DNA from: Peptoanaerobacter stomatis
Lineage (GTDB): Bacteria > Bacillota > Clostridia > Peptostreptococcales > Filifactoraceae
Assembly (NCBI RefSeq): GCF_000238095.2
Contig: NZ_JH815225.1
Location: 1,245,863 to 1,309,862, forward strand
Reading direction: 5' to 3'
DNA length: 64,000 nucleotides
Shown here: piece by piece, positions 1-64,000 of the stretch
How the letters are laid out: each line of letters opens with the position of its first letter
Position numbering within the stretch: position 1 is the stretch's first letter
Notes under the pieces: model-generated
The model's input: the letters and a program-made list of their open reading frames with translations, nothing else
What the model was told of the DNA's origin: nothing
Database searches by the model: none
Translations under genes and position numbers: made by a program

Positions 1-1206
1 AAGTGCAAGTGCTGTCGATGATACAAGATCATTTCCAGGTGCACTTAATAGATTAAGTCCTTGTTTTTCTATCCTTTGCCCATACTCTAAAACATCAACT
101 ACATTAGCAGTACCAGATTTTTGTATACATCCATTCGATTTATCTTCAAGCGTAGATATTCCACCTTCTTTATTTCCTGGTGATGGATTCTCATATATAG
201 GCATATCATAGTTTTTATAATACATTTTAAAATCATTTATTAGAGATACAGTTTTGTCAAAAATATCCTTGTTTTCACATCTATTCATAAGATTTGTTTC
301 AGCTCCAAACATCTCCGGAACCTCTGTAAGTATTGTACTTCCACCTTTTGATATCAATATATCAGAAAACTCTCCAACAAGCGGATTTGCAGTTATACCA
401 CTAAGCCCGTCTGAACCTCCGCATTTTAGTCCTACTACTAATTTACTTGCATCCGTTTTTACTCTTTGTTCATCTTTTATTAAATTATATAGATTATCTA
501 ATACTTCTAATGATTTAGCATATTCATCATCAAATTCTTGACAAGATAAAAACACTACCCTTTCTTTGTCATATTCTCCTATATACTCTTTAAGTATCTC
601 TATACCTGTATTTTCACAGCCCAGTCCTAATACAAGTACAGCTCCTGCATTTTGATGAAGTATCATATCAGCTAATGCTTTTCTTGTACTTTCTTGATCG
701 TCTCCCATTTGAGAGCAACCATAAGGATGAGGAAATGCTATGGCTCTTAAATCAGGATTATTTATTTTAGCATTAAAATCAAGTTCTAATTGTTTACAAA
801 CTGCATTAACACATCCAACTGTAGGTATTATCCAAATATCATTTCTTATACCGATTTTACCATTTTTCCTTGGATATCCATAAAAATATGAACTTTCTCT
901 TTTCTCTAAACTTGTTAAATTGGGATTATACTCATAGTTTAATATATCTCCAAGAGAAGTTTTAATATTAGATGTATGTAGTAAACATCCTTTTTCAGTA
1001 TCTTTAATAAGAATACCTATAAGCATACCATATTTTATTACCTTATCATCTTTTTTCATATTTTTTAAAGCAAACTTATGACCTCTTTTTATAGATTCCT
1101 TTAGAATTATTTCTTCTCCATCAATATTAACAGCATAATCTTTTTCAAGATCGGTTAATGCAACAGCAACATTATCTTTATTATTTATTTTTATATATTC
1201 TAACAT
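1..1206 (-). CDS. uxaA: Altronate dehydratase UxaA (C-terminus off the window)
   Basis: The open frame runs from an ATG at 1206 to base 1 without a stop, so 402 codons are visible. About 90 residues are probably missing, as the family is near 495 aa. It dehydrates D-altronate to 2-keto-3-deoxygluconate in galacturonate breakdown. The N-terminal ~90 residues fit the SAF domain; the rest carries the UxaA/GarD signatures GYPRKNGKIGIRND, AFPHPYGCSQMGDDQ, LGLGCENTG and VGLKCGGSDGLSG. It starts one base after the uxaB stop, so the two are likely translationally coupled. Last visible gene of the uronate operon. Identification is confident; altronate over a related sugar acid is supported by the adjacent tagaturonate reductase. 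Confidence 0.93.
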   Translation of the reverse strand, partial: MLEYIKINNKDNVAVALTDLEKDYAVNIDGEEIILKESIKRGHKFALKNMKKDDKVIKYGMLIGILIKDTEKGCLLHTSNIKTSLGDILNYEYNPNLTSLEKRESSYFYGYPRKNGKIGIRNDIWIIPTVGCVNAVCKQLELDFNAKINNPDLRAIAFPHPYGCSQMGDDQESTRKALADMILHQNAGAVLVLGLGCENTGIEILKEYIGEYDKERVVFLSCQEFDDEYAKSLEVLDNLYNLIKDEQRVKTDASKLVVGLKCGGSDGLSGITANPLVGEFSDILISKGGSTILTEVPEMFGAETNLMNRCENKDIFDKTVSLINDFKMYYKNYDMPIYENPSPGNKEGGISTLEDKSNGCIQKSGTANVVDVLEYGQRIEKQGLNLLSAPGNDLVSSTALAL

Positions 1207-1207
1207 A

Positions 1208-2548
1208 TTAGTCCTCTTTTAATAATTTATCAAAGGCGGTCTTTATTCCATCGTTCGATATCATATTATAGTAATTATTCACTATATCATACATATCACT
1301 TATATTGACATGCCATAAATTACTGTCTAATATTTCTTTTACTGTACTTTTCTTCATAAATTCCATAACTGACTCACTATCATTGGCTTCATCTCCTTTA
1401 TAGAATTTTATGAGTGCAGCTAATGAAAAACTGAGTGCTTTTGGATATACTTTATATTTTTCTTTGTACTCTACAATTGTAGGAAGGACTCTAACATCAA
1501 ATTTACTTACTGAATTAAGTGCTATAGAAAGCAATTGATGTTTTATAAATGGATTTGAGAACCTATCTATAACAGCATTTCCAAAATCTATATCGTCTTG
1601 ATTTGAACCCAAAGTAGGTATTATTTCATCAAATACACATCTATTTAAAAATGTATTTATTGTATCATCATTCAAACATTCGTCTACTGTATTTAATCCA
1701 TATAGTCTTGCTCCAAGCACCAATGATGTATGTGCTCCGTTTAATATTCTAACTTTTCTTTTTTTGTATGGGCTTACATCATCAGTCCATATTATATTAA
1801 ATCCTGCTTTTCTAAATGGAAGAAGTTCTTCAAAATCTCCCTCTATAACCCATTGATGAAATATTTCCGCTGTATCAAGACATTTATCATCATATCCAAG
1901 CTCTTCTCTGAATTTTTCTAATTCTTTTTCATCTTTAGGATATCCTGTAACTATTCTATCAACTAATGTTGAACAAAATGTATTTCTTTTAGAAATCCAA
2001 TTTTTAAAATCTTCTCCAAGATTCCAAAAGTCAGAATATTTAAGCACACATTTTTTTAGTTCATCTCCATTGTTGTCGATAAGCTCACAAGAAAGAACTA
2101 TGAATCCTTCAAGATTTCTCTTATATCTTTCATATAAAAGTTGAGTTAATTTCCCCGGAAAACTTTTTGCAGGTCTATCATCAAATTTGTTGGTATCATC
2201 AAACTCTATTCCAGATTCTGTAGTGTTCGATACAATAAACTTAAATTTTTTATCTTTGGCAAGATTTATATAAGATTCATAATCTTCATAAGGATTAATA
2301 CAATTTGATATTATATCAATATATGCATGTTCACTTACTACCTGCTTATCTTGTACTCCCCTTAAATATAAATTATAATTACACTCTTGTTCTTTTAGTA
2401 CTTGACACATTCCATTTTTTAGAGGCTGTACCACAACTACATCTGAGTTACAGATATTTTTTTCTTTTAATTTGAATAGAAAATAATCGACAAAACCCCT
2501 TAAAAAATTTCCTTCTCCAAATTGAATTACTCTTATATATTCTTGCAT
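1208..2548 (-). CDS. uxaB: Tagaturonate reductase UxaB
   Basis: NAD-dependent reductase converting D-tagaturonate to D-altronate, substrate of the next gene. It belongs to the mannitol dehydrogenase family: a Rossmann start around IQFGEGNFLRGF, the NTTESGIEF segment, and the catalytic stretch VRILNGAHTS in the C-terminal half. An ATG at 2560 overlaps the dctM stop (TAATG), but GGAGG lies just after it and is ideally spaced for the second ATG at 2548. The 446-residue form starting MQEYIRV is therefore preferred; the longer form would add four residues. Fructuronate reductase (UxuB) is the main alternative, but pairing with UxaA favours UxaB. Confidence 0.92.
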   Translation of the reverse strand: MQEYIRVIQFGEGNFLRGFVDYFLFKLKEKNICNSDVVVVQPLKNGMCQVLKEQECNYNLYLRGVQDKQVVSEHAYIDIISNCINPYEDYESYINLAKDKKFKFIVSNTTESGIEFDDTNKFDDRPAKSFPGKLTQLLYERYKRNLEGFIVLSCELIDNNGDELKKCVLKYSDFWNLGEDFKNWISKRNTFCSTLVDRIVTGYPKDEKELEKFREELGYDDKCLDTAEIFHQWVIEGDFEELLPFRKAGFNIIWTDDVSPYKKRKVRILNGAHTSLVLGARLYGLNTVDECLNDDTINTFLNRCVFDEIIPTLGSNQDDIDFGNAVIDRFSNPFIKHQLLSIALNSVSKFDVRVLPTIVEYKEKYKVYPKALSFSLAALIKFYKGDEANDSESVMEFMKKSTVKEILDSNLWHVNISDMYDIVNNYYNMISNDGIKTAFDKLLKED

Positions 2549-2559
2549 TTTTGCCTCCA

Positions 2560-3846
2560 TTAATAGAATAAATTAACTAAAAAAGTTGTGAACGGTGGGA
2601 AATATGTTAACAATAATAGATTTATCACCAAAAGTATATAAAATGGAACAGCCTCCTTTATAAAAGGCAAAGTTTTACATTTCGTGATACCGCAAGTAAC
2701 AAACATAAGTGTTCCCATCGGTGGAGATAAGGCCCCTATTGCGTTATTAAATATATATATCATGGCAAATTGTATCTCATCTATACCATATTCTTTTGCT
2801 ATTGGAGCAAGAAGAGGCACAAGCACTATCATTGAAGCATTTCCTTCTATAAACATACCTACTATAAGCAGGAATATATTTATTATTAATAAGAACATAT
2901 ACTTATTATTTATTGTGTTCATTATATAAGCAGTTAATTGTTGTGGTATTTGCTCTTTAGTCAATATCCATGAGAATGCACTGGCTGCTGAAACAATAAG
3001 CATTATAGATGCTGTTGTTGTAACAGTTTCCTTAATTCCTTGTATCATATCTTTTAAGTGCATTTGTTTGTAAATTATACCTAAAAATACAGCATATACT
3101 ATAGCTACTGAACCTGCTTCAGTTGCTGTAAATATACCAAGCCTTATACCACCTATTATTATTATTGGTAAACAAAGCGGTAAAACAGCAGGCTTGAATG
3201 CTTTCATAAATTTTTCACCTGTCATTTTTTCACTAGTTATTACGCCATATCCCCTTTTTTTAGATATAAAGCCTACTAATATCATCATAGTAATACATAG
3301 TAAGCTTCCTACTCCTATGCCAGAAATAAAGAGCTTGCCAATAGATACATTGGCAATAACTCCATATAAAATCATAGCTATACCTGGGGGAATAAGTGGT
3401 GTAATCATTGAAGAGGCGGCTGTTACTACAGATGAAAACTCAAGAGAAAAACCTTTTTTAGTCATCTCAGGAACAAGCATTTTGGATTGCATTGCCGCAT
3501 CTGCTATATTAGATCCTGATAGACCTCCCATTATCGTTGAAAGTAAAACATTTACTTGGGCAAGTCCACCTGGAAGTCTTCCTGTAACAACTTCACAAAA
3601 ATCCATTATTCTTTTTGTAACACCTGTATAATTCATAAATATACCTGCACATATAAAAAACGGTACCGCAAGTAATGATATTTTTTCAACACCCGTGATT
3701 GCTTGCTGAGCGAATATAACTGTATTTATAGACGGATGCATAAAGAAATAAAACGCAGATCCTCCTAATACTGCAACATATACAGGAACTTTCAAAAACA
3801 ATAAGGCTAACATTATTACCGAAGATATTAATAGAATATTATTCAT
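2560..3846 (-). CDS. dctM: TRAP transporter large permease (DctM family)
   Basis: A 428-residue, highly hydrophobic protein with about 12 membrane segments, the usual size of the TRAP large subunit. Typical family stretches include VPFFICAGIFMNYTGVTKRI, GGLSGSNIADAA, TPLIPPGIAMI and LSPPMGTLMFVTCG. It forms the ion-coupled translocation channel with the small subunit encoded just upstream, whose frame it overlaps by 8 nt. With uxaA, uxaB and a dehydrogenase in the same operon, the substrate is most likely a hexuronate such as galacturonate (inference). Family assignment is secure; substrate is not shown by the sequence. Confidence 0.95.
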   Translation of the reverse strand: MNNILLISSVIMLALLFLKVPVYVAVLGGSAFYFFMHPSINTVIFAQQAITGVEKISLLAVPFFICAGIFMNYTGVTKRIMDFCEVVTGRLPGGLAQVNVLLSTIMGGLSGSNIADAAMQSKMLVPEMTKKGFSLEFSSVVTAASSMITPLIPPGIAMILYGVIANVSIGKLFISGIGVGSLLCITMMILVGFISKKRGYGVITSEKMTGEKFMKAFKPAVLPLCLPIIIIGGIRLGIFTATEAGSVAIVYAVFLGIIYKQMHLKDMIQGIKETVTTTASIMLIVSAASAFSWILTKEQIPQQLTAYIMNTINNKYMFLLIINIFLLIVGMFIEGNASMIVLVPLLAPIAKEYGIDEIQFAMIYIFNNAIGALSPPMGTLMFVTCGITKCKTLPFIKEAVPFYILLVINLLLLTYFPPFTTFLVNLFY

Positions 3847-4339
3847 TTATTGCCTCCTTAACTTCTGATTCTACATTATATACTAAAGCATAGAAGTAGC
3901 TGATTATCATTAAAATGTAAGAAATAGGAGCAATACCATATATAAGCCAAAAAGGAATATTTAAAATGCTAGTAGCTCTTAGACTTTTTATAAATAATTC
4001 TACAAACCCTAAGCTTTGTTTGAATAAATACCCTATTACAGCTACAACTATAATTGATATAAATATAGTCATAAATTTTTGTAGTTTTTTAGGCATTAAA
4101 TCTACAACCATCTCTATTGCAACATGATTTCCAGTTCTAAATGCCGCTCCACCTGCTCCAAATACTATCCATACAAGGCATGCTAATTGAACTTCTTCCA
4201 TCCAAGTAAACGGAGCATTAAAAAACCTTCTCCATATTACACCGGCAAATGTTAAAACAATTAATATTACAAGCATTACGCCTGCCACAATAATATCAAT
4301 ATTAGAAAGTATTGATATTAGTTTGTTTTTTGTTTTCAT
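3839..4339 (-). CDS. dctQ: TRAP transporter small permease (DctQ family)
   Basis: A 166-residue protein with four predicted membrane helices. It carries the DctQ-type segment VIWRRFFNAPFTWMEEVQL and a following GAGGAAFRTGNHVAIEMVVD. It is the small membrane subunit that pairs with the large permease. Its 3' end overlaps the dctM start by 8 nt, and dctP ends about 20 nt before its ATG, so all three transporter genes are tightly co-transcribed. Confidence 0.95.
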   Translation of the reverse strand: MKTKNKLISILSNIDIIVAGVMLVILIVLTFAGVIWRRFFNAPFTWMEEVQLACLVWIVFGAGGAAFRTGNHVAIEMVVDLMPKKLQKFMTIFISIIVVAVIGYLFKQSLGFVELFIKSLRATSILNIPFWLIYGIAPISYILMIISYFYALVYNVESEVKEAINE

Positions 4340-4359
4340 TTAATATTCCCCCATGAAAA

Positions 4360-5409
4360 TTATCTGCCCATAGCAGCTTTTACTGTATCATAAAGACCAG
4401 GAGTCCATCCGAATTCACTTTCTTTAGTATAGAATGATTGTGCTTTTTCTTTAAATGCCGCAAGAACTTCTTCAGTAGGTTCCACTACTGTTACTCCTTC
4501 TGCTACCATTTTGTCAAGATATTCTTTTTCAGATGCAGCTTGTATTTCATTATTATAAACTCCAGCCTCTTTAGCTGTAGATAATAATAGTTCTTGTTGC
4601 TCTGTCGTTAAAGAATTAAACCAATCAACTGAACATACAAATGTAGTAAAGTTTTTAACATGTCCATCAAGTATTAAATATTTTGCAACTTCATGTAGTT
4701 TTCTTCCGTAAAGTGTAGCAAGCGGATTTTCAGCTCCATCTATAGTTTGAGTTTGAAGAGCTTGATAGACATCACCTAAAGCCATACCTACTGAAGTGGC
4801 TCCAAGAGCATCAAAACCTAATGATTGTATTTTATTTCCTGGAACTCTTATTTTCATACCCGCTAAGTCTTCTACTGTGTTCACAGGTTTTACTGTAAGT
4901 GTATGTCTTTCACCATAAACCCAGTTAGATGCAAGAAGTTTTAAACCTTTTTCTTCAAGTTTTTTGCTTTGTTCAGCATACCAATCTGATTCTGTTAATT
5001 TCCAAGCTTCATCCCAAGAATCAAACAAGAATGGACCAAATACTATGCCAAAATCATTAACACCATAATCTGCATAGAATGCACCATCTGCAAGAGTAGA
5101 TACATTTTCGCCAAGTAACATTGAATCTATAAGAGAAGATTTATCTCCCAATTGTGAATCAGGAAATATCTCTATTTTCATAGTTCCATTTGATTTTTCT
5201 TCTAATAATTCAGCCCATTTAGTTACACCTTGTCCAAGAGGCTCACTGACACTATTTTCAAAGCCAACTTGAAGTACTATGGGTTGTGCACTTGCTTTTG
5301 TTTCTGCGCCATTATTTGCAGGTTCAGTTGTTTTAGTATTATTCCCCCCAAAAGCCGTAAGTAAAGTCATAGCAGCTAAAGCTGTAACTAATAATTTCTT
5401 AAATTTCAT
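4360..5409 (-). CDS. dctP: TRAP transporter substrate-binding protein (DctP family), lipobox cysteine missing
   Basis: A 349-residue extracytoplasmic solute receptor of the DctP family, probably binding a hexuronate given its operon. The mature part shows family features such as GVTKWAELLEEKS, GMKIRVPGNKIQSLGFDALG and an ALQTQTIDGAENP segment. The N-terminus has a basic n-region (MKFKK) and a hydrophobic core, then LTAFGGNN where Firmicute lipoprotein receptors have LTACGG. Phe20 is encoded TTT (5350-5352), one base from the Cys codon TGT. Without the cysteine it cannot be lipidated in the usual way. Either it is secreted or membrane-held by an uncleaved signal, or the base is a sequencing error. 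Confidence 0.93.
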   Translation of the reverse strand: MKFKKLLVTALAAMTLLTAFGGNNTKTTEPANNGAETKASAQPIVLQVGFENSVSEPLGQGVTKWAELLEEKSNGTMKIEIFPDSQLGDKSSLIDSMLLGENVSTLADGAFYADYGVNDFGIVFGPFLFDSWDEAWKLTESDWYAEQSKKLEEKGLKLLASNWVYGERHTLTVKPVNTVEDLAGMKIRVPGNKIQSLGFDALGATSVGMALGDVYQALQTQTIDGAENPLATLYGRKLHEVAKYLILDGHVKNFTTFVCSVDWFNSLTTEQQELLLSTAKEAGVYNNEIQAASEKEYLDKMVAEGVTVVEPTEEVLAAFKEKAQSFYTKESEFGWTPGLYDTVKAAMGR

Positions 5410-5474
5410 GATAATCTCTCCTTAATATTAAATTTATAAATTTTATTAATATTGCAATATAATTTTGCAATAAT

Positions 5475-6503
5475 TTACTTAGTAAAGTCTAACAATACTT
5501 TTAACATTATGCCTTCGCTCGCCTTATCAAATTCATCAAAGGCTCTTGCAGCCTCTTTCCAAGGATATATATTTGTTACTACCTTATCTATTGGAACATC
5601 CCCATTTTTTACCAAGTTAATAAGAGTTTCAAAATCTTTTTTAAGCGCATTTCTTGAACCGAATATACTCAGCTCTTTCTTTTGAATCATGGTAAAATTA
5701 AAATCCAAATTTTTCTTTCCTACACCAATTAATACTACTCTTCCCCCAAAACAAGCAGAATCTATACAAGACTGGAATGTACTCGGAAGACCTACTGCTT
5801 CTATAGTTACATCAAAACCATTATTATTTGTTACTTCATTTACTTGCCTATTAAAATCTTCTGATGATGAATTTACTATTATTCCGTCTAAATTAAAATT
5901 CAACTTGGCATACTCCAGTTTTGCTTCATCTATGTCAGCTATATATACTTTAGCACCTTTCATTTTTGCAGATATTGCAGCAAAAACTCCAATAGTCCCT
6001 GAACCTATAACTAAAACTGTTTCGCCTTTTTTTACATCCGCTCTGTCAACACCATGCCATGATATGCAAAAAGGTTCTATTATTGTCAAAGTCTTTGCAT
6101 CCAGTCCCTTTCCATCATATATTCTTTCTATCGGCATTGTAATATATTCGCTAAAAGCACCCTCTCTTTGCACTCCCATAGTCTGATTATCCATACAAGC
6201 ATTTACCACTCCATGATTACAGGAGTAACAATGCTTACAATTAAAATATGGATTACAAGTAACAATCATACCTTTTTTTAATCCTTTATCGTTTTCCACG
6301 ATTTCAATAATCTCTGCAGAAAATTCATGTCCTGGTGTTCTAGGATACTCAAAATATGCAAAAGTTCCTCTATATGAACCTAAATCACTTCCGCATATAC
6401 CTCCATAAAGTAGTTTTAATAAAGCCTCCCCATCTTTTAATTCCGGTTTTTCAATGTCTATAATTTCTACTTTGTGCGCTTCCTTAATGCAAATCGATTT
6501 CAT
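5475..6503 (-). CDS. Zinc-dependent medium-chain dehydrogenase, YjmD-like
   Basis: Medium-chain alcohol/sorbitol dehydrogenase family, 342 aa from the chosen start. Visible are the catalytic-zinc region GGICGSDLG and PGHEF, the four-cysteine structural zinc lobe at about residues 88-103 (CNPYFNCKHCYSCNHGVVNAC, given here as the pattern C-x6-C-x2-C-x2-C-x7-C), and the nucleotide-binding loop VIGSGTIGVFAA. The frame continues upstream to an ATG at 6557, but GAGGTC sits 8-13 nt before the ATG at 6503 and the family N-terminus (MKSICI) begins there. B. subtilis carries the homologous yjmD in its exu uronate operon, so oxidation or reduction of a uronate-derived sugar acid or alcohol is likely; the exact substrate is unknown. 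Confidence 0.88.
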   Translation of the reverse strand: MKSICIKEAHKVEIIDIEKPELKDGEALLKLLYGGICGSDLGSYRGTFAYFEYPRTPGHEFSAEIIEIVENDKGLKKGMIVTCNPYFNCKHCYSCNHGVVNACMDNQTMGVQREGAFSEYITMPIERIYDGKGLDAKTLTIIEPFCISWHGVDRADVKKGETVLVIGSGTIGVFAAISAKMKGAKVYIADIDEAKLEYAKLNFNLDGIIVNSSSEDFNRQVNEVTNNNGFDVTIEAVGLPSTFQSCIDSACFGGRVVLIGVGKKNLDFNFTMIQKKELSIFGSRNALKKDFETLINLVKNGDVPIDKVVTNIYPWKEAARAFDEFDKASEGIMLKVLLDFTK

Positions 6504-6585
6504 AAAAAGACCTCTTTTCAAAAAATAATTAAATATAAATATAACATTTATGTTCATAATAATTAATCATCGTAAACAATACATC

Positions 6586-6621
6586 TTACAATATTTATAA
6601 TACGCATTATAAATATTGTAA
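6586..6621. promoter_or_regulatory. Perfect 16-bp inverted repeat, candidate operator
   Basis: TTACAATATTTATAAT, a 4-base ACGC spacer, then its exact reverse complement ATTATAAATATTGTAA. It lies 83 bases upstream of the dehydrogenase ATG. No T-tract follows on either strand and the stem is almost all A/T, so an intrinsic terminator is unlikely. A binding site for the adjacent GntR-family regulator or another repressor is the simplest reading (inference). Confidence 0.5.
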
Positions 6622-6786
6622 CTAAAGACAAAATAAATTATTTTTTCTCAAAATATACAGCCTATTGAAATAGCGTATCAAACAATATAATATAACTTAA
6701 TAAACAACCTTAATATAATGATTTTCCTGTAATTATATTCCAATGAATCATATAGTTTTACAAAAAGATATACTTGTAATCATACG

Positions 6787-6800
6787 ACTGATATATCAGT
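6787..6800. promoter_or_regulatory. Perfect 14-bp palindrome ACTGATATATCAGT
   Basis: Perfectly self-complementary 14-mer 20 bases after the gntR stop codon. Size and symmetry fit a dimeric HTH regulator site, but it could also be part of the 3' end of the gntR transcript. Function is not established. Confidence 0.35.
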
Positions 6801-6819
6801 TGTGGTAAAAATAAAAAAT

Positions 6820-7461
6820 TTATAATAATAAATTTTTTATAGCAGTATCTTTTGCTTGTCTAATATGTTTTGTAACAATTTTTTCTACCTTATCTATATC
6901 TCTTAACAGCATAGCATCTATTATATCTATGTGTTCTTGTATAGTGTTTTCATAGTTTAAATCATTAGTTGATATGTTTATTCTTATTCTTTGATCATGA
7001 TCATAAATAATCATCAACATATTTACCAAAAAAACATTATCACTACTTTTTATAACGGTAGTATGAAGATTCCTATCTAAATCTATATAATATCTTTTAA
7101 TTTTATTACAATCTAAATTTTTCGGAGCTTTAAGAAAGTTGTTTTTCATTTCTATAAGCCATTGTCTTGGTATCTTGTCTATATTCTTTTTAAATATGTA
7201 TGGCTCATTAACTTCTCTAATTTCAAAAACAGATTTGATAAGATTAGAAGTTATCTCCGAAACTATTGTTCCTTTTCTTGGATATATATATACAAAACCT
7301 TCTTGTTCAAGACGTTTAATCGCTTCTCTTATAGGAGTACGACTAATGTCTAGTTCCTTTTGTAATGCATCTTCGGAAATATCGCTTAGCGGTGCTAATT
7401 CCCAATGTATTATTTTGCGTTTTATTTCTGAATAAGCTATATCTGTTTTTACATTGTTCAT
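6820..7461 (-). CDS. GntR-family regulator (FCD subfamily) of the uronate operon
   Basis: 213 aa. The N-terminal winged helix carries LQKELDISRTPIREAIKRLE and then GFVYIYPRKGTIV, the GntR recognition helix and wing. The C-terminal ~130 residues are all-helical FCD-type, with candidate metal/ligand residues in the segments DLDRNLHTTVI and EHIDIIDAM and the final TKHIRQAKD. FCD regulators such as UxuR/ExuR sense hexuronates, and its position at the head of the uronate genes suggests it represses them in the absence of substrate (inference). It has its own consensus promoter at 7491-7519. Confidence 0.9.
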   Translation of the reverse strand: MNNVKTDIAYSEIKRKIIHWELAPLSDISEDALQKELDISRTPIREAIKRLEQEGFVYIYPRKGTIVSEITSNLIKSVFEIREVNEPYIFKKNIDKIPRQWLIEMKNNFLKAPKNLDCNKIKRYYIDLDRNLHTTVIKSSDNVFLVNMLMIIYDHDQRIRINISTNDLNYENTIQEHIDIIDAMLLRDIDKVEKIVTKHIRQAKDTAIKNLLL

Positions 7462-7490
7462 CTAAATAACCTCTTATATTCTTTAAATAC

Positions 7491-7519
7491 ATTATAAAAA
7501 GGTTATCCTATTTTGTCAA
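7491..7519 (-). promoter_or_regulatory. Consensus sigma-A promoter of the gntR gene
   Basis: On the minus strand TTGACA (7514-7519) and TATAAT (7491-7496) are separated by exactly 17 bases, a perfect vegetative promoter. It would start transcription near 7484, about 25 bases before the gntR ATG. Confidence 0.8.
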
Positions 7520-7829
7520 CAATTATTTTTTACCTTCTCAACGTAACATTCTACATTATATTGATATTTGGATTATATAGAAACTTTTAACTTATACAAA
7601 AAAACTCTTTAAAAATCCGTAACATCAATACTGGCAGTTACATAAAAAATTATATACTATTTTAAGCAGATAATACTATTAATTTTAACGTTCAATGCTA
7701 TATGTACAAAAACATACTTTGATTAATATATAAATTATGCTATCATAAACTTAATTATTTTTGGTAAATTATTTTGAATGTTTTAAACGATTTTAAGCAA
7801 AATAGATGTGTTATTTAAGGGGAAATAAT
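7520..7829. other. Divergent spacer upstream of the thioesterase gene
   Basis: About 300 AT-rich bases between the gntR promoter and the thioesterase start. Nothing coding is visible. AAGGGG at 7818-7823 is the ribosome binding site of the downstream gene. No clear plus-strand promoter could be singled out. Confidence 0.4.
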
Positions 7830-8264
7830 ATGAAAAAATATGAGAACTCTGTAATTGTAAAGACTGATGATTTAAATCATCATGGAACGCTTTTTATCGG
7901 AAAAGCTCTAACTTATCTGGCAGAAACAGGTTTTTTAAATATGGCTTTGACTTATGGCAATGGAGATGAGATAGTGTTTCGTGCATTAGATGGTTTCAGA
8001 TTTTTCTTACCTGTTCCAAAGGGTAGTATATTGACTTATACAAGCCAAATAGTAAGGCTTGGAAAAACAAGCGCAACGCTCTACATAAAAGGAGAATGTA
8101 AACTTGCAAGTACATTAAATATGGAGGGCTACTGTACTTATGTCACAGTAGATGAAAAAACAAGACTTAAAAAACCTCATAATATGGTACTTGACAGTCC
8201 ATCTGATGAATATGAAAAAGAATTAAGACAAAAAGCTGATGAATTTTTTAAAAAACTGCTATAA
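7830..8264 (+). CDS. Hotdog-fold acyl-CoA thioesterase (YciA/acyl-CoA hydrolase type)
   Basis: 144 aa from the ATG at 7830, which has AAGGGG 6 bases upstream; an in-frame upstream ATG at 7806 lacks a ribosome binding site. The sequence follows the acyl-CoA hydrolase hotdog pattern: DLNHHGTLFIGKALTYLAE (the N-H-H-G-T-L segment with the active-site region), a central FRFFLPVPKGSILTYTSQIV and the strand GKTSATLYIKGE. It would hydrolyse an acyl-CoA thioester in the cytoplasm; chain preference cannot be read from the sequence. It stands alone between the uronate operon and a repeat-rich spacer. Confidence 0.82.
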   Translation: MKKYENSVIVKTDDLNHHGTLFIGKALTYLAETGFLNMALTYGNGDEIVFRALDGFRFFLPVPKGSILTYTSQIVRLGKTSATLYIKGECKLASTLNMEGYCTYVTVDEKTRLKKPHNMVLDSPSDEYEKELRQKADEFFKKLL

Positions 8265-8293
8265 TCCTATTTAATACTAATTTTCAACAAATC

Positions 8294-8379
8294 AATAGAT
8301 AATTTATATAATAATATCCATTTAATTAATAGATAATTTATATAATAATATCCATTTAATTAATAGATAATTTATATAA
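8294..8379. repeat. 34-bp tandem repeat, about 2.5 copies
   Basis: The unit begins AATAGATAATTTATATAA and ends ATATCCATTTAATT. Copies at 8294-8327 and 8328-8361 are identical, followed by a partial copy at 8362-8379. There are no spacers between units, so it is not a CRISPR. Identical copies suggest recent duplication by replication slippage. Confidence 0.9.
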
Positions 8380-8389
8380 GTTATTTATT

Positions 8390-8466
8390 TTAAATATACT
8401 TAATTTTGCTCAGCTAATAAGTTTTTAAAAATAGAAATGTCTATTATTCTATTGGTTTTTAGTATA
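8390..8466 (+). repeat. Dispersed 77-bp repeat ending in an IS630-like terminal repeat (copy 1)
   Basis: This stretch is repeated in inverse orientation at 54552-54627 with roughly nine differences, including the shared core CTCAGCTAATAAGTTTTTAA. Its right end (ATTGGTTTTTAGTA, to 8464) resembles the right terminus of the IS630 element at 28534-29637. Probably a MITE fragment or decayed IS end. Confidence 0.7.
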
Positions 8467-8484
8467 AGAACTCTATAAACCATG

Positions 8485-8542
8485 TTATACTTTATTAAAT
8501 TTACACGAAACAGTTTTCCGTTACTCTATTTAATTTCAATAT
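8485..8542 (+). repeat. Dispersed ~60-bp repeat, family B (divergent copy)
   Basis: Shares TTTATTAAATTTACAC with the copy at 21228-21286 and weaker similarity afterwards. A third copy is at 57158-57218. Alignment of the second half is imperfect, so this member is less certain than the other two. Confidence 0.45.
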
Positions 8543-8560
8543 AACAATAAAACATATTTA

Positions 8561-8595
8561 TACTAAATTCTATTTAAACTATGGATTTTATAAAT
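8561..8595 (+). repeat. Solo left terminal repeat of an IS630-type element
   Basis: The sequence TACTAAATTCTATTTAAA continues into CTATGGATTTTAT and matches the left end of the intact IS630 (28532-28564) at all but a few of about 34 positions. No transposase frame follows; the next gene is an unrelated acyltransferase. It is therefore an isolated end left by a deleted element or one half of a non-autonomous element. Confidence 0.65.
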
Positions 8596-8614
8596 TAGCT
8601 GCTTTTTACAATCT

Positions 8615-9175
8615 TTATATCTTTTTCTTCCTCTCAAGCATTCTTTTTATCCTTGGGCGGTTGTATCTTTGCATTATGACAAGGCAGGTGTCGAATGCGG
8701 CAGACATAAACGATGTGATTATAAATAAACATTTATACTGTAGATTTATGTAAAAAACGTAGATTATTGGCACAAAGCTCAAGATCGTGATGATTATATG
8801 CACTACTTCTGATTGGCACATCACTTTGAGTATCTTGTCGGGTGCGTTATTTTGCAGTGAAAAAGTATCGGGATAAAAGGTAGGTATCTTGTCCTTCCAG
8901 TTTTTCACCCTCAGTTTTTTATAAAGTCCGTCTTCAAAATGCTTTTCTAAAAACCATTTTTTGTTATAGTCGATGTCGTTTTTAAGTATGAAGTTTACCA
9001 AATGACCGATTGCAAGATGTACAAAAAGATGGTATCCGGCTATTGCGAAGATGACGCACAGCAAATAAAATATGTGCTTGTTTGAAATGGAAAATATACG
9101 AAAAAATATAATACTTACAATTATGCAAAAAGCATTGAACATATGTACAAAATATCTTAGCACTTTATCCTTCAT
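8615..9175 (-). CDS. CrtO-like glycosyl-diaponeurosporenoate acyltransferase family membrane protein
   Basis: 186 aa with four hydrophobic segments (about residues 8-25, 33-58, 119-140 and 147-165). The central soluble part KKLRVKNWKDKIPTFYPDTF, the conserved-looking E-V-V-H after the first long loop and the C-terminal MQRYNRPRIKRML match the small membrane family that includes staphylococcal CrtO. In staphylococci that enzyme acylates a glycosylated carotenoid. No carotenoid genes are visible here, so the real acceptor is probably another lipid or glycolipid (inference). It stands alone on this strand. Confidence 0.65.
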   Translation of the reverse strand: MKDKVLRYFVHMFNAFCIIVSIIFFRIFSISNKHIFYLLCVIFAIAGYHLFVHLAIGHLVNFILKNDIDYNKKWFLEKHFEDGLYKKLRVKNWKDKIPTFYPDTFSLQNNAPDKILKVMCQSEVVHIIITILSFVPIIYVFYINLQYKCLFIITSFMSAAFDTCLVIMQRYNRPRIKRMLERKKKI

Positions 9176-9314
9176 CTTTGTTACCTCATTGATTAATAAT
9201 GAATGTATTTGATTAAGAGAATCAGTATATCCGGCTTAGTCGAAAGTGAATCTAATCAAATACTTTTAATCCAACATTTTTATTATACGCTCATTTAATT
9301 TAGATAATAGTATT

Positions 9315-9360
9315 AAAGGTATGTCTGAAAACTAAAAATAATATTTTTAGGCATATCTTT
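9315..9360 (-). terminator. Hairpin after the ybaK-type gene
   Basis: AAAGGTATGTCTGAAAA (9315-9331) pairs with TTTTTAGGCATATCTTT (9344-9360), allowing G-U pairs. It begins about 15 bases after the deacylase stop codon, where an intrinsic terminator is expected. T-richness after the stem is only moderate. Confidence 0.5.
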
Positions 9361-9375
9361 AAATAAAAAACATAA

Positions 9376-9855
9376 TTAATTTTTTACTACATCTTCAAAT
9401 TTGGCATCGACAATTTCTCGCAATTTATTCACATCCAATTTTATTTGCATACCTCTTTGACCTGCACTTACTATTATATATTCCAACCTTTGTGCTTTTA
9501 CATCTATTAAGGTCTTGAATCTTTTCTTCATTCCTATAGGAGAACAACCTCCTCTTATATAGCCTGTAATTTTATTTATATCACTTACAGGTATCATACC
9601 AATATTTTTTATACCAAATGCTTTTGCCGTCTTTTTTAAATCCAATTCATCGTTTCCCATGATAACACATACATAGTAGTTCTTATCACTTCCTTGCAAT
9701 ACCAAAGTCTTGTATACATATTTGATATCCTGCCCTATAAGATTTGCCACGCTTATTGCATCGATATGCTCATCATCTACCTCATATTTAAGAATTTCAT
9801 AATCTATTTTTAGATTTTCTACAGCTCTTACAGCATTAGTTTTTTTATCAGACAT
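9376..9855 (-). CDS. ybaK: YbaK/EbsC-family Cys-tRNA deacylase
   Basis: 159 aa, the full length of the YbaK/EbsC family. These proteins hydrolyse Cys-tRNA(Pro) and related mischarged tRNAs in trans. The characteristic parts are YKTLVLQGSDKNYYVCVI with its lysine, the FGIKNIGM loop, and IRGGCSPIGMKKRF, which carries the G-G-x-S-P-x-G signature. A GGAGG lies just before the ATG. The gene is monocistronic, with a 20-bp palindrome over its probable promoter region. Confidence 0.9.
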   Translation of the reverse strand: MSDKKTNAVRAVENLKIDYEILKYEVDDEHIDAISVANLIGQDIKYVYKTLVLQGSDKNYYVCVIMGNDELDLKKTAKAFGIKNIGMIPVSDINKITGYIRGGCSPIGMKKRFKTLIDVKAQRLEYIIVSAGQRGMQIKLDVNKLREIVDAKFEDVVKN

Positions 9856-10254
9856 ATAAAAACCTCCACAAGCTCAAAAGTAATAATTATTATGTTTATT
9901 AATAAACATATAGTATACTCTATATTTTTTTAATTCATACTATTAATTTTTAGATTTTAAGATTACAATATAAGTGCAACAATCTTAAAAAAATAATATA
10001 TCATAAAACAAAAACTTGCATAATAAAATAATCATAGTAACGAATAACAATTAAAATTTATTATTTATGTTAAAATATATTATACCCAAAAATAATTCTT
10101 TTTAATTGAATTTGTTATTTAGCCTTTTTATGAAGATCATAAGCTTATACTAAAGCAGTTTAAATAACTAAATACGATATTTATTGAGTATGTTCAGCGA
10201 TTGTAAATAAATTTATACAATAATAAAATTAATATAAATTCTAAAGGAGAAATT
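9856..10254. other. AT-rich divergent spacer
   Basis: About 400 bases between the divergent deacylase and phosphatase genes. No frame, tRNA or other known RNA was recognised. A 20-bp palindrome at 9891-9910 is listed separately, and AAAGGAG precedes the phosphatase ATG. Confidence 0.5.
9891..9910. promoter_or_regulatory. Perfect 20-bp palindrome, candidate operator of ybaK
   Basis: TATGTTTATTAATAAACATA is fully self-complementary and lies 36 bases upstream of the deacylase ATG. A minus-strand TATACT (-10-like, 9912-9917) is directly upstream, so the palindrome would cover the transcription start. That position fits repressor control (inference). Confidence 0.4.
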
Positions 10255-10701
10255 ATGATAAGAGTTATGTTCGTATGCCATGGCAATATATGTAGAAGCA
10301 CTATGGCTCAATGTGTATTTGCAGATATGGTACAAAAAAGAAATATAGCCGATAATTTTATAATAGAGTCAGCCGGTACAAGCACTGAAGAAATAGGTAA
10401 TCCGATACATAGAGGAACTGTAAATAAACTTGTTCAAGTGGGAATAAATATTATAGAGCATAGAGCCGTTCAACTAAAAAAATCAGATTTGGAAAAATAC
10501 GACTACTTTATAGCAATGGACAGTGCAAATGTAAGAAATATGAAAAAGATACTTGGAAATAATGCGAATATAAGCCTGCTGTTAGAATACACAAATTCAA
10601 AGCGTGATATAGCGGATCCTTGGTATACCGGTAATTTTGATGAAACTTATAATGATATAGTATTAGGTCTTGAAGGTTTTTTAAATTATTTAGGATATTA
10701 A
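10255..10701 (+). CDS. Low-molecular-weight protein tyrosine phosphatase
   Basis: 148 aa, the standard size. The phosphate-binding loop VCHGNICRSTMAQ at residues 8-20 gives the C-x5-R-S/T signature with the nucleophile Cys9. The general-acid loop is DPWYTGNFDETY near residue 120. It would dephosphorylate phosphotyrosine proteins or small phosphate esters in the cytoplasm. AAAGGAG precedes the ATG with good spacing. Arginine phosphatases (YwlE) share this fold. No polysaccharide or kinase genes lie next to it to indicate a target. Confidence 0.93.
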   Translation: MIRVMFVCHGNICRSTMAQCVFADMVQKRNIADNFIIESAGTSTEEIGNPIHRGTVNKLVQVGINIIEHRAVQLKKSDLEKYDYFIAMDSANVRNMKKILGNNANISLLLEYTNSKRDIADPWYTGNFDETYNDIVLGLEGFLNYLGY

Positions 10702-10715
10702 TTTGAGACTGTGTT

Positions 10716-10760
10716 ATTTTAAGTAGGTTTTAGTATAAATAGCATTATACTGAAACTCAT
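10716..10760 (+). repeat. IS630-terminus-like sequences, back to back
   Basis: TTTTAAGTAGGTTTTAGTA (to 10735) resembles a right terminal repeat of the IS630 family. After 12 bases TACTGAAACTCATTAAAA resembles a left one. The two also form an imperfect inverted repeat. Similarity is short and the assignment tentative. Confidence 0.3.
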
Positions 10761-10763
10761 TAA

Positions 10764-10804
10764 AAAATCCATATAACCTTTTTATAAACGACTATATGGA
10801 TTTT
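10764..10804. terminator. Bidirectional hairpin between phosphatase and luxR-type regulator genes
   Basis: AAAATCCATATA (10764-10775) and TATATGGATTTT (10793-10804) form a perfect 12-bp stem between two convergent genes, with A/T runs on both flanks. It probably ends both transcripts, though the AT-rich stem is weak. Confidence 0.6.
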
Positions 10805-10808
10805 AAAT

Positions 10809-11432
10809 TTAATAATCGTTGTTTATAAGCCCGCTTTTTGATGCTGTAACTGCTAATTCAGTTCGTGAATGAAAGCCTGTCTTATCGAGTAGATTCTGTA
10901 TATGAAAACCTACCGTTCTCTTTGATATATTGAGTTTTTCTCCAATTTCTTCATTGGTGGCTCCATCTATTAACCCTCTTAATATATCTATCTCTCTGTT
11001 GGTAAATTCATTTATTTTGGACATTCCTAAATCAAAATTCGGCAAATTATCCGGATATACGCTCTCCCCGTTTACAGTTTTCTCCATTATTTCCAATATC
11101 TCTTCTTCGTTTGAATTCTTATACCAAAAACTTTCTATTTTTGTTTCTCTCGCTCTTTCTATAAAACTTATTTCAGGTTGGCTTGTTATAATTATTATCT
11201 TTATCTGTGGATAATTTTGTTTAATTTTTGCTGATACATCCAATCCGCTTGCTCCTAAAGCTGTGCATACGTCCATAAGTATCAGATCTATTTTATATTT
11301 TGTACAATACGCTTCTGCAAAAGCAGCACTTTCTATTGAACTTATCAGATTATATTTATCACTGTTTCTTATATATATCTCTAACAATTTTCGAGCCATA
11401 GGATCATTTTCAACAACAAGTACGTTTATCAT
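10809..11432 (-). CDS. LuxR/NarL-type response regulator
   Basis: 207 aa. The receiver domain has acidic residues at D10, the phospho-acceptor Asp54 in LILMDV, Thr83 and Lys105. The C-terminal helix-turn-helix (from FTNREIDILRGL, with NEEIGEKLNISKRTVGFHIQNLL) is the LuxR/GerE type. An upstream in-frame ATG exists at 11453, but AAGGAGG is correctly placed only for the ATG at 11432. It is the last gene of an operon with a histidine kinase and a further membrane sensor. Those genes diverge from the dipeptide epimerase operon, the likely target. Confidence 0.92.
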   Translation of the reverse strand: MINVLVVENDPMARKLLEIYIRNSDKYNLISSIESAAFAEAYCTKYKIDLILMDVCTALGASGLDVSAKIKQNYPQIKIIIITSQPEISFIERARETKIESFWYKNSNEEEILEIMEKTVNGESVYPDNLPNFDLGMSKINEFTNREIDILRGLIDGATNEEIGEKLNISKRTVGFHIQNLLDKTGFHSRTELAVTASKSGLINNDY

Positions 11433-11499
11433 AACATCAGCCTCCTTAAACACCGTCTTTTTTGATATTTATAGAAATATCCATTTTTTTACAAAAAAA

Positions 11500-12786
11500 C
11501 TATATATTGTCTGTAGGTATTTTTATTGTTATTTTAAAAATCGGAATTGATTCTACTTTTATTGTACCTCCAATACGCTCTATTTTTTTTCTCATATTTG
11601 ATAATCCTCCTCTTTCTGTTATAGGATAAGTGGGCTGTATGCCGTCATTTGTAAATATTACCGTATATTTATTCATCTTATACTTTACATCTATATACAT
11701 ATTTTGTGCCTTGGAATGCTTAACTGCATTTGTCAATATTTCACTTGACAAAAGCGTTATCATCTCTTCTACACTTTCATCTTGAAAAGCATCTCCACTT
11801 ACTGTTATATTTACTCCTACGTCTCGTGCAGTTTCCATAAGATATGTCAAAGGAGATTTTTTTTCTATTTCAACTTCATGTCTTAAAATATCTACGCTGT
11901 TTTTCCATATTTCAAATAATTCTTTTATCCTATTATAGTCAATATCTTTTGTAATATAATATTTTGTTCTCAAGAGCACTTGACCAAGTTCATCATGTAT
12001 TCTAATCTTTGTGTTTAGTCTTTCTTCCTGTGCTACAAGATTATTTATATTCTTGGCATATGATTTAAATCTTTTATTTACTTCCACAAGCTCTATGTTT
12101 TCTTTTTTTATTTTATCATATAACTCAGCTGATTCACTTGTATCTGTTGCACTAATCTGTGTTATTTCTCCCATATCAGTGTCTATCTGGTTTTTTACAA
12201 ATGTCCATGTTTTTTGATCGTTTGTTCTTATCAACAAATTATCTCTAAATACAACTCTTTTAACTCCTTCTTTTAGATCGCCACTTTTCAAAGATTTCCA
12301 AAAACTATGCAAATCTTGCGGCATACAGTCTAATATATCTAAGCTCAACTCATACATACATGTGTTTACAAGTAATAAGATTCCATTTTTATCTGCAAAT
12401 AAAAGTCCTTTTGGAAATACGTCTACGCTTTCTTTTATAGAGGATATATTTATTGAACTCTTTTTATACCTAAATATATAATATAGTTTAAAAAAACTGT
12501 AGATTATAAATAAGAGTGCAACAATTATATATATAATGCTCGGCAATTTAGACAATTTTATATATGTAGGACTCAAGTTTCGTTCATTTCGTATATATAA
12601 CATATTGATAATTATAATTATGCTTGCACATGTAACAACAGTTGGGAAAATTATTTTTTTTATATTATTGAGTTGTATGATAACAAATGATATATAATAC
12701 ATCATAATACATATGTTTAAAAACCATAAAGTTAGTATTGTACCTCTTTGTATATCTGTAAGTTCTATAAACGTTACCATAATCAT
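11500..12786 (-). CDS. NarL-partner (HisKA_3) membrane histidine kinase
   Basis: 428 aa. The N-terminal ~110 residues contain three membrane segments. A PAS-like stretch follows (GLLFADKNGILLLVNTCMYE), then a coiled linker and the dimerisation helix with the phospho-acceptor in RIHDELGQVLLRTKYY. The C-terminal ATPase domain has SEILTNAVKHSKAQ (N box) and RGGLSNMRKKIERIGGTI (G box). It should phosphorylate the LuxR-type regulator encoded 67 bases downstream. It begins 3 bases after the stop of the upstream membrane protein, so the two are probably coupled. The signal is unknown. Confidence 0.9.
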   Translation of the reverse strand: MIMVTFIELTDIQRGTILTLWFLNICIMMYYISFVIIQLNNIKKIIFPTVVTCASIIIIINMLYIRNERNLSPTYIKLSKLPSIIYIIVALLFIIYSFFKLYYIFRYKKSSINISSIKESVDVFPKGLLFADKNGILLLVNTCMYELSLDILDCMPQDLHSFWKSLKSGDLKEGVKRVVFRDNLLIRTNDQKTWTFVKNQIDTDMGEITQISATDTSESAELYDKIKKENIELVEVNKRFKSYAKNINNLVAQEERLNTKIRIHDELGQVLLRTKYYITKDIDYNRIKELFEIWKNSVDILRHEVEIEKKSPLTYLMETARDVGVNITVSGDAFQDESVEEMITLLSSEILTNAVKHSKAQNMYIDVKYKMNKYTVIFTNDGIQPTYPITERGGLSNMRKKIERIGGTIKVESIPIFKITIKIPTDNI

Positions 12787-12789
12787 TCC

Positions 12790-14451
12790 TTATTTTAATA
12801 TACACATTGTTATATGCACTTCATTTTCTATATAGTCAAGTGCATAAACACCGCCCATATCTTTAAATTTTTCATTATTCAATACCTGATTTGCATATTC
12901 TTTTAAGGGTATATTGCCCATATTATATACTAATTTCATACTTACATATAAATCATCATTTTTAGAAAAAATATCAACAATAAAATCAGAAAATGTTGAC
13001 AACATACATTCTACAACGTCTTCAAATAAATCATATAAGACTATTATGTGATTTATAGGTATAATTTCATTGCATTCGCTTGTAAACTTACAATTTATAT
13101 TACACTTTGAAATGCTGTCCATAGATTCTCTTATGCAATATTCAAGCTCTTTAGATAAGATATTTTCGTTATCATAGCTAAGTAAAAGTAAATTACATTT
13201 TCTCTTTACATATGCACCTAATATACACAATCTTTTTAAAACTTCAATGTCAGGTTTTGCGTTTTTTTCAAGTATATTATTCATCTTTGCAAGACTTGAT
13301 ATATTTTCACTCATTATTTTTTCAATAATTTTATTTTTCTCTTCTACTCTGCTCTTTCTCTCCTCAAGCTCTATTTCAGCTCTAAGTAAAATATTTCTCT
13401 CTAAAAGCTGTCCTTTTAAAATATTAAGCTTGTCGAGCAATAAATTCATCTTTGATAAATTGTCCAACCATACTACATAACCTGCATCAATAGGCATAGC
13501 ATTTACTTTTATGTTTCTATTCAGCAGTATAGGCTCTTTTATGGCTTCTTTTATATACTTTTTTTCTATATACATATCGGCCTTAGTATTATAGACAGTT
13601 TCATAATACTTATTCAATATTTTTATAGGAAAGTGGCAAGACTTAAAAAGTTCTTCATAATTATCATTGGATTGTATGAGTTTACTCCGTATACAGCTTT
13701 CTATAATCACCATTATGAATAGACAAATTTTGACTGTTACATCACGAATTATCCATAATTGCCCCACATTAACAACATATATAATTATATATATGATAAG
13801 TGTCAGCATAGCGATGTTTGGAAGAATTAATATCTTTTTGTTTGGCAATTTACTTTTTTTTACAGTTATAGATAAAGTTAAAATAGGATAAATTATATTA
13901 AAAAATAAGACTACAAAATACATAATCTCATATTTATAATTTTTGCTCGTCCAAATTTTATTGCTACCGAATGAAAATACAGTTTGATGTATATCATTAG
14001 TAAGCACCAATATACATAATATACACGTCGGTATCCATAAAACTTTTAAATATTCCGGAGGTCTATACCTTTCGGATTTTCCCAAATAAATACCGAAAAA
14101 CAATCCTAATAAAGGTATGAACAACATAGGTATGTAATAACTGTACCACAACATTCTGCGGATAAAATAATCGTCAAAAAAAATCGCTCTCATGGTTCTA
14201 AGTATCATCCAGAAAATCATAAGGATTGTTATGCTTGTTATATAAAAACGAACCGATTTTATAAATATTCGCCTTTTTATAGACTCTTTCCACAAAAATA
14301 TCATACCTATATATATTAGAGGTCTGATAACGTCTGCCGCACTTCTATAAAAAACATTTTCAAAGCTAATATATCTCATAAGCATTGCTAAAATCACAAA
14401 GAACAAAATAATACAATCGTTCCTGAAGACTTTATATTTTTTCGGCATCAT
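12790..14451 (-). CDS. Multi-pass membrane sensor with degenerate kinase-like C-terminus
   Basis: 553 aa, first gene of the sensor operon. The first ~255 residues hold about eight hydrophobic segments and resemble the 7TM input region of some clostridial histidine kinases. Then come a short PAS-like part (NYEELFKSCHFPIKILNKYYETVYN), a charged coiled coil at about 320-375 and a C-terminal ~150 residues with no recognisable phospho-acceptor His in an H-box context and no clear N or G box. It is best read as a pseudokinase or ligand sensor working with the kinase encoded next to it (inference). The exact family is not certain. Confidence 0.6.
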   Translation of the reverse strand: MMPKKYKVFRNDCIILFFVILAMLMRYISFENVFYRSAADVIRPLIYIGMIFLWKESIKRRIFIKSVRFYITSITILMIFWMILRTMRAIFFDDYFIRRMLWYSYYIPMLFIPLLGLFFGIYLGKSERYRPPEYLKVLWIPTCILCILVLTNDIHQTVFSFGSNKIWTSKNYKYEIMYFVVLFFNIIYPILTLSITVKKSKLPNKKILILPNIAMLTLIIYIIIYVVNVGQLWIIRDVTVKICLFIMVIIESCIRSKLIQSNDNYEELFKSCHFPIKILNKYYETVYNTKADMYIEKKYIKEAIKEPILLNRNIKVNAMPIDAGYVVWLDNLSKMNLLLDKLNILKGQLLERNILLRAEIELEERKSRVEEKNKIIEKIMSENISSLAKMNNILEKNAKPDIEVLKRLCILGAYVKRKCNLLLLSYDNENILSKELEYCIRESMDSISKCNINCKFTSECNEIIPINHIIVLYDLFEDVVECMLSTFSDFIVDIFSKNDDLYVSMKLVYNMGNIPLKEYANQVLNNEKFKDMGGVYALDYIENEVHITMCILK

Positions 14452-14484
14452 TACTCCTTCCTTAAAAATTTTATATTTTGTTAA

Positions 14485-14513
14485 ATTATATCATTTTATT
14501 TCCTAAATCTCAA
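14485..14513 (-). promoter_or_regulatory. Promoter of the sensor/kinase/regulator operon
   Basis: Minus strand TTGAGA (14508-14513), 17-base spacer, TATAAT (14485-14490). Transcription would begin near 14478, about 27 bases upstream of the first ATG of the operon, which is preceded by AAGGAAGGAG. Confidence 0.7.
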
Positions 14514-14630
14514 TAATTTTTATAATATATACAACTTATTAATCAATCTTTCATATAATTAATAATATATATCTTAATCATTTTTTAAATTGTTTTACTA
14601 TAATTTCTCACAGTTTTCTCTTAAAAATAA

Positions 14631-14659
14631 TTGCATATTTCTAACAAATTTATTATACT
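14631..14659 (+). promoter_or_regulatory. Candidate promoter of the dipeptide epimerase operon
   Basis: TTGCAT (14631-14636), 17-base spacer, TATACT (14654-14659) on the plus strand. The predicted start near 14666 leaves a leader of about 124 nt before the epimerase ATG. A 23-bp palindrome follows at 14678-14700. Confidence 0.5.
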
Positions 14660-14677
14660 ATATAAAATTAAGTTAAT

Positions 14678-14700
14678 GATAACGTTTTAAAAACATTATC
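14678..14700. promoter_or_regulatory. 23-bp near-palindrome in the divergent spacer, candidate regulator site
   Basis: Half-sites GATAACGTTTT and AAAACATTATC flank one central base and fit GATAAYGTTTT / AAAACRTTATC with a single transition pair mismatched. It lies between the divergent sensor operon and epimerase operon. The local LuxR-type regulator is a plausible ligand, but sites just downstream of a start more often serve repressors. Confidence 0.45.
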
Positions 14701-14789
14701 TTATTTTTAAATCTATTTTCTATATTTATTTCAAATATCGAAATAATTTATATTCTGAAACTTTTATTTTGAAACGAAAGGAGACTACC

Positions 14790-15863
14790 ATGAAAATTAC
14801 AAAAATCGAGATTGAAAAAATTAATATTCCTCTTATTACAACATTTAAAGTAGCTTTTGCAGAAGTATCTGCATCTACATCAGTTATAGTTAAAATTCAT
14901 ACAGATGACGGAATTGTAGGCTATGGCGAAGCGGCTCCTTTTGAACCTGTGACTGGAGAAAGTGCAGACTCTGTGATTTTGGCTTTAAAATATTTTCAAC
15001 AAGCCCTCATAGGTATGGACGCAACTGATTTAGAAGGTATCCATTTACAAATGGACAAACTCTTAATCCATAATACCTCTGCAAAATGTGCTATTGATAT
15101 AGCATTATATGATATAAAGGGTAAAAAAATGAAAATGCCTCTTTATAAGTTACTTGGAGGCTCAAATCCAACAGTAATAAACGATATAACTATTGGTATT
15201 GACACACCTGAAAACATGGCAAAAAAGGCATATGACTATGTAAATATGGGATATAGAATATTAAAAATAAAAATTGGTATTAATCCTAAAGATGATTTAT
15301 CAGCTATCAAATCTATACGCGATAAAGTTGGTTATGATATAAAACTTCGCTTGGATGCTAATCAAGGATATAGTATTTCAACAGCAATTCAATTCATTGA
15401 AGATGTAAAAAAATACAAAATTGATGCTATTGAACAGTTTTTACCTCACTGGAATATTGAAGGTTCTGCAACAATTCGTAAAAACTCACAAGGTATACGA
15501 ATTATGCTTGATGAATCTATTCACTCTCCATATGATGCCGCAAGATCGGCTAAAATAGATGCGGCGGATGTTTTTAATATAAAATTGATGAAATGTGGCG
15601 GATTATTTAATGCTGAAAAAATAAACTCAATAGCTGAAGGATTCGGTATAAATTGTATGGTCGGATGTATGCTGGAAACTAAAATAGCAATAACTGCCGG
15701 AATCAGCCTTGTAGCATCCAAAAACAATATTATAGATGCAGATTGTGACAGCTTTATGTATGCAAAAGATCCTAATATGAATATGACTGGCGGATTTACA
15801 TTTGAAAAAGATATTTTCACTTTATCAGAAAATCCAGGTCTTGGTATAAATTTAGATTGGTAA
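14790..15863 (+). CDS. Dipeptide epimerase (enolase superfamily)
   Basis: 357 aa. It belongs to the muconate-lactonizing-enzyme group of the enolase superfamily, which includes L-Ala-D/L-Glu epimerase. The barrel shows the K-x-K pair in LKIKIG (about residue 162), three metal-binding acids in LRLDANQGY, IEQF and MLDESIHS, the second base in FNIKLMKCGG, and the substrate-selecting D-x-D region DADCDS near the C-terminus. The ATG at 14790 has AAAGGAG; an earlier in-frame ATG at 14769 does not. It should epimerise the second residue of a dipeptide, perhaps from peptidoglycan. Which dipeptide is unknown. Confidence 0.88.
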   Translation: MKITKIEIEKINIPLITTFKVAFAEVSASTSVIVKIHTDDGIVGYGEAAPFEPVTGESADSVILALKYFQQALIGMDATDLEGIHLQMDKLLIHNTSAKCAIDIALYDIKGKKMKMPLYKLLGGSNPTVINDITIGIDTPENMAKKAYDYVNMGYRILKIKIGINPKDDLSAIKSIRDKVGYDIKLRLDANQGYSISTAIQFIEDVKKYKIDAIEQFLPHWNIEGSATIRKNSQGIRIMLDESIHSPYDAARSAKIDAADVFNIKLMKCGGLFNAEKINSIAEGFGINCMVGCMLETKIAITAGISLVASKNNIIDADCDSFMYAKDPNMNMTGGFTFEKDIFTLSENPGLGINLDW

Positions 15864-15893
15864 TATGTTTTTCATTTTTAAGGAGGGAAAATC

Positions 15894-17072
15894 ATGGAAC
15901 AAACTACTTTTTTATCTTCTCCCGGTTCATTAATCGCTCTAATTTTAGGTATTATAGCTTTTTCTCTATGGCTTCAAAAATTTAAAATTACATCTTTGTT
16001 AGGACCATCACTACTCGTTATTATCTTCGGTATAATAGCAAGCAACGCTAAAATAGTACCCAGTATGACTGAATTATATGGAATTTTAGCTGTGTATTGT
16101 ATACCTATCTCCATGTCATTATTTTTGATGAATATAGATTTTTCACAGTTGAAGGATATGACAAAAGAACCTGTTATCTCACTTATTTCAGCCATATTTA
16201 GTGTGGGAGTAATAGCATTTTTATTCGGATTATTTTTTGCAGAAAAAATTCCTGAGGGTTGGAAAGTTGCAGGAATGTTTGTCGGAACTTATACAGGAGG
16301 CTCTTCAAATCTTACTGCCATAGCTATTGCTTTAGATGCTTCAAATGAAACAATAGTATCTGCAAATGCGGCAGATTATGTCATAGGAATGCCGTCTATG
16401 ATATTGATGTTTGCCGCTCCTACTATTTTAAAATCCTCTGCATTTTTCAATAAAATATGGCCGTATAAACATACTGAAGACGAATTATATGGAGACGATC
16501 TTGAACATAAAAGTTTATTTTCTGCAAAAGAATGGTCTATTATGGATATAGCTATACTTTTAACTATTTCTTTTACAATAGCACAAACAGCAAGTTTTAT
16601 TTCAACTACACTTTTCCCTGAAAGCATGTATAAATCTGCTATAAGAATATTGTTCATAACAACTGTTTCCACAATAATAGGACAGCTTCCTTTTATAAAA
16701 ACACTTAAAGGAAAATTAGACCTTGGACTTTTGATAGCTATGATATATCTAACTATTATAGGGTTTATGGTCGATATTTCCGGTTTTTTAACTTCTACTG
16801 CAAGCATTACTATATTTTGTGCTTGTGTTATATTGTTCAGTACACTTCTTCATCTTCTTATTACAAGATTTTTTAAAATACGTTATGAATTTGTTGTTAT
16901 TTCTATTGTTGCAGCAATTGCTGACGGTACTACCGCCGCACTTGTTTGCTCAAATGGTAAATGGAAATCTCTAATACCGATTGCACTTATCAGCGGTGTT
17001 TTAGCCGGACTTATAGGAAACTATTTGGGAATATCGGTAGCATATATGATTAAAGCGACAATAGGCGCATAA
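15894..17072 (+). CDS. DUF819-family membrane protein, likely permease
   Basis: 392 aa with about 11-12 membrane segments, typical of the DUF819 (YjcL-like) family. Visible family features are an N-terminal segment with LLGPSLLVIIFGIIASNA, a glycine-rich FVGTYTGGSSNLTAIAIALD with AADYVIGMP and a C-terminal AAIADGTTAALVCSNGKWK. Its inner-membrane position between an epimerase and a hydrolase of the same operon suggests uptake or export of a peptide or amino acid (inference); no substrate is established. AAGGAGGG precedes the ATG. Confidence 0.85.
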   Translation: MEQTTFLSSPGSLIALILGIIAFSLWLQKFKITSLLGPSLLVIIFGIIASNAKIVPSMTELYGILAVYCIPISMSLFLMNIDFSQLKDMTKEPVISLISAIFSVGVIAFLFGLFFAEKIPEGWKVAGMFVGTYTGGSSNLTAIAIALDASNETIVSANAADYVIGMPSMILMFAAPTILKSSAFFNKIWPYKHTEDELYGDDLEHKSLFSAKEWSIMDIAILLTISFTIAQTASFISTTLFPESMYKSAIRILFITTVSTIIGQLPFIKTLKGKLDLGLLIAMIYLTIIGFMVDISGFLTSTASITIFCACVILFSTLLHLLITRFFKIRYEFVVISIVAAIADGTTAALVCSNGKWKSLIPIALISGVLAGLIGNYLGISVAYMIKATIGA

Positions 17073-17090
17073 TAGAAAGAAGGAATTTTT

Positions 17091-19145
17091 ATGCAATGGA
17101 ACCTTTATTCTTCAGGTATTTGTCAAGCTAAAATTTATGTACAGGATATAATTTATTTTGAAATGTTTAACCCTTTTTCAAAAGATTTTTATACAAAGAA
17201 AATATTGGATGAAGATGAAAACAAAAAATTTAAAGAAAATTTTAGAATAGATATTCTCTCTTTTTTAGAAAAATATATAAATCTTTCATATACAAGTTAT
17301 CTACAAAAAAATGAATTCACTTATAAAAATGGTGACATTTATTCAAAAACGAAAAACGGTTTTGCTGAGAGAAACAAAATTCATCCACATAATATCATAA
17401 TGCACGAAAATGAAATAATAGCATGCTGGATTCCGGCAAGAAGCAGTAATGTATTTCTTGTTAAGGATGGTTTTGAAAGTTATACAATACTTGACAAATG
17501 GAAAAAATATGCTCCACAATTACAAGCTATCAGCCATAAAAAAAATTACTGCATACCTATGCGAGACGGCATAAAACTTTCAACCGATGTATATCTTCCA
17601 CTTGAATATAATGATACTCTCCCTACGGTTTTGGTTCGTACACCATATGATAAAACTATAAAAATACATGAATTTATTAAGTATGTTCATCGTGGTTATG
17701 CTGTTGTTATACAGGATGTTAGAGGCAGAAGCGAAAGTGATGGCGAATGGATACCTTTACATCACGAAGTTGAAGATGGAGATGACACTTTAAACTGGAT
17801 AGCAAGTCAAAAATGGAGTAATAAAAAAATAGGAATGATAGGTGGCAGTTATCTCGGATACGTTCAATGGGCTGCAGGTGCAAGTGCAAACCCATATCTA
17901 AAAGCTATAGTCAGCGAAGTTACCGCAGGCAGTGCTTTTATAGATATGCCAAGACGTGGAGGTTGTCTAATAAGCGGAATGTTGGCATGGGCATTTATCG
18001 TTTCAAAGAAAAATCTGGATGCAAGCTTGCTTGCAAGAGATGATTGGGATGAAGTTTTAGCAGTACGACCTATTGAAGATATTCCCAAAAAAGCTCTCGG
18101 ATATGATATACCTTTCTTCAACAAATGGATAAATCATGATGTAGAAGATGCTTTTTGGCAAAAAGGAGATTGGCAAAAACGTTGGAAAAGCGGTCATCAA
18201 ATTCCATCTTTAATAATATCAGGTTGGTTTGACGATAATTCTATGGGAACAACTCAAGCACTTGAAGTATCCAAAAACTTTAAAGATAAAAAAATAATCC
18301 TCGGACCTTGGCTTCATAATTCAAATTCTTCTTATGATTTGAATGACTTACATTTTGGTCAAAATGCTTTAAAAGATGATCTTGACTTAATACCTCTGCT
18401 TTGGTTTGAAAAATATTTAAAAGGCAACAATCTATCTTATCTGAATGATGATGTAATAGAATACTACACAACCGGAAGTAACGAGTGGAAAAAAGCTAAT
18501 AGTTGGCCAATTCCTAACTCTATAGAAAAAAAATACTATTTATATTCTATTTCAAACGCAAAATCTTCAAATGGCGATGGAATTCTTTTGGATGAAATAC
18601 CTGAAAGCGGATATGATTTTTACAAATACAACCCTGATAATCCTGCCACACATTTGATTGATATGTCAAATAACGAGGTTTCATTTCCTGCAAATTATAA
18701 AAATCAAGAACTTAGAGATGACTACCTTTGCTATACAACACCTGTTTTAAAAGAAGATGTTATAATAACCGGAGATATTGAACTGACTCTATACTTTGAA
18801 AGTGACTGCATTGAATCAGATTTGATAATACGCATATGCAATGTTGATGAATTCGGTAATTCCATAAAGCTTGCAGACGGAGTGTTCAACACAAAATATA
18901 AAAACGGTTATGACAAAAAAGAAAATATGATAAAAGGAAATATTTATCCTATTAGCATAAGAAGTACAAAATTTTCACACTGCTTTAAAAAAGGAAATCG
19001 TATAAGACTAAGCATAACCTCAAGTGCATTAAATTTGATTTTCCCTAATTATAACAGCGGAACAAATGAGAAAAAAATCGTAACCAACAAAGTACATTAT
19101 GGGAAAATTTATCCTTCCAATTTAAAAGTAAGAATTGAAAAATAA
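17091..19145 (+). CDS. CocE/NonD-family alpha/beta hydrolase (X-Pro dipeptidyl-peptidase type)
   Basis: 684 aa. After an unrecognised N-terminal region of about 150 residues comes the S15/CocE fold starting at NYCIPMRDGIKLSTDVYLP. The nucleophile elbow is GMIGGSYLGYVQWAAG. The acid probably lies in SGWFDDNSMGT and the His in LGPWLHNSN. The C-terminal ~200 residues form the jelly-roll domain usual for this family. No signal peptide is apparent, so it acts in the cytoplasm. In an operon with a dipeptide epimerase and permease, a peptidase or acyl-peptide hydrolase role is more likely than cocaine-type esterase (inference). AAGAAGGA precedes the ATG. Confidence 0.85.
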   Translation: MQWNLYSSGICQAKIYVQDIIYFEMFNPFSKDFYTKKILDEDENKKFKENFRIDILSFLEKYINLSYTSYLQKNEFTYKNGDIYSKTKNGFAERNKIHPHNIIMHENEIIACWIPARSSNVFLVKDGFESYTILDKWKKYAPQLQAISHKKNYCIPMRDGIKLSTDVYLPLEYNDTLPTVLVRTPYDKTIKIHEFIKYVHRGYAVVIQDVRGRSESDGEWIPLHHEVEDGDDTLNWIASQKWSNKKIGMIGGSYLGYVQWAAGASANPYLKAIVSEVTAGSAFIDMPRRGGCLISGMLAWAFIVSKKNLDASLLARDDWDEVLAVRPIEDIPKKALGYDIPFFNKWINHDVEDAFWQKGDWQKRWKSGHQIPSLIISGWFDDNSMGTTQALEVSKNFKDKKIILGPWLHNSNSSYDLNDLHFGQNALKDDLDLIPLLWFEKYLKGNNLSYLNDDVIEYYTTGSNEWKKANSWPIPNSIEKKYYLYSISNAKSSNGDGILLDEIPESGYDFYKYNPDNPATHLIDMSNNEVSFPANYKNQELRDDYLCYTTPVLKEDVIITGDIELTLYFESDCIESDLIIRICNVDEFGNSIKLADGVFNTKYKNGYDKKENMIKGNIYPISIRSTKFSHCFKKGNRIRLSITSSALNLIFPNYNSGTNEKKIVTNKVHYGKIYPSNLKVRIEK

Positions 19146-19198
19146 ATTTTTAAATACAAATATATATATACTTTATAATATCACTAATTTTCACAAAA

Positions 19199-19241
19199 AA
19201 TAACAGCTCTTCAGTTTTATCTGATTGAGCTGTTATTTTTA
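19199..19241. terminator. Bidirectional terminator after the hydrolase gene
   Basis: AATAACAGCTC (19199-19209) pairs with GAGCTGTTATT (19227-19237), and an inner TCAG/CTGA extends the stem. T-runs follow on the plus strand and A-runs precede it, so it can end both the epimerase operon and the convergent surface-protein gene. Confidence 0.85.
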
Positions 19242-19315
19242 TACTATGGCTATAAAAATTGTATAATGAACAATGATTATAACACCTTTTATAAACTTAT
19301 ATTTCTATATTTTTT

Positions 19316-20959
19316 CTATTTGCTTAATGTAACTGTCTTAGTAGAAGCATCCCATGCTGTTTTTACATTTAAAGCATTTGCTATTTGAGCTACCGGTAAG
19401 AATGTTCTTGCGTCTTTTATTTCAGGTGCTGAATCAAGCGCAACTTCTTTGCCATTTACAAGCATAGTCTTATTTCCTATTGTAAGAACTACTGTTTGAG
19501 TATTATCTTTTGAGTTAAGTGTAGCTGTGCTTGTTTTAGCGTCCCATTTAACTTCCATATCCAATGTTTCAGCTACTGCTCTTAGCGGTAACATAGTTCT
19601 GTTTCCTTTTGCTATATATGGTGCTACATCTAATGTTTTTTGCTCTGTATTGCCATCTTTAGTCACTTTATATTCTGCACTTCCTATAACAAATTCTATA
19701 CCGTTTGATACAGGTGTTTTAACTGTTTCAGGTGCTACTGCATTTACATTGAACAATGTTACTTTTGCTATTATATCATCAGGAGTTTTTGCATTGGCAA
19801 GCGAAAGTGTATAGTCTCCTTCATATCCAAACCTGTCTATTGTAAATTTTAAGTCGCTAAATGTCAATTTTGAAGGTTCAGTTGATGCTCCGCTTACTTT
19901 AAATAGAATTGTACCATTTTTAACATCTGCTGAGCCTACCTTAATATTGCCTTCCGCTTCTAATTTTACTGATGAAAATACTGAACCTTTATACTTAGGA
20001 TCTAATTTTAGTATATATTCGCCTTCTGACAATGCTCCTGCTGATGTTTCAACAAATGATAAATCAGCTAATTTTTGATTTCCCAAGCCTAATGTTATGC
20101 TGTCAGGTTTTCTCTCATCAACATTTATTGCATCATATACTTTTGCAACTACTGATGACATATTTTCAATGCCTCTACCATCAAATGTTGCTGTTATATC
20201 TCCTACAAAGTCTTTTTTAGGCATTATATTCAATTTTATTACAAATTTATTTATATTGGATGAATTTTCTGTCAATTTAAATTCTGCGTAATTTTCTTTT
20301 ACTGCACTTATTTCTAATTTATCTCTTCCGTTTAATTGCTCTATTTTTACACTTTTTTCATCTACTGTTGCATTGTCGAAGGATAAGTCATATGGAGAAC
20401 CCGGAAGTATTGAATCTTGTACAGCCTCTGTTACAGTTATTTCAACAGGAATAGATTTTGAATTTTTAGGTGCTCTTTCATATGATGATGAAATATTTAC
20501 ACCGTAATCGCTTATTTTTGCTATTACTACGCTTTCATCTTTATCTCCTGATACTCCTCTTGATATAATCACAGAGATATCGCCTTTTTCTGCATGCTTG
20601 TCAACATCAAAATATGGCACTACATACGCAACTTCCTGATATTTAGGATTTGTTTTCATAGTTATTTTAAGCGAATTTCCATCTATTTGTGGTTTGTTAT
20701 GTCCATTGACAATAGTTTTTGCGTTCCATTTTACATTTGTAGGTAACTTCAATTCAAATGTAACTGAATCTCCCCAAGAATCCTTTTCGCTTTCTCTTAT
20801 TTCAATCATAGAGCCTTTTTGTTCATCTAATGCACCCACTGTTTGAACTTTGTCAACCTTTACTGTCTTTGAACCTTCTGCAAAAGAATTTACACCAAAA
20901 GCTGAAACCAACAACGCCATAGCTGTCATTCCTACAAAAAATTTTTTCATACTTTTCAT
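19316..20959 (-). CDS. Secreted protein with C-terminal copper-amine-oxidase-like domain
   Basis: 547 aa. The N-terminus (MKSMKKFFVGMTAMALL, then VSAFGVNSFAEG) is a signal peptide. The middle ~400 residues are beta-rich and not recognised, possibly two related segments. The last ~110 residues carry the copper amine oxidase N-domain-like module: NRTMLPLRAVAETL and ARTFLPVAQIANAL, each followed by V-x-W-D-A, typical of clostridial surface proteins. Despite the name no enzyme activity is implied; the module is thought to act in cell-surface attachment or display. It is monocistronic. Confidence 0.85.
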   Translation of the reverse strand: MKSMKKFFVGMTAMALLVSAFGVNSFAEGSKTVKVDKVQTVGALDEQKGSMIEIRESEKDSWGDSVTFELKLPTNVKWNAKTIVNGHNKPQIDGNSLKITMKTNPKYQEVAYVVPYFDVDKHAEKGDISVIISRGVSGDKDESVVIAKISDYGVNISSSYERAPKNSKSIPVEITVTEAVQDSILPGSPYDLSFDNATVDEKSVKIEQLNGRDKLEISAVKENYAEFKLTENSSNINKFVIKLNIMPKKDFVGDITATFDGRGIENMSSVVAKVYDAINVDERKPDSITLGLGNQKLADLSFVETSAGALSEGEYILKLDPKYKGSVFSSVKLEAEGNIKVGSADVKNGTILFKVSGASTEPSKLTFSDLKFTIDRFGYEGDYTLSLANAKTPDDIIAKVTLFNVNAVAPETVKTPVSNGIEFVIGSAEYKVTKDGNTEQKTLDVAPYIAKGNRTMLPLRAVAETLDMEVKWDAKTSTATLNSKDNTQTVVLTIGNKTMLVNGKEVALDSAPEIKDARTFLPVAQIANALNVKTAWDASTKTVTLSK

Positions 20960-21291
20960 TCCTCTCTAAACAATTTTTTTGACGCAATTTTTTATAAAGC
21001 GCCTTGGAAAAAGAAAATAAATATTCAAATTTATTTTCTAAATAAATTTATATTTATACTATACCAAATTTTGTAAATAAAAAAAACATTTTTTAGCAAA
21101 TTTATTATTAAAAACACATTACAGTATTTTTTTAATCTAATTTCTAAAATAAATGATATATTAATTTAATATTTTTCTCTGATAAAATAATATATACTTT
21201 TTATATAAGAAATTTATAAATATAGAGTCATATTTTATTAAATTTACACAGCCCCATTTCTCTATCGTTGTATTGAATTTTAGTATGATAA
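20960..21291. other. Spacer carrying a family B repeat
   Basis: About 330 AT-rich bases between the surface-protein start and the cyclo-ligase stop. It contains the repeat at 21228-21286. No gene is visible and no promoter could be assigned with confidence. Confidence 0.5.
21228..21286 (+). repeat. Dispersed ~60-bp repeat, family B, ending in an IS630-like terminus
   Basis: Begins TCATATTTTATTAAATTTAC and ends TTGAATTTTAGTAT, aligning over its whole length with 57158-57218 (TTATATTTTCACTAAATTTA ... TTGAATTTTAGCAT). The end resembles the right terminus of the resident IS630. Confidence 0.65.
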
Positions 21292-21852
21292 CTATATTAT
21301 TACTCGCTTATCTGTAATTACCATATCCGTTTTTACATCATATTCATCATACTCTATACTATCCACGAGACATTCATCAAAACATATACCTATTTTAAAC
21401 GCATTCGGTGTTTTTGCAAAAAATCTGTCATAAAATCCTTTTCCGTATCCTATACGATATTTGTTGAAATCATAACACACACAAGGAGTAATAATCAGCT
21501 CCACCTTTTTTTCATCAAAGCTCTGTATACATTCTTCTTTTACTTCCAATATTCCTTTATATCCCGCTTTCATATCATCAAAAGAATTAAAAACTGATAT
21601 TTTCATAGTATCTGTACTCTTATCTATGTATGGAAGTACAATATTTTTATTTTCTCTTTTACACCAAATGATAAAATCGTGAGTATATACCTCACTTCCA
21701 AAACTTGTAAAAAGCATTATATTTTTTGAATTTTTAAAAATATCTGTTGCTTTTAATTTATCCAATATGATTTCGGATTTTTTCAATATATCTTCTTTGG
21801 ATATTGAATCTCTTATAGCAAGTATGTCTTTTCTCATCTGTTTCTTGTTCAT
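21292..21852 (-). CDS. 5-formyltetrahydrofolate cyclo-ligase
   Basis: 186 aa, the standard length. It converts 5-formyl-THF to 5,10-methenyl-THF with ATP. The family signature GYGKGFYDRFF lies near residue 140. The N-terminal KKQMRKDILAIRDSIS and the LPYIDKSTDTM region match the ATP/folate fold. AAAGGAG is well placed before the ATG. It follows a small P-loop gene on the same strand, separated by 157 bases with a hairpin, so it probably has its own promoter. Confidence 0.93.
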   Translation of the reverse strand: MNKKQMRKDILAIRDSISKEDILKKSEIILDKLKATDIFKNSKNIMLFTSFGSEVYTHDFIIWCKRENKNIVLPYIDKSTDTMKISVFNSFDDMKAGYKGILEVKEECIQSFDEKKVELIITPCVCYDFNKYRIGYGKGFYDRFFAKTPNAFKIGICFDECLVDSIEYDEYDVKTDMVITDKRVII

Positions 21853-21961
21853 AAATACTCCTTTATTAAAAACGTTATGTATAGAAAACTCATTATATTA
21901 AATCTAACAGGTTAGGTTAATATTACTTTGTATAGATAACTGTATGAATTAGCTCATACGC

Positions 21962-21999
21962 AAATAATGCTTTAAAGCATTACCTTTAAAGCATTATTT
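21962..21999 (-). terminator. Perfect 16-bp stem after the P-loop gene
   Basis: AAATAATGCTTTAAAG, loop CATTAC, CTTTAAAGCATTATTT, starting about 11 bases past the stop codon on the minus strand. The left arm can also fold on itself as a shorter palindrome. Little T-tract follows, so it could alternatively stabilise the transcript end. Confidence 0.55.
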
Positions 22000-22009
22000 A
22001 AAAACCTAA

Positions 22010-22471
22010 CTACGCTTGTTGTATTTTTATTCTTTCTGAATTGTTTCCGTCAATATATACAAGTGATCTGAAGCCGTCTACAGACTTGTTTAATTTCAAT
22101 ATATATGAATTGTTCACAGGGAATTTTTTGATATGCGTTTCTTCTAAGCAAGTCAATCCCACATAAATATCTTCAGCGTTTAATTTATTTACTTTATCAT
22201 TAAAAGTGTTTACATCTGTAACTTTATATAAATCGTCTACTATTACTAAACTTATTTTATCATTTTTTAATTTTTCCAAATTTATAACATCGTCTTTTAT
22301 AAACTCGTCGGCTGTAATATATAACACATTTTCGCTGTTTTCTGCCAATCTCTTTATATATGTTGTCTTACCTACCCCTGTTTCACCTGCTATTATTACA
22401 TTTCTGTCAACAACTATACACTTAGGCTTGTCATTTTGTTTATTTCCTATTTTTATCATTGAATAAGTCAT
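22010..22471 (-). CDS. Small orphan P-loop NTPase
   Basis: 153 aa. The Walker A motif GETGVGKTT lies at about residues 29-37, preceded by a beta strand (NVIIAG). A hydrophobic strand ending in acids, ISLVIVDDLYK at about 92-102, is a good Walker B. There is no second domain, signal or membrane segment. The nucleotide-binding core looks like a stripped AAA/FtsK- or PilT-type fold, but I do not recognise a family. AAGGAG precedes the ATG. It lies between a lipid-linked-sugar flippase and a folate gene, neither of which explains it. Confidence 0.7.
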   Translation of the reverse strand: MTYSMIKIGNKQNDKPKCIVVDRNVIIAGETGVGKTTYIKRLAENSENVLYITADEFIKDDVINLEKLKNDKISLVIVDDLYKVTDVNTFNDKVNKLNAEDIYVGLTCLEETHIKKFPVNNSYILKLNKSVDGFRSLVYIDGNNSERIKIQQA

Positions 22472-22807
22472 AATAATTCTCCTTAATTTTAAAATATATT
22501 TTAATACTTACATTTTTTATAGTAAATCAATTTGAAAACTGTTTTTATATAATCATAATATACAAAGCCTGAATCAATCTACCATAAAATACTAAAAACT
22601 GTTTTAAACAATATTTTTTCACCAGCCCCTTTTTGTAAACTGCATAATTTTAAGTTAACAAATATATTTAGTTTATTTATGTTTGCTTGGTATAAGTATT
22701 GAATTAAGTATTTTTTTATACTGTTAAAAGCATATATTTATTTGAATAAAATTAATTTACTATATTCTCAATTTTCATATTTTTTCAATAAAACAGTTGC
22801 CTACTTA
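22472..22807. other. AT-rich spacer between flippase and P-loop genes
   Basis: 336 bases with no credible frame. The 11-mer AAAACTGTTTT occurs twice (near 22534 and 22598), and part of its inverse (AAAACAGTT) near 22791. No function could be assigned. Confidence 0.4.
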
Positions 22808-24394
22808 TCATTTTTTATATATTCTGCTTGCTATTTTTCTTCCTATTGATGTGCTCATGAGTTCTTTTTCAGATATTCCTCCCATAAATAAGAGTTCAAA
22901 AACATATACGGCTCCTCCAATCATAATAGCAAGCAATGTACTTATTTTAGAACTCGGTATAACCATTGAGAGCACTACATAGGATACTCTAACAAATATA
23001 GCCATTATAAGCGACATCAAAAACGGTACGGCAAACGAAGATTTTATTTTAAAATTTACGTCTAATAGTTTCTTTATCCATATATAATCTAAAATCATGG
23101 CTATCACATAAGCAACAGCTGTTCCTATAGCTGCGCCTTTTACATTTATCGAAGGTACAGGTGTTATAAAATAAGTTATTACAATTTTAAATATGGATGC
23201 TATAAATAAATTTATTACAGGTATCATAGGTTTACCTATAGCTTGAAGTATAGCTGTAAAAGTTTGAAGCAGCGCTATCAAAACTATTGTAAATGACATT
23301 GCGAAAAGTATTGAACCAGCAGAATCCGGCTCTTTAGGGTACAATAATTTCATTATAGGCGTTGAAAGTACCATAACTCCAAAGAAACAAGGCATTGCTA
23401 TTAAATTTGACAATCTCGTACCGAGCACTATATTACTTCTGAGTTTTTTCATCTCTTTTACAACATAACTTTCAGATATTGCCGGTACTATGCTGTATGC
23501 GATAGAAACTGTCAATGCCTGAGGAAGATTTATTATTGTAGCTGCCATTCCTGAATATTGTCCAAACAGTGAATTGGCATCTTGATATGAAAACCCGCCT
23601 GACATAAGCCTGTCTTTTATTATTTTTGAATCAATCGTGTTCATAAGAGGTATGACAAGTGAACCTATTATTATAGGAACTGCTATTGACATCATCTCTT
23701 TTAACAAGCTTATACTATCCTCTTCCAATATTTCATTACACATATTGATTTCTTTTTGTATCTTTGAATTTTGTCTTATATATATGACTATTATTACAAA
23801 AAATGCTATCACAGCTCCAAGTGAAGCCCCAAAAGCCGCCCCGGCCGCTGCAATCGGCTTTCCGTTAGGAATTAATATATATGCCAAAAATAAACCGAAA
23901 AATACTCTTACAAACTGCTCACTTATCTGTGAAAGCGAGGTAGGTAACATATTGCTTCTACCTTGAAAATATCCCTTAAAAGCATTTACGGCAGGTACTA
24001 TAAGAAGTGCCAATGACAATGCCTTTATACTGTAATACGAATTTTCATCATTCAAAAATTTTGCCAGTAAATTTGCTCCAAAAAAGAATAGTAAAAACGA
24101 TAATATCCCCATACAAGTTAACAAAAGCAAACTTATCTTAAATATTTTATGGGCTGTCTTATATTTTTTCAGTTTCGTTCTTTCAGCCACCATCTTAGAT
24201 ATTGCTGTAGGCATACCCGATGTAGACATTGCAAGTACAAACACATATAACGGATACGCTGTCTGATAATAACCTATTCCGTCTGAGCCTATCAGATTAC
24301 CAAGCGGTATTCTAAATATGGAACCGAGTATTTTTACAAATAAATTAGATATCGCAAGTATCATAGTACCTGCTAAAAAAGTTTGAGAGTTCAT
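22808..24394 (-). CDS. SpoVB/MurJ-type polysaccharide flippase
   Basis: 528 aa with about 14 membrane helices, the MOP-superfamily layout of SpoVB, YtgP and MurJ. Recognisable family stretches are the N-terminal GTMILAISNLFVKILGSIFR with PLGNLIGSDGIGYYQTAYPLY, then SGMPTAISKMVAER in helix 2-3 and KGYFQGRSNMLPTSLSQI. Such proteins flip lipid-linked peptidoglycan or polysaccharide precursors. No sporulation or capsule genes lie nearby, so a lipid II or teichoic-precursor role is as likely as a sporulation one. Confidence 0.9.
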   Translation of the reverse strand: MNSQTFLAGTMILAISNLFVKILGSIFRIPLGNLIGSDGIGYYQTAYPLYVFVLAMSTSGMPTAISKMVAERTKLKKYKTAHKIFKISLLLLTCMGILSFLLFFFGANLLAKFLNDENSYYSIKALSLALLIVPAVNAFKGYFQGRSNMLPTSLSQISEQFVRVFFGLFLAYILIPNGKPIAAAGAAFGASLGAVIAFFVIIVIYIRQNSKIQKEINMCNEILEEDSISLLKEMMSIAVPIIIGSLVIPLMNTIDSKIIKDRLMSGGFSYQDANSLFGQYSGMAATIINLPQALTVSIAYSIVPAISESYVVKEMKKLRSNIVLGTRLSNLIAMPCFFGVMVLSTPIMKLLYPKEPDSAGSILFAMSFTIVLIALLQTFTAILQAIGKPMIPVINLFIASIFKIVITYFITPVPSINVKGAAIGTAVAYVIAMILDYIWIKKLLDVNFKIKSSFAVPFLMSLIMAIFVRVSYVVLSMVIPSSKISTLLAIMIGGAVYVFELLFMGGISEKELMSTSIGRKIASRIYKK

Positions 24395-24904
24395 CTGCCC
24401 TCCAAAAATTCTTATGTATTTTAATTAACTAAATTTTATCAATTAATTTTCTAAATAATAATTTATTTTAAGGCTTTTTTTAATATTTGTCAATTTTCAG
24501 CTATGTCATTTAATTTATTTTTTCAAAAAAACTAATTGATAATAAAGTATAAATTTGATATAATGTTATAAATAGAAATTAATAATTTTTTAATTTCAAG
24601 TGATAATGGTATTTCAATATATATTTTTTCAAAAAATCTATTTATTTTGATAAAAATTGATATTTTTTTGTCAAAAATCATTCATTTTTTAAGGTTATGT
24701 TTATTGAATGTCGAAAAAATATTTATTTGAATATTTTATCACAAATTCTTACAATTTACAGATTAAAATATGTTTTTACAACTTTTTGTATTAAAAAAGA
24801 AATAAAATTAGTAAGGGCTATCTAATTGTTTACTTAATATTTTTAATCGTAAGTTTTAAGGACATAAGTTTTTTATACTTTTTAAAATTTAGGAGGTTTT
24901 TAAT
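24395..24904. other. Long AT-rich spacer and probable leader upstream of PFOR
   Basis: 510 bases between divergent genes. A good plus-strand promoter at 24536-24564 would give a leader of about 330 nt. The stretch is extremely A/T-rich with homopolymer T runs. No riboswitch or coding frame was recognised. AGGAGG sits at 24891-24896 before the PFOR ATG. Confidence 0.5.
24536..24564 (+). promoter_or_regulatory. Candidate promoter for PFOR
   Basis: TTGATA (24536-24541), 17-base spacer, TATAAT (24559-24564) on the plus strand. It is the best sigma-A match in the spacer, though 340 bases from the start codon. A nearer, weaker promoter cannot be excluded. Confidence 0.45.
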
Positions 24905-27900
24905 ATGGCTAAACATATGAAAACTATGGACGGTAATACTGCCGCCGCATATGTTTCTTACGCTTTTACTGAGGTTGCCGCTATCTTCCCTATCACTCCA
25001 TCTTCTCCAATGGCTGAAGTTGTTGATGAATGGGCTGCTAACGGAATGAAAAATGTGTTCGGACAAACAGTGAAAGTATCTGAACTTCAATCAGAAGCAG
25101 GAGCGGCAGGTGCCGTTCACGGTTCTTTATCTACAGGAGCCCTTACTACTACTTATACAGCTTCTCAAGGACTTCTACTCATGATTCCTAATATGTATAA
25201 GATTGCCGGAGAACTTCTTCCGGGAGTATTCCATGTATCTGCAAGAGCTTTGGCATCTCATGCACTATCAATATTCGGAGATCATTCAGACGTTATGTCT
25301 GCAAGACAAACAGGTTTTGCTATGCTATGTTCCGGCTCTGTCCAAGAAGTTATGGACTTAGGAGGTATAGCTCACCTTGCAGCAATTAAATCAAAAGTTC
25401 CTTTTATGCACTTCTTTGACGGTTTTAGAACTTCACATGAAATACAAAAAATAGAAACTATAGATTTTGAAGATTTTGCAAAATTAGTTGACCAAGAAGC
25501 ACTTGCTGAATTCAGAGCAAAAGCACTTGATCCTAACCATCCATATACAAAAGGTACAGCTCAAAATCCTGATATATTCTTCCAAGCAAGAGAAGCATCA
25601 AATGTATTCTATAACGCTGTTCCAAAAATAGTTGCCGATTATATGGCAGAAATATCAAAATTGACAGGCAGAGAATATAAACCTTTCAACTACTATGGTG
25701 CACCTGATGCTACTGATGTAATAGTAGCTATGGGTTCAGTTACTGAAACTATCGAAGAAGTTGTTGATCACTTGAATGCAAACGGCAAAAAAGTCGGTTT
25801 GATAAAAGTACATCTATACAGACCTTTCGTTGCCGATTACTTCTTAGATGTTTTACCTAAAACAGTAAAAAGATTAGCTGTTCTTGACAGAACAAAAGAA
25901 CCTGGAGCACCGGCAGAACCTCTACACCTTGATGTAGAATCAGTATATTTTGGAAAAGAAAATCGTCCTATGATAATAGGAGGAAGATACGGTCTTGGTT
26001 CAAAAGACACTATTCCTACTGATATATTGGCAGTATTTGAAAACTTGGAATCAGAAAATCCAAAAAACAACTTTACAGTATCAATCGTAGATGACGTTAC
26101 AAATCTATCATTGGATGTTAAACATAAATTATCTATTCGCCAAGAAGGCACTATAAGATGTAAATTCTGGGGATTAGGTTCAGACGGTACAGTAGGCGCA
26201 AAAAAAAAAGCCATAAAAATAATAGGTGATCATACAAATAAATATGCACAAGCGTATTTCGCATATGACTCAAAAAAATCAGGCGGTGTTACAGTATCTC
26301 ACCTTAGATTCGGTTCAAAACCTATACGTTCAACATATCTAATAGATGAAGCAGATTTTATAGCATGTCACACTCCTTCATATGTTAAATTATATGATGT
26401 AGTAAAGGGATTAAAAGAAGGCGGATCATTCGTACTTAACTGTCCTTGGTCAGACGATCAGTTAGAAGAAGAATTACCAACATCAATCAAAAAATATATA
26501 GCAACAAATAATATCAAGTTCTACACAATAGACGCAAGTAAAATAGCTTTTGATATAGGACTTGGAACAAGAATAAATATGATAATGCAATCAGCGTTCT
26601 TCAAATTAGCTGATGTAATACCTTATGATGAAGCTGCAAAATACTTGAAAGATTCAATAGTAAAATCATACGGTAAAAAAGGTCAAGAAATATTGGATAT
26701 GAACTTCAAAGCTGTTGACCTTGGAGCAAATGCTATACATGAAGTAAAAGTACCTGAATCTTGGGCAGCTCTTGCAGATGAAAAATTAGTTGCAAAACAA
26801 AATAGCGATGCTCCTGATTATATAAAAAATATACTAAGCGTTGTAAATGCGCAGGACGGAGACTCTCTACCTGTATCTACATTTGTAGGATATGAGGACG
26901 GTAAAGTGCCGGCAGGTGCTTCAGAATATGAAAAACGCGGTATAGCAACACACGTTCCTCAATGGAAAATAGAAAACTGTATACAATGTAACCAATGTTC
27001 ATTTGTATGCCCTCATGCCGCTATAAGACCATATCTTTTAGATGAAAATCAAAAAGCAAATGCACCTGAAGGATTCGACACATTAAAAGCAGTAGGAAAA
27101 GGTCTTGAAGGTCTTGAATATAGAATACAAGTAAGCCCATACGACTGTACAGGTTGTGGAAACTGCGCCGATGTTTGTCCTGGTAAAAAAGGCGAAAAAG
27201 CTCTTGAAATGACTTCATTTGAATCATTAAAAGACGAGTACGGAAAATTATTTGACTATGCACATAAAAACATAGGATATAAAGATGATATACTTGACAG
27301 AAACTCACTAAAAGGCAGCCAATTTATGCAACCGCTTCTTGAGTTTTCAGGAGCTTGTGCCGGTTGCGGTGAAACTCCATATGCTAAGCTTGTTACTCAA
27401 ATGTTTGGTGACAGAATGATAATAGCAAACGCAACAGGTTGTTCATCAATATGGGGAGGTTCAGCTCCTACATCCGTATATACTACAAATTCAAAAGGCA
27501 GAGGACCTGCTTGGGCAAACTCATTATTTGAAGATAATGCAGAATACGGATATGGTATGGCTATGGGTGTAAAAGCCATAAGACAAAGAATAGAAAATGA
27601 AATGTCACAACTTCTTGAAAAAGATATACCTTCAGATGTAAAAGATACTCTTAAAGATTGGATAGAAAATAGAGAAGAAGGCGAAAACACATTAGACAGA
27701 AAAGAAAAAGTTCTATCAGCTTTAGATAAAATAACAGGTGACGGAAAAGAATTAGCAGACGCAATTAAAGAAAACAAAGATTATCTTGACAAAAAATCAG
27801 TATGGATATTCGGTGGAGACGGTTGGGCATATGACATCGGTTATGGCGGACTTGACCACGTACTTGCAGCAGGCGAAGATGTTAATGTATTAGTATTTGA

Positions 27901-28447
27901 TACAGAAGTTTACTCAAATACAGGTGGACAATCATCAAAATCTACACCAACATCAGCAGTAGCAAAATTTGCTGCATCAGGTAAGAGAGTTAAGAAAAAA
28001 GACCTTGGTATGATGGCTGCATCTTACGGTTATGTATATGTTGCACAAGTTGCTCTTGGAGCAGATAAAAACCATCTATTAAAAGTATTAAAAGAAGCAG
28101 AAAGCTATAAAGGACCATCACTTATAATAGCATATGCACCTTGTATAAACCACGGTCTAAAAGAAGGTATGGGTAGAACTATAGCAAACGAAAAACAAGC
28201 TGTAGATTGCGGATACTGGCATTTATACAGATACAATCCACTACTTGCTCATGAAGGAAAGAATCCGTTCTCATTAGATTCAAAAGAACCTAAAGAATCT
28301 TTCAGAAAATTCATAGACGCACAAGTAAGATACTCATCACTTAAGAGAACATTCCCTGAAATAGCTGAAGAGTTATATGACAAAGCGGAAACAGAATCAA
28401 AAGAAAGATATGAAAAATACAAACTTATGGCAGAAAAATGGATGTAA
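24905..28447 (+). CDS. nifJ: Pyruvate:ferredoxin (flavodoxin) oxidoreductase, single-chain
   Basis: 1180 aa, the full length of the homodimeric enzyme. It converts pyruvate and CoA to acetyl-CoA, CO2 and reduced ferredoxin, the central oxidation step of anaerobic metabolism. Domain I starts at TMDGNTAAAYVSYAFTEVAA; the CoA and linker domains follow. Two 4Fe-4S clusters are held by CIQCNQCSFVCP and CTGCGNCADVCP near residues 690-760, and a third uses CAGCGETPY. Thiamine diphosphate binding is marked by GGDGWAYDIGYGGLDHV and VYSNTGGQSSKSTPT. The codon choice is noticeably regular, as in highly expressed genes. A strong terminator follows. Confidence 0.97.
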   Translation: MAKHMKTMDGNTAAAYVSYAFTEVAAIFPITPSSPMAEVVDEWAANGMKNVFGQTVKVSELQSEAGAAGAVHGSLSTGALTTTYTASQGLLLMIPNMYKIAGELLPGVFHVSARALASHALSIFGDHSDVMSARQTGFAMLCSGSVQEVMDLGGIAHLAAIKSKVPFMHFFDGFRTSHEIQKIETIDFEDFAKLVDQEALAEFRAKALDPNHPYTKGTAQNPDIFFQAREASNVFYNAVPKIVADYMAEISKLTGREYKPFNYYGAPDATDVIVAMGSVTETIEEVVDHLNANGKKVGLIKVHLYRPFVADYFLDVLPKTVKRLAVLDRTKEPGAPAEPLHLDVESVYFGKENRPMIIGGRYGLGSKDTIPTDILAVFENLESENPKNNFTVSIVDDVTNLSLDVKHKLSIRQEGTIRCKFWGLGSDGTVGAKKKAIKIIGDHTNKYAQAYFAYDSKKSGGVTVSHLRFGSKPIRSTYLIDEADFIACHTPSYVKLYDVVKGLKEGGSFVLNCPWSDDQLEEELPTSIKKYIATNNIKFYTIDASKIAFDIGLGTRINMIMQSAFFKLADVIPYDEAAKYLKDSIVKSYGKKGQEILDMNFKAVDLGANAIHEVKVPESWAALADEKLVAKQNSDAPDYIKNILSVVNAQDGDSLPVSTFVGYEDGKVPAGASEYEKRGIATHVPQWKIENCIQCNQCSFVCPHAAIRPYLLDENQKANAPEGFDTLKAVGKGLEGLEYRIQVSPYDCTGCGNCADVCPGKKGEKALEMTSFESLKDEYGKLFDYAHKNIGYKDDILDRNSLKGSQFMQPLLEFSGACAGCGETPYAKLVTQMFGDRMIIANATGCSSIWGGSAPTSVYTTNSKGRGPAWANSLFEDNAEYGYGMAMGVKAIRQRIENEMSQLLEKDIPSDVKDTLKDWIENREEGENTLDRKEKVLSALDKITGDGKELADAIKENKDYLDKKSVWIFGGDGWAYDIGYGGLDHVLAAGEDVNVLVFDTEVYSNTGGQSSKSTPTSAVAKFAASGKRVKKKDLGMMAASYGYVYVAQVALGADKNHLLKVLKEAESYKGPSLIIAYAPCINHGLKEGMGRTIANEKQAVDCGYWHLYRYNPLLAHEGKNPFSLDSKEPKESFRKFIDAQVRYSSLKRTFPEIAEELYDKAETESKERYEKYKLMAEKWM

Positions 28448-28489
28448 GATAATATAAATAATCTTTATTCTTTGAATAACTATAACTTT

Positions 28490-28522
28490 AAAGACCACCG
28501 ATAAAATCGGTGGTCTTTTTTT
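28490..28522 (+). terminator. Strong intrinsic terminator of PFOR
   Basis: AAAGACCACCGAT (28490-28502), 3-base loop, ATCGGTGGTCTTT (28506-28518) and then T residues. One of the most GC-rich stems in the window. Confidence 0.93.
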
Positions 28523-28544
28523 ATACTTTTATACTAAACTCTAT

Positions 28545-29093
28545 TTAAAATATGGACTTTATCCACTCTCTTCTTGTGATACTTTTTACCATATCTTTTG
28601 TTAATAAATTTATTGTGTCACATAATCTGTCTACTACTTCATTTAGTGTTCTAAATACTTCATTTTTGAATCCCATCTGACGAATTTGTTTCCATATTTG
28701 CTCTATGGGATTCATCTCTGGTGTATATGGTGGTATATGTGTTATCTTTATGTTTTGAGGTATTTTTAATGTCTTTGATTTGTGCCATATTGCCCCATCA
28801 CATACTAATAATATTATATCTTCTTTATATTCTTTCGATAATTCTTCTAAAAATACGTTCATATTATTTGTATCACAGTATGGCATTACTAAAAAGAAGT
28901 TTTCTCCTGTTTGTGGTTCTACTGCTCCATATGCGTATTTATATTCTCTTATGTGATGACATGGTACCTCCGCTCTTACATCCTTTGTGCACCAACAATA
29001 CTTTGGTTTGCTTATCCTTCCAAAACCTGCTTCATCTTGAAACATTATTCTTACTATTTTATCAGGGTAAACGTTTAATAACTCTTCTGCCAT
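28545..29093 (-). CDS. IS630 transposase, catalytic (DDE) part
   Basis: 182 aa from the internal ATG. It carries the DDE catalytic core: the first acid in IMFQDEAGFGRISKPKYCW, the second in LLVCDGAIWHKSK, and the last in IPPYTPEMNPIEQIWKQIR, the typical IS630 ending. Its natural product is probably a fusion with the upstream DNA-binding frame through a -1 shift at the A7 run (29102-29108). The frame continues upstream of its ATG without a stop as far as the shift site, and no ribosome binding site precedes that ATG. The stop lies inside the left terminal repeat. Confidence 0.88.
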   Translation of the reverse strand: MAEELLNVYPDKIVRIMFQDEAGFGRISKPKYCWCTKDVRAEVPCHHIREYKYAYGAVEPQTGENFFLVMPYCDTNNMNVFLEELSKEYKEDIILLVCDGAIWHKSKTLKIPQNIKITHIPPYTPEMNPIEQIWKQIRQMGFKNEVFRTLNEVVDRLCDTINLLTKDMVKSITRREWIKSIF

Positions 29094-29581
29094 ACTGTTA
29101 ATTTTTTTGAGGCTTCTATTACCTCTTGATTTGCTTTCTTCGGATGTCTACTTCTTGGCATTACTTTTCTCCACCCATGTCTTTTTAGAACATAGTATAT
29201 TTGTGCTGTTCCTATACTATGTCCTACTATTTTTACATATTCTTCTTCTATTTCTTTGACTGTTATTATCTGTCCTTTTTTGCCTTTTTCTTCAAATTTT
29301 TTTAACATTTCTTCTTCTTGCTCAAATGTTAGATTTCTATGATTTCCTTTTTGCCCCTTGCTTAAAAGTCCTTCTATTCCTTCTTTTACGTATTTGCATA
29401 TCCAGTTATTTACTACTTTAATTGAGGTATCAAGTTTTTCAGCTATTTCTTTATTACTTTTCCCTTGTCCTCTTAATTGTATAGCATGTAGTCTTTTATC
29501 TTCTTTTTTATCTTTAATTGTATTTCTCATTTCGCTTATTTTTTTCGCTTCTTCTATACTAATTTTATGCATTTTTTTCAC
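29075..29581 (-). CDS. IS630 transposase, DNA-binding part (frame A)
   Basis: 168 aa. The N-terminal helix-turn-helix region (LRGQGKSNKEIAEKLDTSIKVVNNWI) is followed by a second winged HTH (KEIEEEYVKIVGHSIGTAQI, then YVLKRHGWRKVMPRSRHPKK), the standard paired DNA-binding region of IS630. Translated alone it ends 19 bases into the downstream frame. On the minus strand the mRNA has A-AAA-AAA in the zero frame (complement of the Ts at 29102-29108). Slipping back one base there yields the continuous transposase. Confidence 0.88.
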   Translation of the reverse strand: MKKMHKISIEEAKKISEMRNTIKDKKEDKRLHAIQLRGQGKSNKEIAEKLDTSIKVVNNWICKYVKEGIEGLLSKGQKGNHRNLTFEQEEEMLKKFEEKGKKGQIITVKEIEEEYVKIVGHSIGTAQIYYVLKRHGWRKVMPRSRHPKKANQEVIEASKKLTVWQKSY

Positions 29582-29662
29582 CCTATATTAGTATATCATA
29601 TTTTATGAAATATATCCATAGTTCTATTAGATTTTAGTATTAAAATCTCTATTTTATTGCAC

Positions 29663-29693
29663 AAAAAAACTGCGGACATCTCGCAGTTTTTTT
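29663..29693 (-). terminator. Terminator of the ribosomal superoperon
   Basis: Stem ACTGCG/CGCAGT with an outer A7/T7 extension around a 7-base loop (29675-29681). On the minus strand it is followed by a T-run, 27 bases after the rplQ stop. A-run/T-run symmetry means it can also stop plus-strand transcripts. Confidence 0.9.
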
Positions 29694-29719
29694 ACTTTTT
29701 TAAATATTTAAAAAAATTA

Positions 29720-30061
29720 TTAAACTAATTCTAAGATTGACATAGGTGCGCTATCTCCACGTCTCTCTCCAAGTTTTATTACTCTTGTATATCCACCGTT
29801 TCTTTCTTGATATTTAGGTGCTACTTCTGAGAACAATTTTGCTACTACAGCTTCATCAGTTATATAAGCAAGTGCTGCTCTTCTTGCACTAAGATCACCT
29901 TTTTTACCAAGTGTTATCATCTTTTCTACCATTCTTTTTGTTTCTTTTGCTCTTGTTACTGTTGTTGTTATTTTTCCGTATCTTAAAACGTCTGTTGTAA
30001 GGTTTCTAAGCATTAGGTTTCTATGTGAAGTTTTTCTTCCTAATTTTCTATAATTCGCCAT
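29720..30061 (-). CDS. rplQ: Ribosomal protein bL17
   Basis: 113 aa, the short form usual in Firmicutes. It starts [20 protein letters not shown], the conserved 23S-binding N-terminus, and ends with [21 protein letters not shown]. Last gene of the S10-spc-alpha cluster, about 100 bases after rpoA and followed by a strong terminator. GGAGG precedes the ATG. Confidence 0.97.
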
Positions 30062-30161
30062 TCTTTCGCCTCCTTCTTATACTATTATCTGTTAAACGCA
30101 TATATAAAATATATATTTTTTATCTTATATAGGCATTTAAGAAAAATAGTATCCGTTGTTT

Positions 30162-31103
30162 TTATTCGTAACTTGATTTTAAAGTAAATCCAAGTTCATG
30201 CAATTTTTGTATTACTTCTTCCAGTGATTTTTTACCAAGATTTCTAACTTTCATCATTTCGTCTTCACTCTTGGCTGTGAGTTGCTCTACTGTATTTATA
30301 TTTGCACGTTTCAAACAGTTGTATGACCTTACAGACAAATCTAATTCTTCTATTGTCATCTCTAAGGCTTTTTCTTTTACATCTTGTTCTTTTTCTACCA
30401 TTATTTCCATTGCATTGACACTGTCTGTCAAATCTACAAACATATTGAGATGTTCTACTAATATTTTTGATGCTACTGAAAGTCCGTCTTTAGGGCTAAC
30501 TGTTTTGTTAGTCCATATTTCAAGTATCAATTTTTCAAATTCAGGATTTTCAGATACGCTTACTTTTTCTATATAGTAGTTAACTTTTTTTACAGGTGTA
30601 TATATGGAGTCCATTGGAAGTACACCTATAGGCAGTCCTTTTTGTTTATTTGTATCTGCTGATATATAACCTCTACCCTTATTTATATACATCTCCATTT
30701 TTAATTCTGCATCTTCTGACAATGTAGCTATGTGTAAGTCTTTGTTGAGTATTTCTACTCCTGCCGGGCAAATTATATCGCCTGCTGTTATCTCACATTC
30801 ACCTTTTGCTTCTATTCTTATCACTTCTTCTGTATCTGTTTCCATTTGCATAGATAGTTCTTTTAATGTCAGCATAAGTTCAACCACATCTTCTTTTACA
30901 CCTTTTATAGTTGAAAATTCATGCATTACTTTGTCTATCTTTATTGCTGTCACTGCTACTCCTGGAAGTGATGATAAAAGCACTCTTCTTAGTGAGTTTC
31001 CTACTGTTGTTGCAAAGCCTCTTTCTAATGGTTCCAATACAAACTTTCCATAGTCTTCTTCAAGTGCAAGTATTTCTACTTTTGGTTTTTCTATTCCTAA
31101 CAT
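30162..31103 (-). CDS. rpoA: RNA polymerase alpha subunit
   Basis: 313 aa. The N-terminal assembly domain contains [20 protein letters not shown]. The C-terminal DNA-binding domain spans about residues 245-313 with [17 protein letters not shown] and [17 protein letters not shown], contacting promoter UP elements and activators. Linker and length are normal. It directly follows rpsK with 47 bases between; the rpsD gene often found between them in Clostridia is absent. Confidence 0.98.
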
Positions 31104-31150
31104 GTAGGCCCTCCTTATGGTTTAATTTACTTTTTCCGAGGGAACAACAA

Positions 31151-31552
31151 TTACACTCTTCTTCTCTTTGGTGGTCTGCAACCGTTATGAGGTATAGGTG
31201 TAACATCTTTTATCATAGTTACTTCAAGTCCTGCTGCTTGTAATGCTCTTATAGCCGCTTCTCTTCCGGCTCCTGGTCCTTTTACAAAAACGTCAACTGA
31301 TTTTAATCCGTGTTCTATCGCAGCTTTTGTTGCAGTTTCTGCTGCCATTTGAGCTGCAAACGGTGTTGATTTTCTTGAACCTTTGAATCCTAATTGACCA
31401 GCACTTGCCCAAGATATAGCATTTCCTTGCACATCTGATAGAGTTATTATTGTGTTGTTAAATGTTGATTGTATATGTGCATGACCTTTTTCTATATTTT
31501 TACGTTCTTTTCTTCTCACTCTTGTGACTTTTTTCTTTTGTTGTTTAGCCAT
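31151..31552 (-). CDS. rpsK: Ribosomal protein uS11
   Basis: 133 aa, full length. The conserved C-terminal end [14 protein letters not shown] and the central [20 protein letters not shown] are characteristic. It lies on the 30S platform near the E site. The N-terminal ~20 residues are unusually Lys/Arg-rich ([17 protein letters not shown]). Start preceded by AGGAGG, 23 bases after the rpsM stop. Confidence 0.97.
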
Positions 31553-31575
31553 TTATCTTTAATACCTCCTTTTAT

Positions 31576-31944
31576 CTATTTTTTCTTACGACCTACTACT
31601 CTTTTTGGACCTTTTCTTGTTCTTGCATTTGTTTTTGTCTTTTGTCCTCTTACTGGAAGCCCTTTCATATGTCTAAGTCCTCTATAGCATCTTATATCTC
31701 TTAATCTTTTTATATTTAGGGTAACTTCTCTTCTTAAATCTCCTTCAACTGTATAGTTGTTGTCTATCTCTTTTCTAAGAAGATTTACTTCTTCTTCTGT
31801 TAGGTCTTTTATTCTTGTATCTTCACTTATACCTGTTGTAGCAAGTATCTTTGATGAAGTTTTTTTACCTATACCGTATATATATGTTAATCCTATGATT
31901 ACCCTTTTATCTCTTGGTAAATCTATTCCGGCAATACGAGCCAT
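31576..31944 (-). CDS. rpsM: Ribosomal protein uS13
   Basis: 122 aa. It starts [15 protein letters not shown] and ends in the tRNA-contacting basic tail [20 protein letters not shown]. The motif [14 protein letters not shown] is diagnostic. It sits in the 30S head and bridges to the 50S. AGGAGAG precedes the ATG, 18 bases downstream of rpmJ. Confidence 0.97.
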
Positions 31945-31961
31945 AACTCTCCTCCTATTTA

Positions 31962-32087
<126 letters not shown>

Positions 32088-32101
32088 TTACCTTTGCACC
32101 G

Positions 32102-32320
32102 CTACTTCTTTCTCCAAGTGATTCTTCCTTTTGTCAAATCGTATGGAGACAGCTCAACAGTGACTTTATCTCCAGGTAAAATTCTTATGAAGTTCATTCT
32201 GAGTTTTCCTGAAATATGTGCTATTATTTCAAATCCGTTTTCCAATTGTACCTTAAATTTTGCATTAGGTAGGGCATCCGTTATTGTGCCTTCCATTTCT
32301 ATGACATCACTTTTTGCCAT
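32102..32320 (-). CDS. infA: Translation initiation factor IF-1
   Basis: 72 aa, a single OB fold. It reads [20 protein letters not shown] with the later [20 protein letters not shown], diagnostic for IF-1. It blocks the A site of the 30S during initiation. Placed between the KOW protein and rpmJ. Confidence 0.97.
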
Positions 32321-32337
32321 TTAATCCCCCTATTTTA

Positions 32338-32598
32338 TTATAACAAATTTGCAATTTCTCTTATTATCTTTTTATTTTGACTTTTAATATCTGATGTATT
32401 TATCTCGTCTATCACATTAGATACTTTGTTAATTTTTGACAGATGTTTTATTTTTTTCAACTTGGGTTTCTCCAATTTTCTTGATTTTCCATTGACAATT
32501 TTTACATAATTATCATCTACTATCTCGTAAATTAAAAAATATTCTCCCTTGTCATGCCCTGCCATACTTCTTACTAATTGTCCTTTTGCTAAATTCAT
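32338..32598 (-). CDS. KOW-domain RNA-binding protein (L14e/L6e-like)
   Basis: 86 aa. The first ~50 residues form a KOW module (LAKGQLVRSMAGHDKGEYFLI, then KIVNGKSRKLEKPKLKKIKH); the rest is a charged helical tail. The family occurs in Clostridia at exactly this place between map and infA and resembles eukaryotic/archaeal L14e. Its role is undefined, presumably ribosome-associated. It starts 11 bases after the map stop. Confidence 0.88.
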   Translation of the reverse strand: MNLAKGQLVRSMAGHDKGEYFLIYEIVDDNYVKIVNGKSRKLEKPKLKKIKHLSKINKVSNVIDEINTSDIKSQNKKIIREIANLL

Positions 32599-32609
32599 TC
32601 TTTTATTCC

Positions 32610-33359
32610 TTATAAAATAGTTAGTAATTCTGGCTCGCCATCTGTTATTGTAAGTGTATGTTCATAGTGTGCGGCATTTTTGCCATCTAACATTACAGCT
32701 GTCCAACCATCTTGTAGTACTTTTACTTTATATGTTCCTATTGCTACCATAGGTTCTACTGCTATCACCATACCCTCTTGCAATCTTGGGCCTCTTCCCG
32801 GATTTCCATAATTCGGTATTTGCGGGTCTTCGTGCAATTTTTCTCCTACTCCGTGTCCTACATAATCCCTTATCACAGAAAATCCATTTTTTTCAACATA
32901 TACCTGAACTGCATGTGATATATCTGAAAGTCTGTTGCCTACAACGGCATTTTTTATACCTTCATAAAAACTTTGTCTTGTAACTTCAATAAGCTTTTTA
33001 TCTACTTCCGATATTTCCCCTACAGCATGTGTCTTTGCGCTATCTCCGTGATATCCGTTATAAAATGCACCTATATCAATGCTTATTATATCTCCGTTCT
33101 TGAGTACAACATCTTTAGACGGGATTCCATGAACTACTACCGAATTTAATGAGGCACATATACTGCCTTTAAATCCTCCATAGCCTTTAAATGAAGGTAT
33201 AGCTCCACATTTTCTGATATATTTTTCTGCTAAACAATCAAGCTCGTATGTGCTTATTCCTTCTTTTATATGTTCTTTTAACAGCTGATGGGTTTGTGCT
33301 ACTATTTTCCCCGCATCTCTCAATTTTTGTATCTGAGACTTTGATTTTATTGTTATCAT
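32610..33359 (-). CDS. map: Methionine aminopeptidase, type I
   Basis: 249 aa. It removes the initiator methionine. The five metal ligands of the family lie in SIDIGAFYNGYHGDSA (two Asp), YVGHGVGEKLHEDPQIPN (His), VAVEP-type MVIAVEPMV (Glu) and ALT-type AAHYEHTLTIT (Glu). No N-terminal zinc-finger extension. The ATG at 33359 follows the adk stop immediately. Confidence 0.96.
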   Translation of the reverse strand: MITIKSKSQIQKLRDAGKIVAQTHQLLKEHIKEGISTYELDCLAEKYIRKCGAIPSFKGYGGFKGSICASLNSVVVHGIPSKDVVLKNGDIISIDIGAFYNGYHGDSAKTHAVGEISEVDKKLIEVTRQSFYEGIKNAVVGNRLSDISHAVQVYVEKNGFSVIRDYVGHGVGEKLHEDPQIPNYGNPGRGPRLQEGMVIAVEPMVAIGTYKVKVLQDGWTAVMLDGKNAAHYEHTLTITDGEPELLTIL

Positions 33360-34010
33360 TTATTTCACGCTTTCGACTGCTTTTACTATATCTTCAAAGA
33401 CGATATTTATGTCTTTTTCTCCTGCAATGTTAACCAAATTGCCTTTTTTGTTATAGTAATCTATTAGAGGTTTGGTATTACTGTTATATACCTCTATTCT
33501 ATTTTTTATTGTCTCTTCTTTATCGTCATCTCTTTGGAAGAGTTCTCCGCTACAATTATCGCATACATTTTCTACTTTTGATTTGTTAAATGCGATATGA
33601 TATGTTGCTCCGCAATCTTTACAAACTCTTCTGCCTGTTGCTCTATCTATAAGAAGTTTATCATCCACTTCTATATTTATAACATTATCTATTTTTAAAT
33701 TTCTATTTTCTAAAACTTCGTCAAGTTTTTCAGCTTGAAATATATTTCTCGGAAATCCGTCAAGTAAAAATCCTTTTTTTGCATCATCTTGCATTATTCT
33801 GTCGAATACTAAATCGCAAGTCAATTCATCCGGAACTAATTCACCTTTGTTCATATATTCTTTAGCTTTTTGACCAAGTACAGTATTGTTTTTTATATTG
33901 GCTCTGAATATATCTCCTGTTGATATATGTGGTATATCAAATTTTTGACATATCTTCGCCGCTTGTGTTCCTTTTCCTGCCCCTGGGGGACCAAGTATTA
34001 TAAGTTTCAT
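33360..34010 (-). CDS. adk: Adenylate kinase with zinc-binding lid
   Basis: 216 aa from the ATG at 34010, where MKLIILGPPGAGKGTQA, the P-loop start, begins. GGTGAG lies directly upstream; a longer frame from 34022 adds four residues and is unlikely. It interconverts AMP, ADP and ATP. The lid carries four cysteines: CKDCGATYH and CDNCSG, the zinc-binding form typical of Gram-positives. DGFPRNIFQAEKL is the conserved NMP-binding region. Located between secY and map as in most Firmicutes. Confidence 0.96.
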   Translation of the reverse strand: MKLIILGPPGAGKGTQAAKICQKFDIPHISTGDIFRANIKNNTVLGQKAKEYMNKGELVPDELTCDLVFDRIMQDDAKKGFLLDGFPRNIFQAEKLDEVLENRNLKIDNVINIEVDDKLLIDRATGRRVCKDCGATYHIAFNKSKVENVCDNCSGELFQRDDDKEETIKNRIEVYNSNTKPLIDYYNKKGNLVNIAGEKDINIVFEDIVKAVESVK

Positions 34011-34034
34011 CTTTCTCACCATATTTCTTGTATG

Positions 34035-35309
34035 CTATTTTAAAAATCCTTGATAGTGACGCATTACCATTTGAGCTTCTATTTGTTTCATAGTTTCAAG
34101 TGCAACTCCGACTACTATTAAAAGTGACGTTCCTCCAAATCTAAATGGTATTGAGGTAAACCCTAATATCAAGATTGGTATTGCACTTATTGCTGCTAAG
34201 AACAAAGCTCCTGCCAACGTAAGTCTGTTTGATATCTCTTGTAAATACTCCGCTGTATTTCTTCCAGGTTTTATACCAGGTATGAAACCTGCTGAATTTT
34301 TAAGATTATCTGCTATCTCATCAGGCTTAAATATAATTTCTACATAAAAATATGAAAATCCTACTACAAGCAAGAACTCTAACAAGGCATATACATATAA
34401 TCCCGGAGGTCCTTGTGTTGAAAAATATTTACTTACAAATGTTTGATATGATTGATTTTTTATAAATATACCTAATAGATTAGGCATCATTAAAAATGAT
34501 GATGCGAATATTACCGGTATAACTCCAGCTTGATTTATCTTAATAGGTATATGTGTTGATTGTCCACCGTATGTTTTTCTTCCTATAACTCTCTTTGCGT
34601 GTTGAACTTGTACTTTTCTTACCGCCTCAAGTACCATTATTACTCCAACTATTATCGCTAAATATAAAGCCATAAACAATAAAAACTCTACTATTGATAA
34701 CTCTTTTGTTTGCAATAATTCAAATGTCTTTATAGCTCCTGACGGCACTCTTGAAACTATACCCGCAAAGATCAATGTTGATATACCGTTACCTATTCCT
34801 TTTTCTGTGATTTGTTCACCAAGCCACATCAAAAATGCTGATCCCGCTGTAAGCGTAAGTACAACTGATGCTTGATTTAAAAATGAGTTGTCAACCAATG
34901 CCGAACGGAAAAAGCCTATTCCAAGTGCTGTTGATTGTAATAATGCAAGTGCCACTGTTGTATATCTTGTTATTTGCATTATTTGTTTTCTTCCTTCTTC
35001 TCCTGATTTTTGCATATCTTCAAGAGCAGGAATTGCTACTGCTAATAGCTGTATTATGATTGACGATGTTACATACGGACCAACGCCTAAAGCAAATATA
35101 GTAAAATTGTTAAGTGCTCCGCCTGATACCAAATCATAAAAAGAAGAAAATGAAGTGTATTGTTGCAACATTTGTCTTATAACTTCTACATTTATTCCAG
35201 GTACCGGTATTGCCGAACCAACTCTAAACACTACCAACATAAGTAGCGTATATACTAATTTCTTTTTTAAATCCGGAATTTTAAAGGCATTTTTTAAGGC
35301 TGTAAACAT
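34035..35309 (-). CDS. secY: Protein translocase subunit SecY
   Basis: 424 aa with ten membrane helices. It forms the protein-conducting channel. Diagnostic stretches are FRVGSAIPVPGIN near the N-terminus, the plug-region segment SGGALNNFTIFALGVGPYVT, and IPGIKPGRNTAEYLQEISNR. Its ATG shares a base with the rplO stop, so the two are translationally coupled. Confidence 0.97.
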   Translation of the reverse strand: MFTALKNAFKIPDLKKKLVYTLLMLVVFRVGSAIPVPGINVEVIRQMLQQYTSFSSFYDLVSGGALNNFTIFALGVGPYVTSSIIIQLLAVAIPALEDMQKSGEEGRKQIMQITRYTTVALALLQSTALGIGFFRSALVDNSFLNQASVVLTLTAGSAFLMWLGEQITEKGIGNGISTLIFAGIVSRVPSGAIKTFELLQTKELSIVEFLLFMALYLAIIVGVIMVLEAVRKVQVQHAKRVIGRKTYGGQSTHIPIKINQAGVIPVIFASSFLMMPNLLGIFIKNQSYQTFVSKYFSTQGPPGLYVYALLEFLLVVGFSYFYVEIIFKPDEIADNLKNSAGFIPGIKPGRNTAEYLQEISNRLTLAGALFLAAISAIPILILGFTSIPFRFGGTSLLIVVGVALETMKQIEAQMVMRHYQGFLK

Positions 35310-35755
35310 TAAATCACCTCAGCCTTTCCTCCCGCAGCTTCTATTTTTTCTATGGCTGACTTTGTGAATTTGTTGGCTTTTACTGTAATTTTTTTGCTGA
35401 TTTCTCCGCCACCTAATATTTTAAGTCCATCTTTTTCTATTTTTTTGATAACGCCTGCATCTTTTAATATTTCAGCTGTTATTTCAGCATTATCTTCAAA
35501 ACCTTCTAATCTATCTAAGTTTATTGTTGTATATCTCTTTTCAAAATCGTAATTGTTGAAACCTCTTTTTGGAAGTCTTCTGTAAAGTGGCATTTGTCCA
35601 CCTTCGAATCCTATTCTTATTCCAACACCTGATCTTGAATGTTGTCCGTCTTGTCCTCTACCTGCTGTTTTTCCGTAGCCGGATGCTGTACCTCTACCTA
35701 CTCTTTTTCTTTTTCTCACAGCACCTGCATTTGGCTTTAAGTTGTTTAATTCCAT
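35309..35755 (-). CDS. rplO: Ribosomal protein uL15
   Basis: 148 aa. The Gly/Arg-rich N-terminal extension ([20 protein letters not shown]) threads into 23S rRNA. It continues with [18 protein letters not shown], which is diagnostic. Overlaps secY by one base and follows rpmD by 14 bases. Confidence 0.97.
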
Positions 35756-35769
35756 CTTTTCACCTCCTG

Positions 35770-35955
35770 TTATGCTTGTTCTACTTTTAACAAGTGTTTT
35801 ACTTTTTCTATCATTCCTCTTAATTGAGGTGTATCTTCTTTTATCACACTGTGTTCTCTTTTTCTTAGTCCAAGTGCTTCTACTGTAGCTCTTTGTTTAG
35901 GATTTGTTCCTATAACACTTTTAGCTAATGTTATTTTTAAACTTGCCACCTTCAA
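35770..35955 (-). CDS. rpmD: Ribosomal protein uL30
   Basis: 61 aa. The conserved core is [20 protein letters not shown] with [12 protein letters not shown]. It starts six bases after rpsE ends. Short bacterial form. Confidence 0.96.
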
Positions 35956-35961
35956 TGCCTC

Positions 35962-36468
35962 CTATCCCAAAAGTTCTTCTACTTTCTTACCACGAAGCTC
36001 TGCAACGTCTTCTATTCTTCTTAGGGAAGCTAAACCGCTTATTGTTGCATTAACAACGTTTCTTGCATTTTTTGACCCTAAAGATTTTGATCTGACGTCT
36101 TTATAACCTGCAAGTTCAAGTATAGCACGAGCCGCTCCACCTGCTATAACTCCTGTTCCCTCTTTTGCCGGCATTATTAAAACTTCTCCTGAACCATATC
36201 TGCCTTGTATTCTATGTGGTACTGTTGTTCCAACTATAGGTACTGTTATAAGATTCTTTTTAGCTGCTTCTACCGCTTTTTTTATAGCATCAGGTACTTC
36301 CATTGCTTTTCCTGTACCGTAGCCTACATGTCCGTTACCGTCGCCTACTACTACAAGAGCTGCAAATCTAAAATTTCTTCCGCCTTTTACAACTTTTGTT
36401 ACTCTTCTTATCTCAACAACTCTTTCTTCTATTTCAAGTTTTGATGCATCTATTTTTTTGTTTAGCAT
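35962..36468 (-). CDS. rpsE: Ribosomal protein uS5
   Basis: 168 aa. The double-stranded-RNA-binding part contains [20 protein letters not shown] and [20 protein letters not shown]; the C-terminal part holds [21 protein letters not shown]. It lines the mRNA entry channel and affects decoding accuracy. AGGAGG precedes the ATG. Confidence 0.97.
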
Positions 36469-36486
36469 TCTTTCGCCTCCTTCTTC

Positions 36487-36855
36487 TTAGAATTTAAGTC
36501 CTGCTTGTCTTGCTGATTCAGCAAGTTCTTTTACTCTTCCGTGATATAAGTATCCGCCTCTATCAAATACAACTTCGCTTATTCCTTTTTCATTTGCTTT
36601 TTTTGCTATAAGCTCGCCTACTTTTTTAGCTGCTTCTTTATTTCCTGCATATACTCCGTCTAAGTTTATTTCTTTATCTATTGTTGATGCTGAAACCAAT
36701 GTCACTCTATTAATATCATCTATTATTTGAACATATATGTTTCTCGCACTTTTAAACACGTTCATTCTTGGTCTTTCAGGTGTTCCTGATATTTTTTTAC
36801 GAACTCTTTTGTGTCTTGCTAATCTGTTTTCGTTTTTATTGACCTTGTTAAACAC
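36487..36855 (-). CDS. rplR: Ribosomal protein uL18
   Basis: 122 aa. It binds 5S rRNA in the central protuberance. Family features are [20 protein letters not shown] at residues 14-33 and [20 protein letters not shown] near the C-terminus. Nineteen bases separate it from rplF upstream. Confidence 0.97.
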
Positions 36856-36874
36856 TTATATTTCACCCCTTTAT

Positions 36875-37417
36875 CTATTTTTTACCTGTTTTTCCTTCTT
36901 TTCTTCTTATATGTTCACCGGAATATTTGATACCTTTACCTTTATATGGTTCAGGTTTTCTCCAGTCTCTTATTTTTGATGCATAGTTTCCAACTTGTTG
37001 TTTATCTATACCTTTTACTATTATTTCTGTTTGTGACGGTACTTCTACTTCTATACCTTGAGGGTCTTCCATTTCTACCGGGTGTGAAAATCCTAAGCTT
37101 AGTGTAAGTTTTTTGCCTTGTTTTGCCGCTCTATATCCTACACCTACTATTTCCAATTTCTTGCTGTATCCTTCTGTTACACCTACTATCATATTGTTTA
37201 TAAGTGTTCTTGATAAGCCGTGTAATGATCTATGCTCTTTATTATCTGATGGTCTTTTTACCAATATCTTTCCATCATTTTGCTCTATTATCATATCTTT
37301 AGATATAGCTTGTGATAAACTTCCCTTAGGTCCTTTTACGCTAACTAAATTATGTTCATCTATATTAACTGTCACGCCAGCTGGCACAGTAATTTCTTTA
37401 TTTCCTATTCTTGACAT
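36875..37417 (-). CDS. rplF: Ribosomal protein uL6
   Basis: 180 aa with two repeated alpha/beta domains. It begins [19 protein letters not shown] and ends with the diagnostic [19 protein letters not shown] and a short basic tail. Located near the sarcin-ricin loop. AGGAGG precedes the ATG. Confidence 0.97.
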
Positions 37418-37432
37418 CTTTACGCCTCCTTT

Positions 37433-37831
37433 CTACCAAACGTAGCAGATTACCTCTCCACCTACGCCTTTTTCTCTTGCCTGTCTATCTGTTAAAACAC
37501 CTTTAGATGTTGATATTATTGATATTCCTATTCCGTTATATACCCTTGGAACATTCAATCTGTCTGCATAAACTCTCATTCCAGGTTTTGATATTTTTTT
37601 AAGTCCGCTTATTACTCTTTGTCCGTTTCCAGCATATTTTAATTGAATTTTTATCATACCTTGCTTTGAGTCTTCTATAACATCATAGCCTTTTATATAT
37701 CCTTCTTCAAGCAATATTCTTGCTATTTCTTTTTTCATTTTTGATGCAGGCACTTCAACTGTTTCGTGTTTTACACTGCTTGCATTTCTTATTCTTGTAA
37801 GCATATCTGCTATTGGATCTGTCATTGACAT
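37433..37831 (-). CDS. rpsH: Ribosomal protein uS8
   Basis: 132 aa. It starts [18 protein letters not shown], with a [18 protein letters not shown] region and the typical [10 protein letters not shown] end. Primary 16S binder. The next Met (residue 3) is an alternative start that would change little. Confidence 0.97.
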
Positions 37832-37861
37832 TAATTTTTACCTCCTTTGCCGTATATTATC

Positions 37862-38047
37862 TTACCAAGACGCTTTTCTTACGCCAGGTATTTGACCTTT
37901 GTATGCTAAGTTTCTAAAACATATACGGCATATTCCGTATTTTTTAAGAACTGCGTGTGGTCTTCCGCATATTGTGCATCTTGTATATTCACGAGTTTTA
38001 TATTTTTGCTCTCTTTGTTGCTTTATAACCATAGCTTTTCTTGCCAC
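37862..38047 (-). CDS. rpsN: Ribosomal protein uS14, zinc-binding (type Z)
   Basis: 61 aa, the short form. [20 protein letters not shown] supplies the two C-x2-C pairs of the zinc ribbon, followed by [18 protein letters not shown]. This zinc-dependent version is the ancestral Firmicute one. Cells with a zinc importer often also carry a zinc-free paralogue elsewhere; none is in this window. Confidence 0.97.
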
Positions 38048-38064
38048 GTTTTCTTCCTCCTTAA

Positions 38065-38607
38065 TTATTTTGCAAAAGGCATTCCCATCAAGTTTAATAA
38101 TTCTCTTGCTTCTTCATCACTTTTAGCTGTTGTTACGAAAATTATATCCATACCTCTTGTTTTATCGACTTTATCAAATTCTATTTCGGGGAATATTAGC
38201 TGTTCTTTTATTCCAAGTGCATAGTTTCCTCTTCCGTCAAATGAGTTCTTATTTACTCCTTTGAAGTCCCTAACTCTTGGTAATGATATGTTGAATAGTT
38301 TGTCTACAAAGTAATACATCTTATCTCCTCTAAGTGTAACCTTTGTTCCTATTGGCATACCTTCTCTTATTTTGAAGTTGGCAACTGATTTTTTTGATTT
38401 TGTTACTACAGGTTTTTGTCCTGTTATTGCCTCTAACTCACTAACAGCAGAGTCTAACAATTTTGAATTATCCTTTGCTTCTCCAACGCCCATATTTATA
38501 ACTACTTTTTCAAGCTTTGGAACTTCCATTATATTTTTATAACCGAATTTTTCGATTAGACCTTTTACAACTTCATTTTTATATTTGTCAAGTAATCTTG
38601 TTGACAT
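38065..38607 (-). CDS. rplE: Ribosomal protein uL5
   Basis: 180 aa. Contains [17 protein letters not shown], the [20 protein letters not shown] region and [20 protein letters not shown], all diagnostic. It contacts 5S rRNA and the P-site tRNA. The end carries [20 protein letters not shown]. Confidence 0.97.
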
Positions 38608-38628
38608 TAACTCTTCCCTCCTTTGCTA

Positions 38629-38937
38629 TTATATTTCTTCTCCTGTTTTTTTGGATATTCTGACTTTTTTGCCATCTTCCAATATCTTATATCCTACTCT
38701 TACGCCTTTTCCTGCTTTTGCATCATAGTACATAACATTTGATACATGTATAGGCATCTCTTTCTTTATTATTCCGCCTTGTGGATTTAATTTGTTAGGT
38801 TTTTGGCTTTTTGTTGCTATGTTTACACCTTCAACCAATACTTTTTCTTTTGACGGATATGCTTCAAGCACTTTTCCTTTTTTACCTTTATCTTTTCCGG
38901 CTATTACTACAACTGTATCTCCACTTTTTATACGCAC
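38629..38937 (-). CDS. rplX: Ribosomal protein uL24
   Basis: 102 aa. The KOW module is at residues 1-35 ([20 protein letters not shown]). The diagnostic [20 protein letters not shown] follows. An early assembly protein of the 50S. Sixteen bases after rplN. Confidence 0.96.
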
Positions 38938-38952
38938 TTTTACACCTCCTAA

Positions 38953-39321
38953 TTATAGAACTTCAGGAGCAAGAGATATTATCTTCATAAATTGTTTATC
39001 TCTAAGCTCTCTTGCTACCGGTCCAAATATTCTTGTTCCAGTAGGTGTCTTATCATCTTTTATTATTACGGCTGCATTTTCATCAAATTGAACATAACTT
39101 CCGTCTTTTCTTTTTAAAGCTGATTTTGTTCTAACTACTACAGCTTTTACTACTTTACCTTTTTTTACAACGCCACCTGGTGTTGCAGATTTTACAGAAG
39201 CAACTATTATATCGCCTATTCCTGCTATCTTTCTATTTGAACCGCCAAGAACTCTTATGCAAAGTAATTCTTTTGCACCTGAATTGTCAGCTACTTTTAG
39301 TCTTGTTTCTTGCTGAATCAT
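38953..39321 (-). CDS. rplN: Ribosomal protein uL14
   Basis: 122 aa, the invariant bacterial length. It starts [20 protein letters not shown] and holds DNAAVIIK-type residues in [20 protein letters not shown]. It forms an intersubunit bridge and is the docking site of the RsfS silencing factor. Confidence 0.97.
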
Positions 39322-39335
39322 CTTAACCTCCTATA

Positions 39336-39599
39336 CTATTGGGCAGCTTTTTCCAATATTTGTACTACTTCCCATCTTTTTTCTCTTGATAGTGGTCTTG
39401 TTTCGCCTATTCTTACTTTATCTCCTATTTTGCAAGCATTTTGCTCATCGTGAGCTTTAAATTTCTTTGTTCTTTTTACTGCTTTTGAGTATAAAGGATG
39501 ACGAATCAATTCTACTATTGAAACTACTACGGTTTTGTCCATTTTATCAGATGTAACATAACCTATTCTAAATTTTCTGGATTTTTTCTTTTCCATCAT
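39336..39599 (-). CDS. rpsQ: Ribosomal protein uS17
   Basis: 87 aa. OB-fold with [16 protein letters not shown], then [19 protein letters not shown] and [18 protein letters not shown]. Primary 16S binder. It begins 15 bases after rpmC. Confidence 0.97.
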
Positions 39600-39614
39600 A
39601 TTCTTCCTTTCATA

Positions 39615-39821
39615 CTAAGCTTGAGTTTGTTTTTCTGTTATTATTGTATTTATTCTCGCTATGTCCTTTTTGACATTTCTTATTTGCATAGGGTTTTCTA
39701 GCTGTCCTGTCGCTAATTGAAAACGTAGATTAAATAACTCTCTTTTTTGGCTTAGTAATTTATCTCTTAAATCTTGGATATTCATATCTCTTAGTTCATT
39801 AGCTTTCAACAACTTCACCAC
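39615..39821 (-). CDS. rpmC: Ribosomal protein uL29
   Basis: 68 aa, two helices. [20 protein letters not shown] and [20 protein letters not shown] are typical. Sits at the polypeptide exit and helps bind trigger factor and SRP. Its start overlaps the rplP end by 23 bases. Confidence 0.96.
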
Positions 39822-40233
39822 CTTCTACCTCTTTTTTAACAAATTTGCATTTTATTGGAAGTTTATGCATTGCAAGTCTCATCGCTTCTCTTGCTTTTTC
39901 TTCAGTTACTCCACTCATTTCAAACATTATTCTTCCAGGTTTTACAACTGCTACCCAATATTCAGGTGAACCTTTACCGGCACCCATTCTTGTTTCAGCC
40001 GGTTTTTGTGTTACAGGTTTGTGTGGGAATATTTTTATCCACACCTTACCACCTCTTTTTACTGATCTGTTTATAGCTATACGGGCAGCTTCTATTTGGT
40101 TTGATGTTATCCAAGCAGGTTCTAATGCTTGAAGTCCATATTCTCCATATGTTATAGTATTGCCTTTGTTGGCTTTACCTGTCATTTTTCCTCTGTGAAC
40201 TCTACGACGTTTCACTCTTTTTGGCATTAACAT
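39799..40233 (-). CDS. rplP: Ribosomal protein uL16
   Basis: 144 aa. [20 protein letters not shown] opens the protein, and the loop [20 protein letters not shown], near the peptidyl-transferase centre, carries the site normally hydroxylated on Arg in some bacteria. GGAGG is 8 bases before the ATG at 40233; a second ATG two codons on fits the usual N-terminus but has poorer spacing. Confidence 0.97.
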
Positions 40234-40259
40234 TTATGTGTCCTCCTTTCAGCAATCAT

Positions 40260-41057
40260 TTATCTATCTTGGTTTCTTCCTTGAGTTCTATTTCCTTGTT
40301 TTCTTTCATTATTAAAATTTCTTTTTCTGTTAGGGTTAAATTCTCCATTATTGTTTCTTCTTTTTTTCTTCTTGTCGTCTTTAACTCCCATTAGACTGTC
40401 TAAGTCTCTTTTTTCGCCGTTTCTGTCTTTTAGGATTTCACCCTTGCATATCCATACTTTTACGCCCAATTTTCCGTAAGTTGTGTCAGCTTCTGCAAAT
40501 CCATAATCTATATCAGCTCTTAATGTGTGTAGTGGCACTACTCCTTCAGCATATCCTTCAGTTCTTGCCATTTCGGCTCCACCAAGTCTTCCTGAAGTAG
40601 CAACTTTTATACCTTTTACTCCTCTTGTACGCATTGTTCTTTGCATAGCTTGTTTCATCGCACGTCTAAAAGCTATACGTCTTTCCAATGATTGAGCTAT
40701 TTTTACCGCAACCAATTGTGCATCTGCGTCAGGATTTTTAATTTCTTCTATATTTATAAATACATTTTTACCTGTAAATTTCTCAACAGCAACTTTAAGT
40801 TCTTCGATACCTTGGCCGCCTTTTCCGATTACCATTCCAGGTTTTGCTGTAAATATATTTAATTTTAATTTATCTCCGACTCTTTCTATTTCAACTTTTG
40901 AAAGGTCAGCTTGGTTTAATTGTTTTGCCAAAAACTTTCTAACTTCATGGTCTTCTTTTATAAAAGATGCTATCTTATCTTTACCTGCAAACCATCTTGA
41001 GTCCCAATTTTTATTGATTCCGACTCTAAGTCCGTGTGGGCTAACTTTTTGACCCAT
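40260..41057 (-). CDS. rpsC: Ribosomal protein uS3 with long basic tail
   Basis: 265 aa, longer than the usual ~220. The KH domain ([20 protein letters not shown]) and the S3 C domain ([19 protein letters not shown], followed by [13 protein letters not shown]) are intact. The last ~40 residues are an extra Lys/Arg/Asn/Gln-rich, low-complexity tail, probably disordered and RNA-binding. It lies at the mRNA entry site. Confidence 0.97.
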
Positions 41058-41075
41058 TTATTTCCCTCCCGATTC

Positions 41076-41444
41076 CTAATTTCTCTCTTGTACAAAAACT
41101 TCTATATGACTTGTTCTTTTTCTTATTGATGTTGCTCTACCTTGAGCTCTTGGCATGAACCTTTTTAGTGTAGGTCCTTGATTTGCCCATATTTTTGATA
41201 TATATAATTTTTTAGGTTCCATATTAAAGTTATTCTCTGCATTTGCAGCAGCTGATTTTACCACTTTAGAAATTATTTGTGCACTGCTGTTTGGTAGGAA
41301 TTTTAATATAGCTATAGCTTCGTCAACGCTTTTGCCTCTTACTAAATCACAGATTTTTCCTGCTTTTCTTGGAGAAGTTCTAACGAATTTTGCTATCGCT
41401 CTTACTTCTTTAGCTATTGCTACTTTCTCTTTAGAATCTGCCAT
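41076..41444 (-). CDS. rplV: Ribosomal protein uL22
   Basis: 122 aa with a ~14-residue N-terminal extension. The core runs from AIAKFVRTSPRKAGKICDLV to the exit-tunnel hairpin PRAQGRATSIRKRTSHIEVF, where macrolide-resistance changes can occur. No such change is evident. Starts 48 bases after rpsS, one of the larger gaps in the operon. Confidence 0.97.
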   Translation of the reverse strand: MADSKEKVAIAKEVRAIAKFVRTSPRKAGKICDLVRGKSVDEAIAILKFLPNSSAQIISKVVKSAAANAENNFNMEPKKLYISKIWANQGPTLKRFMPRAQGRATSIRKRTSHIEVFVQERN

Positions 41445-41492
41445 TTCGTTCTCCTTTCTAAAATATCTTATATATGTCTTAGACTTATTTTT

Positions 41493-41774
41493 TTATTTTG
41501 TTTTTGACGATCTGTCATCATCTTTATGTCCTTTAAATGTTCTTGTTGGTACAAATTCTCCCAATTTGTGTCCTACCATATCCTCTGTTATATATATAGG
41601 CACATGTTTTCTGCCATCATGTATGGCAAGCGTGTGTCCTATAAAGTCAGGATATATAGTAGATGATCTTGACCAAACTTTGATTACTTGTTTATCTCCT
41701 GTTTCGTTCATTTTTAGGATTTTCTTGTATAGTCCTTCGTGAACGAAAGCACCTTTTTTTGATGATCTACTCAT
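41493..41774 (-). CDS. rpsS: Ribosomal protein uS19
   Basis: 93 aa. It begins [19 protein letters not shown] and contains [20 protein letters not shown] and [15 protein letters not shown]. In the 30S head beside S13. Preceded by an AGGT-type site 17 bases after rplB. Confidence 0.97.
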
Positions 41775-41791
41775 TTTTACCTCCGTTTAGA

Positions 41792-42619
41792 CTATTTTCT
41801 TCTTGTTACTATCATTTTATTAGAAAGTTTCTTTTTATTTCTTGTCTTATATCCAAGTGCAGGTTTACCCCAAGGTGTTACCGGTGATGGTCTACCTATA
41901 GGTGAACGTCCTTCTCCACCGCCGTGAGGGTGGTCATTAGGGTTCATTACGGAACCTCTTACTGTAGGCCTGATACCCATATGTCTTTTTCTTCCGGCTT
42001 TACCTATTGTAACATTTTCTTTTTCCAAGTTACCTACTTGACCTATTGTAGCTTTACATTCAGCATTTACATATCTCATTTCGCCTGAAGGTAATCTTAA
42101 AAGTACGTTTTTACCTTCTTTAGCCATAAGTTGTGCTGAATTTCCTGCGCTTCTTACTAATTGTCCGCCTTTTCCTGTTTTTAATTCTATGTTGTGAATT
42201 ATAGTACCAACAGGCATATCTTTCATTTTTAGGCAGTTACCCACTTTTATATCTGAGCCTTCTCCAGAATATAATATATCTCCAACTTTTAATCCGTTAG
42301 GAGCCAATATATATCTCTTTTCTCCATCTCTGTAATGAAGTAAAGCTATATTAGCTGTTCTGTTAGGATCATATTCTATACCTGCAACTTTTGCCGGTAT
42401 ACCGTCTTTATCTCTTTTGAAGTCTATTATTCTATATTTTCTTTTTTCTCCGCCACCTTTATGTCTTACAGTTATCTTTCCTTGTGAGTTTCTTCCTGCG
42501 TGTTTTTTAAGACTTGTAAGCAATGACTTTTCCGGTGAAAATTTTGTAATTTCTTCTGAAATTACCACTGTCATATGTCTTCTTGACGGAGTAGTTGGTT
42601 TAAATTTCTTTATAGCCAT
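41792..42619 (-). CDS. rplB: Ribosomal protein uL2
   Basis: 275 aa. Begins [18 protein letters not shown]. The universally conserved [20 protein letters not shown], including the His near the peptidyl-transferase centre, is intact, and the end [17 protein letters not shown] is standard. Confidence 0.98.
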
Positions 42620-42639
42620 TTTCTCTCACTCCTTTTTTA

Positions 42640-42924
42640 TTATGCGCCAAAGATTTCTATATCTTTACTGTCAGCTGTTAGTTTTACTATAGCTTTTTTA
42701 AATGATGCAGTTTTTCCTACATTTCTTCCTACTCTTTTTTCTTTGCCGTCATAATTCATAGTATTTACTTTTTCTACTTTTACTTCAAATATTTCCTCTA
42801 TAGCTCTTTTCACTTGTGATTTATTAGCTTTTTTATCTACTATAAAAGTATATTTCTTCTCTGATGCCTGCTCCATACTTCTTTCAGATATAACAGGTCT
42901 TTTTATTATATCGTATGATAACAT
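42640..42924 (-). CDS. rplW: Ribosomal protein uL23
   Basis: 94 aa. [20 protein letters not shown] and [20 protein letters not shown] are typical. It surrounds the exit tunnel and docks trigger factor. Its ATG shares a base with the rplD stop. Confidence 0.97.
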
Positions 42925-43550
42925 TATGCAAACACCTCCTGAGTTCTAATAACAGCGTCTTTTGTCATTACTAAAACTTCATGATTCATTATGTCATATG
43001 TGTTGATAACATCAGCAAATGCTACTGACACACCATATATATTTCTTCCTGATCTAACAACATTTTGATCATTTTGTTTTGTAACAAAAAGTGCTTTTTT
43101 TCCATCTATTTTAAGATTTTTCATAGTTTGTGCAAAAACTTTAGTTTTAGGCTCGTTCATTGTTAACTCATTTAAAACTATAAGCTTTTGATTATTAACT
43201 TTATCAGTCAACACGCTCTTTAAAGCTATTCTCTTAACTTTTTTATTTATTTTATAGCTGTAATCTCTTGGTTTTGGTGCAAACACTACTCCACCGCCTA
43301 TCCATTGTGGCGATCTTGTGCTACCTTGTCTTGCTCTACCTGTACCTTTTTGTCTCCAAGGTTTTCTTCCTCCGCCTCTAACTTCCGCTCTTGTTTTAGC
43401 AGATTGAGTACCTTGTCTTCTGTTAGCAAGATGATTTTTTACAGCTTCATAAACGCAATGTTCATTTACTTCAACAGCAAATATATCTTCTGATATTTCC
43501 ATTTGCTCTACTACATTTCCATTTATATCAAGTACATCTATTTTTGGCAT
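42924..43550 (-). CDS. rplD: Ribosomal protein uL4
   Basis: 208 aa. The long internal loop that reaches the exit tunnel contains [20 protein letters not shown] and [18 protein letters not shown]. In some bacteria L4 represses its own operon through the leader; whether the rpsJ leader here is used that way is unknown. Confidence 0.97.
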
Positions 43551-43579
43551 TATTTACTCCTCCTTTCACCTGATATTAT

Positions 43580-44203
43580 TTATTTATATGATTCTTTCAG
43601 TACAACTAAGCCTTTTTTAGGACCCGGAACTGAACCTTTTACAAGAACCAAATTATTTTCTTTATCTACTAAAACAACTTCAAGATTTTTGATAGTTACT
43701 CTCTCAAATCCCATATGTCCGGCAAGTTTTTTACCTTTAAACACCCTTGAAGGATCTGAACACATACCCATTGAACCCGGTCCTCTGTGGTAGTGTGAAC
43801 CATGAGTTTCAGGACCTCTTGATTGTCCATGTCTTTTTATAGGGCCTTGGAATCCCTTACCCTTAGATGTTGCAACAGCATCAACTTTATCTCCTGCAGA
43901 AAATACATCTACGTTTATTTCTTGTGCAAGTTTAAAATCAGCTATGTTGCTTACCTTAAATTCTCTAAGCGTTCTTTTGCTTCCGATTCCTGCTTTTTTA
44001 AAATGTCCTTTTAACGGTTTGTTCACATTTTTTTCTTTTATTTCGCCAAAACCGCATTGAACAGCTTCATATCCATCATTTTCTTTTGTTTTGATTTGAG
44101 TTACTATCATCGGTCCTGCTTCAATTACTGTTACAGGAACTAATCTTCCGTCTTCAGCGAAGATTTGAGTCATTCCCAATTTTTTTCCCATTATTGCTTT
44201 CAT
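43580..44203 (-). CDS. rplC: Ribosomal protein uL3
   Basis: 207 aa from the ATG at 44203, giving the family start [20 protein letters not shown] is at 44216-44220, a 12-base spacing that is slightly long. An open frame to 44251 adds residues unlike L3. The loop [20 protein letters not shown] reaches the peptidyl-transferase centre. Confidence 0.96.
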
Positions 44204-44283
44204 TAAATTACTACACCTCCATGTACTTACAGCGGATTGCCATGCAATCATCCTAAGGACAAGGCTATACCTTCGCTATTAAA

Positions 44284-44595
44284 TTATTTTTTGATTTCAA
44301 TTTCGATACCAGCCGGTAAGTCAAGTCTTATTAAAGAATCAACTGTTTTTGAGCTTGGTTCTAAAATATCAATAAGTCTTTTGTGAGTTCTCACTTCAAA
44401 TTGTTCTCTTGAATCTTTGTACTTATGAGTAGCTCTTATTATAGTTATGATTTCTTTTTTTGTAGGTAGTGGCACAGGACCGCTTACAGTAGCGCCTGTA
44501 GACTTCGCTATTTCTACTATTTTTTGAGCTGCCATATCAAGTATTGAATGGTCATAAGATTTTAATTTGATTCTAATCTTTTGCTTGTTTGACAT
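44284..44595 (-). CDS. rpsJ: Ribosomal protein uS10
   Basis: 103 aa. First gene of the superoperon. [20 protein letters not shown] and the [14 protein letters not shown] loop are diagnostic, as is [12 protein letters not shown]. It also serves as NusE in antitermination. AGGAGGT precedes the ATG, just after a small hairpin at the end of the leader. Confidence 0.97.
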
Positions 44596-44833
44596 TTTAA
44601 AAATTTACCTCCTATCGTACTTTTTGTACGACCGCCATTTATTTTTCAAGGCTCACAGCCAAACTTTCACTTTGTAAACGCCGCCGTGTGTTTCGCTTTT
44701 ACTTTTATAAAAAAATGGCTTTGTCGCAACATTCACAGATGTTTACTTGCTCCACAAAAATATCCTCGTAAATCGGGCAACCTTTTGCTTCATAGCCACT
44801 TGAGTATTAAAAAATAACACTCTAAAAACATAC
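44596..44833 (-). promoter_or_regulatory. Structured leader of the S10-spc-alpha operon
   Basis: About 238 nt between the predicted start and the rpsJ ATG, noticeably more GC-balanced than neighbouring spacers. On the minus strand it opens with a hairpin (GAGTGTTA ... TAATACTC), later has GGCTGTGAGCC and ends with CGTAC-AAAAA-GTACG immediately before the ribosome binding site. This layout suggests an autoregulatory or antitermination leader (inference). A short frame inside it (44743-44994) is not thought to be coding. Confidence 0.6.
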
Positions 44834-44839
44834 TGATAA

Positions 44840-44868
44840 ATTATACAATAAGTAATTATAAAAAGCAA
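44840..44868 (-). promoter_or_regulatory. Promoter of the S10-spc-alpha operon
   Basis: Minus strand TTGCTT (44863-44868), 17-base spacer, TATAAT (44840-44845). Start expected near 44833. No tuf gene precedes rpsJ here, so this promoter should drive the whole ~15-kb cluster. Confidence 0.75.
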
Positions 44869-45180
44869 GCATTTTTTTAAAAATATTTCTGATTTTAAAA
44901 AGAAAAATATAATACATATCACTTGCATTAATTTACAAAAAATGTTATAATAATCGCCAGTTACTTGCAATACATATTTTAACATAATCTTCAAACATAT
45001 TTTTCTTAGAAAACTTTTTTATAAATATCAATAAAGCAGATTTTTATAAAAGCATTAGTAATTTTACTCACATTTTTTTGCATATCTTACATTATAAAGG
45101 GAGTTTACTGTTAAATTTCAAAAAGTCTATCAAAAAATTTATTTTTTAAACTATAACAAAAAAAGAAAGGATTAACATTT
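44869..45180. other. Divergent spacer upstream of znuA
   Basis: AT-rich, no frame of interest. A possible plus-strand -10 (TATAAA) lies near 45093 with a weak -35. No convincing Zur or Fur-type palindrome was seen by eye. AAAGAAAGGA precedes the znuA ATG. Confidence 0.4.
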
Positions 45181-46164
45181 ATGAAAAAAAAATTCCAAAA
45201 AATATTAGGTTTAGTAATAGCTACTTCTATGCTATTTGTAGGTTGTTCATCAAATAACGCAAATAACGCCGAGCCAAAAAAAGAAGGAGAAACAAAATTA
45301 AAAATAGTTACAAGTATGTATCCTATGTACGATTTTACAAAAAAAATAGCAGGCGACAAAGCTGATGTAGAAAACCTAATACCTGCCGGAGTAGAAGCTC
45401 ATGGTTGGGAACCTTCAGCTACAGATATAGCCAAGCTCGAAGAAGCAAATATGCTCGTATACAATGGCGCCGGAATGGAAGGTTGGGTAGAAAAAGTTAC
45501 AGATTCTCTTTCAAATAAAGACCTTTCTATAATAGAAGCCTCAAAAGGAGCAGAACTTATAAAAAATGCAGATCATGATGAAGACGAAGATCATGAACAC
45601 GAAGAAGGCGTTCACGAAGAAGAACATCACCATCACCACGGAGAATTCGACCCACATGTATGGATTAGTATAAAAAATGCGAAAAAAGAAATGGAAAACA
45701 TAAAAGATGCTTTGGTCCAAGCTGACGAAAAAAACAAAGCTTATTATGAAGAAAATTATAAAAAATACTCAGAAGAATTTGACAAGTTGGATATGCAATT
45801 CGAAGAAACACTTAAACCGTATGCAGGTAAAAGTATAGTAGTAGCTCACGAGGCTTTTGCATATCTATGCAAAGATTATGGTATAAATCAACTCGGCATA
45901 GAAGGAGTGTACGAAGATTCAGAACCAGATCCTGCAAGAATGAAAGAGATCATAGAATTCGTAAAAGAAAACAATGTTAAAACTATATTCTTTGAAACAC
46001 TTGCAACACCTGAAGTATCAGAAACAATAGCAAAAGAAACAGGTGCAAACACAGACGTTCTCAACCCTATAGAAGGTTTAACACAAGAAGAATTGGATGC
46101 AAATAAAGATTATCTTTCAATAATGCAAGACAACCTGAAGGCAATAGAAAACGCATTAAAATAG
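45181..46164 (+). CDS. znuA: Zinc/manganese ABC transporter substrate-binding lipoprotein (ZnuA/AdcA type)
   Basis: 327 aa. The signal peptide ends in the lipobox LFVGCSS, so it is membrane-anchored. Cluster A-1 metal-receptor fold: candidate ligands are the His in GVEAHGWEPS, FDPHVW and VVAHEAF, with an acid in the C-terminal lobe (FFETLATPEVS). A His/Asp/Glu-rich loop at about residues 137-156 (with HHHHH) is the zinc-collecting loop typical of ZnuA/AdcA, which favours zinc over manganese. A terminator-like hairpin separates it from znuC. Confidence 0.92.
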   Translation: MKKKFQKILGLVIATSMLFVGCSSNNANNAEPKKEGETKLKIVTSMYPMYDFTKKIAGDKADVENLIPAGVEAHGWEPSATDIAKLEEANMLVYNGAGMEGWVEKVTDSLSNKDLSIIEASKGAELIKNADHDEDEDHEHEEGVHEEEHHHHHGEFDPHVWISIKNAKKEMENIKDALVQADEKNKAYYEENYKKYSEEFDKLDMQFEETLKPYAGKSIVVAHEAFAYLCKDYGINQLGIEGVYEDSEPDPARMKEIIEFVKENNVKTIFFETLATPEVSETIAKETGANTDVLNPIEGLTQEELDANKDYLSIMQDNLKAIENALK

Positions 46165-46172
46165 TATATAAA

Positions 46173-46200
46173 ATGTCCTTAATCAAGGGCATTTTTTCTT
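46173..46200 (+). terminator. Intergenic terminator between znuA and znuC
   Basis: ATGTCCTT, loop AATC, AAGGGCAT (one G-U pair), then six T residues. It would favour high receptor levels relative to the transport core. A promoter-like TTGATT ... TATATT around 46275-46305 may restart transcription for znuC and znuB. Confidence 0.75.
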
Positions 46201-46338
46201 TTTAGACACTCTCTAATTTTAAAATTTTGTTATAGTAATAATACTTATTCAAATAATTTATCATATTCATTGATTTTTTGCTTAAAACTGTGATATATTT
46301 TACTTGGTAAATTTTTTATACAATATTGAGGAAAATCT

Positions 46339-47007
46339 ATGCAAAATATAATAGAAATAGAAAATGTAAGTTTTTCATATTCAGATACTCCTGTATTAGA
46401 AAATCTTAATTGTAATATACAAAAAGGCGAAATTATCGGAATAATCGGCTCAAACGGTGCCGGCAAAACCACACTTATAAAACTTATGATAGGTCAACTG
46501 AAGCCGCAAAAAGGTTCTATAAAAATATTCAATTTCGAAATGGATAAGATATGTAAATTTCATAACATAGGCTATCTATCTCAAAGCCAGGATAAAAGCA
46601 AGCTCAATTTTCCGGCAACAGTATTGGAAGTCGTTATGATGAATCTGTATAAACAAGTAGGTTTATTCAGATTTTATAAAGAAGAGCATCGTCAAAAAGC
46701 TATAAACGCTCTGACTCTTGTAGGAATGCAAAATTATCAAAAAAGACTCATATCAGAACTGTCCGGTGGCCAAAGGCAAAGAGTTATGATTGCAAAATCC
46801 ATTGTAAATAACCCGCATATACTTATATTGGATGAACCTACTACAGGCGTTGACAAGCAGTCCTGCGATTTAATATATGAGCTTATAAAAAAATTAAATC
46901 AAGAATTTAATCTCACCGTCATAATAATAAGTCACGATACAAAAAATTTAAAAAAATATTGTACAAATTTGTACGAATTGGATTATGGAAGAATGAATAG
47001 ACTGTAA
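46339..47007 (+). CDS. znuC: Zinc/manganese ABC transporter ATPase (ZnuC type)
   Basis: 222 aa. Walker A GSNGAGKTTL, Q-loop region near YLSQSQDK, signature ELSGGQRQRVMIAKS, Walker B LILDEPTTGVD and switch His in IIISHD. It energises the importer formed with the permease 20-40 bases downstream and the receptor upstream. Length is standard. Confidence 0.93.
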   Translation: MQNIIEIENVSFSYSDTPVLENLNCNIQKGEIIGIIGSNGAGKTTLIKLMIGQLKPQKGSIKIFNFEMDKICKFHNIGYLSQSQDKSKLNFPATVLEVVMMNLYKQVGLFRFYKEEHRQKAINALTLVGMQNYQKRLISELSGGQRQRVMIAKSIVNNPHILILDEPTTGVDKQSCDLIYELIKKLNQEFNLTVIIISHDTKNLKKYCTNLYELDYGRMNRL

Positions 47008-47026
47008 TCATTAGGAGGTAATCATC

Positions 47027-47836
47027 ATTTTTGAATATGAATTTATGAAAAAGGCATTTATGGTAGGCATACTACTATCTATAATAATACCTTGTATAGG
47101 AACAACCATTGTCCTCAAAAGGCTCTCCATGATCGGCGATGCTCTTTCACACGCATCATTGGCAGGAGTATCAGCAGGTCTTATTATGAGCATCAACCCT
47201 GTGCTTGGCGCAATAATAGCCTGCATTTTAGCCGCACTCAGCGTAGAAGCCATAAGAAAAAAAATCCCACAATATTCCGAAGTATCTATAGCTATAATAA
47301 CTTCGGCTTGCGTAGGATTGGCAGGAGTATTATCAGGCTTTATAAAAAACGTCACATCTTTTAACAGCTTTTTATTCGGTAGTATAGTTGCAATATCCGA
47401 TATAGAAGTAAAAATGACGATAATCGTAAGCATAGTTGTAATTATATCAACAATACTATTGTATAAAGAACTTATGTATATATCTTTTGATGAAGAAAGC
47501 GCAAAGTTGTCCGGAGTAAATGTAAGTGCAATAAATTTTGTATTTACAATATTAACTGCAATAACAGTATCTGTAGCATCCAGAACTGTAGGAGCTCTTA
47601 TAGTTTCATCTCTTATGGTAGTACCCGTTGCCACATCTATACAGGTCTCACGAAGTTACAAACAAGTTATTATCATAAGTGTGTTGTACGCTTTTTTTGA
47701 AGTTGTAATCGGACTTACCATGTCATACTATATACGAATAAACGGTGCAGGGCTTAAGCCCGGTGGAACAATAGTATTAATAGCAGTAATAGGTTTTTTA
47801 TTGACGAGTGCAATAAAAAATATTATAAGAAAATAA
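47027..47836 (+). CDS. znuB: Zinc/manganese ABC transporter permease (ZnuB type), apparent ATT start
   Basis: 269 aa from an ATT at 47027. Eight to nine membrane segments; RLSMIGDALSHASLAGVSAG is the ABC-3 permease signature. The first in-frame ATG (47045) is 26 bases beyond the only ribosome binding site, AGGAGG at 47013-47018. The ATT codon is 8 bases from it and restores the family N-terminus F-E-Y-E-F-M. In-frame stop TAG at 47012 excludes anything longer, and no in-frame ATG, GTG or TTG with proper spacing exists (a GTA at 47018 lies in the site itself). If ATT is not used, the ATG gives 263 aa. Confidence 0.88.
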   Translation: MFEYEFMKKAFMVGILLSIIIPCIGTTIVLKRLSMIGDALSHASLAGVSAGLIMSINPVLGAIIACILAALSVEAIRKKIPQYSEVSIAIITSACVGLAGVLSGFIKNVTSFNSFLFGSIVAISDIEVKMTIIVSIVVIISTILLYKELMYISFDEESAKLSGVNVSAINFVFTILTAITVSVASRTVGALIVSSLMVVPVATSIQVSRSYKQVIIISVLYAFFEVVIGLTMSYYIRINGAGLKPGGTIVLIAVIGFLLTSAIKNIIRK

Positions 47837-47886
47837 TTTATATGATATGATACTTCAAATACCGTTTTTTTAGACAATATTCGCAT

Positions 47887-47935
47887 AAAAATATCTAAAC
47901 TTACATTTTATAATATATGCATTAGATATTTTTTT
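47887..47935. terminator. Bidirectional terminator between znuB and the pilC-type gene
   Basis: AAAAATATCTAA (47887-47898) and TTAGATATTTTT (47922-47933) form a perfect 12-bp stem between convergent genes, flanked by T-runs. Confidence 0.75.
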
Positions 47936-47956
47936 ACATAAATTAATTATATCTCC

Positions 47957-49009
47957 TCACAATATATTGTCATAATTAAGCACCGGCAATACAACTCCTG
48001 CTATTATTATGCCAACTATGAATGTTATCACTATTATCAAAACCGGTTGAATTATCTCACTTATATATTTTATTTCATTGCTCAAATTTTTTGAATACCT
48101 GTCAGACAATATGCTTAGATATTTGTCCATATTACTGGTTTTCTCCCCTATAGATATAAAATATTTAAGCATATCGTCGTCAAGATTAAGGCTTTCTACA
48201 CTGTAACTTATAGATTTTCCCGAATTTATATTTTCTTTGAGCTGTTTCAGTTTTATTTTTATAAATTTATTATTTGTACTCTCTGACAATATCTCTGTAG
48301 ATTTTATTATATCTATTCCGGCAGATGTCATAATAGAATATGACCACAATATATTAGCCATCGCATTTGAAACCGCAAGCTTAGATATTACCGGTATTTT
48401 TTGCAAAAAATTATTGTCATCTCTATTTTCGTATAAATCTTTAAAAAATAAATATATAACGCTTATTAAAGAAATCATCATTAAAGAGCTTTCAAGTTTA
48501 TAGTCATTCAAAAATAATGAAATCATAAATAATGTCTTGCTAAATACATTCAATTTGGACAAATCATAACTGTACAGATTGACTATTTGAGGTATAAAAT
48601 AATAATTTATGAATATCAATAAAAATAATATTGATACGGATAATATCATAGGATAAAATGAAGCTGTCTTTATGTTTTTTCTGCTCTCACTCAATTTATA
48701 GTAATATTTTGACAATTTTTCAAAAGAAATTTTTAAATTTCCGGTTTCCTCTCCCATTTTTATTATTGATATCGTCAAATCGCTAAATATATCCGTATTT
48801 TGCAATGCTGTCGATAAAGACACTCCATTACTTATATTCGTTTTTATATCAGATAATATTTTTTTATCTTTCACCTTGATATCGGTTATGTCAAATATTT
48901 TTACTATAGGCACACCTGTGCTTATGAGTTCCGACATACTCTCAAAAAATATGGCATTCTCTTCATATGAAAGTTTGCTTCTCTTAAATATATTTGGAAA
49001 TTTCTTCAA
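47957..49009 (-). CDS. Type II secretion / type IV pilus membrane protein (GspF/PilC/ComGB family)
   Basis: 350 aa. Two GspF domains are visible: FFESMSELISTGVPIVKIFD near the N-terminus and NILWSYSIMTSAGIDIIKST after the midpoint; three membrane helices, the last in IIVITFIVGIIIAGVVLPVL. It is the inner-membrane platform for pilus or pseudopilus assembly. A TTG at 49009 has GGAG 9 bases upstream and is preferred; the ATG at 49036 has no ribosome binding site. It overlaps the upstream ATPase gene by about 26 bases. No pilin, prepilin peptidase or other comG/pil gene is near. Confidence 0.88.
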   Translation of the reverse strand: MKKFPNIFKRSKLSYEENAIFFESMSELISTGVPIVKIFDITDIKVKDKKILSDIKTNISNGVSLSTALQNTDIFSDLTISIIKMGEETGNLKISFEKLSKYYYKLSESRKNIKTASFYPMILSVSILFLLIFINYYFIPQIVNLYSYDLSKLNVFSKTLFMISLFLNDYKLESSLMMISLISVIYLFFKDLYENRDDNNFLQKIPVISKLAVSNAMANILWSYSIMTSAGIDIIKSTEILSESTNNKFIKIKLKQLKENINSGKSISYSVESLNLDDDMLKYFISIGEKTSNMDKYLSILSDRYSKNLSNEIKYISEIIQPVLIIVITFIVGIIIAGVVLPVLNYDNIL

Positions 49010-50348
49010 TAGATGTCTCTCCTTTTGCAAATTCATCCAAAAGCTTTTGCTTTAACGTTCTTATATTTATATTATCTTCATTAATCTCGCCATTTTTTAT
49101 AAGTTTTCTTACATTATCATCCACTACAAGTATTTCAAATACAGCTTTTTGTGTAATATATCCGCTGCCGTAACATTCATTGCATCCCACTGCCTTAAAA
49201 TAACGCTTGTCTTCAAGTCCATAGTAATTCAAAATTTCTTTTTTCACTTCATATTCTTGTTTGCAACGAGGGCATAAAACTCTGATCAATCTCTGTGATA
49301 TGATAAGAGAAAGTGCACTCACAACTTCAAATCCTTCCAAGCCTAAATCGTGTAATCTCTGTATTGATGATACACTGCTGTTAGTATGCATTGTAGAAAA
49401 CACCAAATGCCCTGTGTTGGCGGAGCTTATTGCCAGCTTTGCCGTCTCCTCATCTCTTATTTCACCTATGTTTATTATTTGCGGATCTTGTCTTAATACA
49501 AATCTAAGCACATTGTGAAACTCTATATTCTTTTCTTTGCTCACCGCTATTTGAGTAACACCGTCAATTTTATACTCAACCGGATCTTCTATTGATATTA
49601 TATTTTTTGTACCATCGTTTAAATAATGCATCATTGTAAACAGAGTTGTTGATTTTCCAGAGCCTGTAGCACCTGTTATGAGTATAAATCCTGCATTTTT
49701 ATTTATCTTCTCTTTTATTATTTTTTCCTCTTCACAATTTAAACCTATATCTCTTAAAGTATATATCTTTCTTGTGTTTCCAAGTATTCGTATACTTATT
49801 TTTTCTCCGCTTATCGTCGGCATTATAGAAACTCTATAATCTATGCTTTGTGAATTTATAACAAAATCAAACCTTCCTTCAAGTGGAGTTAACGTTCTGC
49901 TTATATCTATATTGGATTTTAATTTTATTATCCGTATAAGAGATTCTCCCCTGTTTATGTCTATTTTCACAAAACTGCGAAGTATTGAATTAATTCTGAA
50001 TTTTATTATAAAAGACTTTTCTTCACCTATTATATGTATATCACTTGATAAAAAATCCTGTGCTTTTTTGAGTATATATGTAAATAGGGTATCTATATCA
50101 GACTTTAATATATCTTCAAATTCTCTTTTTATATCAAGATTCGTTTCTACTATGCTGTAATATTCTTCAAAATATTTATCGAAATTATAAACAGGACTTT
50201 GCATTACATTTATATTTTTATCTGTCAATTTTTGAAGTTCATTTTTTATTTTATCCGAAGGCTCATATTTTGAAAGAATTGTAATACTGCCATTTTCTTG
50301 ATGTAATGGAACTATTTTGTTAGAAAAAGCATATGAATAATCTATCAT
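48984..50348 (-). CDS. Type II secretion / type IV pilus assembly ATPase (GspE/PilB/ComGA family)
   Basis: 454 aa, shorter than classical PilB (~560) and longer than ComGA (~350). Walker A GATGSGKSTTLFTMM, Asp box ISIEDPVEY, Walker B region IINIGEIRDEETA and the His box GHLVFSTMHTNSS are present. A tetracysteine zinc motif, CPRCKQEY with CNECYGSGY, is near the C-terminus. The N-terminal ~90 residues are a reduced and divergent N1 region. It powers polymerisation of pilins or pseudopilins by its GspF-type partner encoded next. Confidence 0.92.
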   Translation of the reverse strand: MIDYSYAFSNKIVPLHQENGSITILSKYEPSDKIKNELQKLTDKNINVMQSPVYNFDKYFEEYYSIVETNLDIKREFEDILKSDIDTLFTYILKKAQDFLSSDIHIIGEEKSFIIKFRINSILRSFVKIDINRGESLIRIIKLKSNIDISRTLTPLEGRFDFVINSQSIDYRVSIMPTISGEKISIRILGNTRKIYTLRDIGLNCEEEKIIKEKINKNAGFILITGATGSGKSTTLFTMMHYLNDGTKNIISIEDPVEYKIDGVTQIAVSKEKNIEFHNVLRFVLRQDPQIINIGEIRDEETAKLAISSANTGHLVFSTMHTNSSVSSIQRLHDLGLEGFEVVSALSLIISQRLIRVLCPRCKQEYEVKKEILNYYGLEDKRYFKAVGCNECYGSGYITQKAVFEILVVDDNVRKLIKNGEINEDNINIRTLKQKLLDEFAKGETSIEEISKYI

Positions 50349-50534
50349 CGTTTCTCCTTAGTTTTAACAACAATTCATTATAAATTTATGTAAAATATAT
50401 TTGAGCATATCTTGATTTATACAAAACACTAATTAATACTAATAAATTGTATATTTTTATGTGATTGATTATTACCGTATCTAATATTATATATGACTTT
50501 TTAAAAACTTTTTAATATTAGCGTTAATTTCTGT

Positions 50535-50582
50535 AAAAGTATAAATAAAGCAAGCTAATCAGCTTGCTTTATTTATACTTTT
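50535..50582. terminator. Perfect 22-bp hairpin between hpf and pilB-type genes
   Basis: Arms at 50535-50556 and 50561-50582 are exact reverse complements (core GCAAGCT/AGCTTGC) around AATC. Located about 67 bases after the hpf stop on the minus strand. One of the longest stems in the window. Confidence 0.85.
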
Positions 50583-50648
50583 TAGATTGTTGTAACATTT
50601 ACACACAATCCATATATTAAATTTTTATATAACTAAAAAATCTCTCTT

Positions 50649-51170
50649 TTATTCAGGCTCTATTATACCATAATGTCCGTCTTTTCTCTTATATAACACA
50701 TTTACACTATCTGTATCGGCATTTACGAATACAAAAAAGTCATGACCAATCATTTCCATTTGTAAACAAGCTTCTTCTTCAGACATAGGCAAAAAATCGA
50801 ATTTTTTTCTTCTTACTATCTTTTGCTCTTCTTCATTCGATACACTTGAATCGTCAATGTTTTCGAATCTTATTGTTTCAGTTCCTCTATTTTTCAATTT
50901 TGTTTTATATTTTCTAAGCTGTCTTGCCAATTTGCTAACAACTTCATCTACCGCACAATACATATCATAGTCTGTGGCTTCAGCTCTTATTACCGACTTG
51001 TTTACTGGTATTGTTACCTCTACACAGCTTTTATCCTTTTTATGAGATGCTGTAGCTCTTACAATCATATCCTTATCAAAATATTTTTCCAATCTTGATA
51101 GTTTTGTTTCGATTGTGTCCTTTTGTTTTTGGGAAAGGTTAATTTGTTTTCCACTTAAAATGATGTTCAT
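50649..51170 (-). CDS. hpf: Long-form ribosome hibernation promoting factor
   Basis: 173 aa from the ATG at 51170, which has AAAGGGG upstream; a frame start at 51188 is less likely. The N-terminal ribosome-binding domain (ISGKQ-type LSGKQINLSQKQKDTIETKL) and the C-terminal dimerisation domain (VRRKKFDFLPMSEEEACLQM) are both present, so it can dimerise 70S ribosomes into 100S particles during stationary phase. Confidence 0.95.
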   Translation of the reverse strand: MNIILSGKQINLSQKQKDTIETKLSRLEKYFDKDMIVRATASHKKDKSCVEVTIPVNKSVIRAEATDYDMYCAVDEVVSKLARQLRKYKTKLKNRGTETIRFENIDDSSVSNEEEQKIVRRKKFDFLPMSEEEACLQMEMIGHDFFVFVNADTDSVNVLYKRKDGHYGIIEPE

Positions 51171-51311
51171 ATTTAATGCCCCTTTCAAATGGTATTGATA
51201 GAAACATAAAACCTACTTTTTAATTTAATTATATAGATATGTATTTTTATATAGGTTTTATAAAAATATAATTAACAAAAAATAGTTTATCATATTTTCT
51301 ATCTTAAATAT

Positions 51312-51340
51312 ATTATACACTTTTTTTAAAAAAAGTAAAC
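51312..51340 (-). promoter_or_regulatory. Candidate promoter of hpf
   Basis: Minus strand TATAAT (51312-51317) with a -35-like TTTACT/GTTTAC at 51334-51340, spacing 16-17. The leader would be about 135 nt. Confidence 0.5.
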
Positions 51341-51549
51341 ATTTTCTTTGTACATTTATACAAACTTATAATATGTTTATTTATATAACAATTTATCTCT
51401 CACCGCTTAAATTTTAATAATATTACTGACAGACAAAATATACTTTCTAAATTTGCAATATAATTGTAACACTAACTTACAGCTTTTTATTCACGCAATC
51501 AACTTAAATTACCATAATAAAATGGGTTCCAATATTTCAAAATATATAG

Positions 51550-51636
51550 TATAATAAATAACAAACTAAATATATATAATTATAGATATACTTACCGGAT
51601 AGGTATTTATTTGAGTAAATATAAATACATATCTAT
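51550..51636 (+). promoter_or_regulatory. ptsH promoter -10 and nested leader hairpins
   Basis: TATAAT at 51550-51555 with a weak -35 (TTCCAA, 51527-51532, 17-base spacing). The transcript soon enters a nested structure: ATAGATAT (51582-51589) pairs with ATATCTAT (51629-51636), enclosing GTATTTAT/ATAAATAC (51603-51610/51621-51628). No T-tract follows, so it is not a plain terminator. Its role is unknown. Confidence 0.5.
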
Positions 51637-51685
51637 TGCTCAATTTAGTCATAATTCAATTATATTTTGAAGGGAGAAAATTAAT

Positions 51686-51949
51686 ATGGTAAGCAAACAA
51701 GTAAAAATAACAAATAAAACAGGTCTACATCTAAGACCGGCAGGAGTTTTGTCGAAAATAGCAGGTGGCTGTAAATCTTCTGTAATTCTTATAAAAGGCG
51801 ATAAAAGAGTAAATGCAAAAAGTGTACTAAATGTAATGTCAGCCCAAATAAATGTTGGCGATGAAATAGTTGTAGAATGCGAAGGCGAAAGCGAAGCAGA
51901 TGATCTGCAAACAATAGTTGAAGCAATACAAAGCGGCTTAGGCGAATAA
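51686..51949 (+). CDS. ptsH: Phosphocarrier protein HPr
   Basis: 87 aa. His15 in KTGLHLRPAG accepts phosphate from Enzyme I. Ser46 in NAKSVLNVMS is the regulatory site for HPr kinase, so it can take part in catabolite control as in other Firmicutes. GAAGGGAG precedes the ATG. ptsI follows 85 bases later. Confidence 0.96.
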   Translation: MVSKQVKITNKTGLHLRPAGVLSKIAGGCKSSVILIKGDKRVNAKSVLNVMSAQINVGDEIVVECEGESEADDLQTIVEAIQSGLGE

Positions 51950-52034
51950 TTGTTATAGCTCTTGTTTTTCGTTATGCTCTTACTTTAAGTAGGAGCATAA
52001 TTATAAATATTAAATTTTTGAAAGGATATATTTT

Positions 52035-53714
52035 ATGAAGAAACTTTCTGTTGATAAAACTTCATCTAAAGGTATAGCTATAGGAAAAGCATATAAATAT
52101 GAAAAAATATCTTTCGTTCCGGATATGTATGTATATAATGATAAAGATGAAGAAATAAAAATATACAAAAACGCAACAGAACAGGTATCTGATGAACTTA
52201 CGAAATTGGCGCAAACAAACGATATATTTGCAGGGCATTTAGAGCTTGTAAATGATGTTGCCCTTCTTGATGAAGTGACTAATAAAATAGTAAATGACAA
52301 AAAAAATGTGCAAATAGCTTTTAGAGATACCATAGATGAATTCGTTGCCATGTTTGAAGCTATGGATAACGAATATATGAAGGCTCGAGCAGACGATATA
52401 AAAGATATATATCAAAGAGTAATGGCTAAAATAAAAAATGTAGAGCTTAAAAATCTTGCTTCAATACATACACCGACAATAGTAATAGCAAAAGATTTAG
52501 CTCCATCTGATACAGCCACTATGAATCTTGATTATATATTGGGTTTTGCCACTCAAGGAGGTGGAGTTACAAGCCACGTTTGCATAATGGCTCGTAATTT
52601 GGGATTACCTGCTCTTGTTGGAGCGGATAATTTATTGGAAGAAGTAAACGATAACGATATTATAATAATAGATGCTACAAACGGTGATATATATATAAAC
52701 CCGGATGAAGCAAAAATAAAAGAGTTTGAAAATAAAAAATCAGATTTTGAAAAAAGAGAAAAATTGCTAAAAGAAAATGCCCATTTAGAAGCAATAACAA
52801 AAGATAACAAAAGAGTTCTTGTATACTCCAATGTCGGCAATATCGAGGATATAAAAAATGCTGTAAAATGTTATATAGATGGTATAGGTCTTTTCAGAAG
52901 CGAATTTTTATATATGGAAAACTCTCATTTCCCAACAGAAGAAGAACAATTCGAAGTATATAAGGAAGCTGTTCAGATATGTACCGGAGAGGTTATAATA
53001 AGAACACTTGATATAGGAGGAGATAAGGAACTTTCATATTACGAATTTGACAAAGAAGAAAATCCTTTCTTAGGTTTCAGAGCTATAAGAATTTCACTGC
53101 ATCTAAAAGATATGTTCAAAGAACAACTTAGAGCATTACTTAGAGCGAGCGCATTCGGATATGTCAGCATAATGTATCCTATGATAATATCTTTAGAAGA
53201 ATTGTTGGAAGCAAACTCTATACTTGATGAATGCAAAAAAGAACTTGACTCTCAAAATATAGCTTACAACAAAGATATAAAAGTGGGTATGATGATAGAA
53301 ACTCCGGCATCTGTAATGGAAGCTGAGGCGTTTGCAAAATATGTCGATTTCTTCAGCATAGGTACTAATGACCTTACACAATATATGCTTGCCGTTGATA
53401 GAGGCAACGATAAAATTGCCGATATGTACGACTCTTTTAATCCGGCTGTTTTACACGCAATACAAAAAGTAATAGATGCAGGACATAAAGAAAATATTGT
53501 AGTAGGCATGTGCGGAGAATTCGCAAGCGATGAAAGAGCATGCAAAATGTTACTCGGTATGGGCTTAGATGAATTCAGCGTAGCTTTTACGCAAGTAGCT
53601 GCAATAAAAAGCATCATCAGAGAATCCGATTTTGAAAAATGCAAAGAAATATCTGAAAAAATCAGATTTGTACACAGCAAAAAAGAAGTAAATGAGATTT
53701 TAAATATGTTTTAA
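52035..53714 (+). CDS. ptsI: PTS Enzyme I (phosphoenolpyruvate-protein phosphotransferase)
   Basis: 559 aa. It phosphorylates HPr from PEP. The phospho-histidine His181 lies in GGGVTSHVCIMARNLGLPAL. The PEP-binding barrel has DGIGLFRSEFLYM, IIRTLDIGGDKELSYY, IGTNDLTQYMLAVDRGN and the C-terminal active-site Cys in VGMCGEFASDE. Length is slightly under the usual ~570. ptsH and nagB lie immediately on either side. Confidence 0.96.
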   Translation: MKKLSVDKTSSKGIAIGKAYKYEKISFVPDMYVYNDKDEEIKIYKNATEQVSDELTKLAQTNDIFAGHLELVNDVALLDEVTNKIVNDKKNVQIAFRDTIDEFVAMFEAMDNEYMKARADDIKDIYQRVMAKIKNVELKNLASIHTPTIVIAKDLAPSDTATMNLDYILGFATQGGGVTSHVCIMARNLGLPALVGADNLLEEVNDNDIIIIDATNGDIYINPDEAKIKEFENKKSDFEKREKLLKENAHLEAITKDNKRVLVYSNVGNIEDIKNAVKCYIDGIGLFRSEFLYMENSHFPTEEEQFEVYKEAVQICTGEVIIRTLDIGGDKELSYYEFDKEENPFLGFRAIRISLHLKDMFKEQLRALLRASAFGYVSIMYPMIISLEELLEANSILDECKKELDSQNIAYNKDIKVGMMIETPASVMEAEAFAKYVDFFSIGTNDLTQYMLAVDRGNDKIADMYDSFNPAVLHAIQKVIDAGHKENIVVGMCGEFASDERACKMLLGMGLDEFSVAFTQVAAIKSIIRESDFEKCKEISEKIRFVHSKKEVNEILNMF

Positions 53715-53738
53715 TCATCAAACAAGGAGGAGATTGAA

Positions 53739-54464
53739 GTGAAAATAATAAGAAGTGCAACACATTTTGGTTCATCAAAAAAAGCATCACTCGAAATATG
53801 CAGGCAGGTTCTTATAAAAAAAGACAGTGTATTGGGGTTTGCAACAGGTTCGTCTCCTATGGAGATATATAAATATCTTATACAATACTACAAAGAAGGC
53901 CTCGTGACTTTCAAGCAAGTGACTGCGTTTAATCTTGATGAATATGTAGGCATCGAAAAAACTCACCCAAATTCCTATGCATATTTTATGAAAGATAATT
54001 TATTTTCTCATATAGACATAGATATTAATAAATGTAATATAGAAAACGGCTTGGCAGATGACCTTGAACAAGAATGCGAAAACTATGAAAAAGCTATAGA
54101 TTCAGCAGGAGGAATAGATCTTCAAATATTAGGTATAGGTACTAACGGACATATAGGTTTTAATGAACCTTCAGATAAAATATCTGCAAAAACACATATA
54201 GTCAAACTTACTCAAAGCACGATAGATTCCAACTCAAAATATTTCTCAGACATGCAAATGCCTACCAAAGCGATAACTATGGGTATAGCATCTATAATGA
54301 AAGCTAAAAAAATAATACTCATAGCTTCAGGAAAAGAAAAAGCGCAAGCCATATACGATTCGGTATATGGAGAGATAACTCCTAAAATGCCGGCATCAAT
54401 ACTAAGACTGCATCCTGATGTTTCAGTATATGTAGATGATGAAGCCGGAAAATTTATTATATAG
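53739..54464 (+). CDS. nagB: Glucosamine-6-phosphate deaminase
   Basis: 241 aa. It converts glucosamine-6-P to fructose-6-P and ammonia. FATGSSPMEIYKYL, FNLDEYVG and GIGTNGHIGFNEPSD are the active-site signatures. The short Gram-positive form without the allosteric C-terminal extension. It starts 24 bases after ptsI and shares its transcript. AGGAGGAG precedes the start at 53739, which may be GTG (gaagtgaaaata) or an adjacent codon. Confidence 0.93.
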   Translation: MKIIRSATHFGSSKKASLEICRQVLIKKDSVLGFATGSSPMEIYKYLIQYYKEGLVTFKQVTAFNLDEYVGIEKTHPNSYAYFMKDNLFSHIDIDINKCNIENGLADDLEQECENYEKAIDSAGGIDLQILGIGTNGHIGFNEPSDKISAKTHIVKLTQSTIDSNSKYFSDMQMPTKAITMGIASIMKAKKIILIASGKEKAQAIYDSVYGEITPKMPASILRLHPDVSVYVDDEAGKFII

Positions 54465-54551
54465 TACTAAACCATATTTAAGATCTCACATAATCTTAAA
54501 CTATAAAAAATTCATTTGAATGCGTTTGATTAATTGGATTACTGACATCTA

Positions 54552-54627
54552 ATACCAAAAGGCAATAGAATAATGAACATTTTTGTTTTTAAAAACTTAT
54601 TAGCTGAGTAAAATTAAGTATATTCAA
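54552..54627 (-). repeat. Dispersed 77-bp repeat (copy 2, inverse orientation)
   Basis: Reverse complement of the repeat at 8390-8466 with about nine differences. Its end TACCAAAAGGCAATAGAATA (read on the plus strand from 54553) resembles an IS630 terminal repeat. It lies between convergent nagB and tolC-like genes and encodes nothing. Confidence 0.7.
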
Positions 54628-54692
54628 TTTATCACTTTATTTATATGGCTGTTTAATTCAGCAATAATAAGCAAGTATAATTAATTCCATCA

Positions 54693-54742
54693 AAAATACC
54701 ATATATACAAATACGTAATCTATTTTGTATATATGGTATTTT
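54693..54742. terminator. Perfect 19-bp bidirectional terminator
   Basis: Arms AAAATACCATATATACAAA (54693-54711) and its exact complement (54724-54742) around a 12-base loop, just after the convergent tolC-like stop and downstream of nagB. Confidence 0.8.
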
Positions 54743-54759
54743 AATTTTTAATCAAATTA

Positions 54760-55845
54760 TCAGATGGTACTTGTATTGTAGTCTAATAGCATCCATCTTA
54801 TTTCCAGTTGCTTTTTTATCTGCGATAATAAATTTGATTGTATTTGTGCATCTATCTCATCTACCGATAATTTTTTATCAACCCCCTGATTGTATAAGGC
54901 TGACATCTGTTTTTTCTTTATGTCGAGTTGCATTTTATTCAATTTTTCCAAGCTAAGTTCATTTGCTTTTATCAGTATATTATAATATATCTTGTCATAA
55001 TTATATAAAGTGTTTTTTTTCAACTCTTTAATATCTTTTTCTTTTTCGTCTATGAGTTTTTGCTGTTCATCTTTATATTTTTTGTAATTTGCACCATAAT
55101 TGACCTGTTCTATCCACTTCATATCTTTATTCAAATCGTCCAATTCTTTTTTTATGTCCTCAAATGTCTTTTTATTTTTTTCGGTTATTTCAAGTGCCTC
55201 TTGCGGTAATAACTGGTCTAACTGTGGTTGTGTAAGTTTTAGATTCACTTTATCTTTAAGGTCTATATTAAGATGTTGTTTAAATCTTTTTTCTTCCAAA
55301 TCCAATTTAAAATTAAGATTTTTTAATTCTGTCTGCAAAGCGTCAAGTGCAGTTTTTTCACTGTCATAATCAACTTGTGTTATCATACCTGTCTTTAGTT
55401 TTACTTGTGCGTGATTTAGCGCTTGAATTTGGTTATCTATCTGCATTTGCTTATTTTTTATTTCGTTTTGATAATTTATTATGTTAGTAAAGAGCGTAAG
55501 CGTCTTTTTTTCATTGGCTATTATCATTTCTTTTTTTGTCTGGATGTTGTTTTTTAATATCTTTTCATAATCATATGTCTTATAAGTATTATTATATACT
55601 TCTGTTTTTGTCATGCCGTTATATTCATAATCCGGATTATTCTGTAAATAATCCTTTTTTTGTATATCATTTTTATTTTTTAGCGAATTTATTATTTCGT
55701 CTTGCAGTTTTATCTCTTTCGAATTCGATATTCCTATCTGTCTTGCTTCATCGAATGTATAGCTAACTTCGTTGGCATATGAGTTTGATATGCCGAGCAT
55801 ACTTACCAATAATAACGCTATTATTTTTTTCTTCATATTATTCAC
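54760..55845 (-). CDS. TolC-like exported coiled-coil protein (second of pair)
   Basis: 361 aa. Signal peptide MKKKIIALLLVSMLGISNSY, cleaved near YANEVSY. The mature part begins with TFDEARQIGISNSKEIKLQ, the hallmark of TolC/outer-membrane-efflux repeats. Long heptad-rich helices follow, with a central A-x-L-x-x-G-M-I-T-Q pattern (HAQVKLKTGMITQVDYD). Very rich in Lys, Gln and Asn. It overlaps the upstream homologue by 8 bases. In a Gram-positive without outer membrane it cannot be a classical TolC channel; a cell-wall or secretion role is inferred. Confidence 0.78.
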   Translation of the reverse strand: MNNMKKKIIALLLVSMLGISNSYANEVSYTFDEARQIGISNSKEIKLQDEIINSLKNKNDIQKKDYLQNNPDYEYNGMTKTEVYNNTYKTYDYEKILKNNIQTKKEMIIANEKKTLTLFTNIINYQNEIKNKQMQIDNQIQALNHAQVKLKTGMITQVDYDSEKTALDALQTELKNLNFKLDLEEKRFKQHLNIDLKDKVNLKLTQPQLDQLLPQEALEITEKNKKTFEDIKKELDDLNKDMKWIEQVNYGANYKKYKDEQQKLIDEKEKDIKELKKNTLYNYDKIYYNILIKANELSLEKLNKMQLDIKKKQMSALYNQGVDKKLSVDEIDAQIQSNLLSQIKKQLEIRWMLLDYNTSTI

Positions 55846-56953
55846 CTGTTAAGCTCAAAAGATATGGTTTTGTATATCTTTCTAATGATATATTATGATT
55901 GTTTAATAAGTTTCTTCTTTGCATTTTTAGATCTTCTATTTGCAAATTTAGATTTTCCAACTCTATGTTTGTTTTCATTCCTAATTTTACCAATTGTGCC
56001 ATATTTTTTGATTGTCTTTGTAAGTTTTCAATTTGATTATTGATATTATTTATATTGAGTTCTAAATTTTCTATAGTATTTGCTGTTTCAATTACTGCAT
56101 TTTCTATTGACTGCTTATTTATTCTCAAATTTACGTCTTGTATTCCTACACTTGTCGATGTTTCTTCTCTCGGAAGCGAAGTTTGTGATTTGTCCAATAA
56201 ATCGTATTTAATACGCTCTTCTAATGCTCTTATGTTTGCATTTTGTCTAAATATGGCAGGTGCTTGTGATATAGCTGTGCCTATTGCTGACTCTTTTGAT
56301 ATGCCAAGTGATGATAGAGTTTTATATTCTATCTTTATATATTCCACTTTTTGATTCACTTTGCTACCCACTATATTGGATAAGTCTTTATATGCTGATT
56401 CTAATTGAAGAGTGTTCTCTTTTTGAGAGTTTTTTAATTTATCCAGTTCTAATTGAGAATTTTCAAAATCTAATTTACTAATCATACCGTATTTGTATTT
56501 AATCGTATTTATGGATATGTTTTTGCCCATATTGGCAATCTTTTCTTCTATAAGAACCGCATTTTTTTCAAGGTATTCTATCTTCAAAAATATATTTTTA
56601 AGCCCCACGCTTATTGCATCACTTTGCGCTTCATAGCTCATCTTCAACGCTTTTTCATCATCTATGAGATTTTGATATTGCAAAGAGGAATTTATGGATG
56701 CAATAGCATTTTCCATACCTTGTTCTGATGCTTGACCGCTTTGATTGAAATTTTGCATTTGTTCATCTTTATTTGTGCCTGTCGTTAAAGTTTCATCTAC
56801 TTTATCTAAATTCTTTTGTACTTTTTCTAATTGTAAGTTATTTTGTACAGCTTTTTTAAAAGCATCTTCATATGTCAACTTGTTTTGCGCATATGAAAAT
56901 GACGGTATTAACATAGCTATACTTAAAACTATGGCTGTTAATCTTGATTTCAA
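55838..56953 (-). CDS. TolC-like exported coiled-coil protein (first of pair)
   Basis: 371 aa. Signal peptide (SRLTAIVLSIAMLIPSFSYA) followed by NKLTYEDAFKKAVQNNLQLE, the start of a TolC-type repeat. The internal repeat-like segment IKYKYGMISKLDFENSQLEL and the second-half LVKLGMKTNIELENLNLQIE match the paired helical hairpins of the family. It lacks the periplasmic partners of an RND or ABC pump in its neighbourhood. GGAGAT precedes the ATG. First gene of a two-gene operon. Confidence 0.8.
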   Translation of the reverse strand: MKSRLTAIVLSIAMLIPSFSYAQNKLTYEDAFKKAVQNNLQLEKVQKNLDKVDETLTTGTNKDEQMQNFNQSGQASEQGMENAIASINSSLQYQNLIDDEKALKMSYEAQSDAISVGLKNIFLKIEYLEKNAVLIEEKIANMGKNISINTIKYKYGMISKLDFENSQLELDKLKNSQKENTLQLESAYKDLSNIVGSKVNQKVEYIKIEYKTLSSLGISKESAIGTAISQAPAIFRQNANIRALEERIKYDLLDKSQTSLPREETSTSVGIQDVNLRINKQSIENAVIETANTIENLELNINNINNQIENLQRQSKNMAQLVKLGMKTNIELENLNLQIEDLKMQRRNLLNNHNISLERYTKPYLLSLTGE

Positions 56954-57547
56954 AATATCATCTCCTTAATTATTTATTCTATTAATTTTCTATAATCACT
57001 TTTATATTTGTAATTATATCACAATTATTTTTATTTTTAACACATTACATAAATTGTTAAATAAAATTTAATACTTTGTTAAGTTTTAAAATTTATTACT
57101 GTTTAACTAATTTCTAATGAAATAATATATAATTTATATGATAAGCCTATAATTAGTCTTATATTTTCACTAAATTTATACAATTCTATTTTTATATAGT
57201 TTTGTTGAATTTTAGCATTAAATTGAGCTATGTCCCGACATATTAAAAATATCTGCGTTTAATCGGATAATGGCATTAAACTATTGTGTAAATATATAAA
57301 TAATGTTATAATACTGTATTATTGATATGAGTTTTTTTATTCTAAAATAATTATGTTTATAAAACTCTATATAAGTTTTACTCATAATAACGTTATCTCA
57401 TAAAATTTTTGCTTATTTTTTATAATATATGATAATTTTTAATTAGTGCTTAAATTTTACAAAAATAATTTTATTAGTTTTTTATAAAAGTACATAAATA
57501 TAATACAGCCTAATATCATATAAAATTGATTCTTTAAGGAGTATATT
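56954..57547. other. Long AT-rich divergent spacer
   Basis: 594 bases between the tolC-like and gntR-type genes. It contains the repeat at 57158-57218. No frame, tRNA or recognisable ncRNA. AAGGAG at 57536-57541 serves the downstream gene. Confidence 0.5.
57158..57218 (+). repeat. Dispersed ~60-bp repeat, family B
   Basis: Aligns with 21228-21286 along its length, both ending in GTTGAATTTTAGCAT or TATTGAATTTTAGTAT, an IS630-like terminus. Position in a spacer, no coding content. Confidence 0.65.
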
Positions 57548-58210
57548 ATGACTATTATCAAAAGGTTCCTCAGCGATCAGATATATGATGAACTGAAAAT
57601 GCAAATTATAAATCAAGACATTCCTTTTGGCTCTAAAATAGTAAATAGAACTTTACAAGAAAGATTTAATGTCAGTTCCTCTCCTATTCGTGATGCTATA
57701 AACAGACTCTTCTCAGATGGCTTGATAGAAAGCATAGATAATACAGGTGCATTAGTCGTAGGATTCGATGCTGATTTTTATCTGGAAGTAAATGAAATAC
57801 TTATGGGTATAACAAATACAGGAATCCAACTTTCAATGCAAAAATCAGATATAAAAGAAGTTGTTAAGACATTGAAAAAATATGTTGCCCTTCAAAAAGA
57901 TAATGTGGGTACTGTAGAATATTTTAAATATGACTATGAATTTCACAAAACATTTATAGATTTTTCAAATAATTCAAGATTAAAAAAATTGTATAAGCAA
58001 TATAACGTCCTGCACGAAATATTGCTCAGATGTTATTATGAAAAAGAGATTGTAGATATGCAAAAAGGCAGTATAAAAACTCACGAGGATATGATAAAGG
58101 CTTTTTCAGAGAATGATATAGATAAATGCATAAAATTAAATGAATATCACTACAAAAGAGCAGAAAACCTCTTTAAAGAAATGTTTAAAAAGACTACCAA
58201 AGATTCGTAA
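57548..58210 (+). CDS. GntR-family (FCD) regulator
   Basis: 220 aa. N-terminal winged helix with IYDELKMQIINQDIPFGSKI and RFNVSSSPIRDAINRLFSDG. The C-terminal all-helical domain has DYEFHKTFIDFSNNSRLKKL and a late KTHEDMIKAFSENDIDKCI, the FCD pattern with candidate metal ligands Asp, His and His. Its target is not apparent: the genes on both sides face away or are convergent. Paralogous to, but clearly different from, the uronate regulator at 6820-7461. Confidence 0.88.
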   Translation: MTIIKRFLSDQIYDELKMQIINQDIPFGSKIVNRTLQERFNVSSSPIRDAINRLFSDGLIESIDNTGALVVGFDADFYLEVNEILMGITNTGIQLSMQKSDIKEVVKTLKKYVALQKDNVGTVEYFKYDYEFHKTFIDFSNNSRLKKLYKQYNVLHEILLRCYYEKEIVDMQKGSIKTHEDMIKAFSENDIDKCIKLNEYHYKRAENLFKEMFKKTTKDS

Positions 58211-58218
58211 TATATATA

Positions 58219-58270
58219 AAATAGAGTGTGTACGAAAATAAAAATCAAATTTTTCATACACACTCTATTT
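58219..58270. terminator. Perfect 14-bp bidirectional terminator
   Basis: AAATAGAGTGTGTA (58219-58232) and TACACACTCTATTT (58257-58270). It separates the convergent regulator and kinase genes, and its right arm overlaps the kinase stop codon by two bases. Confidence 0.85.
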
Positions 58271-59645
58271 ATATTAGGTTAAACTCCACTGTTATCTCTG
58301 TACCTTCATTTTCTTTACTGTCAAGTCTTATATAGGCATTATGCACTTTAGCTATATGCTTAACTATAGAAAGCCCCAAACCGGAGCCTCCAAGATTTTT
58401 TGAGCGACTTTTATCTACTGTGAAAAATCTTTCAAACACTTTTTCCTTATATTTTTCTGAAATTCCTATTCCTGTATCTCTTGCCTTAAATATAACTTTA
58501 TTTCCGTCTCTATTGCAATCAATCATCACTTTTCCATCTTGCACATTATATTTTATTGCATTGCTTATTATATTGTTGACCATATCGTACATAAGGCTCT
58601 CATTAGCATATACAAACACATCTTCTTGTATATTAGTAGATATATCTATGTTTTTTAATTTCGCTTGAATTTCAAGATTTTTTATACATTTTTTGATAAC
58701 TGTATCAAGACTCACTTTTTTCTTTTCTATATTGTTAATATCCACTAAAGAAGATAATTTTATTATATCGTTTATCATATTTATCATCTTGTTTGTATTT
58801 TTTATTATATTGTCAGAAAATACTTTTATATCTTCTTTTGTAACATCCATATTTTTCATAATTTCTGCATATCCGGCTATAGATGTAAGTGGTGTTTTCA
58901 GCTCATGAGTAACATTGGTTGTAAATGTACGTCTTGCAAACTCATTTTCATACATAAGCGTATCATCAACTATAACACAAAAAATTCCTTGAAGTTTTCC
59001 ATTTTCAACCATAGCATTTACATATGATTTCAAATATCTGTCGTTTATTTTCATAGTTGTCGGCATTTTCGATTCTTCTAATATATTGTCAAGTTGGTTG
59101 TTAAGCTCCACACTTTTTACAGCAAACAACATATGTTTTCCTGTAAAATCATAGTTTTTGTCTATATTCAATAAGTTTTTTGCACTTTCATTTATGTGTA
59201 TTATTCTTTTTTCATCATCCAAAAGTATTAAACCTTCGTGAATTTTATTGAATATATACCTTGTCTTATACGCCTCTTCAATCATCAAATCCTGCAAAGA
59301 CATTATCTCGTTTTTTTGATTTTTTATATCTCCTTCCAATGCTCTTATATAGTCTTGGGATTTATAGTTTTCATTTATATCTTTTATTATATGATTAGTT
59401 ATCATATTTATTAGAAAAAATGATATCACGATAAATATGATTATAAATAACATTATTTCATTTTGTGATTCGCTGACGTATTTATTTATATAATAGACTT
59501 GGTCAAGCAATATACCGCTCTTTCTCATAAACAAGCCTATATTCATTTGCATTATAAAATATATTACAACACTTGTTATTGTAACCCCTAAAAGTGATAG
59601 TGTAGCCATCAACACAAACAACTTTTTTCTCATAATCTTACTCAC
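58269..59645 (-). CDS. PhoR-type sensor histidine kinase
   Basis: 458 aa. Two membrane helices (about 10-30 and 62-82) enclose a short extracytoplasmic loop. A coiled coil and PAS domain follow (YIFNKIHEGLILLDDEKRI). The HisKA helix carries TTNVTHELKTPLTSIAGYAE; the ATPase domain has the N box in NNIISNAIKYN and FKARDTGIGI and GGSGLGLSIVKHIAKVH. It overlaps the regulator gene by 8 bases. WalK/PhoR-like; no HAMP is obvious. The signal is unknown. Confidence 0.92.
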   Translation of the reverse strand: MSKIMRKKLFVLMATLSLLGVTITSVVIYFIMQMNIGLFMRKSGILLDQVYYINKYVSESQNEIMLFIIIFIVISFFLINMITNHIIKDINENYKSQDYIRALEGDIKNQKNEIMSLQDLMIEEAYKTRYIFNKIHEGLILLDDEKRIIHINESAKNLLNIDKNYDFTGKHMLFAVKSVELNNQLDNILEESKMPTTMKINDRYLKSYVNAMVENGKLQGIFCVIVDDTLMYENEFARRTFTTNVTHELKTPLTSIAGYAEIMKNMDVTKEDIKVFSDNIIKNTNKMINMINDIIKLSSLVDINNIEKKKVSLDTVIKKCIKNLEIQAKLKNIDISTNIQEDVFVYANESLMYDMVNNIISNAIKYNVQDGKVMIDCNRDGNKVIFKARDTGIGISEKYKEKVFERFFTVDKSRSKNLGGSGLGLSIVKHIAKVHNAYIRLDSKENEGTEITVEFNLI

Positions 59646-60309
59646 CTATTTTATATCCCACATTCCTTACCGTCTTTATTATATTGTTTGCAATGCCTAA
59701 TTTTTGTCTCAAAGATTTTATATGAGCATCTACTGTCCTTGTCTCCCCTTCAAAATCAAACCCCCACACATTGTTCATCAATTTTTGTCTTGTTAAAACT
59801 ATATTTTTATTTACCATCAAATATTTTAAAAGTTCATACTCTTTGTTTGTCAAAACTATTTTTTCACCATCTACCAAAACATTGTGGCTCTTAGGTTCAA
59901 TAACTACATTTTCATACCTTATCTCGTCCAATTCCATATCTTTTCTTGCACGTCTTAACACTACCTTGACTCTTGATATAAATTCCATGAGACCGAACGG
60001 TTTTACTATATAATCATCTGCTCCCAAGTCAAGACATTTCACCTTATCTATCTCCATATCTTTTGCTGTTATCATTATAACAGGTATGTCCTGATATCTC
60101 TCTTTACTTTTTAAATATTCAAGTATTTCAAATCCGTTCTCTGTAGGCAGCATAATATCGAGAATTATTATGTCAGGAAGTTTAACTTCCATTTTTTCAT
60201 AAAATGATATTGAATTTTCAAAGCCATATGTATCAAATCCGCTATTTTTAAGAGCATATTCTTCTATTTGTCTTATATCTTCATCATCTTCCACTATATA
60301 TACTATCAT
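59638..60309 (-). CDS. OmpR/PhoB-type response regulator
   Basis: 223 aa from the ATG at 60309, which has GGAGG 5 bases upstream; a TTG at 60321 is inside the leader of that site and is rejected. Receiver: acids D8/D9, phospho-acceptor Asp51 in IIILDIMLP, Thr81 and Lys103. The C-terminal winged helix contains LTNKEYELLKYLMVNKNIVL and GETRTVDAHIKSLRQKL. Partner of the kinase downstream. Confidence 0.94.
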   Translation of the reverse strand: MIVYIVEDDEDIRQIEEYALKNSGFDTYGFENSISFYEKMEVKLPDIIILDIMLPTENGFEILEYLKSKERYQDIPVIMITAKDMEIDKVKCLDLGADDYIVKPFGLMEFISRVKVVLRRARKDMELDEIRYENVVIEPKSHNVLVDGEKIVLTNKEYELLKYLMVNKNIVLTRQKLMNNVWGFDFEGETRTVDAHIKSLRQKLGIANNIIKTVRNVGYKIGE

Positions 60310-60486
60310 AATTTCCTCCAAAAATTTATTTGAAATAATCTTTTAATACTGTTATAATTTTTATTATATCACATATTGGCAAGTTTTTTTAGTAAATTAT
60401 GGTTTTATATCGGTATCTTATTAAAAACAATTACCGCTTGTAAAAAATATCCTTATAAATTATTTGCCTTAAACAAGGAGATTTAT

Positions 60487-61203
60487 ATGCTGCAACTCAA
60501 CAGATTTCAATTTAAATTATTGCTTGCTTTTTTAATGGTACTTGACCATATAGATTTTTTTGTATCCGACAGTTTGAATATTTTATTTAAAATACTTTCA
60601 AGATGTGTTGCTGTCGGTTTTGCGTATTTGGTTGTAGACGGATTTTTATATACAAAAAATCTAAAAAAATACCTTTTGAGATTATACGGCTTTGCAATAT
60701 TTATGCTTATAGGCAATCACTTTTTCAACGCTTTGTATGCTCCATATAACATAGTCATAAGAAACAGTATAATTATGACATACGCAATAGGTTTAACAAT
60801 GCTGTTCATATTAAGCAAGGTCAAAAAGAATTTTTTTATAAGATTTATCTGTTGCTTTGCACTGTTTTATATATCAGATTTCTTTGAAGGCGGCTTTATA
60901 ATACTACTATTTATGTATTTTTCTTATATATATCACGATGATGAGAAGAAGAGAAATATAGCATATTTGATATTTTCAGCCGTTTTATTTGCACTTACTC
61001 TTAATTTTTCTTTACAATCACCAAATCCGATTATATTTATGTTGAAGCGCTGCGAATTTTTATTCATATCTATAATACCTCTACTGAAGATATATAACAG
61101 AAAGCAAGGGCTTAACAACGCCTTTTCAAAATATTTCTTCTATATATTCTATCCTGTTCATTTATGGATAATAAATTACATTAATTATATTATGGTAAAG
61201 TAA
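60487..61203 (+). CDS. TraX-family membrane protein
   Basis: 238 aa from the ATG at 60487, preceded by AAGGAG; an open frame back to 60376 lacks one. About seven to eight membrane helices. FQFKLLLAFLMVLDHIDFFV at the start, a central SRCVAVGFAYLVVDGFLYTK and FYIFYPVHLWIINYI at the end match the TraX family, named for an F-plasmid pilin acetylase but common in Firmicute chromosomes with unknown role. A membrane acyltransferase activity is conceivable (inference). No conjugation genes are present. Confidence 0.82.
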   Translation: MLQLNRFQFKLLLAFLMVLDHIDFFVSDSLNILFKILSRCVAVGFAYLVVDGFLYTKNLKKYLLRLYGFAIFMLIGNHFFNALYAPYNIVIRNSIIMTYAIGLTMLFILSKVKKNFFIRFICCFALFYISDFFEGGFIILLFMYFSYIYHDDEKKRNIAYLIFSAVLFALTLNFSLQSPNPIIFMLKRCEFLFISIIPLLKIYNRKQGLNNAFSKYFFYIFYPVHLWIINYINYIMVK

Positions 61204-61216
61204 ATATATCCGAATA

Positions 61217-61263
61217 AAAACGGACTGTTGCTGTTATTTTCATAATTTGCAACAGTCCGTTTT
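61217..61263. terminator. Perfect 15-bp bidirectional terminator
   Basis: AAAACGGACTGTTGC (61217-61231) and GCAACAGTCCGTTTT (61249-61263) between convergent traX-like and dehydratase-activase genes. Confidence 0.88.
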
Positions 61264-61272
61264 ACTATTGTT

Positions 61273-64000
61273 CTATACTTTTAATTTATGTTGTTTTTCA
61301 GGTATTACTTTGTTTTTAAGCAATACAAGTAAATCATCTTTTTGCTCTATAAGTCCTTTCAGTTCAGCTATTTGTCCGTTTTCTTCTTTAAAATTCTCGA
61401 ATGCTCTTGACATCATAAGTTTTATCCTGTTAAGCTGATTTACTTCCGATGCTCCGGGATCATAATCTATAGGTGCTATATTAGTACCTTTATACAATCT
61501 TTTAAGCTCTTTTGCCATTCCTTTGCCTGTAACGTGATTAGGTAAACATGCAAACGGCTGAACACAGATTATATTTTTCACTCCACTGTTGATAAGTTCT
61601 ATCATCTCACCTGTTAAAAACCAACCTTCTCCTGTTTGATGTCCAAGTGACATAACATTAGATGCTCCATCTGCTATTTCATTTATAGTTGAAGGTTTTT
61701 CAAAATATCTTGATTTTTCAAGTGCATCTCTTAAATGTTTTCTATAATTTTCAATATAGCCTAATACCAAATTACTTATAAAATTACCTTTTTTACTTCT
61801 TCCCAAATGTTCTTTTGAAAAATTGGAGTTGTATAATGTATATAGTATGAAGTCAAGCAATGACGGTACCACTGCCTCTGCACCTTCGTCTTCTACTACT
61901 TTTACAACAGAGTTGTTAGCTGTAGGATGGAATTTTACAAGTATCTCTCCCACTATACCTACTTTAGGCTTTTTAATATCATATCTTTCCAATTGATCAA
62001 ATTTATTTACTGCATTATATATATTTTTTATAAATTTTTTCTTATTATGTTCTTTTAAGTCTGATTTAAATGTATTTGATATTTCCTTGTACAAATCATT
62101 AGCTGAGCCTACAGTTTTTTCATACGGTCTTGAAGCATATAATAGTTGCATCAGCAAATCACCATATATAAGCGCCTGTAATGCTCTGTCCAATGTATTT
62201 AAATTCAATTTAAATCCGGGATTTTTTTCAAAACCTTTAGGATTTATTGATATTACAGGTATGTTTTCAAAACCCGAATCTTTCAAGGCTTTTCTCAAAA
62301 ATGCTATATAGTTTGTTGCCCTACAACCTCCACCTGTTTGCGACATAAGCACTGATGTGGTATTCAAATCATATTTGCCTGATTTTAACGCTTTTATAAG
62401 CTGACCTATTACTATTATAGCCGGATAGCAAGCGTCATTATTTACATATTTAAGCCCTTCATCTATAGCACCTGTATCATCTCTTAAAAGCACAAGCTTA
62501 TATCCGGAATAATTAAATGCTGACTCTAACAAATCAAAGTGAATTGGCGACATTTCCGGACAAAGTATGGTATGAGTTTTTCTCATATCTTTTGTAAATA
62601 CTATTCTTTCTTTGTTTTCACCTATTTTTTCCGGCAATATGCAATTTTTATCTCTTTCTATCATACTTGCCTTCAACGAGCGAAGTCTTATTTTTACTGC
62701 ACCCAAGTTACTTACTTCATCTATTTTCAAACAAGTGTATATCTTGTTGTTGTATGCAAGCATTTCAGCAACCTGATCAGTAGTTACTGCATCCAATCCG
62801 CATCCGAAGGAATTAAGCTGTACAAGCTCCAAATCTTTCCTCTTTGAAACGACATCTGTAGCTCTGTAAAGTCTTGAATGATATGTCCATTGATTGACTA
62901 CTCTCAATTTTTTCTCATCTGTTGAAAGATGTGCTATACTATCTTCTGTAAGAACGCACATTCCAAGTGATGTTATTACTTCCGGTATTCCGTGATTTAT
63001 ATGAGGATCCAAGTGATATGGTCTTCCTGATAAGACTATTGCCTTCGTACCTGTCTCTTCAATATATTTTAAAGTCTCTTCGCCTTTTTGCATTATATCT
63101 TTCTTGAAATCATCATACTCTGCCAAAGCTTTCTCATAAGCTTTTTCCACTTCATTTTTCGCAATATCATAGTCTTTTTTAAGCATAGTATATAATTGAT
63201 TTATAACCGCTTTCTTTTGATCCAATGCCAAAAACGGATTAAATACCGTAATATTTTTTTCTCTTAAAATATCCATATTGTTCTTTAAAACTTCAGGATA
63301 TGATATTACTATCGGACAGTTATAATTGTTTGTAGCGTCTACTTTATCTTCCTTTACTTCATATACTACACTTGGATAAAATATTTTTTCTATCCCTTTT
63401 TCAACAAGGTTCATCATATGACCGTGAGTTAATTTCGCAGGGAAACAAGCCGATTCTGACGGTATAGTTTCTATTCCTTTTTCATATATCTTCATACTTG
63501 ACCTGTCTGATAACACTACTTCAAAGCCTAAGGTAGTAAAAAATGTATGCCATAAAGGATAATTTTCATATATATTGAGCACTCTCGGGATACCTATTTT
63601 ACCTCTTACAGCCTCATCTTTTTTTAGAGATTTATATGAAAATAACCTCTTATATTTATAATCAAATATATTAGGCAAATTATTTTTCTTATATGTTTCT
63701 CCAAGTCCCTTTTCGCATCTGTTTCCTGATATAAACACTTCTTTGTCTGCAAATTGATTTATAGTGAGCAGACAATGATTTGAACATTTGGCACATCTTG
63801 ATATTTCAGTTTGCATTTCAAAATTATCAAGTTCTTCAGCTTGTAATAACTTTGTCTGATACCCTTGTTCATATCTTGAACGTGCAATTATGGCACAACC
63901 GAATGCCCCCATAATACCTGCTATATCAGGTCTTATAACCTCTGTTTCGGATAACAGTTCAAACGCTCTTAGCACTGCGTCATTATAAAATGTACCGCCC
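61273..64000 (-). CDS. 2-hydroxyacyl-CoA dehydratase activase-related protein (N-terminus off the window)
   Basis: The frame is open to base 64000, so about 908 residues of a protein usually near 1400 are visible. The first visible stretch GGTFYNDAVLRAFELLS, followed by IAGIMGAFGCAIIA, is the end of a BadF/BcrA-type ATPase domain. Next come cysteines (CAKCSNHC, then GNRCEKG) suited to iron-sulfur binding and a DUF2229 part (IPRVLNIYENYPLWHTFFTT, PSESACFPAKLTHGH). The C-terminal half holds NNDACYPAIIVIGQ, QTGGGCRATNY and CVQPFACLPNHVTGKGM. These very large proteins are common in Clostridia; electron activation of a radical dehydratase is the family model, but their substrate is unknown. Confidence 0.88.
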   Translation of the reverse strand, partial: GGTFYNDAVLRAFELLSETEVIRPDIAGIMGAFGCAIIARSRYEQGYQTKLLQAEELDNFEMQTEISRCAKCSNHCLLTINQFADKEVFISGNRCEKGLGETYKKNNLPNIFDYKYKRLFSYKSLKKDEAVRGKIGIPRVLNIYENYPLWHTFFTTLGFEVVLSDRSSMKIYEKGIETIPSESACFPAKLTHGHMMNLVEKGIEKIFYPSVVYEVKEDKVDATNNYNCPIVISYPEVLKNNMDILREKNITVFNPFLALDQKKAVINQLYTMLKKDYDIAKNEVEKAYEKALAEYDDFKKDIMQKGEETLKYIEETGTKAIVLSGRPYHLDPHINHGIPEVITSLGMCVLTEDSIAHLSTDEKKLRVVNQWTYHSRLYRATDVVSKRKDLELVQLNSFGCGLDAVTTDQVAEMLAYNNKIYTCLKIDEVSNLGAVKIRLRSLKASMIERDKNCILPEKIGENKERIVFTKDMRKTHTILCPEMSPIHFDLLESAFNYSGYKLVLLRDDTGAIDEGLKYVNNDACYPAIIVIGQLIKALKSGKYDLNTTSVLMSQTGGGCRATNYIAFLRKALKDSGFENIPVISINPKGFEKNPGFKLNLNTLDRALQALIYGDLLMQLLYASRPYEKTVGSANDLYKEISNTFKSDLKEHNKKKFIKNIYNAVNKFDQLERYDIKKPKVGIVGEILVKFHPTANNSVVKVVEDEGAEAVVPSLLDFILYTLYNSNFSKEHLGRSKKGNFISNLVLGYIENYRKHLRDALEKSRYFEKPSTINEIADGASNVMSLGHQTGEGWFLTGEMIELINSGVKNIICVQPFACLPNHVTGKGMAKELKRLYKGTNIAPIDYDPGASEVNQLNRIKLMMSRAFENFKEENGQIAELKGLIEQKDDLLVLLKNKVIPEKQHKLKV

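Follow-up and report, generated by a model that had tools for sequence, protein, structure and literature searches.

Head-to-head placement of a dipeptide epimerase-DUF819-CocE operon and a pseudokinase-kinase-regulator cassette in Peptoanaerobacter stomatis

Introduction

Dipeptide epimerases share a catalytic set made up of a KxK motif, an opposing lysine and Asp/Glu/Asp metal ligands, together with a DxD motif that binds the amino group of the dipeptide. In the Ala-Glu epimerases an arginine near residue 24 presumably contacts the glutamate side chain, and the ykf-type operon of Bacillus subtilis is thought to recycle Ala-Glu dipeptides. Divergent regulator-operon pairs are a common functional arrangement. 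The dipeptide epimerases of the enolase superfamily were reportedly treated by Lukk and colleagues in 2012, a study cited in PMC13338154.

For the signalling genes described here, the closest described system is FasB, FasC and FasA of group A Streptococcus, for which the excerpted report gives two-hybrid support for hetero-association and six transmembrane segments per protein (PMC12675982). The DUF819 family has been modelled with the CPA/AT fold, according to an excerpt of a second report (PMC8396727), and we found no substrate assigned to DUF819 in the excerpts of the open-licence literature that were covered. The titles and abstract openings of that literature yielded no description of an epimerase-DUF819-CocE operon, and neither a dipeptide epimerase of Clostridioides difficile nor a CocE protein paired with a dipeptide epimerase was found in it.

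Here we analyze a stretch of 64,000 nt from Peptoanaerobacter stomatis (GCF_000238095.2, NZ_JH815225.1, 1,245,863-1,309,862), hereafter the window, whose own numbering is used for all positions. An earlier note on this DNA had described two facing operons and read them as one system.

Results

The list of open reading frames confirmed the order, strands and sizes of the six genes named in the earlier note (Table 1). Judged by translation, the regulator probably begins at its internal ATG, and ATG 14790 is a more likely start for the epimerase than TTG 14769 because AAAGGAG lies at 14777-14783. Base composition gave no signal of foreign origin for the operon genes, which have 32-33% G+C versus 29-34% in the compared stretches.

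Table 1. Features of the divergent locus, in window numbering
Feature	Position	Strand	Basis or remark
LuxR/NarL-type response regulator	ORF 10809-11453, probable start ATG 11432	-	Pfam Response_reg and GerE
PAS-like histidine kinase (428 aa)	11500-12786	-	Pfam HATPase_c
7TM sensor, putative pseudokinase (553 aa)	12790-14451	-	Pfam HisKA_7TM
Sigma-70-like promoter candidate, sensor operon	14485-14513	-	TTGAGA-17-TATAAT, TG before second hexamer
Intergenic region, AT-rich, common to both operons	14452-14789	.	338 bp
Dipeptide epimerase, enolase superfamily	14790-15863	+	Pfam MR_MLE N and C
DUF819 membrane protein	15894-17072	+	PF05684, predicted elevator-type carrier fold
CocE/NonD-type serine hydrolase	17091-19145	+	Peptidase_S15, PepX_C; CocE_NonD (TIGR00976)

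Epimerase, DUF819 and CocE form a conserved, widespread operon, and sensor, kinase and regulator form a common cassette. Among the best 80 of 139 DUF819 relatives in genome_contigs, the epimerase was found near DUF819 at 57/80 loci, CocE at 59/80 and both at 55/80, and the order-level loci (15 of the 17 close DUF819 matches outside our own genome) held the epimerase in 15/15 cases and CocE in 14/15. The kinase adjoins the sensor at 28 of 29 sensor loci, the remaining one ending at a contig edge, and a regulator lies no more than 4 kb away at 23 of them. When we examined each set of loci for the other module, none of the best 80 of 139 DUF819 loci held a sensor, kinase or regulator at E 1e-6, and none of the 29 sensor loci held an epimerase, DUF819 or CocE gene. 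Across 297 genomes of the order, 32 carried the sensor and 18 the close DUF819 clade (at least 44% identity, own genome included), with both present in two (G000 and G286) against 1.9 expected; in G286 they lie on separate contigs. Of the 391 genomes in the class-level samples, 27 had the sensor (E 1e-20) and seven had a DUF819 gene of the close clade (E 1e-90), with both in our own genome only. The modules were thus observed side by side in this genome only, a conserved joint system is rejected for these samples, each of which showed the lack of co-occurrence that the earlier note had named as refuting, and the reading of the two operons as one system is not supported.

We consider it probable that two independent modules stand head to head at this locus, module A for dipeptide utilization and module B for autonomous signaling. 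Somewhat favored, though less firmly, is the view that a variable stretch brought the two together by coincidence and that neither influences the other. Three genomes of this genus and 11 of its family, counting our own, were covered, so that the arrangement may be kept in further close relatives. In the two congeners we found no epimerase or DUF819 match and no same-place synteny, the orthologues of the flanking genes having other neighbors there. Together with the chance-level co-occurrence in the order, this argues for a fortuitous meeting, although the divergent arrangement is itself of a kind that is commonly functional.

The sensor of module B carries HisKA_7TM and has a degenerate PAS-DHp-HATPase half. 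Profile-profile comparison aligned the sensor with the kinase family over 344 columns (probability 97.2, E 4.2e-11), and no solved relative of the sensor profile was found (best E 0.5). Sensor Ile376 aligns with the phospho-acceptor His264 of the kinase, and among 24 sensor family members this column holds Tyr in 18, Phe in two, and His, Ile, Ala and Leu in one each; no N-box Asn is conserved within residues 468-485 of these members, and HATPase_c was detected in 0/24 at E 0.01. The profile match and the lost His and Asn strengthen the earlier assignment of the 553-residue protein as a membrane pseudokinase, predicted by these criteria to be related to its partner kinase, and the division proposed between sensor and kinase likewise held, the phospho-acceptor being kept only in the kinase.

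The kinase itself retains His264, Asn353 and a GGL box, with the His264 and Asn353 columns conserved in 22/23 and 23/23 cases, respectively. DesK is the best solved relative of its family profile, though the name HisKA_3, used previously, was not confirmed, as Pfam gave no such listing at E 0.1. Hydrophobicity predicts three transmembrane helices in the window kinase; four of 23 cassettes have a kinase without any predicted transmembrane helix, suggesting that the 7TM pseudokinase serves as the membrane component there. The regulator keeps its phospho-Asp 61. Residue 16 of its 214-aa ORF is Asn, whereas each of the other 21 regulators in the alignment has Asp at this place, a substitution that may weaken phosphorylation of the regulator. 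Like FasBCA, the cassette encodes two sensor-kinase-like proteins with one regulator, and unlike FasBCA as excerpted, with which it is likened by description only, it has a 7TM pseudokinase with a PAS-like part and a regulator of LuxR type. By analogy with this precedent, sensor and kinase may associate in a hetero-complex. HisKA_7TM appears in the open-licence literature in archaeal work. By eye the cassette seemed to go together with secreted surface proteins, an impression rejected on a crude test, in which signal peptides occurred in 14/97 near and 15/128 far genes (P 0.55).

The DNA between the two operons has about 16% G+C, and neither of the control elements previously claimed for it was borne out. 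The sensor-side promoter candidate matches 11/12 and the best epimerase-side candidate among the matches listed reaches 9/12, and the region holds 80 promoter-like sites, its shuffled versions averaging 78.2 (sd 7.7), so that a recognizable promoter for each operon is not supported. The best palindrome found (14663-14709) is a chance feature, with 26 of 100 shuffles yielding an equal or better one. In a comparison of low power, the best inverted dyad among 20 sensor upstream regions occurred in two of them, against 2-3 in shuffles that preserved base composition only.

We also looked upstream of the epimerase for the word TAGTAAAAT, an operator candidate for the XRE-cupin gene that is a frequent divergent neighbor of these operons. 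It occurs in 26/34 operons with the divergent regulator and in 1/22 without, and its 9-base half ATAGTAAAA lies on the plus strand in 27/34 and on the minus strand in 1/34 relatives with the regulator, counts that are not independent, as near kin recur among the 32-34 upstream regions (several of C. difficile type and of Gemmiger/Faecalibacterium type). The full word is absent from both strands of the window intergenic region, where the whole-site motif scores 5.8 and 200 shuffles average 6.4. The half-word is present at 14593-14601 on the minus strand, upstream of the epimerase; it occurs on either strand in 120/2000 shuffles, and could be a remnant of earlier XRE-cupin control, or chance. 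At E 0.001 no XRE-cupin gene was detected in our own genome, and none lies at the locus, the best match (E 0.03) covering 54 residues of the helix-turn-helix, and the identical search succeeded in four other genomes. Because a divergent XRE-cupin match is missing in 22/56 epimerase operons, its absence alone means little. Like the XRE-cupin-faced operons of C. difficile and Robinsoniella, the window operon has three homologous genes in the same order, and unlike them it is faced by the sensor cassette in place of the XRE-cupin gene.

Given that the modules diverge 338 bp apart and that no XRE-cupin gene was found, a functional link between them is possible, and control of module A by module B in this species is an idea that we hold tentatively. 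Equally doubtful is the more specific proposal that the cassette took over the dipeptide operon from an XRE-cupin regulator in this lineage and detects either the dipeptide or a related external signal. The shared divergent intergenic region would suit such a takeover, as would the lack of an XRE-cupin match beside positive control searches, the absence of the full word and a sensor separate from its kinase, as the earlier note proposed; however, the arrangement was not encountered at the 80 + 29 other loci, the intergenic DNA has no significant palindrome, the sensor upstream regions share no dyad above the shuffled level, Asn16 might impair the regulator, and the half-word persists, reversed, upstream of the epimerase. 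An elaborated version is unlikely, namely that the cassette replaced the XRE-cupin regulator, that the dead kinase senses an outside dipeptide, perhaps one with an aromatic or D-residue, and that DUF819, as the first dipeptide carrier of CPA/AT fold, imports this dipeptide for subsequent epimerization and cleavage.

The genes of module A support the earlier view of an operon suited to uptake, epimerization and hydrolysis. In the epimerase, K158, K160, K264, D188, E214 and D240 are kept in 23/23 aligned orthologues, as are D317 and D319 of the DxD motif, which align to D-L-D of 3jva. This dipeptide epimerase is its best solved relative (E 1.1e-81), and the window enzyme resembles the 3jva type in its catalytic lysines, metal ligand set and DxD motif, while differing from known dipeptide epimerases in its operon with DUF819 and CocE and in lacking the Ala-Glu-type arginine. 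Ala23 occupies the column of that arginine in the B. subtilis Ala-Glu epimerase, and none of the 23 aligned orthologues has Arg there, which makes peptidoglycan Ala-Glu an unlikely substrate and disfavors the peptidoglycan-dipeptide origin suggested before. These residues point to a dipeptide epimerase of other than Ala-Glu type. That module A recycles peptidoglycan Ala-Glu in the manner of the ykf-type operon is highly improbable, for although the enzyme falls in the subgroup of the B. subtilis Ala-Glu epimerase 1jpm (E 2.7e-70), it lacks the arginine and scores 206.9 bits with the NCBIfam Ala-Glu epimerase equivalog model, far below the cut-off of 500, and a family member that retains 'ALR' at this position instead adjoins what by eye are apparent Opp-type ABC transporter and peptidase genes.

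The DUF819 protein scores 125.3 bits with PF05684 (cut-off 27), and its structure model (mean pLDDT 90.7) matches the elevator-type CPA/AT carriers CitS (Z 25.1, rmsd 4.7, 348 aligned) and AspT (Z 24.0) along the entire chain, suggesting the same fold despite a sequence identity to them of just 11-14%. Fold and gene neighborhood are consistent with a dipeptide as its cargo, and an M19 membrane dipeptidase adjoins DUF819 at four of 29 loci examined by product name. The hydrolase scores 310.2 bits with TIGR00976 (cut-off 66.3), and its model (mean pLDDT 88.7) matches cocaine esterase over residues 145-684 (Z 40.6), with the triad Ser253, Asp381 and His409 kept in 32/32 aligned CocE-like proteins. 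It is thus like CocE and the alpha-amino acid ester hydrolases in its predicted core and triad, and unlike them in its operon setting and in about 144 additional N-terminal residues. Its fold and neighborhood suggest that it may perform the cleavage step.

Discussion

Under the favored reading of two independent modules, we infer the substrate class, the transport, the hetero-complex and the order of steps as follows. In module A, the DUF819 carrier would import a dipeptide or small peptide, whose C-terminal residue would be inverted in configuration by the epimerase, and the epimerized product would be cut in the cytoplasm by the CocE-like serine hydrolase; many relatives have this module opposite a divergent XRE-cupin regulator. 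In module B, the 7TM pseudokinase would perceive a signal and pair with the PAS histidine kinase via their homologous cytoplasmic halves, and this pairing would set the phosphorylation of the LuxR-type regulator.

The adjacency of the two modules in this genome presents a candidate case of regulator replacement. The operon supplies a testable substrate hypothesis for DUF819, in gut Firmicutes including C. difficile. The sensor cassettes are natural pseudokinase-kinase pairs that could be used to test the control of a live kinase by a dead one, and the four pairs with predicted membrane helices in the pseudokinase only are among the useful test material.

Gene content and control region

ORF reading of the window gave the six genes in the order and on the strands that an earlier note had described, with an epimerase-DUF819-CocE operon (module A, plus strand) head-to-head with a sensor-kinase-regulator cassette (module B, minus strand). 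Pfam and NCBIfam assign a LuxR-type response regulator, a HATPase-bearing kinase and a HisKA_7TM protein to module B, and an enolase-superfamily enzyme, a DUF819 protein and a CocE/NonD hydrolase to module A. ATG 14790 fits better as the epimerase start than TTG 14769 because AAAGGAG stands before it. On the sensor side there is an 11/12 promoter match, but the region totals 80 sites against 78.2 in shuffles; the palindrome proposed between the operons is not significant, with 26/100 shuffles equally good.

Elsewhere in the window, an overlapping ORF pair (DDE_3 and HTH) resembles a single transposase split by a frame change. A Cu_amine_oxidN1-domain protein, exported as judged by eye, has 8 matches in the genome and 10 in each of two congeners.

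Features and their coordinates in the window and in loci of relatives (L handles)
Sequence	Coordinates	Strand	Feature
Window	10809-11453	-	Regulator
Window	14452-14789		Intergenic region between sensor and epimerase
Window	14593-14601	-	ATAGTAAAA
Window	19316-20959	-	Cu_amine_oxidN1-domain protein
Window	28545-29581	-	Overlapping ORF pair, DDE_3 and HTH
L018	2240-4738		Longer sensor homologue
L019	9509-11983		Longer sensor homologue
L020	8284-10755		Longer sensor homologue
L115	10249-12729		Longer sensor homologue
L063	3478-7249		Apparent 5-oxoprolinase cluster
L162	6300-7343		M42 aminopeptidase

Separate distribution of the two modules

The close DUF819 clade (matches with at least 44% identity) is present in 18/297 genomes of the order, the source genome included, and any DUF819 match at E 1e-10 in 75/297. 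Neighborhoods were fetched for 15 of the 17 close DUF819 places outside the source genome; an epimerase is matched at every one of them (identity 35% at L071, 41-59% at all others), a CocE gene is present at 14, and at 11 a divergent protein of 186-198 aa heads the operon. This protein carries HTH and cupin domains at L057, by domain test, and the remaining ones are similar by eye. The gene order at L067 is DUF819-epimerase-CocE. A profile search of genome contigs with the DUF819 alignment provided a wider sample, and among the best 80 of 139 relatives an epimerase lies within 4.5 kb of DUF819 at 57, CocE at 59 and both at 55; 65 of these loci have more than 2.5 kb on each side and some end at a contig edge. 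Epimerase-bearing loci include those of C. difficile (L126), Faecalibacterium (L127), Robinsoniella (L118), Lacrimispora (L130), Oceanobacillus (L174) and, cut by a contig end, Treponema (L161), while Facklamia and several Lachnospiraceae are among those without one.

The epimerase operon of Clostridioides-like genomes lies downstream of an apparent 5-oxoprolinase cluster (L063; the domain test covered its 331-aa CT_A_B protein only), and L060-L065 have a like gene run, judged by length. An M42 aminopeptidase (Pfam) adjoins DUF819 at L162, a locus without an epimerase; L158, L164, L172 and L179 resemble it by eye.

The sensor occurs in 32/297 order genomes and in 27/391 genomes of a class sample; at the 29 fetched sensor loci the kinase adjoins it in 28 and the regulator lies within 4 kb in 23. 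No gene of module B is matched at E 1e-6 in any of the 80 DUF819 loci (best 80 of 139 relatives), and the 29 sensor loci show no match to any gene of module A, L022 holding an XRE-cupin match only. The co-occurrence in relatives that the earlier note proposed looking for was thus not found at these loci, leaving its reading of both operons as one system unsupported. Both modules are present in 2/297 order genomes, with 32 x 18 / 297 = 1.9 expected, and in the class sample in the source genome alone. G007 and G008, the two congeners, carry the sensor and show no DUF819 or epimerase match, and their orthologues of the flanking genes have other neighbors. Given the lack of mixed loci, the chance-level co-occurrence and these congeners, the adjacency is particular to the source genome among the genomes sampled.

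A pseudokinase sensor and its kinase

Profile-profile comparison matched the sensor and kinase families over 344 columns (probability 97.2, E 4.2e-11) and aligned kinase His264 with sensor Ile376. This column is His in 22/23 kinases, bearing out the earlier view that the kinase alone keeps the phospho-acceptor, and among 24 sensors it is Tyr in 18, Phe in 2 and His in 1. The N-box Asn, present in 23/23 kinases, has no conserved counterpart among sensors, and 0/24 sensors match HATPase_c at E 0.01. Judged from these sequence comparisons, the sensor is a degenerate relative of the partner kinase. No TM helix is predicted for 4/23 kinases, which suggests that the 7TM protein is the sensing subunit, acting through a complex with the kinase; FasB/FasC of group A Streptococcus offers an experimental precedent for hetero-association (PMC12675982). 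At L097, L099, L100 and L102 a kinase without a predicted TM helix lies directly behind the 7TM pseudokinase gene.

Four longer sensor homologues (823-832 aa) have an extra N-terminal region, exported in appearance. Two of them (L018, L019) show a weak SBP_bac_6 match under the Pfam cut-off, so in some lineages the 7TM pseudokinase may carry a fused solute-binding-like domain. The window regulator has Asn16 where all 21 other aligned regulators have Asp, a caution about its phosphorylation.

Likely substrate of module A

The nearest solved relative of the epimerase is the dipeptide epimerase 3jva (E 1.1e-81); 1jpm, the Ala-Glu enzyme of B. subtilis, matches less strongly (E 2.7e-70). All 23 aligned orthologues keep the catalytic residues, the metal ligands and the DxD motif. 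The position of the arginine of L-Ala-D/L-Glu epimerases is Ala in the window and Gly, Ala, Thr or Ser across the 23 orthologues, making the peptidoglycan-derived Ala-Glu substrate raised earlier unlikely. Two family relatives carry 'ALR' at the arginine position: the 35% relative in L071, and L211, whose operon is a different one that by eye appears to hold Opp-type transporter and peptidase genes.

The DUF819 protein, assigned to the CPA/AT superfamily (PMC8396727), was modeled with a mean pLDDT of 90.7 and resembles CitS (Z 25.1, rmsd 4.7, 348 aligned) and AspT (Z 24.0, rmsd 4.3, 351 aligned). In the CocE-like protein the triad is conserved in 32/32, and the protein's model matches cocaine esterase from residue 145 (Z 40.6, rmsd 2.6, 531 aligned); unlike that enzyme, it has some 144 extra N-terminal residues, confidently modeled for the most part.

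An M19 membrane dipeptidase adjoins DUF819 at 4 loci (L071, L189, L193, L195), a count from the 29 DUF819 loci whose neighbors were read rather than a full census. CocE is absent at L071. L189 and L193 have CocE and no epimerase match within 4.5 kb (1.3 kb of upstream sequence only at L193), and the epimerase-like protein of L195 is distant (24%); dipeptidase and epimerase may therefore be alternatives. In Neisseria meningitidis an M15 peptidase gene is reported to adjoin a DUF819 gene (PMC12671195). From the epimerase relatives and residues, the carrier and hydrolase folds and the M19 and M15 neighbors taken together, we infer that the substrate is a dipeptide.

Frequent XRE-cupin neighbors and possible regulator replacement

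An XRE-cupin match lies near 38 of the 57 epimerase operons (best 80 of 139 DUF819 relatives). Upstream of the epimerase, the dyad TTTTA-N7-TAAAA, part of the longer word TTTTAnAAATAGTAAAAT, occurs at 15/32 loci with a divergent regulator and at no more than 4 in 30 shuffles, and TAGTAAAAT is present in 26/34 operons with a divergent regulator versus 1/22 without. The window intergenic region contains TAGTAAAAT on neither strand, and whole-site scoring peaks there at 5.8, short of the mean of 6.4 in shuffles. It does contain ATAGTAAAA, found by chance in 120/2000 shuffles and oriented opposite to the usual direction (plus in 27/34 operons with a divergent regulator, minus in 1/34), which counts to some extent against a clean loss of the motif.

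In the source genome, rated 97.4% complete, nothing matches XRE-cupin at E 0.001, and with a looser limit the top hit has E 0.03 and spans 54 residues. A control search with an XRE-cupin query returned a 100% match in its genome of origin and 42-45% in three others. G007 has a match at E 4.5e-4 over a short stretch only, and G008 none at the looser limit. With the XRE-cupin gene missing at E 0.001, it is possible that module B took over control of module A from such a regulator; however, 22/56 epimerase operons likewise have no divergent XRE-cupin, a search of the window intergenic region for a binding site found none, and Asn16 of the regulator adds a further caution. Each module is a variant that we did not find described in the literature searched, and the region is two modules standing side by side, each of a known kind.
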